A stretch of DNA of 64,000 nt from Pseudomonas sp. BN102 (GTDB taxonomy: Bacteria > Pseudomonadota > Gammaproteobacteria > Pseudomonadales > Pseudomonadaceae), in contig NZ_SSON01000078.1 in the NCBI RefSeq assembly GCF_029871245.1, positions 1 through 64,000 on the forward strand, given 5' to 3'. A program made the translations under genes and the position numbers. Shown piece after piece: positions 1-64,000 of this stretch (within the stretch, counting starts at the first letter, position 1; the number at the start of each line of letters is the position of its first letter). The notes below the pieces were generated by a model that made no database searches, was not told the origin of the DNA, and saw only the letters and a program-made list of their open reading frames with translations.

Positions 1-56
1 AACCCGCGACCCCCGGCGTGACAGGCCGGTATTCTAACCGACTGAACTACCGCTGC
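1..56 (-). tRNA. tRNA-Asp (GTC), 3' end cut by window edge
   Basis: The minus strand reads as the 5' three quarters of a tRNA: acceptor strand GCAGCGG, then TAGTTCAG of the D arm, and an anticodon loop CTGTCAC giving anticodon GTC, which decodes Asp. The T arm and acceptor 3' strand lie off the left edge. It is followed closely by tRNA-Val, the kind of tandem tRNA pair that is usual in Pseudomonas. Confidence 0.93.
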
Positions 57-92
57 GCGTCGGCCGGACTTTCGTCCGAAATCTCACAAGGA

Positions 93-168
93 TGGTGGGT
101 GATGACGGGATCGAACCGCCGACCCTCTGCTTGTAAGGCAGATGCTCTCCCGGCTGAGCTAATCACCC
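93..168 (-). tRNA. tRNA-Val (TAC)
   Basis: A complete 76-nt cloverleaf on the minus strand, starting GGGTGATTAGCTCAG and ending in an encoded CCA. The anticodon stem-loop is TCTGC-CTTACAA-GCAGA, so the anticodon is TAC (Val). The T arm reads GGTTCGATCCC. It ends about 160 bp from gspM and shares its direction with both the Asp tRNA and the xcp operon. The gap up to gspM (169-326) shows no further gene. Confidence 0.96.
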
Positions 169-326
169 TTCGCCTTGCGAGGCGCGCAATTTACGCAGAG
201 GCCCCAGCTAAGTCAACACCCTGTATGGATTTTTTCTTCAAGCGGGCTTTTCGGGCAGCTTGCCGACCACACCGGGGTCCGAGTTTTCGCACCACGGAAG
301 CGCAGCCGCACCGGATTGGGGCCCGA

Positions 327-851
327 TCAGTTGCCCACCTTCAGCGCCACCCTCGCGGCGACCCGGCCATCCTCGCTGCGGTCCAGACCGGCTTCCTCGA
401 TGCGTACCCCCTGCCCTTCCAGCACGCCGAACCAGCGCAGCAGGTTGGGGAATGCCGCCGGCTGCAGGTTAACCTGCACCGCGCCCGGGGCGTCGCTGTC
501 GATGCGCTCCACGGCAAGCCCCTGCTCGGCTGCTGTGGCGGTGACCAGCCCCTGCAGCCGCTCGGGCTCCACCTGGCTCTGCGGCCTGCTCTGCAGCGTT
601 CGCGCCTGGGGCGCATGGCGCTGCAGGTAGGCGTGCAGCCCGCGCTGGGCTTCGAAATATTCGCGGGCGCTGGTCAGCCGCCGCTCGGCCGGCAGCCAAA
701 GCAGCAGATAGAGCAGCACCAGGCCCAGGAACAGCCCCAGCCCGACCAGGGCCATACGGTCCCGCGGCGGCAGAGCGCGCCAGCGCACGGCCAGGGAAGA
801 GGCCTGCCATTGCGTCTGCAGCGGTGTCTTGATCGCGTCGAGCATCTTCAT
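327..851 (-). CDS. gspM: type II secretion system protein GspM (XcpZ)
   Basis: 174 aa, usual size for GspM. A short basic N-terminus is followed by one membrane segment at about residues 34-54 (ALVGLGLFLGLVLLYLLLW), then a periplasmic domain of ferredoxin-like fold type. GspM is an inner-membrane platform protein that pairs with GspL and links it to GspE and GspF. It is the last gene of the minus-strand xcp operon, and its ATG overlaps the gspL stop by 4 bp (ATGA), so translation is probably coupled. The identity rests on size, topology and position rather than on a sharp motif. Confidence 0.93.
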   Translation of the reverse strand: MKMLDAIKTPLQTQWQASSLAVRWRALPPRDRMALVGLGLFLGLVLLYLLLWLPAERRLTSAREYFEAQRGLHAYLQRHAPQARTLQSRPQSQVEPERLQGLVTATAAEQGLAVERIDSDAPGAVQVNLQPAAFPNLLRWFGVLEGQGVRIEEAGLDRSEDGRVAARVALKVGN

Positions 852-1987
852 CCCCCTATTACCAGTCGTGCACTGACGCCGCTTTCATCGCGGCTCGCCG
901 ACCCCATCTGCACCGACAGCCCGCTGCCGATCAGCCTTTCGCGCAGGCGCTCCAAGGCGTCGAAGCCGGGCGCCTGGACCTGGAGGGCAAGGTCGCCACG
1001 GATTTCGCTGAAGTCCAATTGCTGCACTCGCACCTGGACGCCTTCGGCGATCAACGCCTGGGCCGCCTGGCCGAGCAGGGCCAATAGCCGGCCCTGGCCG
1101 GAGGTCGAACCTTCGGCAAGGTGCTGGTCGAATTGTGCGCGCAGGTTCACCAGCTTGCTGTCCTGAGGAAACAGCTCGCGGTAGAGCGCTTCGTTGGCAG
1201 CCGCGTAGGTATCGCCCTGGCGCTGCAGCTGCCAGGCCTGGACCAGGTTGAAGCCCCACTGCAGCACCAGCCACAGACCCACCAGGCCCAGCAGCGGCTT
1301 CCAGCGCGACCAGCGCTGGCGCTCTTCCTTCAGGGTGAACTCGCCCTGCGCCAGGTCACTGCCGTTTTGCGCGGCGAGCCAGCCATGGGGATCGCCTTCT
1401 TCGCGCCAGTCATCCAGCCCTTCCAGCGCCTGGCGCTCAGCGGACGCATGGCCGCTGCGTGGCGCCGGACAGGCCTCCCGCAGGTAGGACCAGTCCTGCT
1501 CCTCGAAGCTCAGGCGCGTACTGCCCTCCCCGCCCAGCAGCCAGCGCCGCTCCAGCCAGAACAGCTGGGTGCCCTGCTCCGGCAGCAGGTCGGCATCCAC
1601 CTGGATAGCGTCCGGCGCCGGGCCGAGCTTGCCGGCCAGCTCCAGCCAGCCTGCCAGCCAGGTGCGGCGCACGGCGAACACCCGGTGGCGGCCATCGGCC
1701 AGGGCGCCGCCCAAGCCGAGGTGGAAATGCTCCACGTCCTCGGCCAGCAACTCTTCCACCGCGAAAGGCAGCGCCTGGCGCAGCCAGCGGCCCTTCTGCG
1801 TGGGCAGGCGGACGGCGCAACAGGTGACCGCCTCCACCGGCAGGATCAGGCGCCAGGGCGCCACCACCTCTTCCAGCGCCCGGGCGAACGGCAGGCGGCG
1901 ACTGCCACCCTGCCAGAGCACCACCTCCAGCTCAGCATCCACCTGATTGCAGGCGGCCACCGGGAGGAAGATGCAAGCCTGTGTCAT
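848..1987 (-). CDS. gspL: type II secretion system protein GspL (XcpY)
   Basis: 379 aa. The N-terminal two thirds is a cytoplasmic actin-like domain that in the family binds the N-domain of GspE. A single membrane segment follows around residues 232-252 (LLGLVGLWLVLQWGFNLVQ), then a periplasmic domain that pairs with GspM. It overlaps gspK by 4 bp upstream and gspM by 4 bp downstream. Length and order agree with XcpY. It anchors the secretion ATPase to the inner-membrane platform. Confidence 0.94.
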   Translation of the reverse strand: MTQACIFLPVAACNQVDAELEVVLWQGGSRRLPFARALEEVVAPWRLILPVEAVTCCAVRLPTQKGRWLRQALPFAVEELLAEDVEHFHLGLGGALADGRHRVFAVRRTWLAGWLELAGKLGPAPDAIQVDADLLPEQGTQLFWLERRWLLGGEGSTRLSFEEQDWSYLREACPAPRSGHASAERQALEGLDDWREEGDPHGWLAAQNGSDLAQGEFTLKEERQRWSRWKPLLGLVGLWLVLQWGFNLVQAWQLQRQGDTYAAANEALYRELFPQDSKLVNLRAQFDQHLAEGSTSGQGRLLALLGQAAQALIAEGVQVRVQQLDFSEIRGDLALQVQAPGFDALERLRERLIGSGLSVQMGSASRDESGVSARLVIGG

Positions 1988-2955
1988 GACTGCGGCTCCT
2001 TGACGGGCGCCGGCGGCAAGCCGCCCTGCCCGAGATCACGAGAGAGAACCCGTACCTTGCCGTCGCTGCCGCGTTGCAGGGTACTGACGAGAACCTGGCG
2101 GCGACCGGCGAGGCGAACCTCGCTGATCACCTGGAAATACTGGCTGCCCACTGCCAGGCCCTGGGCCTCCAGGCCCATGCCGGCAAGGGCCGGCTGGCCG
2201 AGAAAGGCATCCAGGCTGCGAAAGCCGGTGGCACCTCGCGCCGCCATGAGCAATGCGCCACTGTCCGCGTCCAGATTGTCGGCCAGGGTGGACAGGACCA
2301 GCGCATTGGCGGTGTTGACGTTCAGCGAGGCGTCCGCCGGCAGCACGCAGACGAAGGGCAGCAACTTGCGGTAATCCACTTCGGTCATGCCTAACACTAG
2401 GCGCAACTCGGACACATCGCTCATGGCCTGGTTCGCCACGCGGTAAGGCGGGCGCAGCAGCAGGTACTGGTTGTCCTCGGCGCCACTGGGCCCATAGGGC
2501 TCCTGGTCCTGGTCGAGCCAGTCCACCAGGCGCTCGGTATAAGGCGCCTCTATCCCCAGGCGCAGCAACAGGCGGCGGAACTGGCGGATGCCCTGCTCGT
2601 TCAACTGTCCGTCGCGCACCAGACTGTTGAGGTTGAAGCGGCCGCTGGGGTCCTCGATGCGCACGCTCAGGGATCCGCCATCGTCCAGCTGGAAAGTGCT
2701 CAGCGGCAACGCCCAGGCCTCACCCGGATGGTCCACCGGAGTACGCGGGTCCCCCAGGCGCAGGTCGCGGACGAGCATGGCCTCGGCCAGGGCCTCGCCG
2801 CCCAGGGCGTACTGGGTCACCTGGCGCAGGTGCAGTTCGTTGCCGCTGGAGCGGATGGACAGCTGGGTGCGCGCGATCAGCCCGGCGCAGACCACGGTGA
2901 CCACCGCCACCACCAGCAGCACGGTGAGCAGCGCGACGCCCTGCTGACGCCTCAT
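1984..2955 (-). CDS. gspK: minor pseudopilin GspK (XcpX)
   Basis: 323 aa from the ATG at 2955, which overlaps gspJ by 4 bp; the open frame continues upstream to 3378 but only by reading through gspJ. The leader MRRQQG is followed by VALLTVLLVVAVVTVV, a prepilin cleavage site and hydrophobic helix. As is usual for GspK there is no Glu at mature position 5, fitting its role at the pseudopilus tip. The large periplasmic domain contains the SAM-like insertion typical of GspK. It probably forms the tip complex with GspI and GspJ. Confidence 0.94.
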   Translation of the reverse strand: MRRQQGVALLTVLLVVAVVTVVCAGLIARTQLSIRSSGNELHLRQVTQYALGGEALAEAMLVRDLRLGDPRTPVDHPGEAWALPLSTFQLDDGGSLSVRIEDPSGRFNLNSLVRDGQLNEQGIRQFRRLLLRLGIEAPYTERLVDWLDQDQEPYGPSGAEDNQYLLLRPPYRVANQAMSDVSELRLVLGMTEVDYRKLLPFVCVLPADASLNVNTANALVLSTLADNLDADSGALLMAARGATGFRSLDAFLGQPALAGMGLEAQGLAVGSQYFQVISEVRLAGRRQVLVSTLQRGSDGKVRVLSRDLGQGGLPPAPVKEPQS

Positions 2956-3668
2956 GGCGCCACCTCCTGGCCATCGCCACCCTGCTGGTTCTCCTGTGAG
3001 GTTTGCTGCTGGCCCTCCGGCTGCTCTTCGCCACCGACCTGGGGCGGCTGCCGTGGCGGGGTATCCACCAGGCGCAGCACTCGCCGCAGCTCGCCATAGC
3101 GACGATGCTCCAGGGTCAGCTCCAGGGCGCGCGGCAGCCGGCCCAAGCGTTCGTCCTCGGTCAGCCCGGCGGGCGGCCAGCTGTCCTGCCAATCGCCGTT
3201 GTCGTCCATGTAGCGCAGGGTCATGGCGGTGACCCCATCCAACGCGTTCTGCACCTGGGGCAGGCTGTCCTGGGACTGGTCGAGCACCGTCCAGTAGCGC
3301 CGCTCCCAGCGTTCGCCGGAAAGCTGCCAGCGCACCCGCTGCAGGCGCGAACGCTGGGCGCCGGTAGGATTGCGCCATCCGCTGCGGGTCAGCTCGAGGG
3401 CGTCGTTGTCGCCCTGGTGCTCGCCGAGCAGCGCCGCGCGGAGTTCGCCATAGGGATCACGGATCGGCCGCGACACCACCTGGCGGACATCGCGCTCGAA
3501 GGCCGAGACGGCGCGCACCAGTTCGCGCAGCTGCTGCTCCTGGACGCGGGTCGCCTCGTCGCTGTCGATCACCGCACCGAGCATGCGCCAGGTGCCCACG
3601 GCCAGCAGCGCGAAGATGGCGATGGCGATCAGCAGTTCCAGCAGGGTGAAGCCGGCGCAGCGCTTCAT
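2952..3668 (-). CDS. gspJ: minor pseudopilin GspJ (XcpW)
   Basis: 238 aa from the ATG at 3668 (MKRCAGFTLLELLIAIAIFA). The leader ends in Gly before FTLLE, the type IV prepilin motif with Glu5, and is followed by a hydrophobic helix. The frame is open upstream to 3812, but that part overlaps gspI and lacks a leader. Its start overlaps the gspI stop by 4 bp. The C-terminal tail is rich in Gln and Glu. In the family GspJ sits with GspI and GspK at the pseudopilus tip. Confidence 0.94.
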   Translation of the reverse strand: MKRCAGFTLLELLIAIAIFALLAVGTWRMLGAVIDSDEATRVQEQQLRELVRAVSAFERDVRQVVSRPIRDPYGELRAALLGEHQGDNDALELTRSGWRNPTGAQRSRLQRVRWQLSGERWERRYWTVLDQSQDSLPQVQNALDGVTAMTLRYMDDNGDWQDSWPPAGLTEDERLGRLPRALELTLEHRRYGELRRVLRLVDTPPRQPPQVGGEEQPEGQQQTSQENQQGGDGQEVAP

Positions 3669-4051
3669 GGGGTACTCCCGAGGAAGCCCACCAGGCGCAC
3701 CGTGGCGCGCTCCTCCAGCTTGCCGCCGATGCCCCTTGTCGGTCGCGGCGCCACCCAAAGCGTGACCCGGCGCAGGGCCGGGTCGCTGGTGCCTTCCACC
3801 TCGGTCAGCCACTCCCAGCGCCGTCCGGCATAGTCCAGCTCACCCTGGTCGCGACCGTCGCCTGGCGGCGTCTCGCGCAGTTGCAGCTCGGTCAGGCGGT
3901 TGTCGGCGATCCACATCGCCAGTGTCTTGTCCTCAAGCCGCGAGGCGATCTGCAGGCTGCGGGCGCTGGCGGTGAGCACACTGGCGGCGACCACGGCGAA
4001 GATGGCCAAGGCCACCAGCACTTCGATCAGGGTGAAGCCGCGGGCTCTCAT
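3665..4051 (-). CDS. gspI: minor pseudopilin GspI (XcpV)
   Basis: 128 aa, normal for GspI. The short leader MRARG precedes FTLIEVLVALAIFAVVAAS, a textbook prepilin N-terminus with Glu5. Known family role: GspI nucleates the pseudopilus tip complex. Both ends overlap neighbours by 4 bp (gspH upstream, gspJ downstream). Processing would need a PilD-type prepilin peptidase, which is not in this window. Confidence 0.95.
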   Translation of the reverse strand: MRARGFTLIEVLVALAIFAVVAASVLTASARSLQIASRLEDKTLAMWIADNRLTELQLRETPPGDGRDQGELDYAGRRWEWLTEVEGTSDPALRRVTLWVAPRPTRGIGGKLEERATVRLVGFLGSTP

Positions 4052-4638
4052 CCGGCGCGCCTCTTGCCGGTGGGCGTCTCGACCCGCGGCAGGCGAAAGC
4101 CGTCGCTGGAGAGCTGCAGGCGCAGCCCGTCCTTGCGCCGCTCGCCCAATTCCAGGCGGAAGGGGCTGAGCTCGCCGCTGGAGAGGATCAGCAGCTGCGG
4201 CACCGGCCTCGCGTCCTTGGGCTGCTTCTCGTCCTTGCCCGGTGCGGGCAGCGCCAGGGGGTCACCCTCGAGTTCGAAGCTGAGCTCGACCCATTCGGGC
4301 AGTCGGCGGGCGCCATCGGACAGCGCCTGCCAGCGGCCGCCGGTTTCGTCGTAGAAAAGCACCTGGTAGCCATCGCGCTCCAGACGTAGTCCGTATTCGC
4401 GATTGTCCAGCACGGCCTCATCGGCCAGCACGCCGATCAGCCCGGCGAGGCGCTCGGCTTCGCCCTTCAGCTCACGGGAAGGGCCGGCGGTGCCGGCGCT
4501 GATCACCGCCAGGCCGGCCAGGCAGGCGATGACCACCATTACCACCAGCACTTCAATCAGGGTGAAACCCGCGGACAGCACGGCACCGCGAGCCCGGCCA
4601 CCGCCGCCCCGCCGCTGGCCCTGCCGCCCGCTACCCAT
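4048..4638 (-). CDS. gspH: minor pseudopilin GspH (XcpU)
   Basis: 196 aa if started at the ATG at 4638, which shares its A with the gspG stop (TGATG), favouring coupled translation. This gives a long 24-residue leader rich in Gly and Arg before FTLIEVLVVMVVI. A GTG at 4569 would give a 5-residue leader (VLSAG). The mature part carries ERLAGLIGVLADEAVLDNRE and a C-terminal beta domain typical of GspH. The leader length is odd for the family, whose prepilin leaders are usually 6-10 residues, so the start is not settled. Confidence 0.92.
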   Translation of the reverse strand: MGSGRQGQRRGGGGRARGAVLSAGFTLIEVLVVMVVIACLAGLAVISAGTAGPSRELKGEAERLAGLIGVLADEAVLDNREYGLRLERDGYQVLFYDETGGRWQALSDGARRLPEWVELSFELEGDPLALPAPGKDEKQPKDARPVPQLLILSSGELSPFRLELGERRKDGLRLQLSSDGFRLPRVETPTGKRRAG

Positions 4639-5069
4639 CAGTTGTCCCAGTTGGCGATGTCGGCGTCGTTGTCGCTGCCGCCTTCCTTGCCGTCAGCCCC
4701 CAGGGAATAGAGGTCATAGGTACCCTTGCTGCCCGGGGAAAGGTACTGATAGGGGTTGCCCCAGGGATCGATGGGCAGCTTCTTCAGGTAGCCGTCCTTG
4801 CTCCAGTTCTTCGCGGGCGGGTTGCCGGACGGACGGCTCACCAGGGCTTCCAGACCCTGCTGGGTGCTGGGGTAGGCGAAGTTGTCGAGCTTGTACATGT
4901 CCAGCGCGGCGCCGATGGCCTTGATATCGCCCTTGGTCACCGTGACCTTGGCCTGGTCGGGGCGGTTCATCACCTGCGGCACCACGAGGGCCGCGAGGAT
5001 TCCGAGGATGACCACCACGACCATGATTTCGATGAGCGTAAAGCCCGACTGACTACGGCGCAGATTCAC
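4638..5069 (-). CDS. gspG: major pseudopilin GspG (XcpT)
   Basis: 143 aa, typical of GspG. Leader MNLRRSQSG, then FTLIEIMVVVVILGILAALV with Glu5. The C-terminal half carries the conserved GspG signature with LPIDPWGNPY and DLYSLGADG followed by an acidic DNDADI stretch that in the family binds calcium. It is the main building block of the pseudopilus that pushes exoproteins through the secretin. It is spaced only 4 bp from gspF. Confidence 0.97.
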   Translation of the reverse strand: MNLRRSQSGFTLIEIMVVVVILGILAALVVPQVMNRPDQAKVTVTKGDIKAIGAALDMYKLDNFAYPSTQQGLEALVSRPSGNPPAKNWSKDGYLKKLPIDPWGNPYQYLSPGSKGTYDLYSLGADGKEGGSDNDADIANWDN

Positions 5070-5073
5070 GCGA

Positions 5074-6288
5074 TTACCCCACGAGTTGGTTGAGAGAAAG
5101 GATAGGCAGCAGGATGGCCATGACGATCATCAGCACCACCGCGCCCATGACCACCAGCATGAACGGCTCGAAAAGCCCGACCAGCAGGGCGATCTGCGCA
5201 GCCAGGTCGTTTTCTTGGTTGCGTGCGGTGCGGGCGAGCATCTGGTCCAGTTCGCCGGAACGTTCGCCGCTGGCGATCATGTGCAGCATCATCGGCGGGA
5301 ACTGTCCGCTGGCCTCGATGGCGCGGGTCAGGCTGCCGCCCTCGCGGACCTTCTGCGCGGCCAGCACGACATGCCCGCGGATCACCCGATTGGAGATCAC
5401 TTCGGCACCGATACCCAGCGCCTCCACCAGCGGCACGCCGCTGCGGGTGAGGATCGCCAGGGTCGAGGCGAAGCGCGCAGTATCGGTGGCGCGGATCAGC
5501 CGGCCCACCAGCGGGATGCGCAACATCAGTCCGTGCCAGCGCTGGCGGATCGCCGGGTCGCGCAGCGCCCAGCGCGCGGCCAGGAAGGCAGCGATCAGCA
5601 CCAGCAGCATCAACCAGCCCCAGTGCTTGACCAGGTCGCTCAGGGCGATCAGGCCACGGGTGAGCAGCGGCAAGGTCTGCCCGGAGTCGATGAATACCTT
5701 GACCACGTCAGGCACGACGAAACCGAGCAGGAAGGTGACGATGGCCAGGGAGGCGCACATCAGGATCACCGGATAGAGCAGCGCCAGCTGGATCTTCTGC
5801 CGCGACTGCTGGCGCTGTTCGGTGTAGTCGGCCAATTGCTCGAGCACCGGCCCCAGGTGGCCGGCGTGTTCGCCCGCGGCCACAGTGGCGCGATAGAGCT
5901 CGGGAAAAGCCGACGGGAATTCGCGCAGGCTGCTGGCCAGGCTTTGGCCCTCCAGCACCCGCGCACGCACCGCCAGCAGCATGGACTGGATGCGGGAATT
6001 GCTCGCTTGCGCGGCCGCCGCCCGCAGTGCTTCCTCGATGGGCAGTGCGGCTTGCACCAGGGTCGCGAGCTGGCGGGTGACCAGGGCCAGGTCGCGGGCG
6101 GAGAGACCACGGGACAGGCTGAAGCGGCCGCGCTCGGCCTGCTCGCGCACACGGGTCGGGCGCACTTCCAGCGGGGCCAGCTGACGTTCGCGCAACAACT
6201 GGCGCACCTGGCGGGCGCTGTCCGCCTCGAGCACGCCTTTCTGCTGGCGGCCCTTGGGGTCGAGGGCGAGGTATTCGAATGCGGCCAT
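5074..6288 (-). CDS. gspF: inner-membrane platform protein GspF (XcpS)
   Basis: 404 aa, full length. The N-terminus MAAFEYLALDPKGRQQKGVLEADSA-type start and two repeated cytoplasmic GspF/PilC domains are present, with membrane segments near residues 170-190, 220-240 and 375-395. It is the polytopic platform protein that contacts GspE. Its ATG is immediately after the gspE stop with no spacer. I see no damage in the reading frame. Confidence 0.96.
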   Translation of the reverse strand: MAAFEYLALDPKGRQQKGVLEADSARQVRQLLRERQLAPLEVRPTRVREQAERGRFSLSRGLSARDLALVTRQLATLVQAALPIEEALRAAAAQASNSRIQSMLLAVRARVLEGQSLASSLREFPSAFPELYRATVAAGEHAGHLGPVLEQLADYTEQRQQSRQKIQLALLYPVILMCASLAIVTFLLGFVVPDVVKVFIDSGQTLPLLTRGLIALSDLVKHWGWLMLLVLIAAFLAARWALRDPAIRQRWHGLMLRIPLVGRLIRATDTARFASTLAILTRSGVPLVEALGIGAEVISNRVIRGHVVLAAQKVREGGSLTRAIEASGQFPPMMLHMIASGERSGELDQMLARTARNQENDLAAQIALLVGLFEPFMLVVMGAVVLMIVMAILLPILSLNQLVG

Positions 6289-7776
<1,488 letters not shown>

Positions 7777-7968
7777 CCGTGGGTGCCTGTTTCAGATGGA
7801 TCCAGAAGAAAGTATTGCAGCGCAATCTGACGATTGTGCACAGCCAGTGACGGTTTCTTATGCTGCTTGTGAACAAAACCACCTAAAGCCGTAAAAATTC
7901 AGAGATATCTTTATCACAGTGCCAGGGTCCCAACATCATTCGGACGGTGGAGCATGGCACTCTTAGGC

Positions 7969-7988
7969 ACTGCTATGATCAAAGCAGT
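7969..7988. promoter_or_regulatory. 20-bp dyad in the gspE/gspC divergent control region
   Basis: ACTGCT and AGCAGT form a perfect 6-bp inverted repeat around an 8-bp spacer, about 70 bp before the gspC coding region. Its right arm overlaps a TATGAT that could serve as a -10 box for gspC. In P. aeruginosa xcp genes respond to quorum sensing, but this dyad spaces its CT and AG by 14 bp, not the 12 of a las/rhl box. It is a candidate operator only. Confidence 0.3.
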
Positions 7989-8058
7989 TCTGCCAACACA
8001 TAAGACCAAAGAACTGCACCGCATTGGGAGTTGGACTCACTTGCAAGCTTCGGATTCC

Positions 8059-8685
8059 ATGCACTGGCTGCAACGCCACGCGCCAGCCCTCGGTGGCGCG
8101 CTGCTGGTATTGGCCATGGGCGCCAGCTTCGCCTGGCAGACCGTGCAATGGCTACGCCTGGTCGACGCCCGGGCCGAAGCGTCCGAGCAAGCCGGCGCCT
8201 CGCTCGCCAGCGCCCAACCCCTGCAGAATCTCGAACCGCTGTTCGGCCCGGCTCCAGTAGCCCAGCCCAGCGGCCCGCCCCCCAGCACCAACCTGCGCCT
8301 GACCCTGCTCGGCAGCTTCGTCCATGCCGGGCCGGACAAGTCCATCGCCATCATCCAGTACGAAGGCGGCAAGCCGCGCCGCTTCACCGCCGGCGACGAG
8401 ATCACCAGCGGCGTGAAGGTGCATGCGGTGTACCGCGACCGCGTCGAGATCGAACGCAACGGCCGCCTGGAAAGCCTCAGCTTCCCGCCGCCACGCTCGC
8501 GCTTCACCGCCGTTGGCGGCAGCTCGCAGGAGCCTTCGGCCGACGTGATCGACGAACTCAGCGGTCTGCAGGAAGACAATGCCGCGGAGTTGCGTGAGCG
8601 CATGGAGAAACTCCGCCAACAAATGGAAGATCCGGACAGCGTGCCTGTCGATCCTTCCACCGAACAGCCCCAGGAAAGCGAATGA
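8059..8685 (+). CDS. gspC: type II secretion system protein GspC (XcpP)
   Basis: 208 aa from the ATG at 8059. Nine residues precede one membrane helix (ALGGALLVLAMGASFAWQTV), then a periplasmic HR domain (NLRLTLLGSFVHAGPDKSIA...GDEITSGVKVHAVYRDRVEI) that contacts the secretin, and a short C-terminal coiled region. The frame is open to 7954. A TTG at 8041 with GGGAG ten bases upstream is an equally possible start, adding six residues. It stops 4 bp before gspD, so the two are one operon. It lacks an obvious PDZ domain, as in Xcp. Confidence 0.9.
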   Translation: MHWLQRHAPALGGALLVLAMGASFAWQTVQWLRLVDARAEASEQAGASLASAQPLQNLEPLFGPAPVAQPSGPPPSTNLRLTLLGSFVHAGPDKSIAIIQYEGGKPRRFTAGDEITSGVKVHAVYRDRVEIERNGRLESLSFPPPRSRFTAVGGSSQEPSADVIDELSGLQEDNAAELRERMEKLRQQMEDPDSVPVDPSTEQPQESE

Positions 8686-8689
8686 CACG

Positions 8690-10657
8690 ATGACTCCGAC
8701 CTTCTCGCGCCTCACGCTCGCTCTGCTCGCCGCCGGCGTGCTGGCCACGCCGCTGCCTTCGCTCGCCGCCCGGCCGGCCAGCGCCCCCGCCGGCAACGCG
8801 CAGCAACAGCAGCAGGATGGCTGGACCATCAACCTCAAGGATGCCGACATCCGCGAGTTCATCGACCAGATCGCCGACATCACCGGCGAGACCTTCATCG
8901 TCGACCCGCGGGTGAAAGGCCAGGTCAGTGTGGTCTCCAAGGCGCCGCTCGGGCTCAATGAGGTCTACCAGCTGTTCCTCTCGGTGATGGCCACTCACGG
9001 CTTCACCGTGGTCACGCAGGGCGACCAGGCACGCATCATTCCCAATGCCGAAGCCAAGGCCGAGGCCGGCAGCAGCCGCGCCGGTGCCGAGCGCCTGGAG
9101 ACCCGGGTGATCCAGGTGCAGCACACGCCAGTGACAGAACTCATTCCACTGATTCGACCGCTGGTCCCCCAGTACGGCCATCTGGCCGCCGTGACCTCGG
9201 CCAACGCCCTGATCATCAGTGACCGCGCCGCCAACATCGCGCGAATCGAAGACCTGATGCGCCAACTCGACCAGAAGGGTGACCGCGACTACACAGTGCT
9301 GAACCTGCGGCATGCCTGGGTGATGGACGCCGCCGAAGTGCTCAATGCCTCCCTGAACCGCGGCCAGTCCAAGGGCACCTCCGGCACTCAGGTGATCGCC
9401 GATGCCCGTACCAACCGCCTGATCATCCTCGGCCCGCCGTCCGCCCGAGCGAAACTGGCGGCCCTGGCGCAATCCCTCGACACCCCGACCTCGCGCTCGG
9501 CCAATACCCGGGTGATCCGCCTGCGCCACAACGACGCCAAGGCGCTTGCCGAAACCCTCGGCGAGATTTCCGAAGGCCTGAAAGGCGAGGAAGGCGGCGA
9601 TGGTGGCGAACAGGGCGCGCCCAGCGGCGGAAAGCCGCAGAACATCCTGATCCGCGCCGACGAGAGCCTCAACGCCCTGGTGATGCTGGCCGAGCCGGAC
9701 GTGGTCACCGCCATGGAAGACATCGTCCGCCAACTCGACGTGCCCCGCGCCCAGGTGATGGTGGAAGCGGCCATCGTGGAGATTTCCGGCGACATCACCG
9801 AAGCCCTCGGCGTGCAGTGGGCCATTGACGCCCGTGGCAACACCGGCGGCCTGGGCGGCGTGAACTTCGGCAATACCGGACTCTCGGTGGGCACGGTACT
9901 CAACGCCATCCGCGACGACGAGATCCCCCTTACCCTGCCGGATGGCGCCATCATCGGCATCGGCACCGACCACTTCGCCGCCCTGATCACCGCGCTCTCG
10001 GCCAACAGCAAGAGCAACCTGCTGTCGACTCCAAGCCTGCTGACCCTGGACAACCAGAAGGCGGAAATCCTGGTGGGCCAGAACGTGCCCTTCCAGACCG
10101 GCACCTTCACCACCGATGCATCGGGCGCCAACAACCCCTTCACCACCATCGAGCGCCAGGACATCGGCGTCACCCTCAAGGTGACCCCGCACATCAACGA
10201 AGGCGCCACCCTGCGCCTGGAGATCGAACAGGAGATCTCCTCCATCGCCCCGAGTGCCACCCTGACTGCCGAGGCGGTAGACCTGATCACCAACAAGCGC
10301 TCGATCAAGAGCACAATCCTGGCCGAGGACGGACAGGTGATAGTGCTCGGCGGCCTGATCCAGGACGACATCACCCAGACCGACTCCAAGGTACCGCTGC
10401 TGGGCGACATTCCCATCCTCGGCCGGCTGTTCCGCTCCACCCGCGACACCCACGTGAAGCGCAACCTGATGGTGTTCCTGCGCCCGACCGTGGTGCGCGA
10501 CCGCGCCGGCCTCGCCGCACTGTCCGGGAAGAAGTACAACGACATCCGCATCATCGATTCGTACAGCAAGGAAGGTCGCCCTGCCATCCTGCCACGCAAG
10601 CCGGTGGAGCTCTTCGACGGCCAGGAAGTACCGGCGATCGACGTGCGCAAACCCTGA
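8690..10657 (+). CDS. gspD: secretin GspD (XcpQ)
   Basis: 655 aa from the ATG at 8690. A signal peptide (LTLALLAAGVLATPLPSLAA) is followed by N0-N3 domains and the secretin C-domain with VPFQTGTFTT and a conserved DDITQTDSKVPLLGDIPILG lip motif. N0 begins with NLKDADIREFIDQIADITG. Secretins form the outer-membrane exit channel, here for folded exoproteins delivered by the Xcp pseudopilus. The frame is open upstream inside gspC, but the signal peptide fixes the start. Confidence 0.97.
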   Translation: MTPTFSRLTLALLAAGVLATPLPSLAARPASAPAGNAQQQQQDGWTINLKDADIREFIDQIADITGETFIVDPRVKGQVSVVSKAPLGLNEVYQLFLSVMATHGFTVVTQGDQARIIPNAEAKAEAGSSRAGAERLETRVIQVQHTPVTELIPLIRPLVPQYGHLAAVTSANALIISDRAANIARIEDLMRQLDQKGDRDYTVLNLRHAWVMDAAEVLNASLNRGQSKGTSGTQVIADARTNRLIILGPPSARAKLAALAQSLDTPTSRSANTRVIRLRHNDAKALAETLGEISEGLKGEEGGDGGEQGAPSGGKPQNILIRADESLNALVMLAEPDVVTAMEDIVRQLDVPRAQVMVEAAIVEISGDITEALGVQWAIDARGNTGGLGGVNFGNTGLSVGTVLNAIRDDEIPLTLPDGAIIGIGTDHFAALITALSANSKSNLLSTPSLLTLDNQKAEILVGQNVPFQTGTFTTDASGANNPFTTIERQDIGVTLKVTPHINEGATLRLEIEQEISSIAPSATLTAEAVDLITNKRSIKSTILAEDGQVIVLGGLIQDDITQTDSKVPLLGDIPILGRLFRSTRDTHVKRNLMVFLRPTVVRDRAGLAALSGKKYNDIRIIDSYSKEGRPAILPRKPVELFDGQEVPAIDVRKP

Positions 10658-10754
10658 CAACCATCCGGTGGATAAGGCGCTGCCTTATCCACGCTGCAAT
10701 AGCCCCGTCCACCTAGGGTGAAAATCCGCAAGGCAGATTTCCACCGGCCTGGAA

Positions 10755-10788
10755 AAGCAAAAGGCGGCGCCCCTGGGGTAACGCCGCC
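10755..10788 (-). terminator. rho-independent terminator after the metZ-SDR genes
   Basis: GGCGGCG (10763-10769) and CGCCGCC (10782-10788) form a stem. Read on the minus strand it is followed by TTTTGCTTTT, so it ends the SDR transcript. It lies between convergent genes and may also slow gspD read-through. Confidence 0.75.
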
Positions 10789-10808
10789 CTGCCCTCCCCG
10801 ATCGGCTG

Positions 10809-11588
10809 TCAGTCGAGATAAATCATCTTGCGGGTCATGCCGCCATCGACCACGAATTCCTGACCGGTGACGAAGCCGGCATTTTCCGAGAGCAGCCAGG
10901 CCACCTGCGCCGCCACGTCTTCCACCAGACCGACGCGCCCAACGGGATGCTGGTCGTGGTCCGCCTGGCTGAGCGGGGCTTCCTCCTGCGCCGAGGGGTC
11001 GCGGGCGTCGATCCATCCGGGCGTGACCGCGTTGACCCGGATCTCCGGCGCCAGGCTCATGGCCAGTGCGTGGGTCAGGGCCAGCAGGCCACCCTTGCTG
11101 GCGGCATAGGCTTCACTGTCGGGCTCGGACTGATGAGCGCGGGTGGAGGCGATAGTGACTATGGCGCCACGATGGGCCCGCAGGTAAGGCGCGCAGTGCT
11201 TGGCCAGCAGCATGGTGCCGGTCAGGTTGACCGCGAGGACACGGTTCCAGCGCGCCAGCTCGAGGCTTTCCAGCGGCGGGTTGTGCGGTTCGGCGATTGC
11301 GGCATTGCTGACCAGGGCATCGAGCCGGCCGAAATGCCCGAGCACCTCGGCGACGCCCACCGCGACCTGGCTTTCGTGGGTCACATCCATGCCCACGAAC
11401 CAGGCGTTCTCGCCCAACGCCTTGGCCACCTTCGTGCCACGGGCCCGGTCGATGTCCGCGAGCACCACCTGCCAGCCCTCGGCGATCAGCCAGGCGGCGA
11501 TGCCCAGGCCGATCCCCCGCGACGCGCCGGTGACCAGCGCAACCTTACCATTGGTCGCGCTGCGCGCCTGCAGGGTCCAGTCGATCAC
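10809..11588 (-). CDS. SDR family oxidoreductase
   Basis: 259 aa, classical short-chain dehydrogenase. It has the cofactor-binding TGASRGIG at residues 20-27, NAA in the middle, a catalytic Ser in IVTIAS and YAASK as the catalytic Tyr/Lys pair, and ends with the family's [10 protein letters not shown]. An Asp at the end of the second beta strand (LADID) suggests NAD preference, which is inference. Its start overlaps the metZ stop by 4 bp, so it is co-transcribed with metZ; the same pair exists in P. aeruginosa. Its substrate cannot be told. Confidence 0.9.
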
Positions 11589-12796
11589 AGAGCGGCGAGC
11601 CCGCGTTCCAGGTCGGCCTTGAGGTCGGCGACGTCTTCCAGGCCGATGGCCAGGCGGATCAGGCTGTCGCTGATGCCGGCATTGGCACGCTCCTGGGGCG
11701 ACAGGCGTCCGTGGGAGGTGGTGGCCGGATGGGCGATGGTGGTCTTGGTATCACCGAGGTTGGTGGTGATGGAGATCATCCGGGTGGCATCGATGAAACG
11801 CCATGCCGCTTCCTTGCCACCCTTGGCCTCGAAGCTCACCACGGCGCCGAAGCCACTCTGCTGACGCTTGGCCAGCTCGTGCTGCGGATGGCTTTCCAGG
11901 CCGGCGTAGTAGACGCGCTCGACGCCGGGCTGCTGCTCCAGCCAGCGGGCGATTTCCAGGGCGCTGGCACAATGGGCCTGCATGCGTACACGCAAGGTTT
12001 CCAGGCCCTTGATCATCACCCAGGCATTGAACGGACTGAGGGTCGGACCGGCGGTACGCAGGAACCCCACCACTTCCTTCATGTGCTCGGCACGGCCGGC
12101 GACCACGCCGCCCATGGTACGGCCCTGGCCGTCGATGTACTTGGTGGCCGAATGCATGACGATGTCGGCGCCGAGCTTCAACGGCTGTTGCAGCGCCGGG
12201 GTGCAGAAGCAGTTGTCCACCACCAGCAGCGCGCCCTTGGCATGGGCGATCTCGGCCAGCGCACGGATGTCCACCAGCTCGGCCAGGGGGTTGGACGGCG
12301 ACTCGACGAACAGCAGCTTGGTATTCGGCTTGATCGCCGCTTTCCAACCGTCCAAATCGGACAACGCCGGGTAGTCGACCTCGATGCCGAAGCGCTTGAG
12401 GTACTTCTCGAACAGGCTGATGGTGGAGCCGAACACGCTGCGCGAGACCAGCACATGGTCGCCGCTGCTGCACAGGCTCATGGCGATGGCGAGGATGGCC
12501 GACATGCCGGAAGCGGTGGCCACCGCCTGCTCGGCGCCTTCGAGGGCGGCGATGCGCTCCTCGAAAGTCCGCACGGTCGGGTTGGTGTAGCGCGAATAGA
12601 CGTTGCCCGGCACTTCGCCGGCGAAACGCGCAGCGGCATCGGCGGCGGTGCGGAACACGTAGCTGGAGGTCAGGAACATCGCCTCGCCGTGCTCACCTTC
12701 CGGCGTGCGGCGCTGGCCGGCACGCACAGCCAGGGTGTCGAAGGCCGCGCCTTCCAGGTCACTGTCCAGCCTTCCGGCTTCCCATTCCTGCGTCAT
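11585..12796 (-). CDS. metZ: O-succinylhomoserine sulfhydrylase
   Basis: 403 aa, PLP enzyme of the Cys/Met metabolism family. The PLP lysine is in [12 protein letters not shown], with [17 protein letters not shown] near the N-terminus and [17 protein letters not shown] after it. MetZ joins O-succinylhomoserine and sulfide to give homocysteine, the direct sulfhydrylation route to methionine used by Pseudomonas. Its choice over MetB or MetY rests on length, similarity to the Pseudomonas protein and position next to purF. It is followed by an overlapping SDR gene. Confidence 0.95.
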
Positions 12797-12872
12797 ATCC
12801 CTACCTCTTCAGAAACGAAGCCCGGATGCGATCAGGGCTACAGACTTCAGCTTGCCGCCAGACGAACGCGAC

Positions 12873-14378
<1,506 letters not shown>

Positions 14379-14467
14379 GTGACGCAACCCCTGCTAGTAG
14401 TTCAGGCTAATCGAGTACCCATCCAGGCCGTTTGGGCATGGCTGGATACCCTTCCGGGTGCGACGCA

Positions 14468-14980
14468 TCAGCTGGGTGAGCTGATGCCGCTCGCGAGCCA
14501 CTGACTGGTGAAGCCCAGTATGAGGTTCTTCGACCAGTCGGCGACCATGAGAAAATGCGGCACCAGCGTGGACTGCTGCCACCAAGGATCCTGTTGCACC
14601 GGCGCGAGGCTGAGCAGGCCGACGAGCAGCACGACCAGCAGCGCACCACGGGCGGCGCCGAAGGCCATACCGAGCACGCGGTCGGTGCCGTCCATGCCGG
14701 TGACCCTGACCAGCTCGCCGATCAGGAAATTGATCAATGCCCCCACCAGCAGGGTGGCGACGAAGAGAATGGCGCACGCCGCAATGATGCGGGCCGAGGG
14801 CATTTCGATGAATTCGGTGAGGTGCAGCGACAGTGCGCCGCCGAAGGTCCAGGCGACTACGCCTGCGACTATCCAGGTGAGCAGCGAGAGGGCTTCCTTG
14901 ACGAAGCCCCGACTCAAACTGACCAGACTGGAAATGGCGATGATGGCGATGATCGTCCAATCGACCCAGGTGAATGCCAC
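14468..14980 (-). CDS. cvpA: CvpA family membrane protein
   Basis: 170 aa from the GTG at 14980 (VAFTWVDWTIIAIIAISSL), the start that matches CvpA homologues; a GTG four codons further upstream (14992) is the alternative. Four membrane segments can be seen, at about residues 5-25, 30-50, 63-90 and 100-125. CvpA is needed for colicin V production in E. coli and has been tied to envelope robustness; its molecular role is unclear. It precedes purF in the same direction, separated by 89 bp. Confidence 0.93.
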   Translation of the reverse strand: MAFTWVDWTIIAIIAISSLVSLSRGFVKEALSLLTWIVAGVVAWTFGGALSLHLTEFIEMPSARIIAACAILFVATLLVGALINFLIGELVRVTGMDGTDRVLGMAFGAARGALLVVLLVGLLSLAPVQQDPWWQQSTLVPHFLMVADWSKNLILGFTSQWLASGISSPS

Positions 14981-15075
14981 AGTGCAGCCCACAAACTGAA
15001 AAGGCGCTGCATTTTAGCAGAGCCCTGCAACTCCGGTAACCCGCGGATCAGAAAGGCCCTGATTATCCTGCTCTA

Positions 15076-15756
15076 TCAGCCTTTTTCCGGCTGGAAACGC
15101 ACGATGAAGCCATTCAGCTTCTGCTGACGGCTGAGCTGGTCACGCAGGCGGTTTGCTTCGGCGCGCTCGATCAGCGGGCCGACGAAGACCCGGTTCATGC
15201 CTTCGACGCTGCGGATATAGGCGTTGTAACCCTGGGTGCGCAGGCTCTTCTGCAGGTTCTCGGCGCTGGCGCGGCTGGACAGGCTCGCCAGCTGGATCGA
15301 CCAGCTCACCGGCAGGCCGTTCACGTCCAGGCGCTTCTCTTCCGTCTTCGCTTCAGCTACCGGAGCGGCCGGAGCCGGTGCGGGAGCCTTGGCCTGCACC
15401 TGGGGCTGAGGAGCCGCCGGGGCAGGTGTCGGCACGGCGGGCGCAACCGGTTGTGCGGGGGCGGCAGGCGCGGCTTCGGGAACCGAGGCAGGTTCGGGGC
15501 TGGATGCCAGGGCTTCCGGTGCGGGCTCGAGTGGCGGAACCGGCTCCTGGGGCAGGGCCTGGGGCTCGGGAACCTGCACTTGCTCCAGCTCCACGGGCGG
15601 CATGTCCGGCGCTTTCGGCATGGGCGGCGCCTCGACCACGACCCGGTGCAGTTCATCCTCGCGGCTGAACAGCATGGGCAGGAAGATCACCGCCAGCGCC
15701 ACCAGCACCAGCGCGCCGACGATACGTTGCTTGAGTCCCTTGTCCAGCACTGCCAT
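15076..15756 (-). CDS. dedD: SPOR-domain protein, DedD type
   Basis: 226 aa. A short cytoplasmic tail, one membrane helix at about residues 13-30 (VGALVLVALAVIFLPMLF), a long Pro/Ala/Glu-rich linker (about 40-140) and a C-terminal SPOR domain (SWSIQLASLSSRASAENLQK). SPOR domains bind denuded glycan strands at the septum, and DedD helps cell constriction in E. coli. It sits between folC and cvpA as in other Pseudomonas; the gene name is assigned on that basis. Confidence 0.9.
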   Translation of the reverse strand: MAVLDKGLKQRIVGALVLVALAVIFLPMLFSREDELHRVVVEAPPMPKAPDMPPVELEQVQVPEPQALPQEPVPPLEPAPEALASSPEPASVPEAAPAAPAQPVAPAVPTPAPAAPQPQVQAKAPAPAPAAPVAEAKTEEKRLDVNGLPVSWSIQLASLSSRASAENLQKSLRTQGYNAYIRSVEGMNRVFVGPLIERAEANRLRDQLSRQQKLNGFIVRFQPEKG

Positions 15757-15761
15757 TTCCC

Positions 15762-17048
15762 CTACTCCCCAGAGGCGTGGCCTGCCAGCCAGCTCAGGGC
15801 CTCAGCCACGCTATAAAACGATCCGAACACCAGGATCTCGTCGTCCGGTGCGGCCTGCTCGCACTGCGCTTCAAGTGCGGCGACGATATTTTCGTGGACA
15901 CTGACGCTTGCGTGAAGGTTCGTCAATGCCGCCTGCAATTCGCCGGCGGGACGACTGCGCGGCGTCGGCAGCGGCGCCACTGCCCAGCTGGCCACCAGCC
16001 CCTGCAAAGGCTGCAGCACGCCCGGCAGATCCTTGTCGGAGAGCAGGCCGAACACGGCCAGTCGACGACCGGAGATGGGCCGAGAAGCCAGGCGCGCAGC
16101 AAGATACTCGGCGGCATGGGGGTTGTGGCCGACGTCCAGCAACAGGGAAACCGGCTTGCCGCGCCAGGTGGTGCGGCGGCGATCCAGACGGCCGGCGACC
16201 CGGGCGGCCAGCAGCCCCCCTTGCAGGGCCGAGGGCTGCCAGGACAGACCGAGCAGTGCATACGCCTGGAGCGCCAGCGCGGCATTCTCCATCGGCAGGT
16301 CGAGCAGCGGCAGGTCATGAAGCTCCAGCACCTGTCCGGCCTGGCCGACTCCGCGCCAGTGCCAGCCGCCCTCGCCCACTGCCAGATCGAAGTCCCGCCC
16401 ACGCAGGAACAGCGGGGAACCAAGCTGTTTCGCCTGTTCGAGCAGGGGCTGGGGCGGATCCAGGTCGCCGCAGAGGGCTGGCATGCCGGCGCGGAAGATA
16501 CCGGCCTTCTCGAAGGCCACGCTCTCGCGGGTATCGCCCAACCAGTCGGCATGGTCGAGGCCGATGCTGGTCACCAGGGCCAGATCCGCATCCACCAGAT
16601 TGACGGCATCCAGGCGCCCGCCCAGGCCCACTTCCAGCACCACGACATCCAGGCCGGAGCGCTGGAACAGCCAAAAGGCCGCCAGGGTGCCCATTTCGAA
16701 GTAGGTCAGGGAAATCTCGCCACGTGCCGCCTCGACGGCAGCGAAGGCATCGCAGAGCGCCTGGTCGCTGGCCTCACGGCCATCCAACTGCACGCGCTCG
16801 TTGTATCGCAGCAGGTGCGGCGAACTGTAGACGCCGACCTTGAGTCCCTGGGTGCGCAGCAGCGCAGCCAGGAAAGCACAGGTGGAACCCTTGCCGTTGG
16901 TGCCGGTGACCGTGATCACCCGCGGTGCCGGCCGGCCAAGGCCAAGGCGGCTGGCAACTTCGCGGCTGCGCTCCAGCCCCATGTCGATTGCCGTGGGGTG
17001 GAGCTGTTCGAGGTAAACGAGCCAGTCGGCGAGGATTCTCTGGGTCAT
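15762..17048 (-). CDS. folC: bifunctional folylpolyglutamate/dihydrofolate synthase
   Basis: 428 aa Mur-ligase family. P-loop [10 protein letters not shown] at residues 46-55, then the conserved [13 protein letters not shown], and the [10 protein letters not shown] motif in the C-domain. It adds glutamate to dihydropteroate and to folates. It overlaps accD by 4 bp upstream and stops 5 bp before dedD downstream, so accD-folC-dedD is one operon. Confidence 0.96.
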
Positions 17049-17917
17049 GCGATAGCCGGGGACGGAAGGCGCATCATCTGCGCCAGCAACTTGCCAAGGC
17101 GCTCACGCAGTTCCGCGCGAGGGACGATCATGTCGATGGCGCCGTGCTCCAGCAGGAACTCGCTGCGCTGGAAACCTTCCGGCAGCTTTTCGCGCACGGT
17201 CTGCTCGATCACGCGCGGACCGGCGAAGCCGATCAGGGCACGCGGCTCGCCGACGATCACGTCGCCAAGCATCGCCAGGCTGGCGGATACGCCACCGTAG
17301 ACCGGGTCGGTCAGCACCGAGATGAAGGGAATGCCCTCCTCGCGCAGACGCGCCAGGACAGCCGAGGTCTTGGCCATCTGCATCAGGGAGATCAGGGCTT
17401 CCTGCATGCGCGCGCCACCGGAGGCGGAGAAGCAGACCAGCGGGCAGCGCTGTTCCAGGGCGACGTTGGCCGCACGGACGAAACGCTCACCGACGATGGC
17501 GCCCATGGAGCCGCCCATGAAGGAGAATTCGAAGGCGCAGGCCACGACCGGCATCTTGTGCAGGGTGCCGCGCATCGCGATCAGGGCATCCTTCTCGCCG
17601 GTGTCTTTCTGCGCGGCGGTCAGGCGGTCCTTGTACTTCTTGCTGTCGCGGAACTTCAGGCGATCCACCGGCTCCAGGTCGGCACCGATCTCCTCGCGGC
17701 CTTCGGCGTCGAGGAAGATGTTCAGGCGGGCGCGCGCATTGATACGCATGTGGTGATTGCATTTCGGGCAGACGTCCAGCGTCTTTTCCAGCTCGGGCTT
17801 GTACAGCACCGCGTCGCAGGACGGGCACTTGTGCCAGAGGCCTTCCGGCACCGAGCTCTTCTTCACCTCGGAACGCATGATCGAAGGGATCAGCTTGTCT
17901 ACCAGCCAGTTGCTCAT
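17045..17917 (-). CDS. accD: acetyl-CoA carboxylase carboxyltransferase subunit beta
   Basis: 290 aa. An N-terminal zinc ribbon with Cys31, Cys34, Cys50 and Cys53 (CPSC, CPKC) is followed by a crotonase-fold carboxyltransferase domain with [12 protein letters not shown]. It pairs with AccA to transfer the carboxyl group to acetyl-CoA and make malonyl-CoA for fatty acids. All four zinc cysteines are present. It heads accD-folC-dedD. Confidence 0.97.
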
Positions 17918-18219
17918 GCTTCAGTTCTCCACAGCTTTCAGGCTCGAACACGCGCTAGCGGTTCACAGCCCCGCGCATGTCCTTGAGCGAATTCATGGTT
18001 GCGACCCCGGCGGTCATGGTCTGTCCGGGAATCACCCTGGCGATGGCCGTGCCATCACCCTTTAAAAAAACAGGCCCGATCGACGCAGCCTTGCCGCGCG
18101 ACCCGGCAGGCTTCGCCTGCGTAGGCAACTCGGTTATGGACGGCAGTGAAACGCCGTCCGTCACATATGCAGGAGACGCGCCAGCGAGCCGCCCGGCGAA
18201 AGTTTCCACGCATTGCATG
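17918..18219. other. trpF-accD intergenic region
   Basis: About 300 bp. It holds a small hairpin (GCAGGC-GAA-GCCTGC in the minus strand, 18106-18120) and, 35 bp later in the same direction, a run of seven T, which together might end trpF transcription; the distance between stem and T-run makes this weak. The accD promoter should lie here but I see no clear -35/-10 pair. A possible 87-codon frame crosses the region and is listed separately. Confidence 0.4.
17955..18218 (-). CDS. possible small hypothetical protein between trpF and accD
   Basis: 87 codons from an ATG one base after the trpF stop to a TAG 37 bp before accD. The product starts MQCVETFAGRLAGASPAYV and has no domain that I recognise. 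Third positions are mostly G or C, which favours coding, but there is no good ribosome binding site, the rare codon TTA occurs within a T-run, and the region also has terminator-like features. It may be noncoding. Confidence 0.25.
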   Translation of the reverse strand: MQCVETFAGRLAGASPAYVTDGVSLPSITELPTQAKPAGSRGKAASIGPVFLKGDGTAIARVIPGQTMTAGVATMNSLKDMRGAVNR

Positions 18220-18837
18220 TCAGGCACGTGCCCGTTGGATGAACGCCTTGATTTTCGCCGCATCCTTGATGCCCTTGCTGGCCTCGACGCCGCCACTCAC
18301 ATCCACCGCATAAGGACGCACCTGGCGTACGGCATCGCCGACATTTTCAGGCGTCAACCCACCGGCCAGAACCACGGGCTTTGCCGCATCCCGGGGCACC
18401 AGACTCCAGTCGAAGGCTTCGCCGGTGCCGCCCGGGGTGCCAGGAACATAGGTATCCAGCAGGATGCCGGCGGCATCGGGGTAACGGGCGATGGCCGCGG
18501 CCACGTCGTCGCCCGTCTTGACCCGCAGCGCCTTGATGAAGGGCCGGCCATGGCCGGCACAGTCTTCCGGACTCTCGTCGCCGTGGAACTGCAGCAGGTC
18601 CAGCGGCACCTCCGCCAGCAGCTGCTTAAGCTCAGCACGGGGCATATCGACGAAAAGCCCGACACTGGTCACGAAAGGCGGCAGCGCGGCGACTATCGCC
18701 TTGGCCTGGGCCGGCGTCACGGCGCGCGGGCTCTTGGCGTAGAACACCAGTCCTATGGCATCGGCCCCGGCAGCGACAGCGGCCAGGGCGTCCTCGATTC
18801 GGGTAATGCCGCAGATTTTGATGCGAACGGCTGACAA
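18220..18837 (-). CDS. trpF: phosphoribosylanthranilate isomerase
   Basis: 205 aa from a TTG at 18837 giving [13 protein letters not shown]; the open frame extends into truA but the family begins here. The TIM-barrel signature KICGITR carries the catalytic Cys, the second catalytic residue Asp is in LLDTYVPG, and the C-terminus has AGGLTPENV and DVSGGVE. It isomerises PRA to CdRP in tryptophan synthesis. An AGG about eleven bases upstream could serve as binding site. It is 56 bp downstream of truA. Confidence 0.95.
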
Positions 18838-18893
18838 GATGCGGAAACCTGATGGGGAAAGTCCAAGGATGTTAGCAAAGGCCCGGCGCAGCG

Positions 18894-19751
18894 TCAGCCC
18901 GCCGAATCGGCCAGTCCGGAAAGAAAGTGCGGCCCCAGGTAGCGCTGGGGAAGCTCGAACTGTTCCGGGTATTCCACCCGCACCAGATAGAGCCCGTAAG
19001 GGTGCGCGGTCACCCCGCCCTCCCGACGGATTCGCCCCTCCAGCACCTGCCTGGCCCACTCCACCGATTGCTCGCCGGCGCCGATGGTCATCAGCACCCC
19101 GGCGATATTGCGCACCATGTGGTGGAGGAAGGCGTTGGCGCGGATATCGAGCACTATCATGCGGCCATGCTCGATCAGTTCGAGGTGATGCACCGTCTTG
19201 ATCGGCGATTTCGCCTGGCACTGCCTGGCGCGGAAAGCACTGAAGTCGTGCATGCCGACCAGGCACCGGGCCGCCTCGCGCATGCGCTGGATATCCAGCG
19301 GGCGATGGTTCCAGGTCACCTCTTCGGCCATGTGCGCCGGGCGGATCTCGTCGTTGTAGATCACATAGCGATAACGCCGAGCCATGGCGCTGAAGCGAGC
19401 GTCGAAGGTCGTCGGCATTTCCTTGGCCCAAGTGACGCTGATATCTCCCGGCAGATTCATGTTCGCGCCCATGATCCAGGAATGCATGGAGCGCACTACC
19501 GGAGTATCGAAGTGCACCACCTGGCCGCTGGCATGCACCATGGCATCAGTGCGGCCGGCGCAGGATAGTGTCACGGGCGCGCCGCCCGCCACACGGCTCA
19601 GGGCCGTTTCGAGGGATTCCTGGATCGAGGGCACACCGGCGCGCTGGCGCTGGAAACCGCGGTAGCGAGAGCCTTTGTATTCGACGCCGAGGGCGATTCT
19701 GTAAATGCCAGCGGCAGCCGAGGCGGCTGCCGGAGAATCTATATCAATCAA
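18894..19751 (-). CDS. truA: tRNA pseudouridine(38-40) synthase TruA with an exchanged 5' end
   Basis: 285 aa from a TTG at 19751, preceded ten bases upstream by GAAAAGG; an upstream TTG at 19778 sits on the predicted transcription start and is less likely. The conserved part begins [20 protein letters not shown] and carries the catalytic Asp in [10 protein letters not shown]; the usual AGRTDAGVHA has Gly where Met stands here. It makes pseudouridine at tRNA positions 38-40. The first 10 or so residues ([15 protein letters not shown]) come partly from an inserted element: the original truA start, MTQAVPAAAANSAAAG, is still present beside fimV at 21998. Before insertion truA began three bases after the fimV stop and was probably coupled to it. 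Confidence 0.93.
19707..19721. repeat. attachment-site repeat, truA side
   Basis: GCCAGCGGCAGCCGA, an exact copy of 21951-21965 and in the same orientation. It lies within truA codons for Ser-Ala-Ala-Ala-Gly. The flanks also match in part (a following GGCTGCCG and preceding CTG-AAA), so the crossover site cannot be placed more precisely. Confidence 0.75.
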
Positions 19752-19786
19752 GGACTTATAGCCTTTTCGTTTCCACAACGGCGCAA

Positions 19787-19815
19787 ATTATACCGGGCTG
19801 GAGGCCTAGTGCCAC
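19787..19815 (-). promoter_or_regulatory. element-borne sigma70 promoter reading into truA
   Basis: On the minus strand a perfect -10 TATAAT (19792 to 19787) stands 17 bp after a -35-like GTGGCA (19815 to 19810). Transcription would start near 19780, giving a leader of about 30 nt before the TTG at 19751. It would replace the fimV promoter on which truA probably depended before insertion. Confidence 0.55.
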
Positions 19816-19832
19816 GCGGGACCCGGTTTTAA

Positions 19833-19841
19833 TTGCGGAAA
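19833..19841. repeat. candidate integrase arm-type site, left
   Basis: TTGCGGAAA, repeated in direct orientation at 21901-21909. Each copy lies inside its repeat boundary (about 110 bp and 40 bp away), where arm-type integrase sites would be expected. Nine bases is short, so chance is possible. Confidence 0.3.
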
Positions 19842-19875
19842 CGATTTTGAGGGCATTTCTGCCATGCGCCACTGC

Positions 19876-19895
19876 CCTTCCTTTTAATAGGAAGG
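19876..19895. repeat. short inverted repeat in the element
   Basis: CCTTCCT and AGGAAGG with a 6-bp AT-rich spacer form a hairpin near the left end of the element. No T-run follows on either strand, so it is not a clear terminator. Its role is unknown. Confidence 0.4.
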
Positions 19896-19985
19896 CGCCT
19901 CCAATGGACGACCTTCCATCCCTCCTCGACGGGTTCATCATCGTGTCCTAGCCTGGGATACCGTGGCGAATCGCCGAAAGTCCTT

Positions 19986-20132
19986 TCAGATCAACACCTT
20001 GAGCATGAAACCAGCGCCCGCAATGGAGTCTAGAGGGGCGTCCAGGGCGCGAAACATCGCGTTATCCCACTCGCGACATTCCCCCAGCCCCTCCTTTCCC
20101 CAGTGATTGGTACAGAAAGTGGTACGAGCCAA
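19986..20132 (-). CDS. possible 48-residue prophage-type small protein
   Basis: A frame on the minus strand from a TTG at 20132 to TGA at 19986, with AGGG five bases before the TTG. The product begins MARTTFCTNHWGKEGLGECR and ends FMLKVLI. I recall similar short frames next to integrases in Pseudomonas prophages, which would make it a conserved piece of the element, but it may be conserved for noncoding reasons. No domain is recognised. Confidence 0.35.
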   Translation of the reverse strand: MARTTFCTNHWGKEGLGECREWDNAMFRALDAPLDSIAGAGFMLKVLI

Positions 20133-20300
20133 TCGCCCTACCCCAGCCAGCCGTCGCCGCCCATCGCTGGGCCTCCCTTGTCCTTACTTGCATCTCGATG
20201 CGTACAGGCTCCTTTAGCCCAGCGACCAACTTCGCCAAGCCAACGGTCATGCGAAGTGACGCCGGGGACCTACTGGCGAAGAATCAGCCATTGCCTCCTG

Positions 20301-20594
20301 TTAGACATGGCCTGTCAGGCACGTAGTCGTAGCGCGCTGCTTGCCGAAGAGCAGGGCATCTTCTGGATCTACGCGAATGACGCCGAGCGCTTTACACAGG
20401 TCGCCCTCGAAATACAGATGCTCCGATTTGAACCGGCCGTCAGGGCGATACACCCCCACAAATACAACCTCCACCACGCCAAAGAACAAGCCGACCATGA
20501 CAGAGCAGGAACGATCCTGGCTGGCCTCGAAGGTATGTTCTTTTGCGTCCGGGTACCGGCCGATGAACTGCTGGTAGACGTAGCTGCGATCCAT
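20301..20594 (-). CDS. hypothetical protein of the element
   Basis: 97 aa from the ATG at 20594, preceded by GGAGA; the frame is open to 20729 but only this ATG has a good ribosome binding site. The product starts MDRSYVYQQFIGRYPDAKEH. It has a hydrophobic stretch in its middle (VMVGLFFGVVEVVFVGVY) followed by a polar C-terminus. I do not recognise a domain. It lies divergent from the 20664 gene. The 168 bp between this gene and the 48-residue frame show nothing that I can name. Confidence 0.55.
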   Translation of the reverse strand: MDRSYVYQQFIGRYPDAKEHTFEASQDRSCSVMVGLFFGVVEVVFVGVYRPDGRFKSEHLYFEGDLCKALGVIRVDPEDALLFGKQRATTTCLTGHV

Positions 20595-20663
20595 CCTTTC
20601 TCTCCTTGTCTGGCTCCATGTCCGACAAGCAACCAATAGACCACTTAATGTCATAGCGCCACT

Positions 20664-20876
20664 ATGGCGAAGAAATCCCCTGTGCCTGAAGAGAACCAGA
20701 GCGCCAGCCTGGCGCCGGGGCTGCTGCACATGCGCCAGGGTTTCCTGGGCGTCGATGAACTAGTCCCGCTGGGTGATTGGTGCAGAACCATGAAGGCGGC
20801 CAAGGCCAGGTACAAGGCCGCGCTGAAGGCGAAGCAGGATCAGGAGCGCACCTGGCGCAAGGAGTGGGCGGCATGA
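20664..20876 (+). CDS. hypothetical phage-type protein
   Basis: 70 aa, starting MAKKSPVPEENQSASLAP. The C-terminal half is a highly charged helix (KAAKARYKAALKAKQDQE). It overlaps the next gene by 4 bp (ATGA), a sign of a real two-gene operon. No domain is recognised. Such small genes are frequent in the early regions of Pseudomonas phages, which is only a context argument. Confidence 0.55.
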   Translation: MAKKSPVPEENQSASLAPGLLHMRQGFLGVDELVPLGDWCRTMKAAKARYKAALKAKQDQERTWRKEWAA

Positions 20877-21271
20877 AGAACGAATACGGCCTCGACGTCG
20901 ACTACTTCACCAAGCCGTGCGCCAGGAAGTTCAATCCGGACATGATTCGGCGCCAGCCCCCGCAGGACCTGGCCAGCGCCCTTGCTCGGGCAGCGCGGAC
21001 CACCTGCGCTGGCGTGCAGCGCGAAGAGGCGTTCGAGTGGGAGCGCCTGTACGCGCCCGGCCAGATCGTCGCCGGCGATGAAATCCGCATCCAGTTCAAT
21101 GGCAAATCCATCACCGTGCACGTTGCCGAGGTCCTGAACCCTGGCAGCGACCGCGAGGAGGTCGTCTACAACCGGCGCAAGAACTTCTACTTCGTCACTT
21201 CCATGGCGATCGAGGGCAGCAGCCACGCCAAGCAGGAGCGCATTCGCATCAGGCCGCTGCAGCCTGAGTAG
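20873..21271 (+). CDS. hypothetical phage-type protein
   Basis: 132 aa from the ATG that overlaps the previous stop. The N-terminus NEYGLDVDYFTKPCARKFN resembles small proteins that I have seen near integrases in Pseudomonas prophages; function unknown there too. The C-terminal half looks beta-rich. The frame opens upstream at 20777, inside the previous gene, but coupling supports 20873. Confidence 0.6.
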   Translation: MKNEYGLDVDYFTKPCARKFNPDMIRRQPPQDLASALARAARTTCAGVQREEAFEWERLYAPGQIVAGDEIRIQFNGKSITVHVAEVLNPGSDREEVVYNRRKNFYFVTSMAIEGSSHAKQERIRIRPLQPE

Positions 21272-21361
21272 CGGACCTGTCACCCCTCCCCGGAAACCTA
21301 TTACCCGTTTTCGGAAACTCTTTTCCGCCTATCCTGCGAGGGGATTGCCGACACCCAATTA

Positions 21362-21637
21362 CTACTCCACGGGCGGCAGGAGATTTGGCTCCTTCTTTCG
21401 CCCCACCCGGACAAATACGGAGAGCCACACCCAAAGGAAGGCGCCCAGGAACTTTGCCGCATCAACGAGAAGGACCCGATCAAGAGCAAGAACGTCGTTG
21501 GTGAAACTCTGGAACGGGTGGTCGGCCAGATAGGAAGCCTCTATTCCCCAGATCAACACGACAGCCCACCCAACACCGGCCAGCCATAGCGCGATCCATA
21601 GCGACCGCTCAACAAACAACCTCTGGGCTTTGTTCAT
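21362..21637 (-). CDS. small membrane protein of the element
   Basis: 91 aa from the ATG at 21637, which has AGGG eight bases upstream; a TTG at 21658 would add seven residues. Two membrane segments are visible (about residues 12-33 and 63-84) with a basic KRVGRKK-like end (VRVGRKKEP). No domain recognised. Its 5' end faces the integrase remnant. Confidence 0.5.
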   Translation of the reverse strand: MNKAQRLFVERSLWIALWLAGVGWAVVLIWGIEASYLADHPFQSFTNDVLALDRVLLVDAAKFLGAFLWVWLSVFVRVGRKKEPNLLPPVE

Positions 21638-21659
21638 TGTGCAATCCCTTGCCTTCAAC

Positions 21660-21871
21660 TCCGGATCAGCTTAGCCCCGAAAACCGAAACCACCCATGAC
21701 CCGGACCTGGCCGAGGCCATCATGCAGCTTCAGTTCCGCGACATCCGGCCGAAAGCCGCCTCGGAAATCGTGAGCCTGGAGAACGCTTCCGACCTCCTGG
21801 GACACACCAAACAGGAAATCACCAAGCGGGTTTACCGGCGCATCGGTAAGGCGGTGAACCCCGTGAAATAG
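21660..21871 (+). pseudogene. tyrosine recombinase (phage integrase), C-terminal remnant
   Basis: An open frame without its own start ends at TAG 21869-21871. It encodes the end of a phage integrase: QFRDIRPKAASEI (box with the second catalytic Arg), LLGHTKQEITKRVYRRIG (LGH motif and the nucleophile Tyr) and NPVK at the C-terminus. The N-terminal arm-binding domain, the core-binding domain and the first catalytic Arg are missing, since the upstream DNA is occupied by an opposed gene. It cannot be active. It lies 80 bp from the right repeat, as expected for an element's integrase. Confidence 0.8.
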
Positions 21872-21900
21872 CCAAGGGGTTGCCGAAATGGCCGGAATAG

Positions 21901-21909
21901 TTGCGGAAA
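21901..21909. repeat. candidate integrase arm-type site, right
   Basis: Second copy of TTGCGGAAA in the same orientation as 19833-19841, between the integrase remnant and the right boundary repeat. A related TTGCCGAAA lies 20 bp before it. Confidence 0.3.
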
Positions 21910-21932
21910 TGGACGGGCTGGAAGTGGCGTAT

Positions 21933-21998
21933 TCAACGCCTTACTGAAACGCCAGCGGCAGCCGAATTGGCTGCCGCTGCGGGTACTGCTTGAGTCAT
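21933..21998 (-). pseudogene. orphaned original 5' end of truA
   Basis: Three bases after the fimV stop an ATG at 21998 opens a 21-codon frame, MTQAVPAAAANSAAAG, continuing VSVRR and a stop. Its last truA-like codons (TCG GCT GCC GCT GGC) are identical, and in the same frame, as the codons just before [10 protein letters not shown] in truA at 19707. Joining the two restores a normal TruA N-terminus, so this is the start left behind by the insertion. Confidence 0.8.
21951..21965. repeat. attachment-site repeat, fimV side
   Basis: Exact direct copy of 19707-19721. With the next bases it forms a GCGGCAGCC/GGCTGCCGC hairpin just after fimV, which could also act in ending fimV transcription, though no T-run follows. 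Confidence 0.75.
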
Positions 21999-22001
21999 CT
22001 A

Positions 22002-24914
22002 TCAGCTGAGACGTGCGATCAGTTCGCGCGCTTCCTGCTGTTGGGTGTCATTCCCCTCCGAGATCACCTCGTCGAGGATGTCGCGAGCGCCTTCCGTGTC
22101 GCCCATGTCGATATAGGCGCGAGCCAGGTCCAGTTTGGTCGCGGTTTCATCGGTGCCGGAAAGGAAGTCGAAGTCGTCCTCCTCATCCAGGCCCGGTGCC
22201 GGCACTTTGTCCTCCAGGACCGCGACCGGCTCTGGCGCCTGTTGCAGGCTGGCGGAGAGCTGGTCGAGCTCAGCACTGACCTCGTCGAGCTGAGCCGCGA
22301 AGCTGTCGTTGTCGGCCAGCGGCTCGGCAACCGATTCATCAGGCAGGGACAGGTCGAAGTCAGCCGGCAGGTCGAGCAGGCCGGAGATGGCCACCTCCGG
22401 TGCGGGAGCCGGTTCCCGGGGCGCCGTCGGCGCGTCGAAATCGTCGTCCAGGCTTAGCAGGAAGTCGTCCTCCTCGGCGGTAACCGGCTTGGCAGCGGGC
22501 TCCAGGTCGAGGCTGAAATCGGCGAGGTCATCGCTGAGCTCGAGGCTCTCGTTGCTGGTCGGCAACTCTTCGTCGCCACCGATATCCAGGTCGAACTCCA
22601 GGCCGTCCGCAGCCTTGGCCTGCTCGGCGAGCGCATCGAACTCCAGATCATCGAGGCTCAGCTCATTGGCCGGAGCTGCCGCGGGCTGGATCGCCGCCGG
22701 CTTCTCCTCCGCCAGCTCGATATCCAGGCTGGATTCCAGGTCGTCCAGGCTGAGATCGAACGCGTCGTCCAGATCCGCGCCCGGCGCAGCGCTGCTGGCG
22801 GCAGGAGCATCGTCCAGGGTCAGGTCATCGAGGCTGAAGCTGTCGAGGTCATCGGCCGCGGCCAGACCGGCGGCAGCGGTGGCGGCAACCGCAGCCACTG
22901 CGATGGCCGGATACCGGCCCTTCAGCTGCTCGATCTCGCTGGCAGCGCCGCCGATTTCGCGGAGCTCCCTTTCCTGACGGGCGAAACCATCGCGATCGCC
23001 CAGTTCGGCATAGACCTCCAGCAGTTTCAGGCGCAGGTCGCTGCGATGCGGCTCATCGTTGATGGCATTCTGCAGCAGCTCGCCGGCCTGGCTGAAGCGG
23101 CCGTAGGCGATATAGATGTCGGCTTCGCTGATCACATCACCAGTCTCGGCGGTGACGCGCTCTTCAGGTTTGTCCTGCGCCGCGTCCGGAGCCGAGGCTT
23201 CTGCGGTTTCCGCGGTTTCCAGCCCAAGGGCATCGAGGGCAGCGAAGCTGTCGTCCTTCAGGTCGAGGTCGCTGTCGAAGCCGTTCTCGTCATCGCGGGC
23301 GGCCAGGCTGTTCTGCAGCTCGGCTTCCTTCAGTGCATTGCGACGGGACAGCACCATCAGCAACACCAGCAGGGCCACCAGGGCGCTGCCGCCGGCCAGC
23401 ATGAGAAGCATCGGGTTGGCCAGCACGTCGTCGATGATGCTGGACTTCGGCGGTTCGGCAACCGGGGCAGCCTGCGCCGGTTCGGCGGGCTGGGCAGGCG
23501 CCGCGGCAACGGGCGCCGCTGGGGCGGCCGCTTCAGGAGCCGGAGCAGGAGTACCGGACTCGGCCGGAGCAGCCGGTTGTGCCGGGGCAGCAGCAAGAGC
23601 GGCGGGCTGGGCAGGTGCCTCGGCAACGGACGCCTCGGGGGTGGCCGGCGCGGGAGTCGGAGCGGGCTGGACCGGATCCGCTGCGGGCTTGGCCTCCTCG
23701 GCGGAGGCGGCGGCCGGAGCTGCGGGGGCTTGCTTGCCCTGGGCGGCCATGTCCGCCTGGAGCTTGGCCAACTGGTCATCCTTGAGCTGGATCAGGCGCT
23801 GCAGCTTGTCCATCTGGCTCTGCAGATCGCCCATGCGACTCTTCAGCTCTTCGTTCTCGCGACGAGTGGAGTCCAGGCTTTCCTGGGTGACGGCCAGCTT
23901 GTCGCTGAGGGCTTTGCTTTCGCCATTAGCGCCCTTGTCACTGCCGCTGGAAGCCTTGCCGCTGGCAGCAGCTACCAAGCGCAGGCTGTCCTCGGTATCG
24001 ACCTTCTCGGGCGCCTCACCGGCGCTGGCGCGCTTGGTAGCGTCCAGCTGGCGCTTGCCCTCCCCTGCCAGGCTGCGTCCTTCGCGCCAGGCGGTGTTCT
24101 GCACCGCGACCTGGCTCAGGGCTTCCGCCTGGCTGCGGCTGGCAATCTGTTGCTCATCGGGCAGGCGAAGAACCTGGCCACTCTTCAGGCGGTTGATGTT
24201 GCCGTCGACAAAGGCGTCCGGGTTCAGGTCCTGGATGGCCAGCATGGCCTGGTGCACCGAGCCGCTGGCGCGGGTGCGTTCAGCGATCTCCCACAGGGTA
24301 TCGCGGGAGGTGGTGCGGTATTGGTCGGTCGGCGCTTTGGCCGCTGGCGCGGGAGCAGGGGCCGCGGGAGCGCTCGGACGCGGCGCGGCGGCGGGAGCCG
24401 AAGCTGCAGCGGGCGCACTGCGGACCGGCGCGGGCGCAACCGCCGCACGCGGTGCCGGAGTGGGAGCTGCGACCGGGATCTTCGGCGCGGCGGCTACCGC
24501 GGTTTGCGGCGAATAGAGCGGCGGATCCAGCAGCAGGGTGTATTCACGCAGCAGGCGGCCGTTGGGCCAGAGCACCTCGACGAGGAAATTCAGATAGGGT
24601 TCGCGGACCGGCTTGCTCGACGTCACCCGGATGACACTGCGGCCATTGGGCTTGAGGACCGGGGTGAACTTGAGGTCCGCCAGGAAGTACTGGCGATCGA
24701 CCCCGGCCTTGGAGAACTCCTCGGCCGACGCCAGGCTCGGCTTGACCTCGGCCGATGCGAGATCGCGCACTTCGAGCAGCTCGATCTCCGCGACCAGAGG
24801 CTGGTTCAAGGAGGAGCGCAGGGTGACTTCCCCAAGCCCGAGCGCGTGGGCCATGCCCGAAGTCAGCGCGGATGCGGCCGCGATTGCCAGCACAAGTTTG
24901 CGAACCCGAACCAT
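22002..24914 (-). CDS. fimV: motility hub / pilus assembly protein FimV
   Basis: 970 aa. Signal peptide (LVLAIAAASALTSGMAHA), periplasmic FimV N-domain beginning GLGEVTLRSSLNQPLVAEIE, a LysM peptidoglycan-binding unit (about residues 195-255), a coiled coil (about 340-395), one membrane helix (LLMLAGGSALVALLVLLMVL, about 507-530) and a long acidic cytoplasmic part ending in the FimV TPR motif (LDLARAYIDMGDTEGARDIL). Pro/Ala-rich linkers separate the parts. In P. aeruginosa FimV is needed for type IV pilus-driven twitching and type II secretion of some exoproteins. The coupled truA downstream has been moved away by the element. Confidence 0.96.
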   Translation of the reverse strand: MVRVRKLVLAIAAASALTSGMAHALGLGEVTLRSSLNQPLVAEIELLEVRDLASAEVKPSLASAEEFSKAGVDRQYFLADLKFTPVLKPNGRSVIRVTSSKPVREPYLNFLVEVLWPNGRLLREYTLLLDPPLYSPQTAVAAAPKIPVAAPTPAPRAAVAPAPVRSAPAAASAPAAAPRPSAPAAPAPAPAAKAPTDQYRTTSRDTLWEIAERTRASGSVHQAMLAIQDLNPDAFVDGNINRLKSGQVLRLPDEQQIASRSQAEALSQVAVQNTAWREGRSLAGEGKRQLDATKRASAGEAPEKVDTEDSLRLVAAASGKASSGSDKGANGESKALSDKLAVTQESLDSTRRENEELKSRMGDLQSQMDKLQRLIQLKDDQLAKLQADMAAQGKQAPAAPAAASAEEAKPAADPVQPAPTPAPATPEASVAEAPAQPAALAAAPAQPAAPAESGTPAPAPEAAAPAAPVAAAPAQPAEPAQAAPVAEPPKSSIIDDVLANPMLLMLAGGSALVALLVLLMVLSRRNALKEAELQNSLAARDDENGFDSDLDLKDDSFAALDALGLETAETAEASAPDAAQDKPEERVTAETGDVISEADIYIAYGRFSQAGELLQNAINDEPHRSDLRLKLLEVYAELGDRDGFARQERELREIGGAASEIEQLKGRYPAIAVAAVAATAAAGLAAADDLDSFSLDDLTLDDAPAASSAAPGADLDDAFDLSLDDLESSLDIELAEEKPAAIQPAAAPANELSLDDLEFDALAEQAKAADGLEFDLDIGGDEELPTSNESLELSDDLADFSLDLEPAAKPVTAEEDDFLLSLDDDFDAPTAPREPAPAPEVAISGLLDLPADFDLSLPDESVAEPLADNDSFAAQLDEVSAELDQLSASLQQAPEPVAVLEDKVPAPGLDEEDDFDFLSGTDETATKLDLARAYIDMGDTEGARDILDEVISEGNDTQQQEARELIARLS

Positions 24915-25056
24915 AGAGTGATTCCCTTGTTTTATCTTTTTTCCCGCTGCGCGAGAGGAGGGTCTTAAGTCGCTGCCTGCGCACGCCGAAACGGCGGCTC
25001 CCCATCAACGATAAGGCCAAGCCAGTATTGTCAAGCTAGAATAATTCTACAAATTT

Positions 25057-26085
25057 TCAGGTAAGTATCTTTGACAGATAGTGTTTTATCAATAACTCGG
25101 CAGACTGCACGGCATTGAGCGCAGCGCCTTTTCTTGCATTATCTGAAGCAATCCACAAATTGAGTTCACACGGGTCATCCAGCCCGCCGCGCACCCTGCC
25201 TACATATACCGAATCCTGCCCCACAGCGTCGCCGACAGCGGTCGGATAATCGCCCTCTTCCTCCACCAATTCGACACACGGCGCCTCGCGCAGGCGCTCG
25301 AAAACGGCGGCAAGGTCCACTGCCTTGTCCGCCACCAGGGAAACCGCCAGGCTGTCCCCGAAGAACACCGGCGCCAGGGCACAGGTGGCGGACACACGCA
25401 ACCCGGGCTCACCGAGCAATTGCCTGATCTCGCTGGCCATGCGCCGCTCCAGGGCGATATGCCCCTGGGCATCGGGCGCACCGGCCTGGGCCAGGATGTT
25501 GAAGGCGATCTGCCGGTCGAAGAAACGCGGCTCCAGCGGCCTGGCGTTGAGCAGTTCGGCAGTCTGTCGGGCCAGTTCGGTGACCCCTTCGCGACCGCGG
25601 CTGGAGACCGCCAGGCTGGCCGTCACACTGAGGCGCTGCGCCGTGAACAGGTCCTTCAGGGGCGCAAGCACACAGGCCAAGGCCACGGCGGAGGCGCTGG
25701 GACTGGTCAGCTGATAGGGCGCCGCCAGACCTTCCAGCAACTGCGGGTTGGCTTCCGGCACCAGACTTGGCGCCGCTGCGGCATCCAGGGCCCCGGAAAG
25801 GTCGATCAGCGAACAGCCCGCGGTGGTTGCCCGAGCAGCGAAGCTGCGGGTCACGGCCTCGCCGGCGGCGAAGAAGACCAGGCGCACCTGGGAAAAGTCG
25901 AAGTCGGCCACATCGCGCACGCGCAGGTTGCGCCCCTTGAAGGGCAACGAGGCGCCGGCGGACTCGCCACTGGCGAGAAGATGAAGGGTGCCGACCGGGA
26001 ATTCCCGCTCCTCGAGGAGCTGGACGAGGGTTTCGCCAACGGTGCCGGTGGCGCCGATCACGGCGATGTCGAGGGACTGGCTCAT
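25057..26085 (-). CDS. aspartate-semialdehyde dehydrogenase-like protein (Usg type), active-site Cys lacking
   Basis: 342 aa with an N-terminal Rossmann motif (IGATGTVGETLVQLLEE) and the ASD fold throughout. Where true Asd has GGNCTVSL with the catalytic Cys, this protein reads LTSPSASAVALA, with Ser at the Cys position, so it is unlikely to be an active dehydrogenase. It matches the asd paralogue that sits next to asd in Pseudomonas and the Usg protein of E. coli, whose role is not known. It lies 110 bp downstream of asd. Confidence 0.9.
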   Translation of the reverse strand: MSQSLDIAVIGATGTVGETLVQLLEEREFPVGTLHLLASGESAGASLPFKGRNLRVRDVADFDFSQVRLVFFAAGEAVTRSFAARATTAGCSLIDLSGALDAAAAPSLVPEANPQLLEGLAAPYQLTSPSASAVALACVLAPLKDLFTAQRLSVTASLAVSSRGREGVTELARQTAELLNARPLEPRFFDRQIAFNILAQAGAPDAQGHIALERRMASEIRQLLGEPGLRVSATCALAPVFFGDSLAVSLVADKAVDLAAVFERLREAPCVELVEEEGDYPTAVGDAVGQDSVYVGRVRGGLDDPCELNLWIASDNARKGAALNAVQSAELLIKHYLSKILT

Positions 26086-26195
26086 GGGAGGACTACTTCT
26101 GGCGATGCGGGGAGCGGCACTTTAACCGCCCCCCCGCACGCAGGCAATCGAGGGTCAGGGGACGCCGACGAGCCTCATCGACGCCCCGCGAATCA

Positions 26196-27308
26196 TCAAC
26201 GCTCCAGCAGGATACGCAGCATCCGGCGCAGCGGCTCGGCGGCACCCCAGAGGAGCTGGTCACCGACGGTGAAGGCACCGAGGTACTGCGAACCCATGTT
26301 GAGCTTGCGCAGACGGCCAACCGGAACGCTGAGGGTGCCGGTCACGGCAGTCGGGGTCAGCTCGCGCATGCTGATCTCGCGCTGGTTCGGCACCAGCTTA
26401 ACCCAGGGGTTGTGCTGGCTGATCATGCCTTCGATGTCGGCGATCGGCACATCCTTGTTCAGCTTGATGGTCAGCGCCTGACTGTGGCAGCGCATGGCGC
26501 CGATGCGCACGCAGATGCCGTCCACCGGGATCGGGCTCTTGAAACGACCGAGGATCTTGTTGGTCTCGGCCTGGCCTTTCCACTCTTCACGGCTCTGGCC
26601 GTTGGGCAGTTCCTTGTCGATCCAGGGGATCAGGCTGCCCGCCAGGGGCACACCGAAGTTCTCGGTGGGGAAGTCTTCGCCGCGCATGGCTTCGGCCACC
26701 TTGCGGTCGATGTCGAGGATGGCGCTGGCCGGATTGGCCAGGTCATCGGCGACCGCCGCATGGGTCGCGCCCATCTGCTTGATCAGCTCACGCATGTTCT
26801 GCGCGCCGGCGCCGGAGGCTGCCTGGTAGGTCATGGCGCTCATCCACTCCACCAGACCGGCTTCGAACAGGCCGCCCAGGGCCATCAGCATCAGGCTGAC
26901 GGTGCAGTTGCCGCCGATGTAGTTCTTGGTGCCCGCGTCCAGCTGCTGGTCGATGACCTTGCGGTTGACCGGGTCGAGGACGATGACCGCGTCATCCTGC
27001 ATGCGCAGGCTGGAGGCGGCGTCGATCCAGTAACCCTGCCAGCCGGCTTCGCGCAGTTTGGGGAACACCTCGTTGGTGTAGTCGCCACCCTGGCAGGTCA
27101 GGATCACATCGAGGCTCTTCAGCTCGTCGATGCTGTAGGCGTCCTTCAGCGGGGCAATGTCCTTGCCGACCGCGGGGCCCTGGCCACCGACATTGGAAGT
27201 GGTGAAGAACACCGGCTCGATCAGGTCGAAATCCCGCTCTTCCAGCATTCGCTGCATGAGCACGGAACCCACCATGCCGCGCCAACCGATCAGACCTACA
27301 CGCTTCAT
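26196..27308 (-). CDS. asd: aspartate-semialdehyde dehydrogenase
   Basis: 370 aa. N-terminal [14 protein letters not shown] for NADP, the catalytic Cys in [10 protein letters not shown] (about residue 135) and the catalytic His in [13 protein letters not shown]. It turns aspartyl phosphate into aspartate semialdehyde, the branch point to lysine/diaminopimelate, threonine and methionine, so it is needed for cell wall synthesis. It follows leuB in the same direction with a 57-bp gap. Confidence 0.97.
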
Positions 27309-27365
27309 GACAACTACACCTTTCTTGAAAAAGTGGGCCGCTGGTTTTCCAGCGAGCCCGACAGA

Positions 27366-28448
27366 TTACAGATTCCGCAGTGCGGCGACCACTGCATCGC
27401 CCATCTCACGGGTACCGACCTTGGTCGCACCGGCGGAGTAGATATCGCCGGTCCGCAGCCCCTGGTCCAGGACCAGGCTGACGGCCTTCTCGATGGCGTC
27501 GGCGGCAGCGGTCTGGTTGAAGCTGTAACGCAGCATCATCGATACCGAGAGTATGGTCGCCAATGGGTTGGCGATGCCCTGTCCGGCGATGTCCGGCGCC
27601 GAGCCGTGGCAGGGTTCGTACATGCCCTTGTTGTTCGAATCCAGCGAGGCAGATGGCAGCATGCCGATGGAACCGGTGAGCATGGAAGCCTCATCCGACA
27701 GGATGTCGCCGAACATGTTGTCGGTGACCATTACATCGAACTGCTTGGGCGCGCGCACCAGCTGCATGGCGGCGTTGTCGACATACATGTGGCTGAGTTC
27801 GATGTCAGGGTAATCCTTGGCCACCTCCTCCACCACTTCGCGCCACAGCTGGCTGGAGGCCAGGACGTTGGCCTTGTCCACCGAGCAGAGCTTCTTACCG
27901 CGCACACGCGCCATATCGAAACCGACCCGAGCGATGCGACGGATTTCGCTCTCGCTGTACGGAAGGGTGTCGTAGGCCTGGCGCTCGCCGTTTTCCAGTA
28001 CGCGCTGCTCACGGGGCTGGCCGAAGTAGATGCCACCGGTCAGTTCGCGGACGATGAGGATATCCAGGCCGGCGACCACTTCCGGCTTGAGGCTGGAAGC
28101 CTCGGCCAGTTGCGGATAGAGGATGGCCGGACGCAGGTTGGCGAACAGGCCCAGTTGCGAACGGATCTTCAGCAGGCCGCGCTCCGGACGGATGTCACGC
28201 TCGATCTTGTCCCACTTCGGCCCACCCACGGCGCCCAGCAGCACGGCGTCAGCCTTGCGCGCACGCTCCAGGGTCTCGTCGGCCAGGGGCACACCGTGCT
28301 TGTCGATGGCGGCGCCGCCGATGACGTCTTCGGTCAGTTCGAGGCCGAGCTGGAACTTGTCGTTGGCCAGCTCCAGAACCTTGACCGCTTCGGCCATGAT
28401 TTCCGGGCCGATGCCGTCGCCGGGGAGAACCAGAATCTGTTTGCTCAT
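27366..28448 (-). CDS. leuB: 3-isopropylmalate dehydrogenase
   Basis: 360 aa from the ATG at 28448, with GAGGAAAGC directly before it; the frame runs to 28487 but that part is not conserved. It begins [20 protein letters not shown] and has the isopropylmalate/isocitrate dehydrogenase signature [23 protein letters not shown]-linked oxidation and decarboxylation of 3-isopropylmalate in leucine synthesis. It is part of the leuC-leuD-methyltransferase-leuB run. Confidence 0.97.
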
Positions 28449-28490
28449 GCTTTCCTCATCCATTAATAGGCGCCGCAGCGCCGTCAATTC

Positions 28491-29255
28491 TCAGCGTTCG
28501 GCCCACAGCACCAGCACATCGGTACTGAAGGAGCCATCCGCGGCAATTTCGAAATACTCGCGAACCTCCTCGCCCACCGCGCCCTGCAAGGCGAGGATGG
28601 CATCGCGGAAGACCGCCGGGGTGCGCATGCGCTCGATCCAGGAGGCGAACTCCAGGCGCAGGCGCTGACGCGTGTGCCCCGTGACGAACAGCCCTGCCTC
28701 GCTGACCTGCTGCAACCACTCGGCCGCGGAATAATCGCGCACATGGCTGGTATCGCGCAGCACTTCCACCGTTTGCAGGTGGGTGTCGAGCAACGGGCTG
28801 CCGGGCGAGGCGACGTCGATGAAGGCCACCACGCCGCCGGGTTTCAGAACCCGGCGCACTTCGCGCAGGGCGAGGCCGAGGTCGCTCCAGTGGTGCGCCG
28901 AATAGCGGCTGAAGACGAAATCGAAGCTGGCATCGGCAAAAGGCAAGCGCTCGGCCGCACCGCGCTCGGTGCGCACATTGCCCAGACCACGCTGGGCAGC
29001 GGCGCTGGCGACGACCTCGAGCATCTGCTCGGACAGGTCGTACGCCACCACCTCTCCCACCAGCGGCGCGACGTGGAAGCTGACATGTCCGGCGCCGCAG
29101 CCGAGGTCGAGCACGCGCGCGTCGCCACGTCCGTCGACCGCCGCCTGCAGCAGCGAGAACTCCACGCCCTGGGCATGCACCGCACTACTCAGGTAGGCAT
29201 TGGCCTGCTCGCCGAACTGGCGCTGGACCACCTGATCATGGGCTTTGTCGCTCAT
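28491..29255 (-). CDS. class I SAM-dependent methyltransferase
   Basis: 254 aa from the ATG at 29255 with GGAGA six bases upstream. Methyltransf_11-type fold: SAM motif VLDLGCGAGHVS, then VAYDLSEQML and LPFADASFDFVFSRYS, and post motif LREVRRVLKPGGVV. It resembles UbiE/BioC-like small-molecule methyltransferases but I cannot name a substrate. It lies between leuD and leuB, 42 bp from leuB, and the same arrangement is found in P. aeruginosa. A role in leucine synthesis is not known. Confidence 0.88.
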   Translation of the reverse strand: MSDKAHDQVVQRQFGEQANAYLSSAVHAQGVEFSLLQAAVDGRGDARVLDLGCGAGHVSFHVAPLVGEVVAYDLSEQMLEVVASAAAQRGLGNVRTERGAAERLPFADASFDFVFSRYSAHHWSDLGLALREVRRVLKPGGVVAFIDVASPGSPLLDTHLQTVEVLRDTSHVRDYSAAEWLQQVSEAGLFVTGHTRQRLRLEFASWIERMRTPAVFRDAILALQGAVGEEVREYFEIAADGSFSTDVLVLWAER

Positions 29256-29276
29256 TGCATTCTCCACCGGGCGCAC

Positions 29277-29921
29277 TCAGGCGTCCCGGAACAACCAGGG
29301 TTGGCGCTGCCGATAGCCGGCCTCGAACGCTTTGATCGCGTCGGCGTCCTGCAGGGTCAGGCCGATGTCATCCAGGCCATTGAGCAGGCAGTGCTTGCGG
29401 AAGGCATCCACCTCGAAGCCGTACTGCTTGCCGTCCGGACGGGTCACGGTCTGCGCCGCCAGGTCGACGGTGAGCTGGTAGCCCTCGCTGGCTTCCACCT
29501 GCTGGAACAGCTCATCGACTTCTTCTTCCTTCAGGATGATCGGCAGCAGGCCATTCTTGAAGCTGTTGTTGAAGAAGATGTCGGCATAGCTCGGCGCGAT
29601 AATCGCGCGGAAGCCGTACTCGTCCAGCGCCCAGGGCGCGTGCTCGCGGCTGGAGCCGCAACCGAAGTTCTCGCGGGCCAGGAGCACGCTGGCGCCCTGG
29701 TAACGCGGGAAGTTCAGGACGAAGTCCTTGTTCACCGGGCGCTTGGAGTTGTCCTGGTTCGGCTGGCCGACATCCAGGTAGCGCCACTCGTCGAACAGGT
29801 TGGGGCCGAAGCCCGTGCGCTTGATCGACTTGAGGAACTGTTTGGGAATGATCTGATCGGTGTCGACGTTGGCGCGATCCAGCGGAGCGACGAGACCGGT
29901 GTGTTGGGTAAAGGCTTTCAT
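29277..29921 (-). CDS. leuD: 3-isopropylmalate dehydratase small subunit
   Basis: 214 aa from the ATG at 29921 preceded by AAGGAG. The start [20 protein letters not shown] and the swivel-domain motif [19 protein letters not shown] are typical. With LeuC it isomerises 2- to 3-isopropylmalate. It is 11 bp after leuC. Confidence 0.97.
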
Positions 29922-29932
29922 CTCGACTCTCC

Positions 29933-31357
29933 TTACTTGAGCAACTCGCGAACATCGACGAAACGGCCAGTCACCGCGGCAGCGGCGGCCATGGCCGGGC
30001 TGACCAGGTGGGTACGGCCACCGGCGCCCTGGCGTCCCTCGAAGTTGCGGTTGGAGGTGGACGCGCAATGCTCGCCGCTCTCCAGGCGGTCCGGGTTCAT
30101 CGCCAGGCACATGGAGCAGCCCGGCTCACGCCATTCGAAGCCCGCCTCGATGAAGATCTTGTCCAGGCCTTCCTGTTCGGCCTGCTGCTTGACCAGGCCC
30201 GAGCCCGGCACCACCAGCGCCTGCTTGACGGTGGCGGCGACCTTGCGGCCCTTGGCAACGACGGCAGCGGCGCGCAGGTCTTCGATGCGCGAGTTGGTGC
30301 AGGAGCCGATGAACACGCGATCCAGCTGGATATCGGTGATCGCCTGGTTGGCGGTGAGCCCCATGTACTTGAGGGCGCGCTCGATGGAGCCGCGCTTGAC
30401 CGGGTCGGCTTCGGCGGCCGGGTCCGGCACGCGCTGGTCGACCGGCAGCACCATCTCCGGCGAGGTGCCCCAGCTGACCTGGGGAATGATGTCGTCGGCA
30501 CGCAACTCGACCACGGTATCGAAATGCGCGTCGGCATCGGACACCAGGTCGCGCCAGGCGGCCACGGCCTTGTCCCAGTCGGCGCCCTTCGGCGCGAAGG
30601 GGCGGCCTTCGACATAGGCGATGGTCTTCTCGTCCACGGCCACCAGGCCGACGCGGGCACCGGCTTCGATGGACATGTTGCAGATGGTCATGCGGCCTTC
30701 GACGGAAAGGTCGCGAATCGCGCTGCCGGCGAATTCCAGGGCATGGCCGTTGCCGCCCGCGGTACCGATCTTGCCGATCACGGCGAGGACGATGTCCTTG
30801 GCAGTGACGCCGGCGGGCAGCTTGCCCTCGACGCGCACCTGCATGTTTTTCATCTTTTTCGCCACCAGGCACTGGGTGGCCAGCACATGCTCGACCTCGG
30901 AGGTGCCGATGCCGTGGGCCAGGGCCCCGAAGGCGCCGTGGGTGGAGGTGTGGGAGTCGCCGCAGACCACGGTCATGCCCGGCAGGGTGGCGCCCTGCTC
31001 CGGGCCCACCACGTGGACGATGCCCTGGCGCACGTCGTTCATCTTGAATTCGAGGATGCCGAAGTCATCGCAATTCTCGTCCAGGGTCTTGACCTGGATG
31101 CGCGACACTTCGTCGGCGATGGCTTCGAGGCCACCCTGGCGCTCGGCGCGGGTGGTCGGCACGTTGTGGTCCGGGGTGGCGATGTTGGCGTCGATGCGCC
31201 AGGGTTTGCGGCCGGCCAGACGCAGCCCTTCGAAGGCCTGCGGCGAGGTCACTTCGTGGAGGATGTGGCGGTCGATGTAGATCAGCGACGAGCCATCGTC
31301 GCGGCGCTTCACCTCGTGAGCATCCCAGAGCTTGTCGTAGAGCGTCTTGCCGGCCAT
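29933..31357 (-). CDS. leuC: 3-isopropylmalate dehydratase large subunit
   Basis: 474 aa aconitase-family protein. The [4Fe-4S] ligands are in GSCTNSR and [30 protein letters not shown] is also present. It is the catalytic subunit of isopropylmalate isomerase with LeuD and opens the leuC-leuD-methyltransferase-leuB operon. A LysR gene diverges from it, with a palindrome in the shared control region. Confidence 0.97.
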
Positions 31358-31473
31358 CGTCAGGTCCTCATCAGCTTGTTTCTGTGCGCAGGGGTCGAAA
31401 GCCCCTTTTGCTTGTGGGGACGATCCTAGGGGCTTGCATCGAATAACTCAAATTCATATTTTTTATCCAAAGG

Positions 31474-31488
31474 ATTCCATTCTGGAAT
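31474..31488. promoter_or_regulatory. LysR-type operator between leuC and the LysR gene
   Basis: ATTCCA and TGGAAT form a perfect 6-bp dyad around TTC and contain a T-N11-A core (31475-31487), the consensus shape for LysR family sites. It lies about 115 bp upstream of leuC and 90 bp upstream of the LysR start, in an AT-rich stretch. Binding by the adjacent LysR protein is inference. Confidence 0.5.
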
Positions 31489-31576
31489 AGAAATAAGTTA
31501 CAACCTTCAAGCCGCGAGCAAACCTCCGTACAGACCCGCTTGCGACTTGAAAATCTGCCGCCTGGAGCTCAAGAAA

Positions 31577-32464
31577 TTGGATCTCGCCAGCCTCAATGCC
31601 TTCATTGCCATCGCCGAGACCGGCAGCTTTTCCGAAGCCGGCGAACGCCTGCACCTGACCCAGCCCGCGGTGAGCAAGCGCATCGCATCCCTGGAGCAGC
31701 AACTCAGCGTGCGCCTGTTCGACCGGCTCGGCCGCGAAGTGAGTCTGACCGAAGCCGGACGCGCCCTGCTGCCACGTGCCTACCAGATCCTCAATGTGCT
31801 GGACGACACCCGTCGCGCCCTGAGCAACCTGTCCGGCGACATCAGCGGCCGCCTGACCCTGGCCACCAGCCACCACATCGGCCTGCATCGCCTGCCGCCA
31901 CTGCTGCGCGCCTTCACCCGCGCGTACCCGCAGGTGGCCCTGGACATCCAGTTCCTCGACTCGGAGGTGGCCTACGAGGAGATCCTCCATGGCCGCGTCG
32001 AGCTGGCGGTGATCACCCTGGCTCCGGAAACCGCGCTGCCGGTGCAGGCGGTGCCGGTATGGAACGACCCGCTGGACTTCGTCGCCGCGCCCGAGCATCC
32101 CTTGGCCCGCGACAAGACCATCTTCCTTCCCGACGTGGCGCGACATCCGGCGGTGTTCCCCGGCGGCAATACCTTCACCCATCACATCGTCCGCCGCCTG
32201 TTCGAGGCCGAGGGCCTGACGCCGAACATCGCCATGAGTACCAACTACATGGAGACGATCAAGATGATGGTCTCCATCGGCATCGCCTGGAGTGTGCTGC
32301 CGCGCACCATGCTCGACGACTCGGTGGTGCGCCTGCCGCTGCAGGATATCCAGCTGAGCCGCCAGCTCGGCTACATCCTGCATACCGAGCGCACCCTGTC
32401 CAATGCCGCCAAGGCCTTCATGGCCCTGCTCGACGCCCAGCGCGACGACCTTGCGTACCTGTGA
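31577..32464 (+). CDS. LysR family transcriptional regulator, divergent from leuC
   Basis: 295 aa from a TTG at 31577 (MDLASLNAFIAIAETGSFSE) with GGAG nine bases upstream; a TTG at 31547 is the alternative. N-terminal winged helix-turn-helix (AGERLHLTQPAVSKRIASLE) and a C-terminal periplasmic-binding-type effector domain. It may control the leuC operon: the gene order is conserved in Pseudomonas and the leucine intermediate 2-isopropylmalate would be a natural effector, but that is inference. Confidence 0.92.
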   Translation: MDLASLNAFIAIAETGSFSEAGERLHLTQPAVSKRIASLEQQLSVRLFDRLGREVSLTEAGRALLPRAYQILNVLDDTRRALSNLSGDISGRLTLATSHHIGLHRLPPLLRAFTRAYPQVALDIQFLDSEVAYEEILHGRVELAVITLAPETALPVQAVPVWNDPLDFVAAPEHPLARDKTIFLPDVARHPAVFPGGNTFTHHIVRRLFEAEGLTPNIAMSTNYMETIKMMVSIGIAWSVLPRTMLDDSVVRLPLQDIQLSRQLGYILHTERTLSNAAKAFMALLDAQRDDLAYL

Positions 32465-32575
32465 CGGCAAGGGCTAAGTTGAGCCGCACAGCATAAGAAC
32501 AGGGTCGGAAGGCGAATTGCCAAGCGCGCCGGTCACCGACCCGTATATCTGCCCTACCGCCGGAAAGGGGCGCGC

Positions 32576-35500
32576 ATGCGCAAAGCCAGTGACCCGAATC
32601 CCCCGCTTCCCCATATTCCAGCCCTCGACCCCGTCGCCTTCGAGCAATCCTGGCAAGACGCCCACAGCCTGCTGGCCGCGCTGAATGGCGCACAGCTGGG
32701 CGCCTGGTCCTGGGATATCGACACCGGCCGGGTCACCTGGTCCCGCGGCGCCCAGGCACTATTCGGCCTCGACCCGCACCGGCCGCTGAGCGAGCCGGTG
32801 GACTACATCCAGCTGATTCCCGAAGACGACCGCGGCGAGGTGCTGCGCCTGTTCCGCGAAGTCCTCGCCGGGCGCCAGGCCGAGCGCGCCATGCGCCACC
32901 GTATCCGCTGGCCCGATGGCAGCCTGCGCTGGCTGGAGATCAGCGGCAGCCTGCAGCCGGAGGCCGAAGGGCGGCGACGGATGATCGGCGTGATCCGCGA
33001 CGTCACCCTGCAGCAGCAACGTGCCCAGGACCTGATCAGCTCGCAGCAGCGCTATTCCAGCCTGTTCCACCTGAGCCCGGACGTGGTGCTGCTGGTCCGC
33101 CTGACCGACAGTCTGATAGTCGAGGCCAACCAGCATTTCGAAGACGTGCTCGGCTGGCCGGCGGCCGAGACCATCGGCCATACCACCCTCGAACTGGGTA
33201 TCTGGGTCGACCTGGAACAGCGCGAATGGCTGCACCACCATACCCGTGGCAATAGCGCGCCAGTGTCCCAGGAGGTCAAGCTGCGCACCCGCGCCGGCGG
33301 AATCCTCTACGGCGTGCTGTCGAGTCAGTACATCGAGCTGGAAGGCCAGCCCTACCTGATCAGCACCTTCCTCGACACCACCGAGCGCAAGCGCGCCGAG
33401 AACGCCCTGCGCAAGAGCGAGGAGAAGTTCGCCAAGGCCTTCCGTAGCACGCCCGAGGCGGTGGTGATCACCGATCGCACCAGCGGCCGCTTCATCGAGA
33501 TCAACGCCGGCTTCGAGCGCCAGTTCGGCTGGAGCAAGGACGAGACCATCGGCCGCAGCTCCCTGGACCTGGGTATCTGGGAAGACCCAAGGCAGCGCCA
33601 GGCGATGCTCGACACCCTGCAGCAGGACGGCAGCCTCAGCGAGCTGGAAGTCAACTTGCGCTACCGTGACGGCACCCGCGGCACCTGCCTGCTCTACGGC
33701 GAGGAGATCGAGCTGGATGGCAACGCCTGCCTGGTACTGACCGCCCGCGACATTACCCGCCAGCGCGCCCAGGAGCAGGCCCTGAAGGAAAGCCAGGAAC
33801 GCCTCAACCTGGCGCTGGAATCCGCCGACCTCGGCACCTGGGATTGGCATATCGCCAATGGCACCCTCTACGGCTCCGCCCGCGCCTCGGCCCTGCACGG
33901 CCTGGCCAAGGAGCCCTTCGAAGGCGAATTCCGCGACTTCTTCGTCTGCGTGCCGGAGGATGACCGCCAGAGCATGCGCCGGGCCTACCAGGAACTGCTG
34001 GAGGGGCGCGATAGCGAGTACCAGGTGACCTATCGCACGCGCTTCGCCAACGGCGAGGTTCACTACCTGGAAAGCACCGCCAGGCTCTATCGCGACGAGT
34101 CGGGCCGGCCGCTGCGGATGACCGGCATCCTCATGGATATCAGCGAACGGGTGCGCCGCGAGCAGCGCCTGGCGGCCTCGGAGGAGAAGTTCGTCACCCT
34201 GTTCCAGGCCAGCCCCGACCCCATCTGCGTCTCGCGTATCCGCGACGGCGTGTTCATCGAGATCAACCCCAGCTTCAGCGAAGTGTTCGGCTGGCAGCCG
34301 GAGCAGATCGTCGGTCGCAGCGCCCCGGAGGTGAATTTCTGGGCCGAGCCCGGCCAGCGCTTGCGGCTGTTCGGCGAGCTGCTGCGCGACCAGTGCCTGG
34401 ACAACGTCGAGGCGCGCTTCCTGACCCGTGACGGCCGCCTGCTGACCTGCGTGGTGTCCAGCCGCTTCATCCGCGTCGAGCGCCAGCTCTGCATCACCAC
34501 CACGTTCCGTGACATCACTGCGCGCCAGCAGGCCGAGGCGGCGCTCAAGGCCAGCCAGGAGAAGTTCGCCAAGGCGTTCCACTCCAGCCCCGACGCCATC
34601 ACCATCACCGAGCGCGACACCGGCCGCTACATCGAAGTCAACGACGGCTTCTGCCGCTTAACCGGTTACCGCCCGGAGGATGTGCTGGGTCGCACCGCCG
34701 GCGAGATGAACATCTGGGCCAGGCCCACGGAGCGCGACCACCTGATCGAGCTCATCACGCGCAACGGTCGCGTGCACCACCTGGAGATGCTCGGCCAGCA
34801 TCGCGACGGCAGCCAGAAGGCGGTGGAAGTCTCGGTCGAGCAGATCGAGCTGGACGGCACCCCCTGCCTGCTGCTTACCGCCCGCGACATCAGCGCCCTG
34901 AAGGACGCCCAGGCGCAAATCCAGCACCTGGCCTACCACGACCCGCTGACCAACCTGCCCAACCGCGCACTGCTGACCGATCGCCTGACCCAGCAGATCG
35001 CCCTGTTGCAGCGCCACGACATGCGCGGCGCCCTGCTCTTCCTCGACCTCGACCACTTCAAGCACATCAACGACTCCCTCGGTCACCCCCTGGGCGATGC
35101 GGTGCTGAAGATGGTCACCGCCCGCCTCGAAGCCAGCGTGCGGCTGGAGGACACGGTGGCGCGCCTGGGTGGCGACGAGTTCGTGGTGCTGCTCACCGGC
35201 CTGGAGGGCAAGCGTTCGGAGGTCACCCGCCAGGTGCGCATGATCGCCGACAAGCTGCGCAAGCTGCTGGCCGAACCCATGCTGCTGGAGGGTCACCGCC
35301 TGCAAGTCACCCCGAGCATCGGCATCGCTCTGATCCCGGACCACGGTGCCAGCCCGGCGGACCTGCTCAAGCGCGCCGACATCGCCCTGTACCGGGCCAA
35401 GGATTCCGGCCGCAACGCCATCCAGATGTTCCGCAGCACCATGCAGGATGCCGCCAGCGAACGCCTGCGGCTGGAGAACGACCTGCGCATGGCCCTGGCC

Positions 35501-36256
35501 CGCGGCGAGTTCGAACTGCACTTCCAGCCCCAGGTGGATGCCCGCAACAACCGGGTGATAGGCGCCGAAGCCCTGCTCCGCTGGCAGCACCCCACCCTGG
35601 GCCCGCAGTCGCCCGGGCAGTTCATCCAGGTACTGGAAGAAAGCGGGCTGATCCTCGATGTCGGCGCCTGGGTGCTGGCCGAGGCGTGCCATGTCTGCGA
35701 ACAGCTGGTCGCCGAGGGTCTGGCCGAGGCCAGGGGCTTCAGCCTGTGCGTGAACATCAGCCCGCGACAGTTCCGCCAGAGCGACTTCGTCGAACGGGTC
35801 GAGCGCAGCCTGCAGAGTAGTCGCCTACCGGCGCAGATGCTGAAGCTGGAAATCACCGAAGGTATCGTCATCCAGAACCTCGACGACACCATCGGCAAGA
35901 TGCGCCGGTTGAAAAAGCTGGGCCTGAGCTTCGCCATGGACGACTTCGGCACCGGCTATTCGTCTCTCACCTATCTCAAGCGCCTGCCGGTGGACGCCCT
36001 GAAGATCGACCAGTCCTTCGTCCGCGACGCCACCCAGGACCCCAACGATGCGGAAATCATCCGCGCCATCGTGGCCATGGCCCGCAGCCTGGGCCTGGAG
36101 ATGATCGCCGAGGGCGTGGAGCGCGATGAACAGCTGGCCTTCCTCGAACAACAGGGCTGCCACCTCTACCAGGGCTACCTCTACAGCAAGCCGCTGCCCC
36201 TGGCCGAGTTCCGCGCCCTGTTGGCCCACAGCCGGCAACGGCCGACGCCGGTCTGA
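32576..36256 (+). CDS. multi-PAS GGDEF-EAL protein (cyclic di-GMP turnover)
   Basis: 1226 aa, preceded by AAGGGG. No membrane helix or signal peptide is seen, so it is probably cytosolic. Six PAS units in tandem (about residues 45-155, 160-280, 283-405, 410-525, 530-652, 655-775), several sharing an LGIW/VNFW/MNIW motif that points to internal duplication. Then GGDEF (about 785-945) with an intact RLGGDEFVVLL, and EAL (about 965-1215) with EALLRW, DDFGTGYSSL and an ITEGI-type Glu. By motif both cyclase and phosphodiesterase sites look intact; net activity cannot be told. Signals are unknown. Confidence 0.93.
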   Translation: MRKASDPNPPLPHIPALDPVAFEQSWQDAHSLLAALNGAQLGAWSWDIDTGRVTWSRGAQALFGLDPHRPLSEPVDYIQLIPEDDRGEVLRLFREVLAGRQAERAMRHRIRWPDGSLRWLEISGSLQPEAEGRRRMIGVIRDVTLQQQRAQDLISSQQRYSSLFHLSPDVVLLVRLTDSLIVEANQHFEDVLGWPAAETIGHTTLELGIWVDLEQREWLHHHTRGNSAPVSQEVKLRTRAGGILYGVLSSQYIELEGQPYLISTFLDTTERKRAENALRKSEEKFAKAFRSTPEAVVITDRTSGRFIEINAGFERQFGWSKDETIGRSSLDLGIWEDPRQRQAMLDTLQQDGSLSELEVNLRYRDGTRGTCLLYGEEIELDGNACLVLTARDITRQRAQEQALKESQERLNLALESADLGTWDWHIANGTLYGSARASALHGLAKEPFEGEFRDFFVCVPEDDRQSMRRAYQELLEGRDSEYQVTYRTRFANGEVHYLESTARLYRDESGRPLRMTGILMDISERVRREQRLAASEEKFVTLFQASPDPICVSRIRDGVFIEINPSFSEVFGWQPEQIVGRSAPEVNFWAEPGQRLRLFGELLRDQCLDNVEARFLTRDGRLLTCVVSSRFIRVERQLCITTTFRDITARQQAEAALKASQEKFAKAFHSSPDAITITERDTGRYIEVNDGFCRLTGYRPEDVLGRTAGEMNIWARPTERDHLIELITRNGRVHHLEMLGQHRDGSQKAVEVSVEQIELDGTPCLLLTARDISALKDAQAQIQHLAYHDPLTNLPNRALLTDRLTQQIALLQRHDMRGALLFLDLDHFKHINDSLGHPLGDAVLKMVTARLEASVRLEDTVARLGGDEFVVLLTGLEGKRSEVTRQVRMIADKLRKLLAEPMLLEGHRLQVTPSIGIALIPDHGASPADLLKRADIALYRAKDSGRNAIQMFRSTMQDAASERLRLENDLRMALARGEFELHFQPQVDARNNRVIGAEALLRWQHPTLGPQSPGQFIQVLEESGLILDVGAWVLAEACHVCEQLVAEGLAEARGFSLCVNISPRQFRQSDFVERVERSLQSSRLPAQMLKLEITEGIVIQNLDDTIGKMRRLKKLGLSFAMDDFGTGYSSLTYLKRLPVDALKIDQSFVRDATQDPNDAEIIRAIVAMARSLGLEMIAEGVERDEQLAFLEQQGCHLYQGYLYSKPLPLAEFRALLAHSRQRPTPV

Positions 36257-36286
36257 GGCCAGGTCTTGGCACCCGCCCATGAAAAA

Positions 36287-36304
36287 GGGCGCCCGCAGGC
36301 GCCC
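36287..36304. terminator. bidirectional terminator between the GGDEF-EAL gene and hsp20
   Basis: GGGCGCC-CGCA-GGCGCCC stem-loop. On the minus strand TTTTTC follows, ending hsp20; on the plus strand a pyrimidine tract TCTTCCTTTCTC follows. The genes are convergent. Confidence 0.8.
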
Positions 36305-36328
36305 TCTTCCTTTCTCAGTGGATGACCA

Positions 36329-36778
36329 TCAGCTTTCCAGCACGGCGCGATGCCCGTTGATCGGGATGCGCTTGGCCTTGGCTTCTTCCGGTACCACACG
36401 CATCAGGTCAATGTTCAGCAGGCCGTTCTGCAGCGCGGCGCCCTTGACCTCGATATGGTCGGCCAGGCGGAACGACAGCTTGAACGCACGCTGGGCGATG
36501 CCGTGGTGCAGGAAGGTGACTGCGGAGTCGTCGGTCTTCTCGCGCTTGCCGCCGCTGACCGCCAGCACGCCACGCTCTACCTGGAGTTCCAGGTCTTCTT
36601 CCTGGAAGCCGGCCACGGCGATGACGATGCGGTACTGGTCGTCTCCGTGTTTCTCGACGTTGTAGGGCGGGTAGGTGCTGCCGCCTTCATTGCGCAGGGC
36701 CGATTCGAACAGATCGTTGAAGCGGTCGAAGCCCACGGAATGACGGAACAGGGGGGCGAGGGAAAATGCAGTGCTCAT
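36329..36778 (-). CDS. small heat-shock protein Hsp20 (IbpA-like)
   Basis: 149 aa from the ATG at 36778, with AGGAGA upstream. Alpha-crystallin domain about residues 35-130 (YNVEKHGDDQYRIVIAVAGF ... VERGVLAVSGGKRE ... FRLADHIEVKGAALQNGLL) and a short C-terminal tail with the conserved IxI-type motif (RIPI). It holds unfolded proteins for refolding by DnaK/ClpB. Control is visible: a sigma32-type promoter and a ROSE-like thermometer in the leader. Confidence 0.95.
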   Translation of the reverse strand: MSTAFSLAPLFRHSVGFDRFNDLFESALRNEGGSTYPPYNVEKHGDDQYRIVIAVAGFQEEDLELQVERGVLAVSGGKREKTDDSAVTFLHHGIAQRAFKLSFRLADHIEVKGAALQNGLLNIDLMRVVPEEAKAKRIPINGHRAVLES

Positions 36779-36840
36779 GGTTATCTCCTGAATAATCAGC
36801 AAGTGTTTCAATGGCGGGACCCGGCTTCGGCATCCCGCAT
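36779..36840 (-). promoter_or_regulatory. ROSE-like RNA thermometer in the hsp20 leader
   Basis: The 5' leader can form a stable hairpin (GCGGGA...TCCCGC) and then a proximal one in which CTTGCTGA faces TCAGGAG, covering the Shine-Dalgarno sequence. The TTGCT motif opposite AGGAG is the hallmark of ROSE elements, which melt on heat shock. Found by eye; pairing energies were not computed. Confidence 0.6.
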
Positions 36841-36846
36841 TACCTT

Positions 36847-36874
36847 AGATAGGGACGCTCGAAATCATTTCAAG
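36847..36874 (-). promoter_or_regulatory. sigma32-type heat-shock promoter of hsp20
   Basis: On the minus strand CTTGAAA (36874 to 36868), a 13-bp spacer and CCCTATCT (36854 to 36847), close to the RpoH consensus CTTGAAA-N11-15-CCCCATNT. Transcription would start near 36840, about 60 nt before the ATG. Confidence 0.7.
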
Positions 36875-36880
36875 TCCCAA

Positions 36881-37074
36881 GAACCTGTTCAGATCTCGCG
36901 AGCTAGAGAAGAACAGGCGAAACGACCAACAGGAGTAACAGCCGCAGGCTGGCCCGCAGGGCGAGCGAAGCGAGTCAAATGGCAGAGGACGCGGAGTTTA
37001 CGAGTTGTAAATGAGCAGTCCGAAGCCAGTTTCAACGCAGTTATTCCGACGCGCAGCAGATCGCGAACAGGTTC
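36881..37074. repeat. 194-bp element with terminal inverted repeats (MITE-like)
   Basis: GAACCTGTTC at the left end and GAACAGGTTC at the right end are exact inverted repeats, and both continue inward with GATCT- and GCG-containing similarity. It fills nearly all space between the hsp20 promoter and the SDR ribosome binding site. No protein is encoded that I can support. Similar dispersed intergenic sequences occur, from memory, in other Pseudomonas genomes; copy number here is unknown. Confidence 0.55.
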
Positions 37075-37085
37075 GGAGGAAGGCC

Positions 37086-37832
37086 ATGCAGAAAGTCATG
37101 CTTATCACCGGCGCCAGCCGCGGCATCGGCGCTGCCACCGCACGCCTCGCCGCCCAGCGCGGCTACGCCCTGGGCATCAACTACCGGCAGCAGCGGGAGG
37201 CGGCCGAGGCACTGGTGGGCGAGATCGAGGCCGGAGGCGGCCGTGCCCTGGCCCTTTGCGCCGACGTGGGCGATGAAGCCCAGGTGCTGCGCATGTTCGA
37301 AAGCCTGGACCGGGCGTTCGGCCGGCTGGACGTGCTGGTCAACAACGCCGGCATGCTGGAGCGCCAGATGCGCCTGGAAGACATGGACGTGGCGCGCCTG
37401 GAACGGGTACTGCGGGCCAATGTGGTGGGCAGCTTCCTCTGCGCGCGGGAGGCCATCAAGCGCATGTCGACCCGCCATGGCGGCCAGGGCGGCGCGATCG
37501 TCAACCTGTCCTCCATCGCCGCCCGCCTGGGCGCGCCCAACGAGTACATTGACTACGCGGCGGCCAAGGGCGCCATCGACAGCATGACCTTGGGGATGGC
37601 CAAGGAGCTGGCGGCGGATGGCATCCGCGTCAACGCCGTGCGCCCGGGCGTGATCCGCACCGAGATTCATGCCAGCGGTGGCGAGCCGGACCGGGTCGAG
37701 CGCGTGCGCCAGTCGGTGCCCATGGGGCGTGGCGGCGAAGCGGAGGAAGTGGCCAACGCGATCCTCTGGCTGGCCAGCGAGGAGGCTTCGTATACCAGCG
37801 GGACCCTGCTGGATGTGGGGGGTGGGCGCTAG
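37086..37832 (+). CDS. SDR family oxidoreductase
   Basis: 248 aa from the ATG at 37086 with GGAGG nine bases upstream. Cofactor loop TGASRGIG at residues 8-15, NNAG, catalytic Ser in IVNLSSIAA and YAAAK as Tyr/Lys pair; it ends in TLLDVGGGR. It resembles FabG-like reductases and glucose dehydrogenase-type SDRs; substrate unknown. No obvious partner gene. Its ribosome binding site abuts the 194-bp repeat, which may carry its promoter. Confidence 0.9.
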   Translation: MQKVMLITGASRGIGAATARLAAQRGYALGINYRQQREAAEALVGEIEAGGGRALALCADVGDEAQVLRMFESLDRAFGRLDVLVNNAGMLERQMRLEDMDVARLERVLRANVVGSFLCAREAIKRMSTRHGGQGGAIVNLSSIAARLGAPNEYIDYAAAKGAIDSMTLGMAKELAADGIRVNAVRPGVIRTEIHASGGEPDRVERVRQSVPMGRGGEAEEVANAILWLASEEASYTSGTLLDVGGGR

Positions 37833-37878
37833 CTCGACCCTCCCTGGCACCGGACACCGGAGCCGACCTGCAGTCGGC

Positions 37879-37904
37879 TTCGCGAATGAATTCGCCCCCA
37901 CAGG
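37879..37904. repeat. REP-type sequence, copy 1
   Basis: TCGCGAATGAATTCGCCCCC followed by ACAGG, a typical Pseudomonas REP core, preceded by a CCGAC-GTCGG hairpin. A second copy in the same orientation lies at 38073-38098. Confidence 0.65.
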
Positions 37905-37960
37905 AAAAGCATAACGCCCGCCCCTCGCGCGGATTGCCCCCTCTCCCTCTGAGCAGGTAG

Positions 37961-38011
37961 GTTGGGCTGAGCTCCGCGAAGCCCAACAGCCCAACAGCCC
38001 AACAGCCCAAC
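37961..38011. repeat. hairpin repeat with an amplified right arm (AGCCCAAC x4)
   Basis: GTTGGGCT at 37961-37968 pairs with AGCCCAAC at 37980-37987; the right arm is then repeated in tandem, four perfect 8-bp copies in all (37980-38011). A single-copy member of this hairpin family is at 49996-50022. It looks like slippage at a dispersed repeat. Confidence 0.75.
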
Positions 38012-38072
38012 TTCGGCGTTCAGGATCGCTGGGTCTCGCAGGCCAGGGTCTGCGGGACCGCTTCGCGGCTCT

Positions 38073-38098
38073 TTCGCGAACGAATTCGCTCCTACAGG
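38073..38098. repeat. REP-type sequence, copy 2
   Basis: TTCGCGAACGAATTCGCTCC then TACAGG, matching copy 1 at 37879 with four or five differences. It ends 15 bp before the 3' end of the Gfo/Idh/MocA gene. The gap 37833-38112 holds only these repeats. Confidence 0.65.
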
Positions 38099-38112
38099 AC
38101 TGCGCGACGCCG

Positions 38113-39165
38113 TCAATCCTGCGCCACCACCACCATCCTGCCCTCGCGGGCCGCCCGGGCGATGGCCTCCACCACCCGCAGGTTCTGCAAGCCGTCGCGG
38201 ACGCTCACCAGGGGTTCGGCCTCGCCGCGAATGACCTGGCAGAAATGCTCCAGCTGCAGCGCCAATGGGTCTTCGCGGTGCAACTCGGCCACCTCGCAGG
38301 TGAAGGGCTTCCACCAGGAGCGGTGCTCCGGCTGGTCGTAGCACTTCAGGCGCATGGTGGGCACGGCCAGTGAGCCGCCGGTGCCGGCGATCAGGTAGCA
38401 ATCCTCGTCGTCGTAGCTGGGGTAGTCGCGATTCTCGCCGGAGGTCTGCTCCCAGCTGCGGGCGGATGCGGCCGTGTCGGAGAGCAGAAAGCTGCCCAGG
38501 GCGCCATTGGCGAAACGCAGGCTGATGGACACCGTGTCCTCCACCGGGAATCCACGAGTAGCGCTGGAGGCCAGGGCCTGGACCGCGACTATCTCGCCAC
38601 ACAGCGAGCGCAGGTTGCCGATCTCGTGGATCAGGTTGATCAGCACCGGGCCGCCGCCGGCCTCGCGGCGCCAGGGCGCGGCATCGAAATAGTCGTCCGG
38701 TTTGTAGAAGAGCGCGCTCCCCATCACCGCCACCAGCGCCCCCAGGCGACCCTGGCGGATGATCTCCCGAGCCTGGGCCAGGATCGGGCTGTGGGCGCGG
38801 TGATGCCCCACCAGCAGTGGCACCCGCGAGCCACGGGTTGCTGCCAGCAGCCGCTCGCCCTCTTCCAGGGTATGTGCCACGGGCTTCTCGACCAGCGCGG
38901 CGACGCCCGCCTGCAAGCAGGTCAAGGCCTGCTCCACATGCAGTTGGTTGGGCGTGGCGAGGATGATGCCGTCCGGCCGCGCCTGCTCGAACAGCGCCTC
39001 CAGGGAAGGGAACAGCGGCACCCCGGCCCGTTCGGCCACCGCTCGGGCCGCGGGTGCGGGGTCGATCAGGGCCACGGGTTCGCAGGAGCGGCTGGCCTGG
39101 AGGAGTTCGAGGTGGCGCTGGCCGATCAGGCCGGCGCCGGCAATGGCGATGCAGAGGCTGTTCAT
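38113..39165 (-). CDS. Gfo/Idh/MocA family oxidoreductase
   Basis: 350 aa from the ATG at 39165; the frame runs on to 39219 without conserved sequence. N-terminal Rossmann motif AIAGAGLIGQRH, then the family EKPVAHTLEEGERL with the conserved Lys, and a C-terminal alpha/beta domain with GGGPVLINLIHEI, where a GGxxxDxGxH-type motif would lie in many relatives. It probably oxidises or isomerises a polyol or sugar with NAD(P). A LysR gene diverges from it and is its likely regulator. Confidence 0.9.
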   Translation of the reverse strand: MNSLCIAIAGAGLIGQRHLELLQASRSCEPVALIDPAPAARAVAERAGVPLFPSLEALFEQARPDGIILATPNQLHVEQALTCLQAGVAALVEKPVAHTLEEGERLLAATRGSRVPLLVGHHRAHSPILAQAREIIRQGRLGALVAVMGSALFYKPDDYFDAAPWRREAGGGPVLINLIHEIGNLRSLCGEIVAVQALASSATRGFPVEDTVSISLRFANGALGSFLLSDTAASARSWEQTSGENRDYPSYDDEDCYLIAGTGGSLAVPTMRLKCYDQPEHRSWWKPFTCEVAELHREDPLALQLEHFCQVIRGEAEPLVSVRDGLQNLRVVEAIARAAREGRMVVVAQD

Positions 39166-39222
39166 TTCGTTCGATCTGTTCCGGTGGTGGAAAGGGGCGA
39201 TCGAAAGACTAATATTCACTAT

Positions 39223-39237
39223 CGGATCTATAATCCG
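39223..39237. promoter_or_regulatory. palindrome and -10 box between the oxidoreductase and LysR genes
   Basis: CGGAT-CTATA-ATCCG is a 5-bp dyad that covers a perfect TATAAT (39229-39234) in the plus direction, only eight bases before the LysR ATG. A good -35 is not seen. It would suit autorepression by the LysR protein, with a very short or leaderless mRNA. Inference only. Confidence 0.35.
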
Positions 39238-39242
39238 CCTCC

Positions 39243-40187
39243 ATGAAAAATCAGAATGCGCTATTAGCGAATAATGACCCCTTCCTCCGCGACCTCTTGC
39301 TGTTCTGCAGCGTGGCGCGGCGTTCCAGCTTCGTCGCCGGGGCGACCGAACTGGGCATCTCCCCGGCCCACGTCAGCAAGCGCATCGCGATGCTGGAAGA
39401 GTCCCTCGGGGTCAGGCTGTTCAATCGCACCACGCGGCGGGTGAACATCACCGCCGACGGCGAGGCGGCCTTCGCCTGGGCACAGAAGATCCTCGAAGAT
39501 GTGGAAGGCATGGTCGAGGCCCTGTCCGGGCTGCGCGGCGAACCGACCGGCGTGCTGCGCATCGCCACCAGCTTGCGCCTGGGACGCGACTACCTGTCGC
39601 CGGTGCTGTCCCTGTTGCGCCAGCGCTATCCGGGACTGGAAGTCTGGCTGGAGCTGCTGGACCGGCGGGTGGACTTGATCGGCGAGAACTTCGACATCGA
39701 CCTGCGGGTGGGCGAGGTGCACGAGCCGCACCTGATTGCCCACAAGATCGCTGAAAGCTACCGCATGCTCTGCGCCGCGCCGGCTTACCTCGAGCGGCAC
39801 GGCCAGCCGCGCACCCTGGCCGACCTGGCACAGCACGATTGCCTGCTGTTCCGCGAGCGCGATCTGGGCTTCGGCGTCTGGCGCCTGAGCGGCCCCAACG
39901 GCGAGGAAACGGTGAAGGTGACCGGCCCCATGGCCTCCAACCACAGCGACGTGGTGCGCCAGTGGGCCCACGAAGGCCACGGGGTGATCATGGCGTCGGT
40001 CTGGGACGCCGCGCCCAGCATCAAGGCCGGAAAACTGGTGCGGGTGCTGCCTGCCTATCGGCAGGCAGCCGATGTCTGGGCGGTGACCGCCGCCAGGGCT
40101 TCCGGCTCGGCCAAGGTGAAACTGTGCATCGACTTCCTTGCGGAACAACTGACCCGGGGCCCCCATGCCCTGGACACCCACCTCTGA
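39243..40187 (+). CDS. LysR family transcriptional regulator
   Basis: 314 aa. Helix-turn-helix ATELGISPAHVSKRIAMLEE near the N-terminus and a LysR substrate-binding domain with the conserved GVLRIATSLRLGR and the LLFRERDLGFGVW region typical of the CrgA/DsdC-like group. It is divergent from the Gfo/Idh/MocA gene, which it probably controls. The 89 bp up to gltS carry no clear terminator. Confidence 0.92.
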   Translation: MKNQNALLANNDPFLRDLLLFCSVARRSSFVAGATELGISPAHVSKRIAMLEESLGVRLFNRTTRRVNITADGEAAFAWAQKILEDVEGMVEALSGLRGEPTGVLRIATSLRLGRDYLSPVLSLLRQRYPGLEVWLELLDRRVDLIGENFDIDLRVGEVHEPHLIAHKIAESYRMLCAAPAYLERHGQPRTLADLAQHDCLLFRERDLGFGVWRLSGPNGEETVKVTGPMASNHSDVVRQWAHEGHGVIMASVWDAAPSIKAGKLVRVLPAYRQAADVWAVTAARASGSAKVKLCIDFLAEQLTRGPHALDTHL

Positions 40188-40276
40188 GGCTGGGTCGACA
40201 AGCTCCGCCTCCTTGGCTAGACCTCTAGGCAGGTGGCCCCGTTGTCGCGTGGCCACGTCTGGCAGGGAGCTCTGAC

Positions 40277-41470
40277 GTGACGCTGCAACCCCTGGAAACC
40301 CTTCTCGTGGCCGCCCTGGCATTGCTCCTGGGGCGTCTGGTCAATCGCCTGATTCCCGTGCTGTCTCGCTACAACATCCCGGAGCCGATCACCGGCGGCC
40401 TGGTGGTCTCCATCGGCCTGGCCCTGGCCGGCGCGGTGAGCGACTTCAGCGTGGAATTCGACACCACCATGAAGCCGGCCCTGCTCCTGGCCTTCTTCTC
40501 CGCCGTGGGGCTGTCGGCGGATCTGGCGATGCTCAAGCACGGCGGCAAGCGCCTGGCTCTATTCGTCATCGCCCTGATTCCCTTCCTCTTCCTGCAGAAC
40601 ATCCTCGGCATCCTGGTCGCCTGGGGCCTGGACATGCACCCGCTTATGGGGCTGGTGGGCGGCACCATTACCCTGGTCGGCGGCCACGGCACCGGCGCCG
40701 CCTATGCCGAGCGCTTCGCCGAAGTGAACAACCTGCAATCGATCATGGAACTGTCGATGACCGGCGCCACCCTCGGCCTGGTGGCTGGTGGGATCATCGG
40801 CGGCCCGCTGGCCCAATGGCTGATCAAGCGCCACAAGCTGGCCGGAAACGCCGCCCACGCCGGGCACCATGAGATTGCCGGCGACGACACCACCACGCCC
40901 GCCACTGCCGGCAACTTCCTCACCGTGCTGGCGGCCACCCTGGCGGCTCTGGTGGCCGGACAGGTGCTGGCCGGGCTGTTCGGCGAGGGCGCAGTCACCC
41001 TGCCGAGTTTCCTCTGGTGCCTGCTGCTGGGTGTCGCGATTCGCAACCTCCTGCCCCTGGTCGGCGTGCGGCTGAACGACGGCTCCATCGACCTGCTGGC
41101 CTCGGTGACCCTCTCGCTGTTCCTGGTGATCACCATGATGGCGCTCAACCTCGGCCACGTCGCCAGCGTGGCCGGCCCGCTGCTGCTGATGCTGGTCGCG
41201 CAGTCGGCGCTGGCCATGGTCTACGGCGCCTGGGCGGTTTACCGCTATACCGGCCGGGATTACGAAAGCGCGGTGCTCTCGGCGGCCTTCTGCGGCTTCG
41301 CCATCGGCGCCACGGCCACCGCCATCGCCAATATGCAGGCCATCGCCCACAAGTACGGGCCGGCGCCGGAGGCCTTCATCGTCGCGCCGCTGGTAGGCGC
41401 CTTCCTCATCGACCTGCTCAACGCGCTGGTGCTCACCGGCTTCCTGGCGTTGCCGGGAATGGGAGGTTGA
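40277..41470 (+). CDS. gltS: sodium/glutamate symporter GltS
   Basis: 397 aa from a GTG at 40277 with GGGAG nine bases upstream. About ten membrane segments and the two GltS re-entrant loop motifs (GGTITLVGGHGTGAAYAE and, in the C-terminal half, FCGFAIGATATAIANMQA). It imports glutamate with sodium. The family match is clear in TGGLVVSIGLALAG and in length. Only 2 bp separate it from the lipoprotein gene, so the two are one operon. Confidence 0.94.
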   Translation: MTLQPLETLLVAALALLLGRLVNRLIPVLSRYNIPEPITGGLVVSIGLALAGAVSDFSVEFDTTMKPALLLAFFSAVGLSADLAMLKHGGKRLALFVIALIPFLFLQNILGILVAWGLDMHPLMGLVGGTITLVGGHGTGAAYAERFAEVNNLQSIMELSMTGATLGLVAGGIIGGPLAQWLIKRHKLAGNAAHAGHHEIAGDDTTTPATAGNFLTVLAATLAALVAGQVLAGLFGEGAVTLPSFLWCLLLGVAIRNLLPLVGVRLNDGSIDLLASVTLSLFLVITMMALNLGHVASVAGPLLLMLVAQSALAMVYGAWAVYRYTGRDYESAVLSAAFCGFAIGATATAIANMQAIAHKYGPAPEAFIVAPLVGAFLIDLLNALVLTGFLALPGMGG

Positions 41471-41472
41471 CC

Positions 41473-42966
41473 ATGTTCCGTGCCCTGATGCTCGGCCTGC
41501 TGGCACTGACGCTGGCGGCCTGCTCCAAAGGCCCCGACCAGGCGACCCTGGAAACCGAAGTGCAGCAACGCCTGCAACAGGCCTTCGGCGCCAATGTGCT
41601 CGGCCTTGCACAGCTGGACCGGCGTGGATCGGCCAGCGACGTCAATGCCCCGCCCGGCGAAAAGCGCCTGGTGATCTACTTCGATAGCACCCTCGAAGTC
41701 GAACGCGACCAGGACTTCGGCTCCTGGGATTCCCCCGGCGTCGCCAGCCTGATCAGCGCCCTGGGCGCGGGCCCGCGCGGCCTGTCCGGAATCCGCAGCG
41801 GCGGCAACAAACAGGGCGACCTGCTGCTCGCCCACGGCAGCCTGATCTACCGCCAGGTGGAGGGTGGCTGGCAGGCGGTGGTGCCCCAGGGCTTCAAAGC
41901 CCCGCCGGCACCCGAAACCATCGAGCCGGGCGTGGGCCAGACCCGCGAGCAACTGGTGGCGGCCATGAGCACAGCGCTCAACCTCTCGCCCGGCGGCACC
42001 GGGGTGAAGGAGCGGGCCATCATCTCCGACGAGGTGAGCCGTGCAGTGAGCAATATCCAGGGCCGGCTGAGCCGCCTGCAGAAGGGCTTCCCCCTGGCCG
42101 GTGGACCCGCTGCCGGACAATACGCGCGCCTGGCCCAGGCCATGACCAGCCTGCTGCACCCCAAAGGCCTGCAACTGATGCCTCTGAATACCGAGGGCGG
42201 CCTGGACAACCTGCGCATGCTGCGCCGGGGCGACGTAGTGCTGGCCCTGTCCCAGAGCGACATGGCGCAGCTGGCGGTCAACGGCAGCGGCCCCTTTGCC
42301 GAGACCGGCCCCTACTCCAGCCTGCGCGCCCTGGCCAGCCTCTATCCGGAACCGGTGCACGTGCTGGTTCGCGGAGACAGCCCGGTGCGCGACCTGGCCG
42401 GCCTGCGCGGCAAGCGGGTCAACCTTGGCCAGCCGGGCTCCGCCTCGCGGGATACCGCCCTGGCCGTGCTGGCAGCCCACGGCATCAGGCCCGAGGACCT
42501 GGCCGAAGCCGCCAGCCTGGATCTGCAGCAGGCCCTGACCGCCATTCGCGATAGTCGGTTGGACGCCACCCTGCAGGTAATCGGAGCCCCCGCCGACAGC
42601 ATCCGCGCCGCCAGCGAGGCCATGCAGCTGCGCCTGCTGCCCCTGGAGGAATCCGCCATACGCCAACTGGAAGCTAGCCGCCCCGGTACTTTCGCCACCC
42701 AGGTGGCGGCCGGGACCTACCCCAACCAGACAGCGCCCGTGCCCACCCTGGCCGTGAGCGCCCTGCTGCTCTGCGACGAAAAACTCAGCGCGGGCGAGGT
42801 CGACCAGCTGGTGCGCCAGCTGTTCGCTCCGGACAACGACTGGTTGGCCGCCGGCAGCATCCAGGGCGAGCAACTGTCACCGGCCAACGCCCGGCGCGGC
42901 CTGGCCATTCCCCTGCACGAAGGCGCACTGCGCACCCTGGGCCAGCCGCAAGAGCCCACCCCGTAG
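41473..42966 (+). CDS. lipoprotein with TAXI-type solute-binding domain
   Basis: 497 aa from the ATG at 41473; the upstream open frame is inside gltS. A lipobox LAAC at residues 14-17 follows a hydrophobic signal. Residues about 20-190 are of a type I do not recognise, predicted periplasmic. The rest looks like a TAXI family TRAP solute-binding protein (DVVLALSQSDMAQLAVNGSG, LRALASLYPEPVHVLVR, LRGKRVNLGQPGSASRDTAL). No TRAP membrane subunits are nearby, but GltS is, so it may feed or sense glutamate for GltS; that is inference. Confidence 0.82.
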   Translation: MFRALMLGLLALTLAACSKGPDQATLETEVQQRLQQAFGANVLGLAQLDRRGSASDVNAPPGEKRLVIYFDSTLEVERDQDFGSWDSPGVASLISALGAGPRGLSGIRSGGNKQGDLLLAHGSLIYRQVEGGWQAVVPQGFKAPPAPETIEPGVGQTREQLVAAMSTALNLSPGGTGVKERAIISDEVSRAVSNIQGRLSRLQKGFPLAGGPAAGQYARLAQAMTSLLHPKGLQLMPLNTEGGLDNLRMLRRGDVVLALSQSDMAQLAVNGSGPFAETGPYSSLRALASLYPEPVHVLVRGDSPVRDLAGLRGKRVNLGQPGSASRDTALAVLAAHGIRPEDLAEAASLDLQQALTAIRDSRLDATLQVIGAPADSIRAASEAMQLRLLPLEESAIRQLEASRPGTFATQVAAGTYPNQTAPVPTLAVSALLLCDEKLSAGEVDQLVRQLFAPDNDWLAAGSIQGEQLSPANARRGLAIPLHEGALRTLGQPQEPTP

Positions 42967-43023
42967 GGTAGGCCGGGCGGCGATCCGCTTCAGCCCACCG
43001 CCGAGATCGATCGTCGGCCGAAG

Positions 43024-43719
43024 TCAGGGCACATAGCCGCTTTCCATGACATCCCGGTAGGCCGCGGCGAAGGCATGCCAGTCCTCTTCCGGCATCGGCT
43101 TGTGCAGCTGCTTGAACTGCTCGTAGTCATGCTTGGCGGCGCTGTAGCTGGTCAACCGGTGACAGCTCTTGGCCAGGCCGAGCAAGGCGATCTCCACCTT
43201 CTTTTCCCGCCCGCCCGTTACCTTGACGAAGATGTTCTTCGGGTACAGGCGGCCATGCTCCCAGCCGCCGAGGTGCATGCGTCCCACGGTGTTGGCCAAT
43301 TGCTGGAGCAACTGCTGGTTGAGCTCCGCCGGCACCGGTTCGGCATACCACTCTTCGAGGCTGCGGAAGCCGTCCAGGCTTTCGGTGATGAGCAGGGCCT
43401 GCCATTCGGTCTCGGTCTTGCGCGCCGCGCTGAACACCACCTTGGGTACGCGGATGCCCAGCCGCGCCAGAGCCTGCAGCGCCTGCAGCTCGTGGAGGAT
43501 GGTCGGCTGGCCGAAGGGATGGACCATGGAGCGGTGGAAATGATTGATCTGGCGCTTGCTGTAGAGCAACTGGCCATCCGGCGTGTGCAGCCGCTGGATG
43601 CCGCTTTCCCCGCTGTAGAGCTGATCCTGGGACTCGAACCACTCGCCGTAGGTGTCCCACCACTTGTCGAAGTTGGCGTCCTCGGTGGCGCTGTCGTGCC
43701 TGAACCACTGGGTGTTCAT
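43024..43719 (-). CDS. InaA/lipopolysaccharide kinase family protein
   Basis: 231 aa from the ATG at 43719 with AGGAGG nine bases upstream. The protein-kinase-like fold of InaA/WaaP is seen as YSKRQINHFHRSM, LHELQALQALARLGIRVP, a conserved ITESLDGF hinge-like stretch and HLGGWEHGRLYPKNIFVK in place of the HxD loop (the Asp position reads Gly-Arg, HGRLYPKN). In Pseudomonas InaA is induced by weak acid and its substrate is unknown. It stands alone. Confidence 0.82.
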   Translation of the reverse strand: MNTQWFRHDSATEDANFDKWWDTYGEWFESQDQLYSGESGIQRLHTPDGQLLYSKRQINHFHRSMVHPFGQPTILHELQALQALARLGIRVPKVVFSAARKTETEWQALLITESLDGFRSLEEWYAEPVPAELNQQLLQQLANTVGRMHLGGWEHGRLYPKNIFVKVTGGREKKVEIALLGLAKSCHRLTSYSAAKHDYEQFKQLHKPMPEEDWHAFAAAYRDVMESGYVP

Positions 43720-43947
43720 CGGAGCACCTCCTCGCGGAGCACGACCGCCCCGCAGGGTTACTGCCAAGGCAACCCTTCGCGGGCCGCCGCCTGAGGCCGG
43801 GAACCTGACCCCCTGGAATTCAACTTAGCGCCCTTTTGCACCTTTTGCCGGCGCGTTTACAGGCACCTGGGGGTCGAATCCAGACAACTCCCGGTACGGC
43901 ATTGGACCTATGGTGACGGACCTTTCATCAGATCGATTGGAGCTGAC

Positions 43948-44292
43948 ATGTCTGATTTCATCACCGTTCTGCGCGAAACCTGCCCCACTCCGGTCCTGGA
44001 TGCCACCAAGTGGAAACGCATCGGCGGCGATCCGCACACCGTGAACCTCAATGCCTACCTCTCCAAGGATGGCAGCAAGATCATGGGCACCTGGATCTGC
44101 ACCCCGGGCAAGTTCGAGGTGAACTACGAGAAGTGGGAGTACTGCCACTTCCTCGACGGCTATTGCATCATCACCCCGGAAGGCGAGCAGCCGCTGCACC
44201 TGAAGGCCGGTGACGTGTTCGTGATCGAACCCGGCATGAAGGGCACCTGGGAAGTGGTGGAAACGGTGCGCAAGTACTTCGTCTTCGCCTGA
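43948..44292 (+). CDS. cupin domain protein (EutQ-like)
   Basis: 114 aa with GGAGC upstream. A single small cupin barrel: GTWICTPGKFEVNYEKWEYCHFLDG then ITPEGEQPLHLKAGDVFVIEPGMKGTWEV, matching the (S)-ureidoglycine aminohydrolase/EutQ cupin family; metal-site residues are reduced (Glu, His). Function unknown. It is followed 17 bp later by a large inverted repeat. Confidence 0.85.
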   Translation: MSDFITVLRETCPTPVLDATKWKRIGGDPHTVNLNAYLSKDGSKIMGTWICTPGKFEVNYEKWEYCHFLDGYCIITPEGEQPLHLKAGDVFVIEPGMKGTWEVVETVRKYFVFA

Positions 44293-44308
44293 CTCCGCTC
44301 TCGAATTC

Positions 44309-44366
44309 CGTAGGGTGGGCTTCAGCCCACCATCGTGGGCCAGCGTGGGCTGAAGCCCACCCTACG
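44309..44366. repeat. 58-bp inverted repeat with perfect 22-bp arms
   Basis: Arms at 44309-44330 and 44345-44366 are exact reverse complements; each arm is itself a small hairpin around GGGCTTCAGCCC. A partial relative (GTAGGGTAGGCC ... TTCAGCCCACC) follows the lipoprotein gene at about 42964-43000. It resembles the TAGGGTGGGCT repeats scattered between genes in many Pseudomonas genomes. It may also end cupin transcription. Confidence 0.8.
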
Positions 44367-44389
44367 AGGCTGCGACGCCGCAAACAGAA

Positions 44390-44409
44390 GGCCGGGCATT
44401 TGCCCGGCC
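44390..44409. terminator. rho-independent terminator
   Basis: GGCCGGGCA-TT-TGCCCGGCC, a perfect 9-bp stem followed by TTTTC on the plus strand. It stands 17 bp from the convergent SDR stop and serves both genes, the minus side having a weaker T-tract (TTCTGTTT). Confidence 0.8.
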
Positions 44410-44426
44410 TTTTCTTCGTCTGCCGA

Positions 44427-45224
44427 TCAGGCCTTGTAGCGTGCGGCGGCCTTCGACAGCGACAGGTTCGGCGCCATCTGGAAGCGCGCGGCGGTGAAGC
44501 GCTCCCAGTCAGCCTGCTCCGGCAGCGAGGGGATGGTCACCAGCTCGCCCTGGTCCAGGCCAGCCAGCGCCGCATCGACCATCTCGTCCACGTCCATGAG
44601 GATTTCCTGGGGAATGTTGTCGATACCGGTGCCCGAGCGCTCCCAGATCTCGGTACGGGTCGCCCCTGGCAGCACCACCTGGACGCGCACGCCCTTGTCC
44701 CGCACTTCCTGGTTCAGCGACTGGCTGAGGTTGAGCACGTAGGCCTTGGTGCCGCTGTAGGTGCCATTGAACATTTCCGGCGCCAGGGCCAGCACCGAGG
44801 CGATGTTGATCAGTGTGCCACGCCCCTGGGCGACGAAATTCGCGGCCGCGGCGGCAGCCAGGTGGGTCACGGCCACCACGTTGAGCTGGATCATCGCGTC
44901 GAAGCGGTCCAGGTCGGTATCCAGCAGGCTGCCGCTGATGGCCACGCCGGCGTTGTTCACCAGCAGGCTGATGGCTGCATCACTGCGCAACCGTTGCGCC
45001 ACGCGATTCAGGTCGGCCCTGTCGGTCAGGTCGGCCTTCATCACCTCCACCTTCACCCCGGCCTGCTCGCGCAGCTCTGCCGCCAGGGCTTCCAGGCGGG
45101 CCTGATCACGGGCGACCAGCAACAGGTCGTAGCCCCGCTCGGCCAGGCGCCTGGCATAGGTGGCACCGATGCCGGTGGACGCGCCGGTGATCAGGGCAAC
45201 GCCTTGGTGCTTCTGTTCGCTCAT
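44427..45224 (-). CDS. SDR family oxidoreductase
   Basis: 265 aa from the ATG at 45224. Cofactor loop TGASTGIG at residues 14-21, NNAG, Ser in LINIASVLA and YSGTK as Tyr/Lys pair. It belongs to the DltE/YqjQ-like SDR group by its VALITGAS start and ARDQARLEALAAEL. Substrate unknown. A palindrome lies in its control region. Confidence 0.9.
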   Translation of the reverse strand: MSEQKHQGVALITGASTGIGATYARRLAERGYDLLLVARDQARLEALAAELREQAGVKVEVMKADLTDRADLNRVAQRLRSDAAISLLVNNAGVAISGSLLDTDLDRFDAMIQLNVVAVTHLAAAAAANFVAQGRGTLINIASVLALAPEMFNGTYSGTKAYVLNLSQSLNQEVRDKGVRVQVVLPGATRTEIWERSGTGIDNIPQEILMDVDEMVDAALAGLDQGELVTIPSLPEQADWERFTAARFQMAPNLSLSKAAARYKA

Positions 45225-45277
45225 GGTTCTGTCTCCAGGCAATGACTCGGGGATTCGAGTGAGGAACTTAAATTACA

Positions 45278-45293
45278 CTCGTAATATTACAAG
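45278..45293. promoter_or_regulatory. palindromic operator upstream of the SDR gene
   Basis: CTCGTAATATTACAAG, an inverted repeat with the centre GTAATATTAC perfect and one arm mismatch. It lies about 55 bp upstream of the SDR start in a short AT-rich stretch. Such symmetrical sites are typical of TetR family repressors; no such gene is adjacent, so the regulator would act from elsewhere. Confidence 0.4.
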
Positions 45294-45352
45294 CGCAATA
45301 TCTCTCATCCACCACTCGTCGTTCCAAGAACCTGAAAGGTTCCGGATGCCCT

Positions 45353-45601
45353 TCAGCCGCCTTGTGACGAAGCGGGAACCTCAGCGGCGCGTGCGACCGC
45401 AGGCGGCCCCGGCTGGGCGAGGGTTGGCGACGGCTCCGCGATGGCGGACGGGGAGTCCGCCGCCTCCGGGCTCATCGCCCGGCGAAAGCCCTTGATGGCC
45501 TCGCCCAGATCGGGGCCGAGGGTCTTGAGGCGTTTGGTGCCGAACAGCAGTACGGCGACGACGATGATGACCAGCCAGTGCTTCCAGTCGGTGATGCCCA
45601 T
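45353..45601 (-). CDS. TatA/E family twin-arginine translocase subunit
   Basis: 82 aa. One short N-terminal membrane helix ([18 protein letters not shown]), the FGTKRL hinge, an amphipathic helix ([16 protein letters not shown]) and a Pro/Ala tail. TatA forms the pore part of the Tat pathway for folded proteins. tatB and tatC are not nearby, so this is a second, orphan tatA. It is the last gene of a cluster whose flavoprotein has a clear Tat signal, suggesting a dedicated subunit. Confidence 0.88.
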
Positions 45602-45669
45602 GGGCTCGCTCCTCGCGGGAATTCAGGGAAATGCTGGGCGGGCACCGGTGTGGAAACCCGCCCGCCGCA

Positions 45670-46128
45670 TCATTGGTTCAGCCAGGGATAGCGCGCGGAA
45701 TCGCGGCCGCCGTAGTCCGGGTCGAGGTAGATGAAGCAGCGCTGGATCTTCCAGTCGCGGATCTCGAACACGTCGCACCAATGGCCCGCACCCCAGCCGG
45801 GTACGCCGGCGCGCCAGGGGCCGTCGACATGCTCGCCGTGACTGGTGCCCTCGCAGACCACCAGGTCGCTGCCTGAGAAGATCCAGTTGAAGTGCGAGTA
45901 GTCATGGGTGATCGACTTGAGGCGGCTACCGAGGTCGCCGAACATCTTGCCGATCTGCTCGCGGCCGGTGGCCAGGCCCCACTTGGGAAACAGCACCTGG
46001 GCGTCTTCGGCGAAGAGGTCGAGGATGCTGCCACCCGTGGAGGTGATACCGCCGTTGTCGAAGGCTTTCAGGTATTCCAGCGCCACCGACTTGCGCTGCT
46101 CGTCGGTCATGGTCTGTGTGCTCAGCAT
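45670..46128 (-). CDS. NTF2-fold (SnoaL/ketosteroid isomerase-like) protein
   Basis: 152 aa, no signal peptide. The sequence EYLKAFDNGGITSTGGSILD and LFAEDAQVLFPKWGLATGRE are typical of the SnoaL-like branch of the NTF2 superfamily, and the hydrophobic C-terminal beta sheet (SDLVVCEGTSHGEHVDGPWR ... DVFEIRDWKIQRCFIYLDPD) fits. Members isomerise, cyclise or hydrolyse small hydrophobic molecules or only bind them. It follows the cytochrome gene by 26 bp. Substrate unknown. Confidence 0.82.
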   Translation of the reverse strand: MLSTQTMTDEQRKSVALEYLKAFDNGGITSTGGSILDLFAEDAQVLFPKWGLATGREQIGKMFGDLGSRLKSITHDYSHFNWIFSGSDLVVCEGTSHGEHVDGPWRAGVPGWGAGHWCDVFEIRDWKIQRCFIYLDPDYGGRDSARYPWLNQ

Positions 46129-46154
46129 GGGAGTCTCCGGTTCGCGAAAATGGA

Positions 46155-46538
46155 TCAGTGTAGGGACTGGACGTACTGGATAATCCGGGCGCGCTTGGCC
46201 GGGTCATCCTGGAAGTAGGTCATGGCGTTGCCCGGCGCCACGGTCTGGGTGTCGGTCAGCCAGGCATCGAGCAGCTGGTTGTCCCAGGTCTTGTCTGCCA
46301 TGGCCTGGCGGAAGCCCTCGGAGTAAGTGAAACCGGCCGCGCCGCCCGCCTTGCGGCCGATCAGGCCGTACAGGTTCGGACCCTGGCCGTGGGGCTCTCC
46401 CTGCTTGAAGGTGTGGCAGACCGCGCAGTGGTTGCTGGTCAGCTTTTCGGCCAGGGCCAGGTCGTCGGCCTGGGCCGCGCCGGCGGCGCCAAGGAACAGG
46501 AGGCCCAGGGCCAGCTCGCGTTTGAAGGGATTGCGCAT
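46155..46538 (-). CDS. class I cytochrome c
   Basis: 127 aa. A signal peptide (RELALGLLFLGAAGAAQADD) sends it to the periplasm. Heme motif CAVCH at about residues 38-42, a conserved GPNLYGLIGRKAG, and the sixth ligand Met in VAPGNAMTYF, as in cytochrome c2/c550. It probably takes electrons from the flavoprotein encoded 30 bp upstream. A single heme, no membrane anchor. Confidence 0.92.
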   Translation of the reverse strand: MRNPFKRELALGLLFLGAAGAAQADDLALAEKLTSNHCAVCHTFKQGEPHGQGPNLYGLIGRKAGGAAGFTYSEGFRQAMADKTWDNQLLDAWLTDTQTVAPGNAMTYFQDDPAKRARIIQYVQSLH

Positions 46539-46568
46539 CGTGATTGCCTCGCGGATACGGCGGCCGGG

Positions 46569-48299
46569 TCAGGCCTTCTTGGATTCGAGATGGGCCTTGT
46601 TCGCCGCACGGTAGGCGAAGGCCAGGATCGGGCCGAGGGTTGCGCCGCCGGCCCAGTAAGCGCGGCCGGATGCCGAGGCGACGCAGTTGCCGACACCGTA
46701 GAGCCCCGGGATGGGTTGGTTGGCGTTGTCCAGCACCTGGCCGTGGGAGTTGGTTTTCGGACCGCCCTTGGTATCAAGGTTGCCGCCGGTGATCAGCGCC
46801 GCGTAGTACGGCCCCTCCCCCGCCAAAGGGTGCAAGGTGGGGTTGGCGGAGTTCTCGCCCGGCTTCACGCTGCCATTGAAGAGCTTTTCGACGGTCAGCT
46901 CACCGCGTTGGAAGTCGCTGTCCTTGCCGGCCTTCGCCAGAGCGTTGAAGCGCGCGACGCTGCCCTTCAGGTTGTCGAGGAAGTCAGCAGCGAGCGTCAG
47001 CCCGCCGGTCTCGGAACGGTATTTCTCCAGACGCTCTTCGATGGCCTTGGCCAGGGCTTCTAGGGTGTCGCCCTTGATCACATGGCGGTCGTTGGCGCCC
47101 GCCGGGACGATGGGCGAGCCGTACTCGTCGCTGGCGCAGTAGGTCTGGGCGCGCTGGTCCCAGATGGAAATCATCACCAGGTTGGGGTACTCGGCCCTGC
47201 TGCCATCCCACTGGAAGAAGGTGGGCACCAACTCGTTGTAGACGGTCTTCTCGTTCACCACGCGCTTGCCGTACTTGTTCACCATCAGCATGGAGTCGCC
47301 GGTCATGGTGAAGATCCCGGACATGGACCCGTCCCTGGCCACGGCCTTCTCCAGCAGGATCGGGCAGGACCAGGCGTAGTTCATGTTGCGCAGCTGCACA
47401 CCGAGTTCGCTGGCGATGCGGATGAAGTCACCCTCGTTGGTCAGGGCCGCGCAGCCACCATAGACCGGGGCATTGAGGAAGTTGCGACGCAGCTCCGGGT
47501 CGTGGGTGAAGCCGCCGCTGGCGAAGATCACCGCCTTGCGGGCGCGCACCCGCAGACGAGTGCCCTCCTCGGTTTCCACCTCGACACCGATGGCGGCGCC
47601 CTGGTCGTTGGTGATCACCTTCGCCACCCGGTGGCCGGTGCGAATCACCACGCCGTCGCGGCGGGCCGCTGCGGTCAGGGTGCGGATCGCCACGCGGCCG
47701 CCGTCGGACATGCTCGGGCGCGCATCCCGGGGCACCAGCACGCGGCCCTTGGAGGCCTTGTCCTCGGGCAGCTCGCACCAGTAGTCCGGCACGTCGGCGC
47801 AATGACGGTAGGGCAGCGCATCCTTCTCGGCCAGCAGGTCCGCCGCGGGCGCGGCGCTGTCGTAGATGGCCTCGCACATCTCGTATTCCCATTCGCTCAA
47901 GCCCAGTCTCAGCAGCGCAGGGTCATAGGACTGCGGCCGGGTGAGACGGGCGACATAACGCAGGAAGTCGGGCTTGGGGTCGCTCATGCCGGCATCGCGC
48001 ATGGCCTTGTTGTTCGGCACCCAGTACCAGAACGCGGCCTTGGCAGCGGTGCCGCCTGGGCTCGCGGCCTTTTCCAGGATGACCACATCGTTGCCCAGCC
48101 AGCGGGCGAACAGGGCGGCAGGCAGGCCGCCCCCTCCCCCGCCGCAGACCACGATGTCGTGTTCGCTGTCGAATGGCTCGCCTTCCGCGCTGGCCTTGCC
48201 GACCGCCAGCCCGCCAAGGGCCATGGCCGCGGTGCCGGCGCCGGCGGCCTTGATGAAGTTGCGTCGGGAGGTGGCGAGTTTCTGTTGTTCGTCGTTCAT
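46569..48299 (-). CDS. Tat-exported FAD-dependent oxidoreductase (KstD-like)
   Basis: 576 aa. A twin-arginine signal SRRNFIK at residues 11-17 is followed by a weakly hydrophobic stretch (AGAGTAAMALGGLAVGKASA). Then the FAD Rossmann site DIVVCGGGGGGLPAALFARW (about 47-67). The C-terminus carries GGNLDTKGGPKTNSHGQVLD, GLYGVGNCVASASGRAYWAG and GATLGPILAFAYRAA, arranged as in 3-ketosteroid delta1-dehydrogenases and flavocytochrome c fumarate reductases. It probably dehydrogenates a substrate in the periplasm and passes electrons to the adjacent cytochrome c. Substrate cannot be told from sequence. Confidence 0.88.
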   Translation of the reverse strand: MNDEQQKLATSRRNFIKAAGAGTAAMALGGLAVGKASAEGEPFDSEHDIVVCGGGGGGLPAALFARWLGNDVVILEKAASPGGTAAKAAFWYWVPNNKAMRDAGMSDPKPDFLRYVARLTRPQSYDPALLRLGLSEWEYEMCEAIYDSAAPAADLLAEKDALPYRHCADVPDYWCELPEDKASKGRVLVPRDARPSMSDGGRVAIRTLTAAARRDGVVIRTGHRVAKVITNDQGAAIGVEVETEEGTRLRVRARKAVIFASGGFTHDPELRRNFLNAPVYGGCAALTNEGDFIRIASELGVQLRNMNYAWSCPILLEKAVARDGSMSGIFTMTGDSMLMVNKYGKRVVNEKTVYNELVPTFFQWDGSRAEYPNLVMISIWDQRAQTYCASDEYGSPIVPAGANDRHVIKGDTLEALAKAIEERLEKYRSETGGLTLAADFLDNLKGSVARFNALAKAGKDSDFQRGELTVEKLFNGSVKPGENSANPTLHPLAGEGPYYAALITGGNLDTKGGPKTNSHGQVLDNANQPIPGLYGVGNCVASASGRAYWAGGATLGPILAFAYRAANKAHLESKKA

Positions 48300-48383
48300 G
48301 GTCGACTCTCCAGGTGCGATGAAGGCCCCTGGCGGTATGCCGGGGCGCGTCGGGAAATGGGAAAAGGCGAGGCGCCGGGCGGG

Positions 48384-49298
48384 TTACCAGTAGTGCCAGA
48401 GCTGCAGGAACACCCCGTCGGTCACGGTGGTGTTACGGCCATGCACGCCCTTGGAGTAATGCAGCGAGACCTGGTCCCACATCTTCTGCGCATACAGGCT
48501 CTGGATGCCCGGCTTGAGCTGGAACAGCACGCCGGCACCCAGGGCGGTCTCGTTGGATTCGGAGCTGGGGATGACGTCGCCCCAGCGATCGTCGGACTCC
48601 CGGGTCTTCTGGTGGTCGTAGCTGAGGAACGGCGTCATCTGGTAGGTGGGCCGGTCGAGCACGTTGTAGCCAAGGCGCAGGTTGGCGTGGAAGGTATCGC
48701 CCGGCTCGGTGCCATGGGGGCCATCGCCACGGAGGATGCCGCCCACCAGCAGGTCGACGTTCACTCGCCCGAACCACTCGTTGTAGAAGAGCGACGGCCA
48801 GAGGGAATAGGTATCGCTGCTGACCGAGTCGGCGCCAACCGGCAGCTGCACGTAAGCCTGTGCGCCCAGGGTGCGCAGTGGCGTGGGGTTGTACCAGACG
48901 AGGCCGCCGACCAGGGGATCGCCCAGGCCGCTGACGCGCACGCCGTTGCCCCGCACCGCCACTTCCGGCACGGTGATGCTGGCGATGAAGCCGTTGTTCG
49001 GCAGGCCGTCGACCTTCCAGTAATGCAGCAACGAGGACAGGCCGACGTAGGTGTCGGTGCCGCTGCCCTTGACCTTGTCGCCGTCGTCGTCGAAGCGCTC
49101 GCTGTCGTCGTTCCACTGGACGTACTGGCCGAAGGAGTCATAGGGCTCGGTGAAGTCCGAGCTGAACTGGAAGCTCTGCGGCCGGTTGCCCGCAAAGGGG
49201 ATCCCCGAGGCCTGGGCTTGCGGGTGCGGAAGGAGGCTGGCACCCAGCATCAAAGTGCTCAGTGCCATCGAAGGGGCCCTGCTGTTTACTAAGCGCAT
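48384..49298 (-). CDS. outer-membrane protein of the MetA-pathway phenol degradation / SphA-like family
   Basis: 304 aa with AGGA nine bases before the ATG. A signal peptide ends at about residue 30 (PHPQAQA). The mature part is a beta-barrel type with alternating aromatic residues (FNEWFGRVNVDLLVGGILRG-like strands) and a C-terminal HYW. It resembles COG4313 proteins, which are coded with aromatic or hydrophobic compound degradation genes and are thought to act in uptake across the outer membrane. First gene of the five-gene cluster. Confidence 0.82.
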   Translation of the reverse strand: MRLVNSRAPSMALSTLMLGASLLPHPQAQASGIPFAGNRPQSFQFSSDFTEPYDSFGQYVQWNDDSERFDDDGDKVKGSGTDTYVGLSSLLHYWKVDGLPNNGFIASITVPEVAVRGNGVRVSGLGDPLVGGLVWYNPTPLRTLGAQAYVQLPVGADSVSSDTYSLWPSLFYNEWFGRVNVDLLVGGILRGDGPHGTEPGDTFHANLRLGYNVLDRPTYQMTPFLSYDHQKTRESDDRWGDVIPSSESNETALGAGVLFQLKPGIQSLYAQKMWDQVSLHYSKGVHGRNTTVTDGVFLQLWHYW

Positions 49299-49414
49299 TC
49301 AGGACATTCCTGCTGTTGTTCTTGTTTTCGGGACGAAGCGCTCCCGTTTGCGCGACCTCGCGGGCCGAGCAATGGGGCATCTGCAATCGGTTGCGGTGCG
49401 GTGCGGGACCGGCG

Positions 49415-49540
49415 TCAGGCGCCGCTTTCGCGCACGGTCAGGCGGTGGTGCAGGTGGATGCCGACCAGGGTTCGCAGGGCAGGCGCGCTGGAGCGGGAGT
49501 CGTGCAGAATCGAACGGGAGCGAGGTGAGTGAGGACGCAT
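49415..49540 (-). CDS. possible 41-residue Arg/His-rich peptide upstream of the flavoprotein cluster
   Basis: ATG at 49540 with AAGG eight bases upstream, TGA at 49415-49417. The product starts MRPHSPRSRSILHDSRSSAP and ends LTVRESGA. Its codons are GC3-rich as in the surrounding genes. It lies about 120 bp upstream of the outer-membrane protein gene in the same direction and could be a leader peptide. I do not recognise it and a chance frame is possible. Confidence 0.3.
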   Translation of the reverse strand: MRPHSPRSRSILHDSRSSAPALRTLVGIHLHHRLTVRESGA

Positions 49541-50042
49541 GGCATTGACCTTGTTGTTATTCGTTCGCCTGTGGCCGTCGGCAGTGACATGCGGAGGAAG
49601 GCAGCCCGCTTGCCCTGTCGGAGCCGATGCGTGGGGCGGATCGGCTCGTGCGGCTGGGGCACGCTACAAAACGCCCTCATCGGCAACAATGCCGCTTTTG
49701 CCGATATGAGTGTTCGCGAGTCGAGAACAATCAGGTATCGCTGCCAGGCTCGGGGCGCGCGGCCAGCAGGGACGGGGCTTCTGTGCAATGAGGCGGTGGC
49801 AAGGAGGGAATGGGAACGCGTGCGTGACGGCCGATAATCGCCCGGATTCCCAAATCCAGCACCCGTGGGGCTGCAACCTGGTCTTGTGGGAGCGACTTCA
49901 ATCAATCGATCAGCCAGGTCGGGAACCCAATGATTCTCGCGCCCGTCGCGCATTCCGGCGCCAGGCACAGATCGCCCGGCAACGCCTCCAACATAGTTGG
50001 GCTTGGCGGGGCTCTGCCCAACCTATTCTTGCGGCACAAAGA
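49541..50042. other. intergenic region with REP-like and hairpin repeats
   Basis: About 500 bp without a gene that I can support; the longer frames across it have poor composition. It contains a REP-like TTGTGGGAGCGACTTCAATC near 49885 and the GTTGGGC/GCCCAAC hairpin at 49996-50022, related to the one at 37961. The cmk terminator begins at 50043. Confidence 0.5.
49996..50022. repeat. dispersed hairpin repeat (GTTGGGC...GCCCAAC)
   Basis: 7-bp arms with a 13-bp loop, flanked by TA on the left and CTA on the right; same family as the amplified hairpin at 37961-38011. Confidence 0.6.
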
Positions 50043-50074
50043 AAAACGCCGCAGTCATGAGACTGCGGCGTTTT
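50043..50074. terminator. strong rho-independent terminator after cmk
   Basis: AAAACGCCGCAGTC-ATGA-GACTGCGGCGTTTT, a perfect 14-bp symmetrical stem-loop with A/T ends, active for either direction. It lies 16 bp after the cmk stop, so cmk is the last gene of its operon here. Confidence 0.9.
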
Positions 50075-50090
50075 CAGTTGCGGCGCTGGA

Positions 50091-50777
50091 TCAGTCGTCC
50101 AGGCCGAGGGCGGCGAAGGCTTCGAGGATCTTGTCCTGCACTTCTTCGATGCTGAGGCTGGTGGAATCCAGGATCAGTGCGTCTTCGGCCGGTTTGAGTG
50201 GCGCCACCGAGCGCTGGCTGTCGCGCTCGTCGCGCTCCTGGATTTCCAGCAGCAGGGAGGCTTGGTCGGCTTCCATGCCCTTGCCCTTGAGCTGCAGGTA
50301 GCGACGGCGGGCGCGCTCCTCGGCGCTGGCAGTGAGGAAGATCTTCAACTGCGCCTGGGGGAAGACAACGGTGCCCATGTCGCGGCCATCGGCGACCAGG
50401 CCGGGGGCTTCGAGGAAGGCGCGCTGGCGTTGCAGCAGGGCTTCACGCACCACCGGCAGCGCGGCGACCTGGGAGGCGCCGGCGCCCACCTGTTCGGAGC
50501 GAATCACGTCGGTGACGTCCTCGCCTTCCAGGATGATGCGCTGGCCACCACCGGCCTTGGCGTTGAACTGCACGTCCAGATGCGCCGCCAGGACCTTGAG
50601 GGATTCCTCGTTGGTCAGGTCGACGCCGTGGTTGCGCGCGGCGAAGGCCAGCAGGCGGTACAGCGCACCGGAGTCCAGCAGGCGCCAGCCCAGGCGCTTG
50701 GCCAGCAGGCCGGCGACTGTGCCCTTGCCGGAGCCGCTGGGTCCGTCGATGGCGATCACGGGCACGATGGCGCTCAT
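50091..50777 (-). CDS. cmk: cytidylate kinase
   Basis: 228 aa. P-loop [40 protein letters not shown] for CMP binding and a lid with [13 protein letters not shown]. It phosphorylates CMP and dCMP. It overlaps tyrA-aroA by 4 bp. In most proteobacteria rpsA follows cmk; here a terminator follows and no rpsA is present. Confidence 0.97.
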
Positions 50778-53017
50778 GCCTTGCCCTCTTCCGCAACGCG
50801 GATGCCGACCTGGGCCGCGAGGCCGAGGAAGTTCGGGAAGGAGGTAGCGACGTTGGCACAGTCATGGATGCGGATCGGCGCGCTGGCGCGCAGGGACGCG
50901 ACGCTGAAGGACATGGCGATGCGATGGTCGCCATGGCTCCAGACTTCGCCGCCACCCATGGGGCCGCCTTCGATGACGATGCCGTCCGGAGTCGGTTCGG
51001 CCTTCACGCCCAGGGCCTGCAGGCCGTCGGCCATGACCTGGATGCGGTCGGACTCCTTCACCCGCAATTCCTCGGCGCCGCGCAGCACGGTGCGGCCTTC
51101 GGCACAGGCGGCAGCGACGAAGAGCACGGGGAATTCGTCGATGGCCAGCGGCACCAGGTCCTCGGGGATGTCGATACCCTTCAGCTTGGCCGAACGCACA
51201 CGGATGTCCGCCACCGGTTCGCCGCCCACTTCACGGACGTTCTCCAGGGTGATGTCGCCGCCCATCAGGCGCAGGATGTCGATCACGCCGGTACGGGTCG
51301 GGTTGATGCCGACGTGCTCCAGCAGCAGCTCGGAGCCTTGGGCGATGCTGCCGGCCACCAGGAAGAAAGCGGCCGAGGAGATATCCGCCGGCACTTCGAT
51401 ACGGCAGGCGCTGAGCTTGTGGCCGCTCTCGACAGTGGCGGTGTTGCCGTCCACCTTCACCGGGTAGCCGAAGCCTTGCAGCATGCGCTCGGTGTGGTCG
51501 CGGGTCGGTGCCGGCTCGCTTACCGAGGTTTCGCCGGCGGCGTAGAGGCCGGCGAGCAGCAGGCAGGATTTCACCTGGGCGCTGGCCATCGGCATTTCGT
51601 AGCTCATGCCGCTGAGGCGCTGGCCACCGCGGATGGTGAGCGGCGGACGGCCTTCGGCGCCGGTTTCGATGACCGCGCCCATTTCGCGCAGCGGCTTGGC
51701 CACGCGGTTCATCGGGCGTTTGGACAGCGAAGCGTCACCGGTCAGGGTGGTGTCGAAGTGCTGGGCCGCCAAGAGGCCGCTGAGCAGGCGCATGGAGGTG
51801 CCGGAGTTGCCCAGGTAGAGCGGGCCGGGCGGTGGCTTCAGGCCGTGCAGGCCGACGCCGTGGATGGTCACGCGGCCGTGGTGCGGCCCCTCGATGACCA
51901 CGCCCATGTCGCGGAAGGACTGCAGGGTCGCCAGGGCGTCCTCGCCTTCGAGGAAGCCTTCGACCTCAGTGGTGCCTTCGGCCAGGGAGCCGAGCATGAT
52001 CGAACGGTGGGAAATGGACTTGTCGCCCGGCACGCGGATGCGCCCGGCAAGTTGGCCACCCGGCTGCGCCAGGTAAATCAGGTCGTTGTTGTGCATGGCG
52101 TCCACATAGGCCCTACGGGCCAGGATTTTGCTGAAATGCTCGCGGGCGAAGCGGGCGCGGGTGAACACGCCCAGCAATTCATGCCCATCCCCTGCGTCGA
52201 CCGCGCCGCGCAGGGCGTCGAGGTCGGCGCGAAAAGCGTCCAGGATGCGCAGCACCGCCTCGCGGTTGGCGAGGAAGATGTCATGCCACATCACCGGGTC
52301 GCTGCCGGCGATCCGCGTGAAATCGCGGAAGCCGCCAGCGGCGTAACGGAAAATCTCCAGGTTCTCGCTGCGCTTGGCCAGCGAGTCGACCAGGCCGAAT
52401 GCCAGCAGGTGCGGCAGGTGGCTGGTCGCGGCGAGCACCTCGTCATGGTGCTCGACTTCCATGTGTTCTACATCTGCACCCAGGGCGCGCCAGAGCTGGT
52501 CGACGTGCTGCAGGGCGTTTCTGTCGGTGTTCTCCAGCGGCGTGAGTATCACCTTGTGACGGCGGAACAGGCTGGCGTTGGCCGCCTCCACTCCGCTCTT
52601 CTCCGAGCCGGCGATGGGATGACCGGGCACGAAGAGCGCCGGCATGCCATCGAAGACCCGGCTCGCAGCGCGCACCACATTGCCCTTGGCGCTGCCGACG
52701 TCGGTCAGTATCGCGTTGCCCAGTTCCAGGCGGGCCAACTCGGCCAGGAGTTTTTCCATCGCCAGGATAGGCACCGCCAGCTGGATCACATCGGCACCGC
52801 GACAGGCAGCGGCGAGGTCGGCCTCGCAACGGTCGACCACGCCGGTTTCCACAGCGATGCGGCAGGACTCCTGGTCCTTGTCGACACCCACCACTTCGGC
52901 GAACAGCCCCTTCTCGCGCAGCCCCTTGGCAAAGGAGCCGCCGATCAGGCCGAGGCCGATCACCACCAGGCGCCCGAAGATAGGCGCGCCCTGTTGCACG
53001 GACATGACATCAGCCAC
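50774..53017 (-). CDS. tyrA-aroA: fused prephenate dehydrogenase / EPSP synthase
   Basis: 747 aa, a natural fusion known from Pseudomonas. Residues about 1-300: TyrA with NAD loop [19 protein letters not shown] and the conserved [11 protein letters not shown] and [11 protein letters not shown]. Residues about 310-747: AroA with [37 protein letters not shown] and the DHTERML segment. TyrA makes 4-hydroxyphenylpyruvate or arogenate product; AroA makes EPSP in the shikimate path. The start is a GTG at 53017 overlapping hisC by 8 bp; an ATG at 53005 is the alternative. Confidence 0.95.
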
Positions 53018-54122
53018 GGCCGAGCACCTTGGCCAGGGCCTCCAGGCAGCGGGCGTTCTCTTCGGGCAGGCCGATGGAGATGCGCAGGAAAGTAGGCATG
53101 CCGTAGCCGGCCACGGGGCGCAAGATCACGCCTTCTTGCAGCATGGCCTGGTTGATCGGCGCGGCATCGCGGCCGAAGTCGACGGCGATGAAGTTGCCCT
53201 TGGAGGGAATCCAGCCGAGGTCCAGGGCGCGGCAACCGGCTTCCAGCTGGGCCATGCCAGCATCGTTGACGCGACGGCTCTCGGCCAGGTAGTCGGCATC
53301 CTCCAACGCCGCACAGGCGGCCGCCAGGGCCAGGCTGTTGACGTTGAAAGGCTGGCGCACGCGGTTCAGTACATCCGCCACCTGGGCGCTGGACAGGCCG
53401 TAGCCGACCCGCAGCGCGGCCAGGCCATAGGCCTTGGAGAAGGTGCGTGAAACCAGCAGGTTCGGGTAACGGGCCAGGTAGTCGAGCCCGTCTGGCAGTT
53501 CATCGCCCTCGGCGTACTCGATGTAGGCCTCGTCCAGCACCACCAGGACGTTCTCCGGAACCTTGGCGAGGAAATCCTCCAGGGCTTGCGGACCGAACCA
53601 GGTGCCGGTGGGGTTGTTCGGGTTGGCGATGAACACCACGCGGGTATCGGCATCGATGGCCGCCAGCATGGCCGGCAGGTCATGACCGTAGTCCTTGGCC
53701 GGAACCACCTTGCCGGTGGCGCCCACGGCCTGGGTGGCAATGGGATAGACGGCGAAGGCGTGCTGGCTGAACACGGCGTTCAGGCCCGGTGCCAGGTAGG
53801 CGCGGGCGACCAGGTCGAGGATGTCGTTGGAGCCGTTGCCCAGGGTGACCTGGGCCGGGGTCACGCCGCAGCGCTCGGCCAGGCGGCGCTTGAGTTCGAA
53901 GCCGTTGCCATCCGGGTAGCGGGTCAGCTCGGACAGTTCGTTGCGAATCGCCTCCAGCGCTTTGGGGCTCGGACCCAGCGGGTTTTCGTTGCTGGCGAGT
54001 TTGACGATGCCGGCAGGATCGAGGTCCAGCTCGCGGGCCAGTTCATCCACCGGCTTGCCGGGCACGTAGGGCGAAAGTTTCTGCACGCCCGGCTGGGCAA
54101 GGGCGAGGAAGTCACAGCTCAT
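53010..54122 (-). CDS. hisC: histidinol-phosphate / aromatic aminotransferase
   Basis: 370 aa from the ATG at 54122 (MSCDFLALAQPGVQKLSPYV). Class II aminotransferase: VKLASNENPLGPSPKALEAI, FIANPNNPTGTWF and the PLP Lys in SRTFSKAYGLAALRVGYG. In Pseudomonas this second hisC lies with tyrA-aroA and pheA and is thought to act on imidazole-acetol phosphate and on aromatic keto acids. It precedes tyrA-aroA with overlap. Confidence 0.94.
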   Translation of the reverse strand: MSCDFLALAQPGVQKLSPYVPGKPVDELARELDLDPAGIVKLASNENPLGPSPKALEAIRNELSELTRYPDGNGFELKRRLAERCGVTPAQVTLGNGSNDILDLVARAYLAPGLNAVFSQHAFAVYPIATQAVGATGKVVPAKDYGHDLPAMLAAIDADTRVVFIANPNNPTGTWFGPQALEDFLAKVPENVLVVLDEAYIEYAEGDELPDGLDYLARYPNLLVSRTFSKAYGLAALRVGYGLSSAQVADVLNRVRQPFNVNSLALAAACAALEDADYLAESRRVNDAGMAQLEAGCRALDLGWIPSKGNFIAVDFGRDAAPINQAMLQEGVILRPVAGYGMPTFLRISIGLPEENARCLEALAKVLGRG

Positions 54123-54194
54123 AAGCAATGCTCTTGGTTCCTGTGGTCGCGATGATCGTTGTCGATTCGCTGCGGTTCAGGTCATGGCCGTTCA

Positions 54195-54806
54195 TTACGC
54201 GCCCGGCCCTTCCAGAAATCGATGGTGTCGAAGGTAGTCATGTATCTGCTGGACCGCCGTCTCCACGCTCAGGTCAGTGGTATCGAAGGTCAGCTCGGCC
54301 GCCAGTGGCTTCTCGAACGGTGAGTCCAGGCCGGTGAAATCCTTCAGCAGACCCGCGCGCGCCTTGCGATAGAGCCCTTTCGGATCACGCTGCTCGCAGA
54401 CATCCAGAGGGGTATTGACGAAGACCTCGACGAAGCGTCCCGGAAGCAGTTGGCGGATCGCGTCGCGGTCGCTGCGAAAGGGCGAGATGAAGGCGGCGAT
54501 GACGATCAATCCTGCGTCGACCATCAGCGCCGCGACTTCGCCGACCCGGCGGATGTTTTCCTTGCGGTCCTGCGCGGTGAAGCCCAGGTCGCCGTTCAGG
54601 CCATGGCGCAGGTTGTCGCCATCGAGCAGGTAGGTGTGCCGGCCCTCGCTGTGCAACCGACGCTCCAGGGCGTCGGCCAGGGTCGACTTGCCCGCGCCGC
54701 TGAAGCCGGTGAGCCAGACGAGGCACGGTTCCTGCTGCTTGAGGCTGGCGCGTTGGCCACGGCCCACCAGCAAGGAGCGCCACTCGACCTGACGGCTGCC
54801 GTCCAC
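54195..54806 (-). CDS. cysC: adenylylsulfate (APS) kinase
   Basis: 203 aa from a GTG at 54806 whose G is shared with the pheA stop (TAGTG). P-loop LTGFSGAGKSTLADALE, then DGDNLRHGLNGDLGFTAQDR and ENIRRVGEVAALMVDAG, and FVNTPLDVCEQRDPKGLYRK, all CysC signatures. It makes PAPS from APS, for sulfate assimilation or sulfation. A stand-alone cysC between pheA and hisC is not the order I know from P. aeruginosa. Fusion to cysN is absent. Confidence 0.95.
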   Translation of the reverse strand: MDGSRQVEWRSLLVGRGQRASLKQQEPCLVWLTGFSGAGKSTLADALERRLHSEGRHTYLLDGDNLRHGLNGDLGFTAQDRKENIRRVGEVAALMVDAGLIVIAAFISPFRSDRDAIRQLLPGRFVEVFVNTPLDVCEQRDPKGLYRKARAGLLKDFTGLDSPFEKPLAAELTFDTTDLSVETAVQQIHDYLRHHRFLEGPGA

Positions 54807-55900
54807 TAGAGCACCGCTTTCGGGTAGGAACCCAGCACCTTCAGGGCAACGGCTTCCTGGTTGATCTTCTCCAGAACGTCCTTGATCAGCGGATCGCGAT
54901 GGTGGCCGACGAAGTCGATGAAGAACACATAGGTCCACTTGCCGCTACGGGACGGGCGGGTCTCGATGCGGGTCAGGTCGATGCCGTTGTTGTGGAAAGG
55001 CACCAGCAGCTCATGCAGGGCGCCAGGCTTGTTGCGCATGGAGACGATGATGGAGGTCTTGTCGTCGCCGGTCGGCGGCACTTCCTGGCTGCCGATGATG
55101 AGGAAACGCGTGGAGTTGTCCGGACGGTCCTCGATCTTCTCGCAGAGCTTGGTCAGGCCGTAGAGGCTGGCCGCCATGTCACCGGCGATGGCCGCCGAGT
55201 TCCACTCGCTCTTCACCCTTTTCGCGGCGTCGGCGTTGCTGGACACCGCCACGCGTTCGACGTTCGGGTAATGGGCGTCCAGCCACTTGCGGCACTGGGC
55301 CAGGGACTGGGCGTGGGAGTAGATGCGGGTGATGTTGTCGGTCTTGGTGGTATCGCCCACCAGCAGATGGTGGTGGATACGCAGCTCCACTTCACCGCAG
55401 ATGACCATGTCGTGCTCGAGGAAGCTGTCGAGGGTGTGGTTCACCGCGCCCTCGGTGGAGTTCTCCACGGGCACCACGCCGAAGTTCACCGCACCGGCGG
55501 CGACTTCGCGAAAGACTTCGTCGATGGCCGCCATCGGCGCGCTGATCACCGCATGGCCGAAATGCTTGAGCGCCGCGGCCTGGGTGAAAGTGCCCTCGGG
55601 GCCGAGGTAGGCGACCTTGAGCGGCTGCTCCAGGGCGAGGCAGGAGGACATGATCTCGCGGAACAGCCGCGCCATCTCTTCGTTGTCCAGCGGGCCCTTG
55701 TTGCGGTCCATGATGTGCTTGAGCACCCAGGCCTCGCGCTCGGGGCGGTAGAAGACCGGCGTCTCGCCCGCGGGCAGGGACTGCATCTTCACCCGCGCCA
55801 CGTCCTGGGCGCAGCGAGCGCGCTCGCTGATCAGCTCGAGGATCTTCTCGTCGAGGTTGTCGATGCGTACCCGCAGCGCCTTGAGTTCTTGCTCGGACAT
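54806..55900 (-). CDS. pheA: bifunctional chorismate mutase / prephenate dehydratase
   Basis: 364 aa from the ATG at 55900, which shares its A with the serC stop (TGATG). AroQ chorismate mutase (LKALRVRIDNLDEKILELIS) at residues 6-90, prephenate dehydratase (VAYLGPEGTFTQAAALKHFG, GVVPVENSTEGAVNHTLD) about 95-270, then an ACT domain (KPGALHELLVPFHNNGIDLT, ESRP-type ETRPSRSGKW) for feedback by phenylalanine. It leads to phenylpyruvate. Confidence 0.97.
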   Translation of the reverse strand: MSEQELKALRVRIDNLDEKILELISERARCAQDVARVKMQSLPAGETPVFYRPEREAWVLKHIMDRNKGPLDNEEMARLFREIMSSCLALEQPLKVAYLGPEGTFTQAAALKHFGHAVISAPMAAIDEVFREVAAGAVNFGVVPVENSTEGAVNHTLDSFLEHDMVICGEVELRIHHHLLVGDTTKTDNITRIYSHAQSLAQCRKWLDAHYPNVERVAVSSNADAAKRVKSEWNSAAIAGDMAASLYGLTKLCEKIEDRPDNSTRFLIIGSQEVPPTGDDKTSIIVSMRNKPGALHELLVPFHNNGIDLTRIETRPSRSGKWTYVFFIDFVGHHRDPLIKDVLEKINQEAVALKVLGSYPKAVL

Positions 55901-56985
55901 CAGCCGTGCTCCTTCTCGAACTCCGCCATATAGGCCACCAGGGCTTCCACCGCGTCGAGACCGACCGCGTTGTAGATGGAGGCGCGCATGCCGCCCACCG
56001 AGCGATGGCCCTTGAGATTCAGCAAGCCACGGGCGTCGGCGCCAGCCAGGAAGGGTTTGTCCAGGCGCTCGTCGGCCAGGCGGAACGGCACGTTCATCCA
56101 GGAGCGGGCGTTTGTGGCGATGGGGTTGGCGTAGAACTCGCTCTTGTCGATGACGCCGTAGAGCAGGTCCTTCTTCGCCTTGTTGCGCAGCTCCATGGCC
56201 TCGACGCCGCCCTGCTCCTTGAGCCACTCGAAGACCAGGCCCGAGAGGTACCAGGAGAAGGTGGCCGGGGTGTTGTACATGGAGCCGTTATCGGCGGCGA
56301 CCTTGTAGTTGAGCATGGTCGGGCAGGTGGTGCGGGCGCGGCCGAGCAGGTCCTCGCGGACGATGACCACCACCAGGCCGCTGGGGCCGATGTTCTTCTG
56401 CGCGCCAGCGTAGATCAGGCCGAAGCGGGAAATGTCCAGCGGGCGGGAGAGGATGTCCGAGGACGTGTCCACCACCAGGGGCACGTCGCCCACTTCCGGG
56501 ATCCAGTCGAACTGCAGGCCGCCGATGGTTTCGTTGGAGGCGTAGTGCAGGTAGGCCGCGTCCTTGGACAACTGCCACTCGTTCTGGCCGGGAATGGCGA
56601 AGTAGTCGTAGCCCTTGGCGCTGGCGGCGACGTTCACGCGGCCGAAGCGGCTGGCCTCGTCGATGCTCTTCTTCGACCAGATGCCGGTGTCGATGTAGTC
56701 GGCTACGCCGTTCTCGGGCAGCAGGTTGAGCGGGATCTCGGCGAATTGCTGGCTGGCGCCGCCCTGGAGGAACAGCACCTTGTAGTTCGAGGGGATGGAC
56801 AGCAGGTCGCGCAGATCCTGCTCGGCCTTTTCGGCAATGGCGACGTATTCATCGCTGCGGTGGCTCATCTCCATGACGGACAGGCCTTTGCCCTGCCAAT
56901 CGAGGAGTTCCGCCTGGGCGCGTTGCAGAACAGCTTCCGGAAGCGCGGCCGGGCCGGCGCAGAAGTTAAAGGCTCGCTTGCTCAC
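55900..56985 (-). CDS. serC: phosphoserine aminotransferase
   Basis: 361 aa from a GTG at 56985 giving MSKRAFNFCAGPAALPEAVL, the family start; the frame opens at 57015. PLP Lys in LIYAGAQKNIGPSGLVVVIV; also VLFLQGGASQQFAEIPLNLL. It transaminates 3-phosphohydroxypyruvate in serine synthesis and also acts in pyridoxine synthesis. It opens serC-pheA-cysC-hisC-tyrA/aroA-cmk, close behind gyrA. Confidence 0.96.
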   Translation of the reverse strand: MSKRAFNFCAGPAALPEAVLQRAQAELLDWQGKGLSVMEMSHRSDEYVAIAEKAEQDLRDLLSIPSNYKVLFLQGGASQQFAEIPLNLLPENGVADYIDTGIWSKKSIDEASRFGRVNVAASAKGYDYFAIPGQNEWQLSKDAAYLHYASNETIGGLQFDWIPEVGDVPLVVDTSSDILSRPLDISRFGLIYAGAQKNIGPSGLVVVIVREDLLGRARTTCPTMLNYKVAADNGSMYNTPATFSWYLSGLVFEWLKEQGGVEAMELRNKAKKDLLYGVIDKSEFYANPIATNARSWMNVPFRLADERLDKPFLAGADARGLLNLKGHRSVGGMRASIYNAVGLDAVEALVAYMAEFEKEHG

Positions 56986-57083
56986 ATCCACTCTCACTGG
57001 GTAGCGCGGGGGCACCAGTACCCCCGCCGATTGTCATCTACCGAATGGACAGGCCGGCGACGGCCTGCCCGTTTCTGCTGCTC

Positions 57084-59861
57084 TTACTCTTCACCTGCCG
57101 GTTGTGCGTCGTCCAGCTGGGTGTCGTCGACCGCGGCATCTTCCGCGCCTTCAACAGCCAGTTCTTCGCCTTCCAGCGCCTCGGACTCGCCGTCGTCGGA
57201 CGGCTCCTGCACACGCTCCAGGCCCACCAGGGTCTCGTCTTTGGCCAGCTTGATCAGGGTCACGCCCTGGGTGTTGCGGCTGGAGCTGGAGACTTCGTCC
57301 ACACGGGTACGGACCAGGGTGCCCTGGTCGGAGATCAGCATGATCTCCTCGCCATCCTGCACCTGTACCGCGCCCACCAGCTTGCCGTTGCGCTCGTTGG
57401 TGACCATGGCGATCACGCCCTGGCCGCCGCGACCGCGGCGCGGGTAGTCTTCCAGGGGGGTGCGCTTGCCGTAGCCGCGTTCGGAGGCGGAAAGGATCTG
57501 CGCGCCCGCTTCCGGGATCAGCATGGAGATCAGGCTCTGGCCTTCCGGCAGGCGCATGCCGCGTACGCCACGGGCGATTCGGCTCATGGTGCGCACGTGC
57601 TTCTCCTTGAAGCGGATGACCTTGCCACCGTCGGAGAACAGCATCACTTCCTTGGCGCCGTCGGTAATGGCGGCGGCGATCAGGGTGTCGCCCTCCTCCA
57701 GCTTCAGGGCGATCAGGCCGCTCGAACGCGGACGGCTGAACTGCACCAGCGGGGTCTTCTTCACGGTGCCATAGGCAGTCGCCATGAAGATGTAGGCGCC
57801 GGTGGGCTCGTCCTGCTCGTCGTCGGCGACTTCGGCGTCGTTGTCGTCGCCGCCTTCGGCTTCGACCACTTCGCCTTCGATCACCAGGCCTTCGTTCTCG
57901 TCCAGGTCCTCTTCCGCGCCAGCGCTCTGTTGCAGGGCTTCCAGGTCGATCTGCAGCATGGCGGTGATGCGCTCACCCTCATCCAGCGGCAGCAGGTTGA
58001 CCAGCGGGCGGCCGCGCGCGGTGCGCGAGGCTTCTGGAATCTCGAAGGTGCGCAGCCAGTAGACCTTGCCCTTGCTGGAGAACAGCAGGAGGGTGGCATG
58101 GCTGTTGGCGACCAGCAGGTGTTCGATGTAGTCCTCGTCCTTCACCCCGGTGGCCGACTTGCCCTTGCCGCCACGGCGCTGGGCCTGGTAGGCGTGCAGC
58201 GGCTGGGACTTGGCGTAGCCGCCGTGGGAGATGGTGACGACGCGCTCTTCCTCGGTGATCAGGTCGGCGATGGTCAGGTCCACCTGGGACGCGACAATCT
58301 CGGTGCGGCGGGCGTCGCCGAACTCGGCCTTGACCTTCTCCAGCTCCTCGCGGATGACTTCCATCAGGCGCTCGGGGTTGGTGAGGATGCGGATCAGCTC
58401 GCCGATCAGGGTGAGGATTTCCTGGTATTCGGCGAGGAGCTTGTCGTGTTCCAGGCCAGTCAGGCGGTGCAGGCGCAGCTCGAGGATGGCCTGGGCCTGG
58501 TCCGGCGACAGGAAGTACTTGCCATCACGCAGGCCGTACTGCGGATCGAGGTCTTCCGGACGGCAGGCATCGGCGCCGGCGCGCTCGACCATGGCTTCCA
58601 CCGCGCTGGATTCCCAGGGGGTGGCGATCAGGCGTTCCTTGGCCTCGGCCGGGGTCGGCGAGTTCTTGATCAGCTCGATCACCGGGTCGATGTTCGACAG
58701 GGCGACCGCCTGGCCTTCGAGGATATGGCCGCGCTCGCGGGCCTTGCGCAGCTCGTAGACGGTCCGGCGGGTCACCACTTCGCGGCGGTGACGGACAAAC
58801 ACTTCGAGCATGTCCTTCAGGTTCATCGTGCGCGGCTGGCCATCGACCAGGGCCACCACGTTGATGCCGAACACGCTCTGCAGCTGGGTCTGGGCGTAGA
58901 GGTTGTTGAGGATGACCTCGGGTACCTCGCCACGGCGCAGCTCGATGACCACGCGCATGCCGTCCTTGTCGGACTCGTCGCGCAGTTCGGTGATGCCTTC
59001 GAGCTTCTTCTCCTTGACCAGCTCGGCGATCTTCTCGATCAGACGCGCCTTGTTCAGCTGGTAGGGCAGCTCGGTGATGACGATCTGCTGGCGGCCGCCG
59101 ACCTTGTCGATGTCCTCGACCTCGGCACGGGCACGCATATAGATGCGGCCACGGCCGGTGCGATAGGCCTCGATGATGCCGGCGCGGCCATTGATGATAC
59201 CGGCAGTGGGGAAGTCGGGACCCGGGATGTACTTCATCAGGTCATCGACGGTGAGCTCCGGGTTGTCCATCAGCGCCAGGCAACCGTCGATGACTTCGCC
59301 GAGGTTGTGCGGCGGAATGTTGGTGGCCATGCCGACGGCGATACCGCTGGAACCGTTGACCAGCAGGTTGGGGATCTTGGTCGGCATGACCGCCGGGATC
59401 TGTTCGGTGCCGTCGTAGTTGGGCACCCAGTCCACGGTTTCCTTGTCCAGGTCGGCCAGCAGCTCATGGGCCAGCTTGGACATGCGCACTTCGGTGTATC
59501 GCATGGCCGCGGCGTTGTCGCCGTCCACCGAACCGAAGTTGCCCTGGCCGTCGACCAGCATGTAGCGCAGCGAGAAGGGCTGGGCCATGCGGACGATGGT
59601 GTCGTACACGGCAGTGTCGCCGTGGGGGTGGTACTTACCGATGACGTCACCGACCACACGGGCGGACTTCTTGTACGGTTTGTTCCAGTCGTTGCCCAGT
59701 TCGCTCATCGCGAAGAGGACGCGACGGTGCACCGGCTTGAGGCCGTCGCGCGCGTCCGGCAAGGCACGCCCGACGATCACGCTCATCGCGTAGTCGAGGT
59801 AGGACTGTTTCAGCTCGTCTTCGATATTGACCGGGAGGATTTCTTTGGCCAGTTCGCCCAT
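57084..59861 (-). CDS. gyrA: DNA gyrase subunit A
   Basis: 925 aa. Catalytic Tyr122 in [14 protein letters not shown]-binding [20 protein letters not shown] with Thr83 and Asp87, the residues of quinolone-sensitive gyrase, and six C-terminal beta-pinwheel repeats after a [10 protein letters not shown] GyrA box. An acidic insertion (about residues 635-690, [20 protein letters not shown]) and an acidic tail are extended over E. coli GyrA. With GyrB it introduces negative supercoils. Confidence 0.97.
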
Positions 59862-60104
59862 GAGAAGCCTGGTTCCTTTTTCTGATGAAACTCCGCCCCG
59901 CTCGTCCTGAGCGGGGCGAAGCTCGTCACTGCGGCCAGATGCGGCAGCGACTCACGACAAATCAACGAGTTAAGCCAAGGATCTGTGCAATTCGGCCGCC
60001 TCATCGGAGGGGCCGCGATAACTGCCGGAGCTTACCACAGTCACCGCCTTGCACCTACCCCGCCGGGCGGCCTGCCGGGCGGGTAAAAATGCCGCAGCAA
60101 AGCC

Positions 60105-61181
60105 TCAATGCAGGCGCTTGCGGCACATCAGCTGAGCCATCTTGGCGGCGTCGGGGCGTTCTACCACGCCCTTCTCGGTCACGATAGCGTCGATCAGGTC
60201 GGCCGGGGTCACATCGAATACCGGGTTCACCGCATGAACCTCGGCCGCGACACGGCGACCACCCAGATCCAGCAACTCGGAGCCGTCGCGCTCCTCGATC
60301 GGGATGTCGTCGCCGCTTTCCAGGGACATGTCGATGGTGGAACTGGGCGCCACCACCATGAAGCGCACCCCGTGGTGCATGGCGTTGACCGCCAACTGGT
60401 AGGTGCCGATCTTGTTCGCCACGTCGCCATTGGCGGTGATGCGGTCGGCGCCGACTATCACCCAGGTGATGCCCGCGGTCTTCATCAGGTGGGCGGCGGC
60501 GGCATCGGCATTCAGGCTCACCGGCACCCCTTCGTTGGCCAGCTCCCAGGCGGTCAGGCGGGCGCCCTGCAGCCAGGGACGGGTTTCGTCGGCGTAGACC
60601 CGCTCCACCAGCCCGTCGAGGTGGGCGGCGCGGATCACCCCGAGGGCGGTACCGAAACCGCCGGTAGCCAGGGCGCCGGTGTTGCAGTGGGTCAACAGGG
60701 CCTGCGGACTGCCCTGGTGCTTGCGAATCAGCTCCATGCCCAGCTGGGCCATGGTCAGGTTGGCCTCGCGGTCGCTCAGGTGGATGGCGACAGCCTCGGC
60801 CTCCAGGGCCTGCAACGGCGTTTCACCGTCGCGCAGGCGCTGCAGGCGCTCGCGCATGCGGTTCAGCGCCCAGAACAGGTTGACTGCAGTCGGCCGGGAA
60901 TCGGCAAGCGCCTTGAAATCGATCTCCAGCGCCTCGCGCCAGTCGCCACCGGCGGCGATACGGGCTCGGGCGCCCAGGACCACGCCATAAGCGGCGCTGA
61001 TGCCGATGGCCGGCGCCCCCCGCACCACCATCTGGCGGATGGCCTGAGCCACGCCTTCGGCGGAGTCGTAGGGCAGCCAGACTTCCTCGGCCGGCAGCAG
61101 GCGCTGGTCGAGCAGGTGGAGTACGCCGTCACGCCAGTCGATGGCCTTGACCTTCTCGGCTGCTAACAGTTGTTCACGCAT
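60105..61181 (-). CDS. mtnA: S-methyl-5-thioribose-1-phosphate isomerase
   Basis: 358 aa from the ATG at 61181, with AGGTGG upstream. Substrate-site motifs [16 protein letters not shown], the catalytic Cys in [20 protein letters not shown] and the Asp in [19 protein letters not shown]. It turns MTR-1-P into MTRu-1-P in the methionine salvage pathway. It diverges from mtaD, which makes its upstream substrate pathway join. The 243 bp up to gyrA show no gene. Confidence 0.96.
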
Positions 61182-61293
61182 CGACCACCTCGCCACCCGT
61201 AACTCGCGGAAAAACCGCAGATTATAGCGAGCCGGAGGCCATCTGGCTCGGGTATACTGCCGCCACTTCGTTTTGCGCCCAGGATGCGCCTCC
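61182..61293. promoter_or_regulatory. divergent promoter region mtnA/mtaD
   Basis: On the minus strand a perfect TATAAT (61226 to 61221) lies 40 bp before mtnA, with only a poor -35 (GAGCCA). On the plus strand TATACT (61253-61258) lies 36 bp before mtaD. The two -10 boxes nearly face each other, so expression of the two salvage genes may be linked. Confidence 0.45.
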
Positions 61294-62619
61294 ATGCCCA
61301 GCCCCAACGCCCCGCTCGATCTGCTTCTGCTGCCGTCCTGGATAGTTCCGGTAGAACCTGCCGGCGTAGTCCTGCGGGATCATGCGCTGGGCATCCGCGA
61401 CGGCCGCATCGCCCTGCTGGCCCCGCGGGACCTGGCGCTGCGCGTCGACGCCCGCGAACGGCGCGAGCTGCCGGGCATGCTGCTGGCCCCCGGACTGATC
61501 AATGCCCACGGCCACGCCGCCATGACCCTGTTCCGCGGACTGGCCGACGACCTGCCGCTGATGACCTGGCTACAGGAACACATCTGGCCCGCCGAGGCCA
61601 AGTGGGTCAATGAGATATTCGTCAGGGACGGCACCGAACTGGCCGTGGCCGAGCAGATCAAAGGCGGCATCAGCTGCTTCTCCGACATGTATTTCTTCCC
61701 GGCCCAGGCCAGCGCCGCCATCCACGCCGCGGGCATCAAGGCCCAGCTGGCGATTCCGGTGCTGGACTTCCCGATCCCCGGCGCGGTCGACGCGGCCGAG
61801 GCCATTCGCCGTGGCGTCGAGCTGTTCAGCGACCTCAAGCACCACCCACGGATCAAGGTGGCCTTCGGCCCCCATGCGCCCTATAGCGTCAGCGACGACA
61901 AGCTGGAGAACATCCGCGTGCTGGCCGAGGAACTGGACGCCGGCATTCATATGCACGTCCAGGAAACCGCCTTCGAGGTCCAGCAGAGCCTGGAGCTGCG
62001 CGGCGAGCGCCCCATGGCCCGGCTCGCCCGCCTCGGCCTGCTGGGACCGCGCTTTCAGGCCGTGCACATGACCCAGGTGGACGACGCCGACCTCGCCCAA
62101 CTGGTGGAAAGCAACAGCAGCGTGATCCACTGCCCCGAATCCAACCTCAAGCTGGCCAGCGGCTTCTGCCCAGTGGAACGCCTCTGGCAGGCCGGCGTCA
62201 ATGTCGCCATCGGCACCGATGGCGCAGCCAGCAACAACGACCTGGACCTGCTCGGCGAAACCCGCACCGCCGCCCTCCTGGCCAAGGCGGTCGCCGGCTC
62301 GGCCAGCGCCCTGGATGCCCACCGCGCCCTGCGCATGGCCACGCTGAATGGCGCACGTGCCCTGGGGCTCGAGCAGGACACCGGCTCCCTGGAAGTCGGC
62401 AAGGCTGCCGACCTGGTCGCCTTCGACCTTTCCGGGCTGGCCCAGCAACCGGTCTACGACCCGGTTTCCCAACTCATCTATGCCACCGGGCGCGATTCGG
62501 TGCGGCACCTCTGGGTCGACGGCAAGCAACTGCTGGACGACGGCCGCCTGACCCGCCTGGACGAAGAGCGCCTGGGCGTCACCGCCCGCGCCTGGGGCGA
62601 TCGCATCGCCGGCCGCTGA
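61294..62619 (+). CDS. mtaD: 5-methylthioadenosine/S-adenosylhomocysteine deaminase (TRZ/ATZ hydrolase)
   Basis: 441 aa from the ATG at 61294, with AGGA nine bases upstream. Amidohydrolase fold: metal ligands in INAHGHAAM, the HMHVQET His pair, [11 protein letters not shown] and the Asp in [14 protein letters not shown]. In Pseudomonas this enzyme deaminates MTA to methylthioinosine, feeding the salvage route that ends at MtnA. That substrate rests on family knowledge and the neighbouring mtnA. Confidence 0.93.
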
Positions 62620-62640
62620 ATTCTGTTTCGAGGACATCCC

Positions 62641-63339
62641 ATGACCAACGTCGATCACGTCGAAATCGCCAAGTTCGAGGCCCTCGCCCACCGCTGGTGG
62701 GACCGCGAGAGCGAGTTCAAACCCCTGCACGACATCAACCCGCTGCGGGTCAACTGGATTGACGAACGCGTCAAGCTGGCCGGCAAGAAGGTGCTGGACG
62801 TCGGTTGCGGCGGCGGCATCCTCAGCGAATCCATGGCCCAGCGCGGCGCCACGGTCACCGGCATCGACATGGGTGAAGCGCCCCTGGCGGTGGCCCAGCT
62901 GCACCAGCTGGAGTCCGGCGTACCAGTGGAGTACCGGCGCATCACCGCCGAAGCCCTGGCCGCCGAGATGCCGGGCCAGTTCGATGTGGTCACCTGCATG
63001 GAAATGCTCGAACACGTGCCGGACCCGGCCTCGGTGATCCGCGCCTGCCATACCCTGGTGAAGCCGGGCGGCCAGGTGTTCTTCTCCACCATCAACCGCA
63101 ACCCCAAGGCCTATCTCTTCGCCATTGTCGGCGCCGAGTACATCATGGGCCTGCTGCCCCGCGGCACCCACGACTTCAAGAAATTCATCCGTCCCTCCGA
63201 GCTTGGCGCCTGGAGCCGTGCGGCCAGCCTGACGGTCAAGGACATCATCGGCCTGACGTACAATCCGCTGACCAAGCACTACAAGCTGGAAGCTGACGTC
63301 GACGTCAACTACATGATCCAGACCCTGCGCGAGGATTGA
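62641..63339 (+). CDS. ubiG: bifunctional 2-polyprenyl-6-hydroxyphenol methylase / 3-demethylubiquinol 3-O-methyltransferase
   Basis: 232 aa, preceded by GAGGA. N-terminal [20 protein letters not shown] is characteristic; SAM motif [20 protein letters not shown], and [16 protein letters not shown] in the C-terminal half. It does two O-methylations in ubiquinone synthesis. It follows mtaD by 21 bp and is followed by mupP at 5 bp. Confidence 0.97.
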
Positions 63340-63344
63340 CCGGC

Positions 63345-64000
63345 ATGCGACTCAGAGCGGTTCTCTTCGATATGGACGGCACCCTGCTGGACTCGGCGCC
63401 GGACTTCATCGCCATCTGCCAGGCCATGCGCGCCGAACGCGGCCTGCCGCCGCAGGACGAGCGACTGATCCGCGACGTGGTCTCCGGCGGCGCCCGCGCC
63501 ATGGTCGCCTGCGCCTTCGAGATGGACCCGGACGCAGCGGAATTCGAGCCCCTGCGCCTGGAATTCCTCGAGCGCTACCAGAGCCACTGCGCCGTACTCA
63601 CCCGCCCCTTCGACGGCATCGACGAGCTGCTGGCGGACATTGAGCAGGCCAAGCTGATCTGGGGCGTGGTGACCAACAAGCCGGTGCGTTTCGCCGAACC
63701 CATCATGGAGCAGCTCGGCCTCGCCGATCGCTCCGCCGTGCTGATCTGCCCCGACCATGTGAAGAACAGCAAGCCCGACCCGGAAATGCTGCTGCTCGCC
63801 TGCAGCAAGCTGAACCTGGACCCGGCCAGCGTGCTCTTCGTCGGTGACGACCTGCGCGATATCGAGTCCGGCCGCGCCGCCGGCACCCGCACCGCCGCAG
63901 TCAGCTACGGCTACATCCACCCCAGCGACAACCCCACGCACTGGGGCGCCGACGTGGTGGTCGACCATCCGCTTGAATTGCGCGCCGTACTCGATCGCGC
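63345..64000 (+). CDS. mupP: N-acetylmuramic acid 6-phosphate phosphatase MupP (HAD), cut by window edge
   Basis: At least 218 residues from the ATG at 63345 with the 3' end off the window. HAD motif [14 protein letters not shown], motif II VVTNKP, motif III Lys in NSKPDPEM and motif [12 protein letters not shown]. Annotated formerly as phosphoglycolate phosphatase; in Pseudomonas the ubiG-linked protein is MupP, which dephosphorylates MurNAc-6-P in cell wall recycling. The name rests on that conserved position. Confidence 0.92.

Follow-up and report, generated by a model that had tools for sequence, protein, structure and literature searches.

The dusA-targeting islands, such as IMEVchUSA3, bring a new promoter and a new N-terminus to their target gene, as shown with a lacZ fusion (PMC8409611, of which a part was available). 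The locus described here, in a window of 64,000 nucleotides from Pseudomonas sp. BN102 (contig NZ_SSON01000078.1, positions 1 to 64,000), resembles these islands in being an insertion in the 5' end of a tRNA-modification gene. It differs from them in gene, truA instead of dusA, and in type of element, the dusA islands being mobilizable. The SXT ICE in prfC, also treated in the available part of PMC8409611, is a conjugative element in another gene, whereas the truA case appears to involve a tailed phage; unlike SXT, its candidate promoter sits between two presumed arm-type sites. Decayed copies of dusA islands retaining the promoter end are not mentioned in that part of the source. A search of open-licence papers found no published truA integration site of this kind. 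Two candidates were rejected: the Lactococcus "truA" site adjoins a tRNA-Arg gene, between lytR and truA (available part of PMC3757294), and truA is a housekeeping gene in the available part of PMC4494060. The truA gene is most likely a new target, in a variant of the strategy of SXT in prfC and of the dusA islands. With a probability of roughly 85%, the locus represents the decayed remains of a temperate phage that had acquired, in its attachment arm, a promoter and a start codon for truA, both kept after the death of the phage.

Results

An exact 15-bp direct repeat, GCCAGCGGCAGCCGA, is present at positions 19707–19721 and 21951–21965, both copies lying in identical truA codons at the two ends as the initial annotation had stated. 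Extended by the search tool, the repeat covers 19703–19732 and 21947–21976, with 87% identity (26/30) and a spacing of 2244; about 2.24 kb are enclosed, separating fimV from the truA body. The repeat core is a hairpin-forming palindrome. The upstream neighbour fimV (FimV_N) is uninterrupted on the minus strand at 22002–24914, and the abandoned native start of truA lies at 21977–21998 on the same strand, with its ATG at 21998, 3 nt past the fimV stop. The fimV-side attachment core, attL, occupies 21951–21976 (spacer AATTC) and the truA-side core, attR, 19707–19732, reading CGGCAGCC-GCCTC-GGCTGCCGCTGGC in the direction of truA. As now encoded, truA (PF01416) extends over 18894–19751 of the minus strand, opening with a TTG at 19751 and reaching IYRIALGV after 15 residues; a TTG at 19778 offers a longer alternative start. 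On the truA side, the inner presumed arm-type site (19770–19777, element position 64) has one mismatch to TTTCCGCA, and the outer one, TGCGGAAA (19834–19841, element position 128), is located 64 nt from it. Between the two, at 19787–19815 on the minus strand, a sigma70-like putative promoter reads into truA (GTGGCA, 17 nt, TATAAT; 10/12 match). Two direct presumed arm-type sites are present on the fimV side at 21881–21909 (21881–21888 with one mismatch, 21902–21909 exact).

The C-terminal remnant of a tyrosine integrase was recognised on the plus strand at 21671–21871. The frame 21671–21868 aligns with residues 335–400 of the 400-aa query from genome G012, with 80% identity, and the remainder is missing; the stop codon, 21869–21871, is 79 nt from the repeat, in agreement with the 80 bp given by the initial annotation. 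Searched alone, the 49-aa ORF (21722–21871) had no Pfam or PHROG match, so that its identity as an integrase depends on the alignment with the G012 query. Open integrase genes of 348 codons were found in G012, G300, G398 and at four other loci. Residues R203, K226, R308, H327 and Y337, which we take to be the catalytic R, K, R, H, Y set of tyrosine recombinases, are invariant in the seven full-length relatives. The full set is absent from the window copy, which spans only residues 283–348 in the 348-residue numbering. Judged by its sequence, this copy is a dead remnant, whose assignment to the tyrosine recombinase family rests on its relatives.

Most of the small ORFs of the window element are without identifiable relatives. 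Pfam matched none of five element ORFs and PHROGs one of six, the 132-aa plus-strand ORF at 20873–21271 (phrog_12475, E 1.8e-4, function unknown), which is probably a phage early-region gene. A single relative of this ORF other than itself was found in 398 family genomes (G165, 56%) and none in the phage collection or viral_contigs. The G165 relative adjoins an ORF that looks DUF4406-like by eye, and the G012 element likewise has a DUF4406 gene. The minus-strand ORF at 20301–20597 (20301–20645 in family searches) matched neither Pfam nor PHROGs and had no relative in viral_contigs; the 70-aa plus-strand ORF at 20664–20876, a possible phage remnant, had no match in Pfam, PHROGs or the phage collection; and the minus-strand ORF at 21362–21640, possibly membrane-spanning by eye, had no family match. 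The "phage-type small genes" of the initial annotation exist as ORFs; the label is plausible for the 132-aa ORF, and the others have little family support.

Among 18 genomes of the genus, truA was uninterrupted in 12, as had been predicted for relatives with an empty site, and occupied in 6 (window included), always at the identical point. The distance between fimV and the truA body was 55–59 bp in the empty genomes as compared with 1097–11889 bp in the occupied ones, where the inserts measure about 1.0–11.8 kb. An in-frame ATG stands at the native start point in 12/12 empty genomes. These empty and filled sites at one point, together with the fact that fimV adjoins all seven loci of the integrase clade having a visible flank, support the proposal that truA is the attachment gene.

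Two other Pseudomonas-type genomes, outside the genus, have inserts in the same site, of 39 kb (G300) and 47 kb (G398), with integrases 78% and 84% identical to the intact integrase of the genus. Larger elements with a matching integrase, for which a search had been suggested, thus occur at truA. Among the ten proteins scanned in each insert, terminase, portal, tape-measure and CI-type repressor genes were identified, a tailed-phage set covering head, tail, packaging and lysogeny. This content narrows the integrative element initially proposed to a temperate phage. In the window copy, Pfam and PHROGs revealed no recognisable head, tail, packaging or lysogeny gene, consistent with the earlier claim that the cargo was nearly all lost. 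The terminase and portal proteins of the G300 and G398 phages match different PHROG families first, and from these sequences the truA-site module seems to travel between phage types.

The Pseudomonas phages F10, Pacha_bin_1 and relatives possess integrases with 66–71% identity to that of G012 over 348 residues (six records). They share with the truA elements the same presumed arm site, with the 64-nt pair in five of the seven records examined. Unlike the truA elements, they show no promoter between the arms, and fimV is not beside the integrase in F10 and Pacha_bin_1, the two records tested. In record OQ658367, with the Pacha core by eye, the annotated attL adjoins the 3' end of a DNA-binding-protein gene.

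The promoter-like sequence at the element end is a feature missed by the initial annotation, and its activity is predicted from sequence. Taken alone, the promoter scan was not significant (1 found versus 0.6 expected); the -35 hexamer matches at 4/6 positions and the ribosome-binding site ahead of the TTG looks weak. In nine elements the truA-side end could be read; each has GTGGCA-17-TATAAT, with GTGGTA as the -35 of one, together with a TTG in the truA frame. Lying 45 nt ahead of the ATT codon, this TTG is the only start common to the nine and the sole in-frame ATG, GTG or TTG in G010 and G399. In 9/9 elements an in-frame 15-codon start is restored by element sequence inside the truA 5' coding end, and the comparison of element ends with empty sites bears out the view that the element rewrote the first codons of the gene. 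The best promoter match was 10/12 in eight elements and 9/12 in G300, compared with 6–8/12 in seven related arm records. Both hexamers are identical in 6/6 genus elements; all 15 positions of the -35, -10 and TTG are invariant there, as are 69 of the 110 leader columns (hypergeometric p 5e-4, an indicative value as the columns are not independent). The spaced leader pattern had no match in viral_contigs, probably because the IMG/VR contigs seen end short of the truA side. A palindrome between the -35 and -10, striking by eye in G010, G011 and G300 and weak in the other elements, was dropped.

The same observations could be read as a decayed prophage in truA that conserves its truA-side end solely as an arm for integrase binding, with truA expression coming from read-through or another promoter and the TATAAT being incidental. 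In 6/8 truA-site elements scanned, the presumed arm pair brackets the promoter with a constant spacing of 64 nt; seven related phage records have the pair at that same spacing without the promoter, so this segment is probably involved in recombination in its own right. Because promoter and arm sites are co-located, leader conservation in young elements could be due to recombination; G010 and, in part, G016 are the only elements that separate the conservation of the one from that of the other. However, TATAAT is found at 9/9 truA-site ends and in 0/7 related records having the same arm pair, and G010 kept both hexamers and the TTG despite the loss of three of its four arm sites (the outer arm and both fimV-side arms, in a one-mismatch scan). 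We consider this explanation improbable.

A single insertion in the ancestor of the genus, cleanly lost in 12 genomes, would replace the repeated insertions that we favour. It draws on G000 and G015, sister genomes with related remnants which probably share one insertion, and on G010, which may share it too: in the divergence test, the similarity of its element ends to those of G000 and G015 did not clearly surpass that of the host third positions. The nodes placing G010 and G005 beside G000/G015 have supports of 0.75 and 0.48. Against it, the occupied genomes are scattered on the truA tree, where at least five changes are needed, and the likeness of the elements does not track that of the hosts: the element ends of G000 and G012 are 89% identical with truA at 84%, while those of G012 and G011, closer hosts with truA at 88%, are only 84% identical. 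The same elements also occur outside the genus, in G300 and G398, and a single ancestral insertion is very hard to sustain. A third reading, in which unrelated palindromes (a repetitive extragenic element or terminator) account for the repeats and an ordinary rearrangement for the 2.2 kb, would suit the hairpin, but is already contradicted by the direct joins in the 12 empty genomes, by the position of the integrase beside the repeat, by the larger inserts, which contain phage genes and have repeats of the same kind at their boundaries, and by a scan that found no terminator-like site.

Discussion

We propose that a temperate phage integrated by tyrosine recombination at a palindromic site corresponding to truA codons 8–16. 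The insertion severs truA from fimV, from which it is natively separated by 3 nt, and from its native start codon. The truA-adjacent attachment arm compensates with the sigma70-like putative promoter, between two presumed arm-type sites, followed by the in-frame TTG. In the lysogen, a 15-residue start would replace the native 16 residues of TruA, the first seven or so being new and the others coming from the shared core. The phage in the window has since lost nearly all its genes, promoter and start remaining, in our proposal, because truA now depends on both. The use of the TTG as the truA start, and this dependence as the reason for its retention with the promoter, are suggested by the sequence comparisons. 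Among the observations that count against this explanation, the core spacers are unequal at the two ends in 3/8 elements, which a strict homology-dependent crossover would not directly yield. In the divergence test, too, element ends exceeded host third positions in 13/15 pairs but whole-truA identity in only 4/15.

A more speculative idea, drawn solely from the geometry and which we regard as rather doubtful, is that the promoter is a switch tied to the integration state. It would drive truA in the integrated form; in the excised circle it would face the 3' end of the integrase gene across the core and yield antisense RNA to it, and integrase bound to the arms at excision would shut truA off. 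If true, the phage would hold a tRNA-modification gene hostage and couple truA expression to its own life cycle.

The decayed-phage reading suggests a route by which a phage integration module may move to the beginning of a protein gene: it retains the presumed arm sites at their original spacing and acquires a promoter and a start codon between arm and core. The related phages would represent the promoter-less state, and the decayed copies one in which the remnant seems to have no role left other than to serve the host gene. The truA start codons annotated by homology may be wrong in occupied genomes.

Empty and Occupied truA Sites

In the window, the fimV gene ended at position 22002, with truA below it on the same strand; the genome (G000) measured 6.48 Mb in 81 contigs. 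An exact 15-bp repeat was present at 19707 and 21951 (26 of 30 matches when extended). A few small ORFs lay between the two copies, and the remnant of a tyrosine integrase, its last 66 residues, adjoined the fimV-side copy. Elsewhere, this genome contained another C-terminal integrase fragment belonging to that broad family (54%; G000:C80:290459-290743).

The fimV–truA interval was compared across 18 genomes of the genus, including that of the window. The initial annotation had predicted uninterrupted sites in relatives, and 12 of the 18 indeed showed only 55–59 bp from the end of fimV to the truA body. All 12 possessed an ATG 16 codons ahead of the truA body, separated from the fimV stop by 3 nt in 11 genomes and by 7 nt in G002. 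The interval of the six filled sites covered 1097 bp (G015), 2131 bp (G010), 2299 bp (G000), 4408 bp (G011), 4648 bp (G016) and 11889 bp (G012). The insertion point of the element is known, and the insertion splits truA from fimV and from its native start.

Larger Elements and Their Integrases

The G012 element carried an open integrase gene of 348 codons and two DNA methyltransferase genes (L022 4649-7348); no head or tail gene was found among ten proteins scanned from this 11.8-kb element. In the G016 element (L025), ORFs at about 1834-2765 resembled, by eye, an IS3-type transposase pair. The integrase search gave a match at E <= 1e-20 in 99 of the 398 family genomes. Fuller elements with a matching integrase, also anticipated by the initial annotation, do exist: the best match outside the genus (78%), in G300, adjoined fimV, with truA 39 kb away. 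Ten proteins scanned from the G300 insert included a terminase, two portal-family ORFs, a tape measure, a DnaB-like helicase, an anti-repressor and a CI-type repressor, and two had no family match. In the Pseudomonas MAG G398, 47 kb occupied the same truA site, and the ten proteins scanned included a terminase, a portal, a head protease, a tape measure, a DNA methyltransferase and a CI-like repressor. Because the best terminase and portal families differed between G300 (L063, L065) and G398 (L111-L113), with phrog_9 and phrog_15, and phrog_2271 and phrog_21, as the pairs concerned, the data point to one integration module common to different phage types. In a further genome, G399, both element ends were visible on separate contigs.

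In the integrase tree, the truA group formed a single clade (support 0.92), the sister of which was the F10/Pacha group of Pseudomonas phages. The fimV gene adjoined all seven clade loci with a visible flank (G012, G300, L067, L068, L069, L070 and L072, of which L069 is the G016 locus with a broken integrase gene); three further clade loci (L071, L073, L120) stopped at or near the integrase stop codon. It was beside none of 41 more distant integrases, 18 from family loci, a subset of more than 100 matching places, and 23 from viral loci with a flank of more than 150 nt, some of which are not tests of the target since the flank there is probably phage DNA. Identity is not always a guide, as the decayed G010 remnant was only 58% identical over about 190 residues, yet adjoined fimV. 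Close beyond the integrase, the 18 family loci showed tRNA-Ser(TGA) in six and tRNA-Cys in six; a tRNA-Leu lay about 330 nt off in one, and five had no tRNA. With 12 of 18 at these two tRNAs, the integrase family (L043-L060) seems to switch target often. tRNA-Ser was present in 8 of 21 viral loci examined. One record filed as a phage genome (L115; OQ572409.1, Pseudomonas phage Y7, marked UNVERIFIED) carried fimV and truA side by side, and so probably contains host DNA.

A Replaced Start and a Promoter-Like Sequence

Nine truA-side ends were aligned. The element end bears a start codon in frame with truA and a promoter-like sequence that is conserved: TATAAT was present in all nine, with GTGGCA 17 nt upstream in eight and GTGGTA in G300, and all nine had a TTG 45 nt ahead of the first shared truA codon. 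Six ends had an additional in-frame TTG upstream, and G300 also an ATG inside the core of the attachment site. This TTG is the likeliest truA start, since G010 and G399 offered no other in-frame ATG, GTG or TTG. In the window, the 15 residues read from it replace the native MTQAVPAAAANSAAAG. A promoter scan of 19690-22010 returned GTGGCA-17-TATAAT as the sole site; as 0.6 sites were expected from shuffles, the evidence for a promoter is the conservation, not the scan by itself. When the G012 end was searched against the family at the DNA level, long leader matches were found in only 7 of 398 genomes, the six genus genomes and G300. Across the 80 genomes with a match, most of the remaining hits spanned only truA codons and the core; the single 32-nt leader match in G280 was taken as chance.

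Two sites, TTTCCGCA and TGCGGAAA, placed face to face with starts 64 nt apart, flanked the promoter-like sequence in six of the eight elements scanned (all but G399). With one mismatch allowed, the outer site was absent in G010 and the inner in G016. On the fimV side, two direct copies 21 nt apart were present in seven of the eight. Position and repetition suggest that these are integrase arm-type sites. The stretch downstream of the integrase was read in 11 related records, and seven showed this pair with a spacing of exactly 64 nt: F10, Pacha_bin_1, BR213a and CF24b (arms identical to each other), AV001, Fyn8 and the IMG/VR record L148, where it lay directly beyond the integrase, ahead of a stretch that looked tRNA-like by eye. 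No pair was found in the stretch read of OQ658367, Ostro, AUS531phi and PseuP_222. TATAAT occurred between the arms in none of the seven, and their best promoter match reached 6–8 of 12 positions versus 9–10 in the truA clade, in a comparison using mononucleotide shuffles with truA-clade stretches cut around TATAAT and related ones around the arms.

The 5-nt core spacer was the same at both ends in G012, G011, G016, G300 and G398, and differed in three of eight elements: G000 (AATTC/GCCTC, at 19720-19724 and 21964-21968 of the window), G015 (AATAC/CCTGA) and G010 (TCTGA/CCCGA), with the same places in L024 and L026. This is at odds with a strict overlap-homology crossover. Simple drift does not readily account for the difference, because the remaining core was identical in G000 and G015; it is possible that mismatched spacers recombined, or that the truA flank was exchanged later.

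Number of Arrivals

A single old insertion is very improbable as the explanation of the filled sites. The six filled genomes were scattered in the truA tree and at least five changes were needed, on a single-gene host tree in which the nodes placing G010 and G005 beside G000/G015 had support of 0.75 and 0.48. G000 and G015 probably share one insertion event; G010 may share it too, giving four changes. Divergence was a mixed test of movement: in 13 of 15 pairs the fimV-side ends resembled each other more closely than the third codon positions of the hosts did, but in only four (G000-G012, G000-G011, G015-G012, G016-G012) more closely than whole truA did. Movement shows most clearly in the discordance between G000-G012 (ends 89% alike, truA 84%) and the closer hosts G012-G011 (ends 84%, truA 88%).

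Retention During Decay

Among the six genus elements, the -35, -10 and TTG were invariant at 15 of 15 positions versus 69 of 110 leader columns (p 5e-4), and among nine elements at 14 of 15 versus 46 of 110 (p 1e-5), the leader columns not being independent. The outer arm and the two arms on the fimV side are gone from G010, and in G016 the core is damaged and the inner arm not recognisable; both kept the promoter-like sequence and the TTG. In G015 the abandoned native ATG is now TTG.

The same 5'-end strategy is on record (PMC8409611) for SXT in prfC and for IMEVchUSA3 in dusA, the latter with a lacZ fusion test. No printed description of a truA integration site was found in the openly licensed literature. 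As far as searched, the new features are truA as a target, its use by tailed phages, a promoter placed between arm sites where related phages have none, and decayed copies that keep it. The pattern of loss and retention bears the marks expected if the element end serves truA instead of recombination. The promoter-like sequence would be active, and truA would depend on this element-borne promoter.
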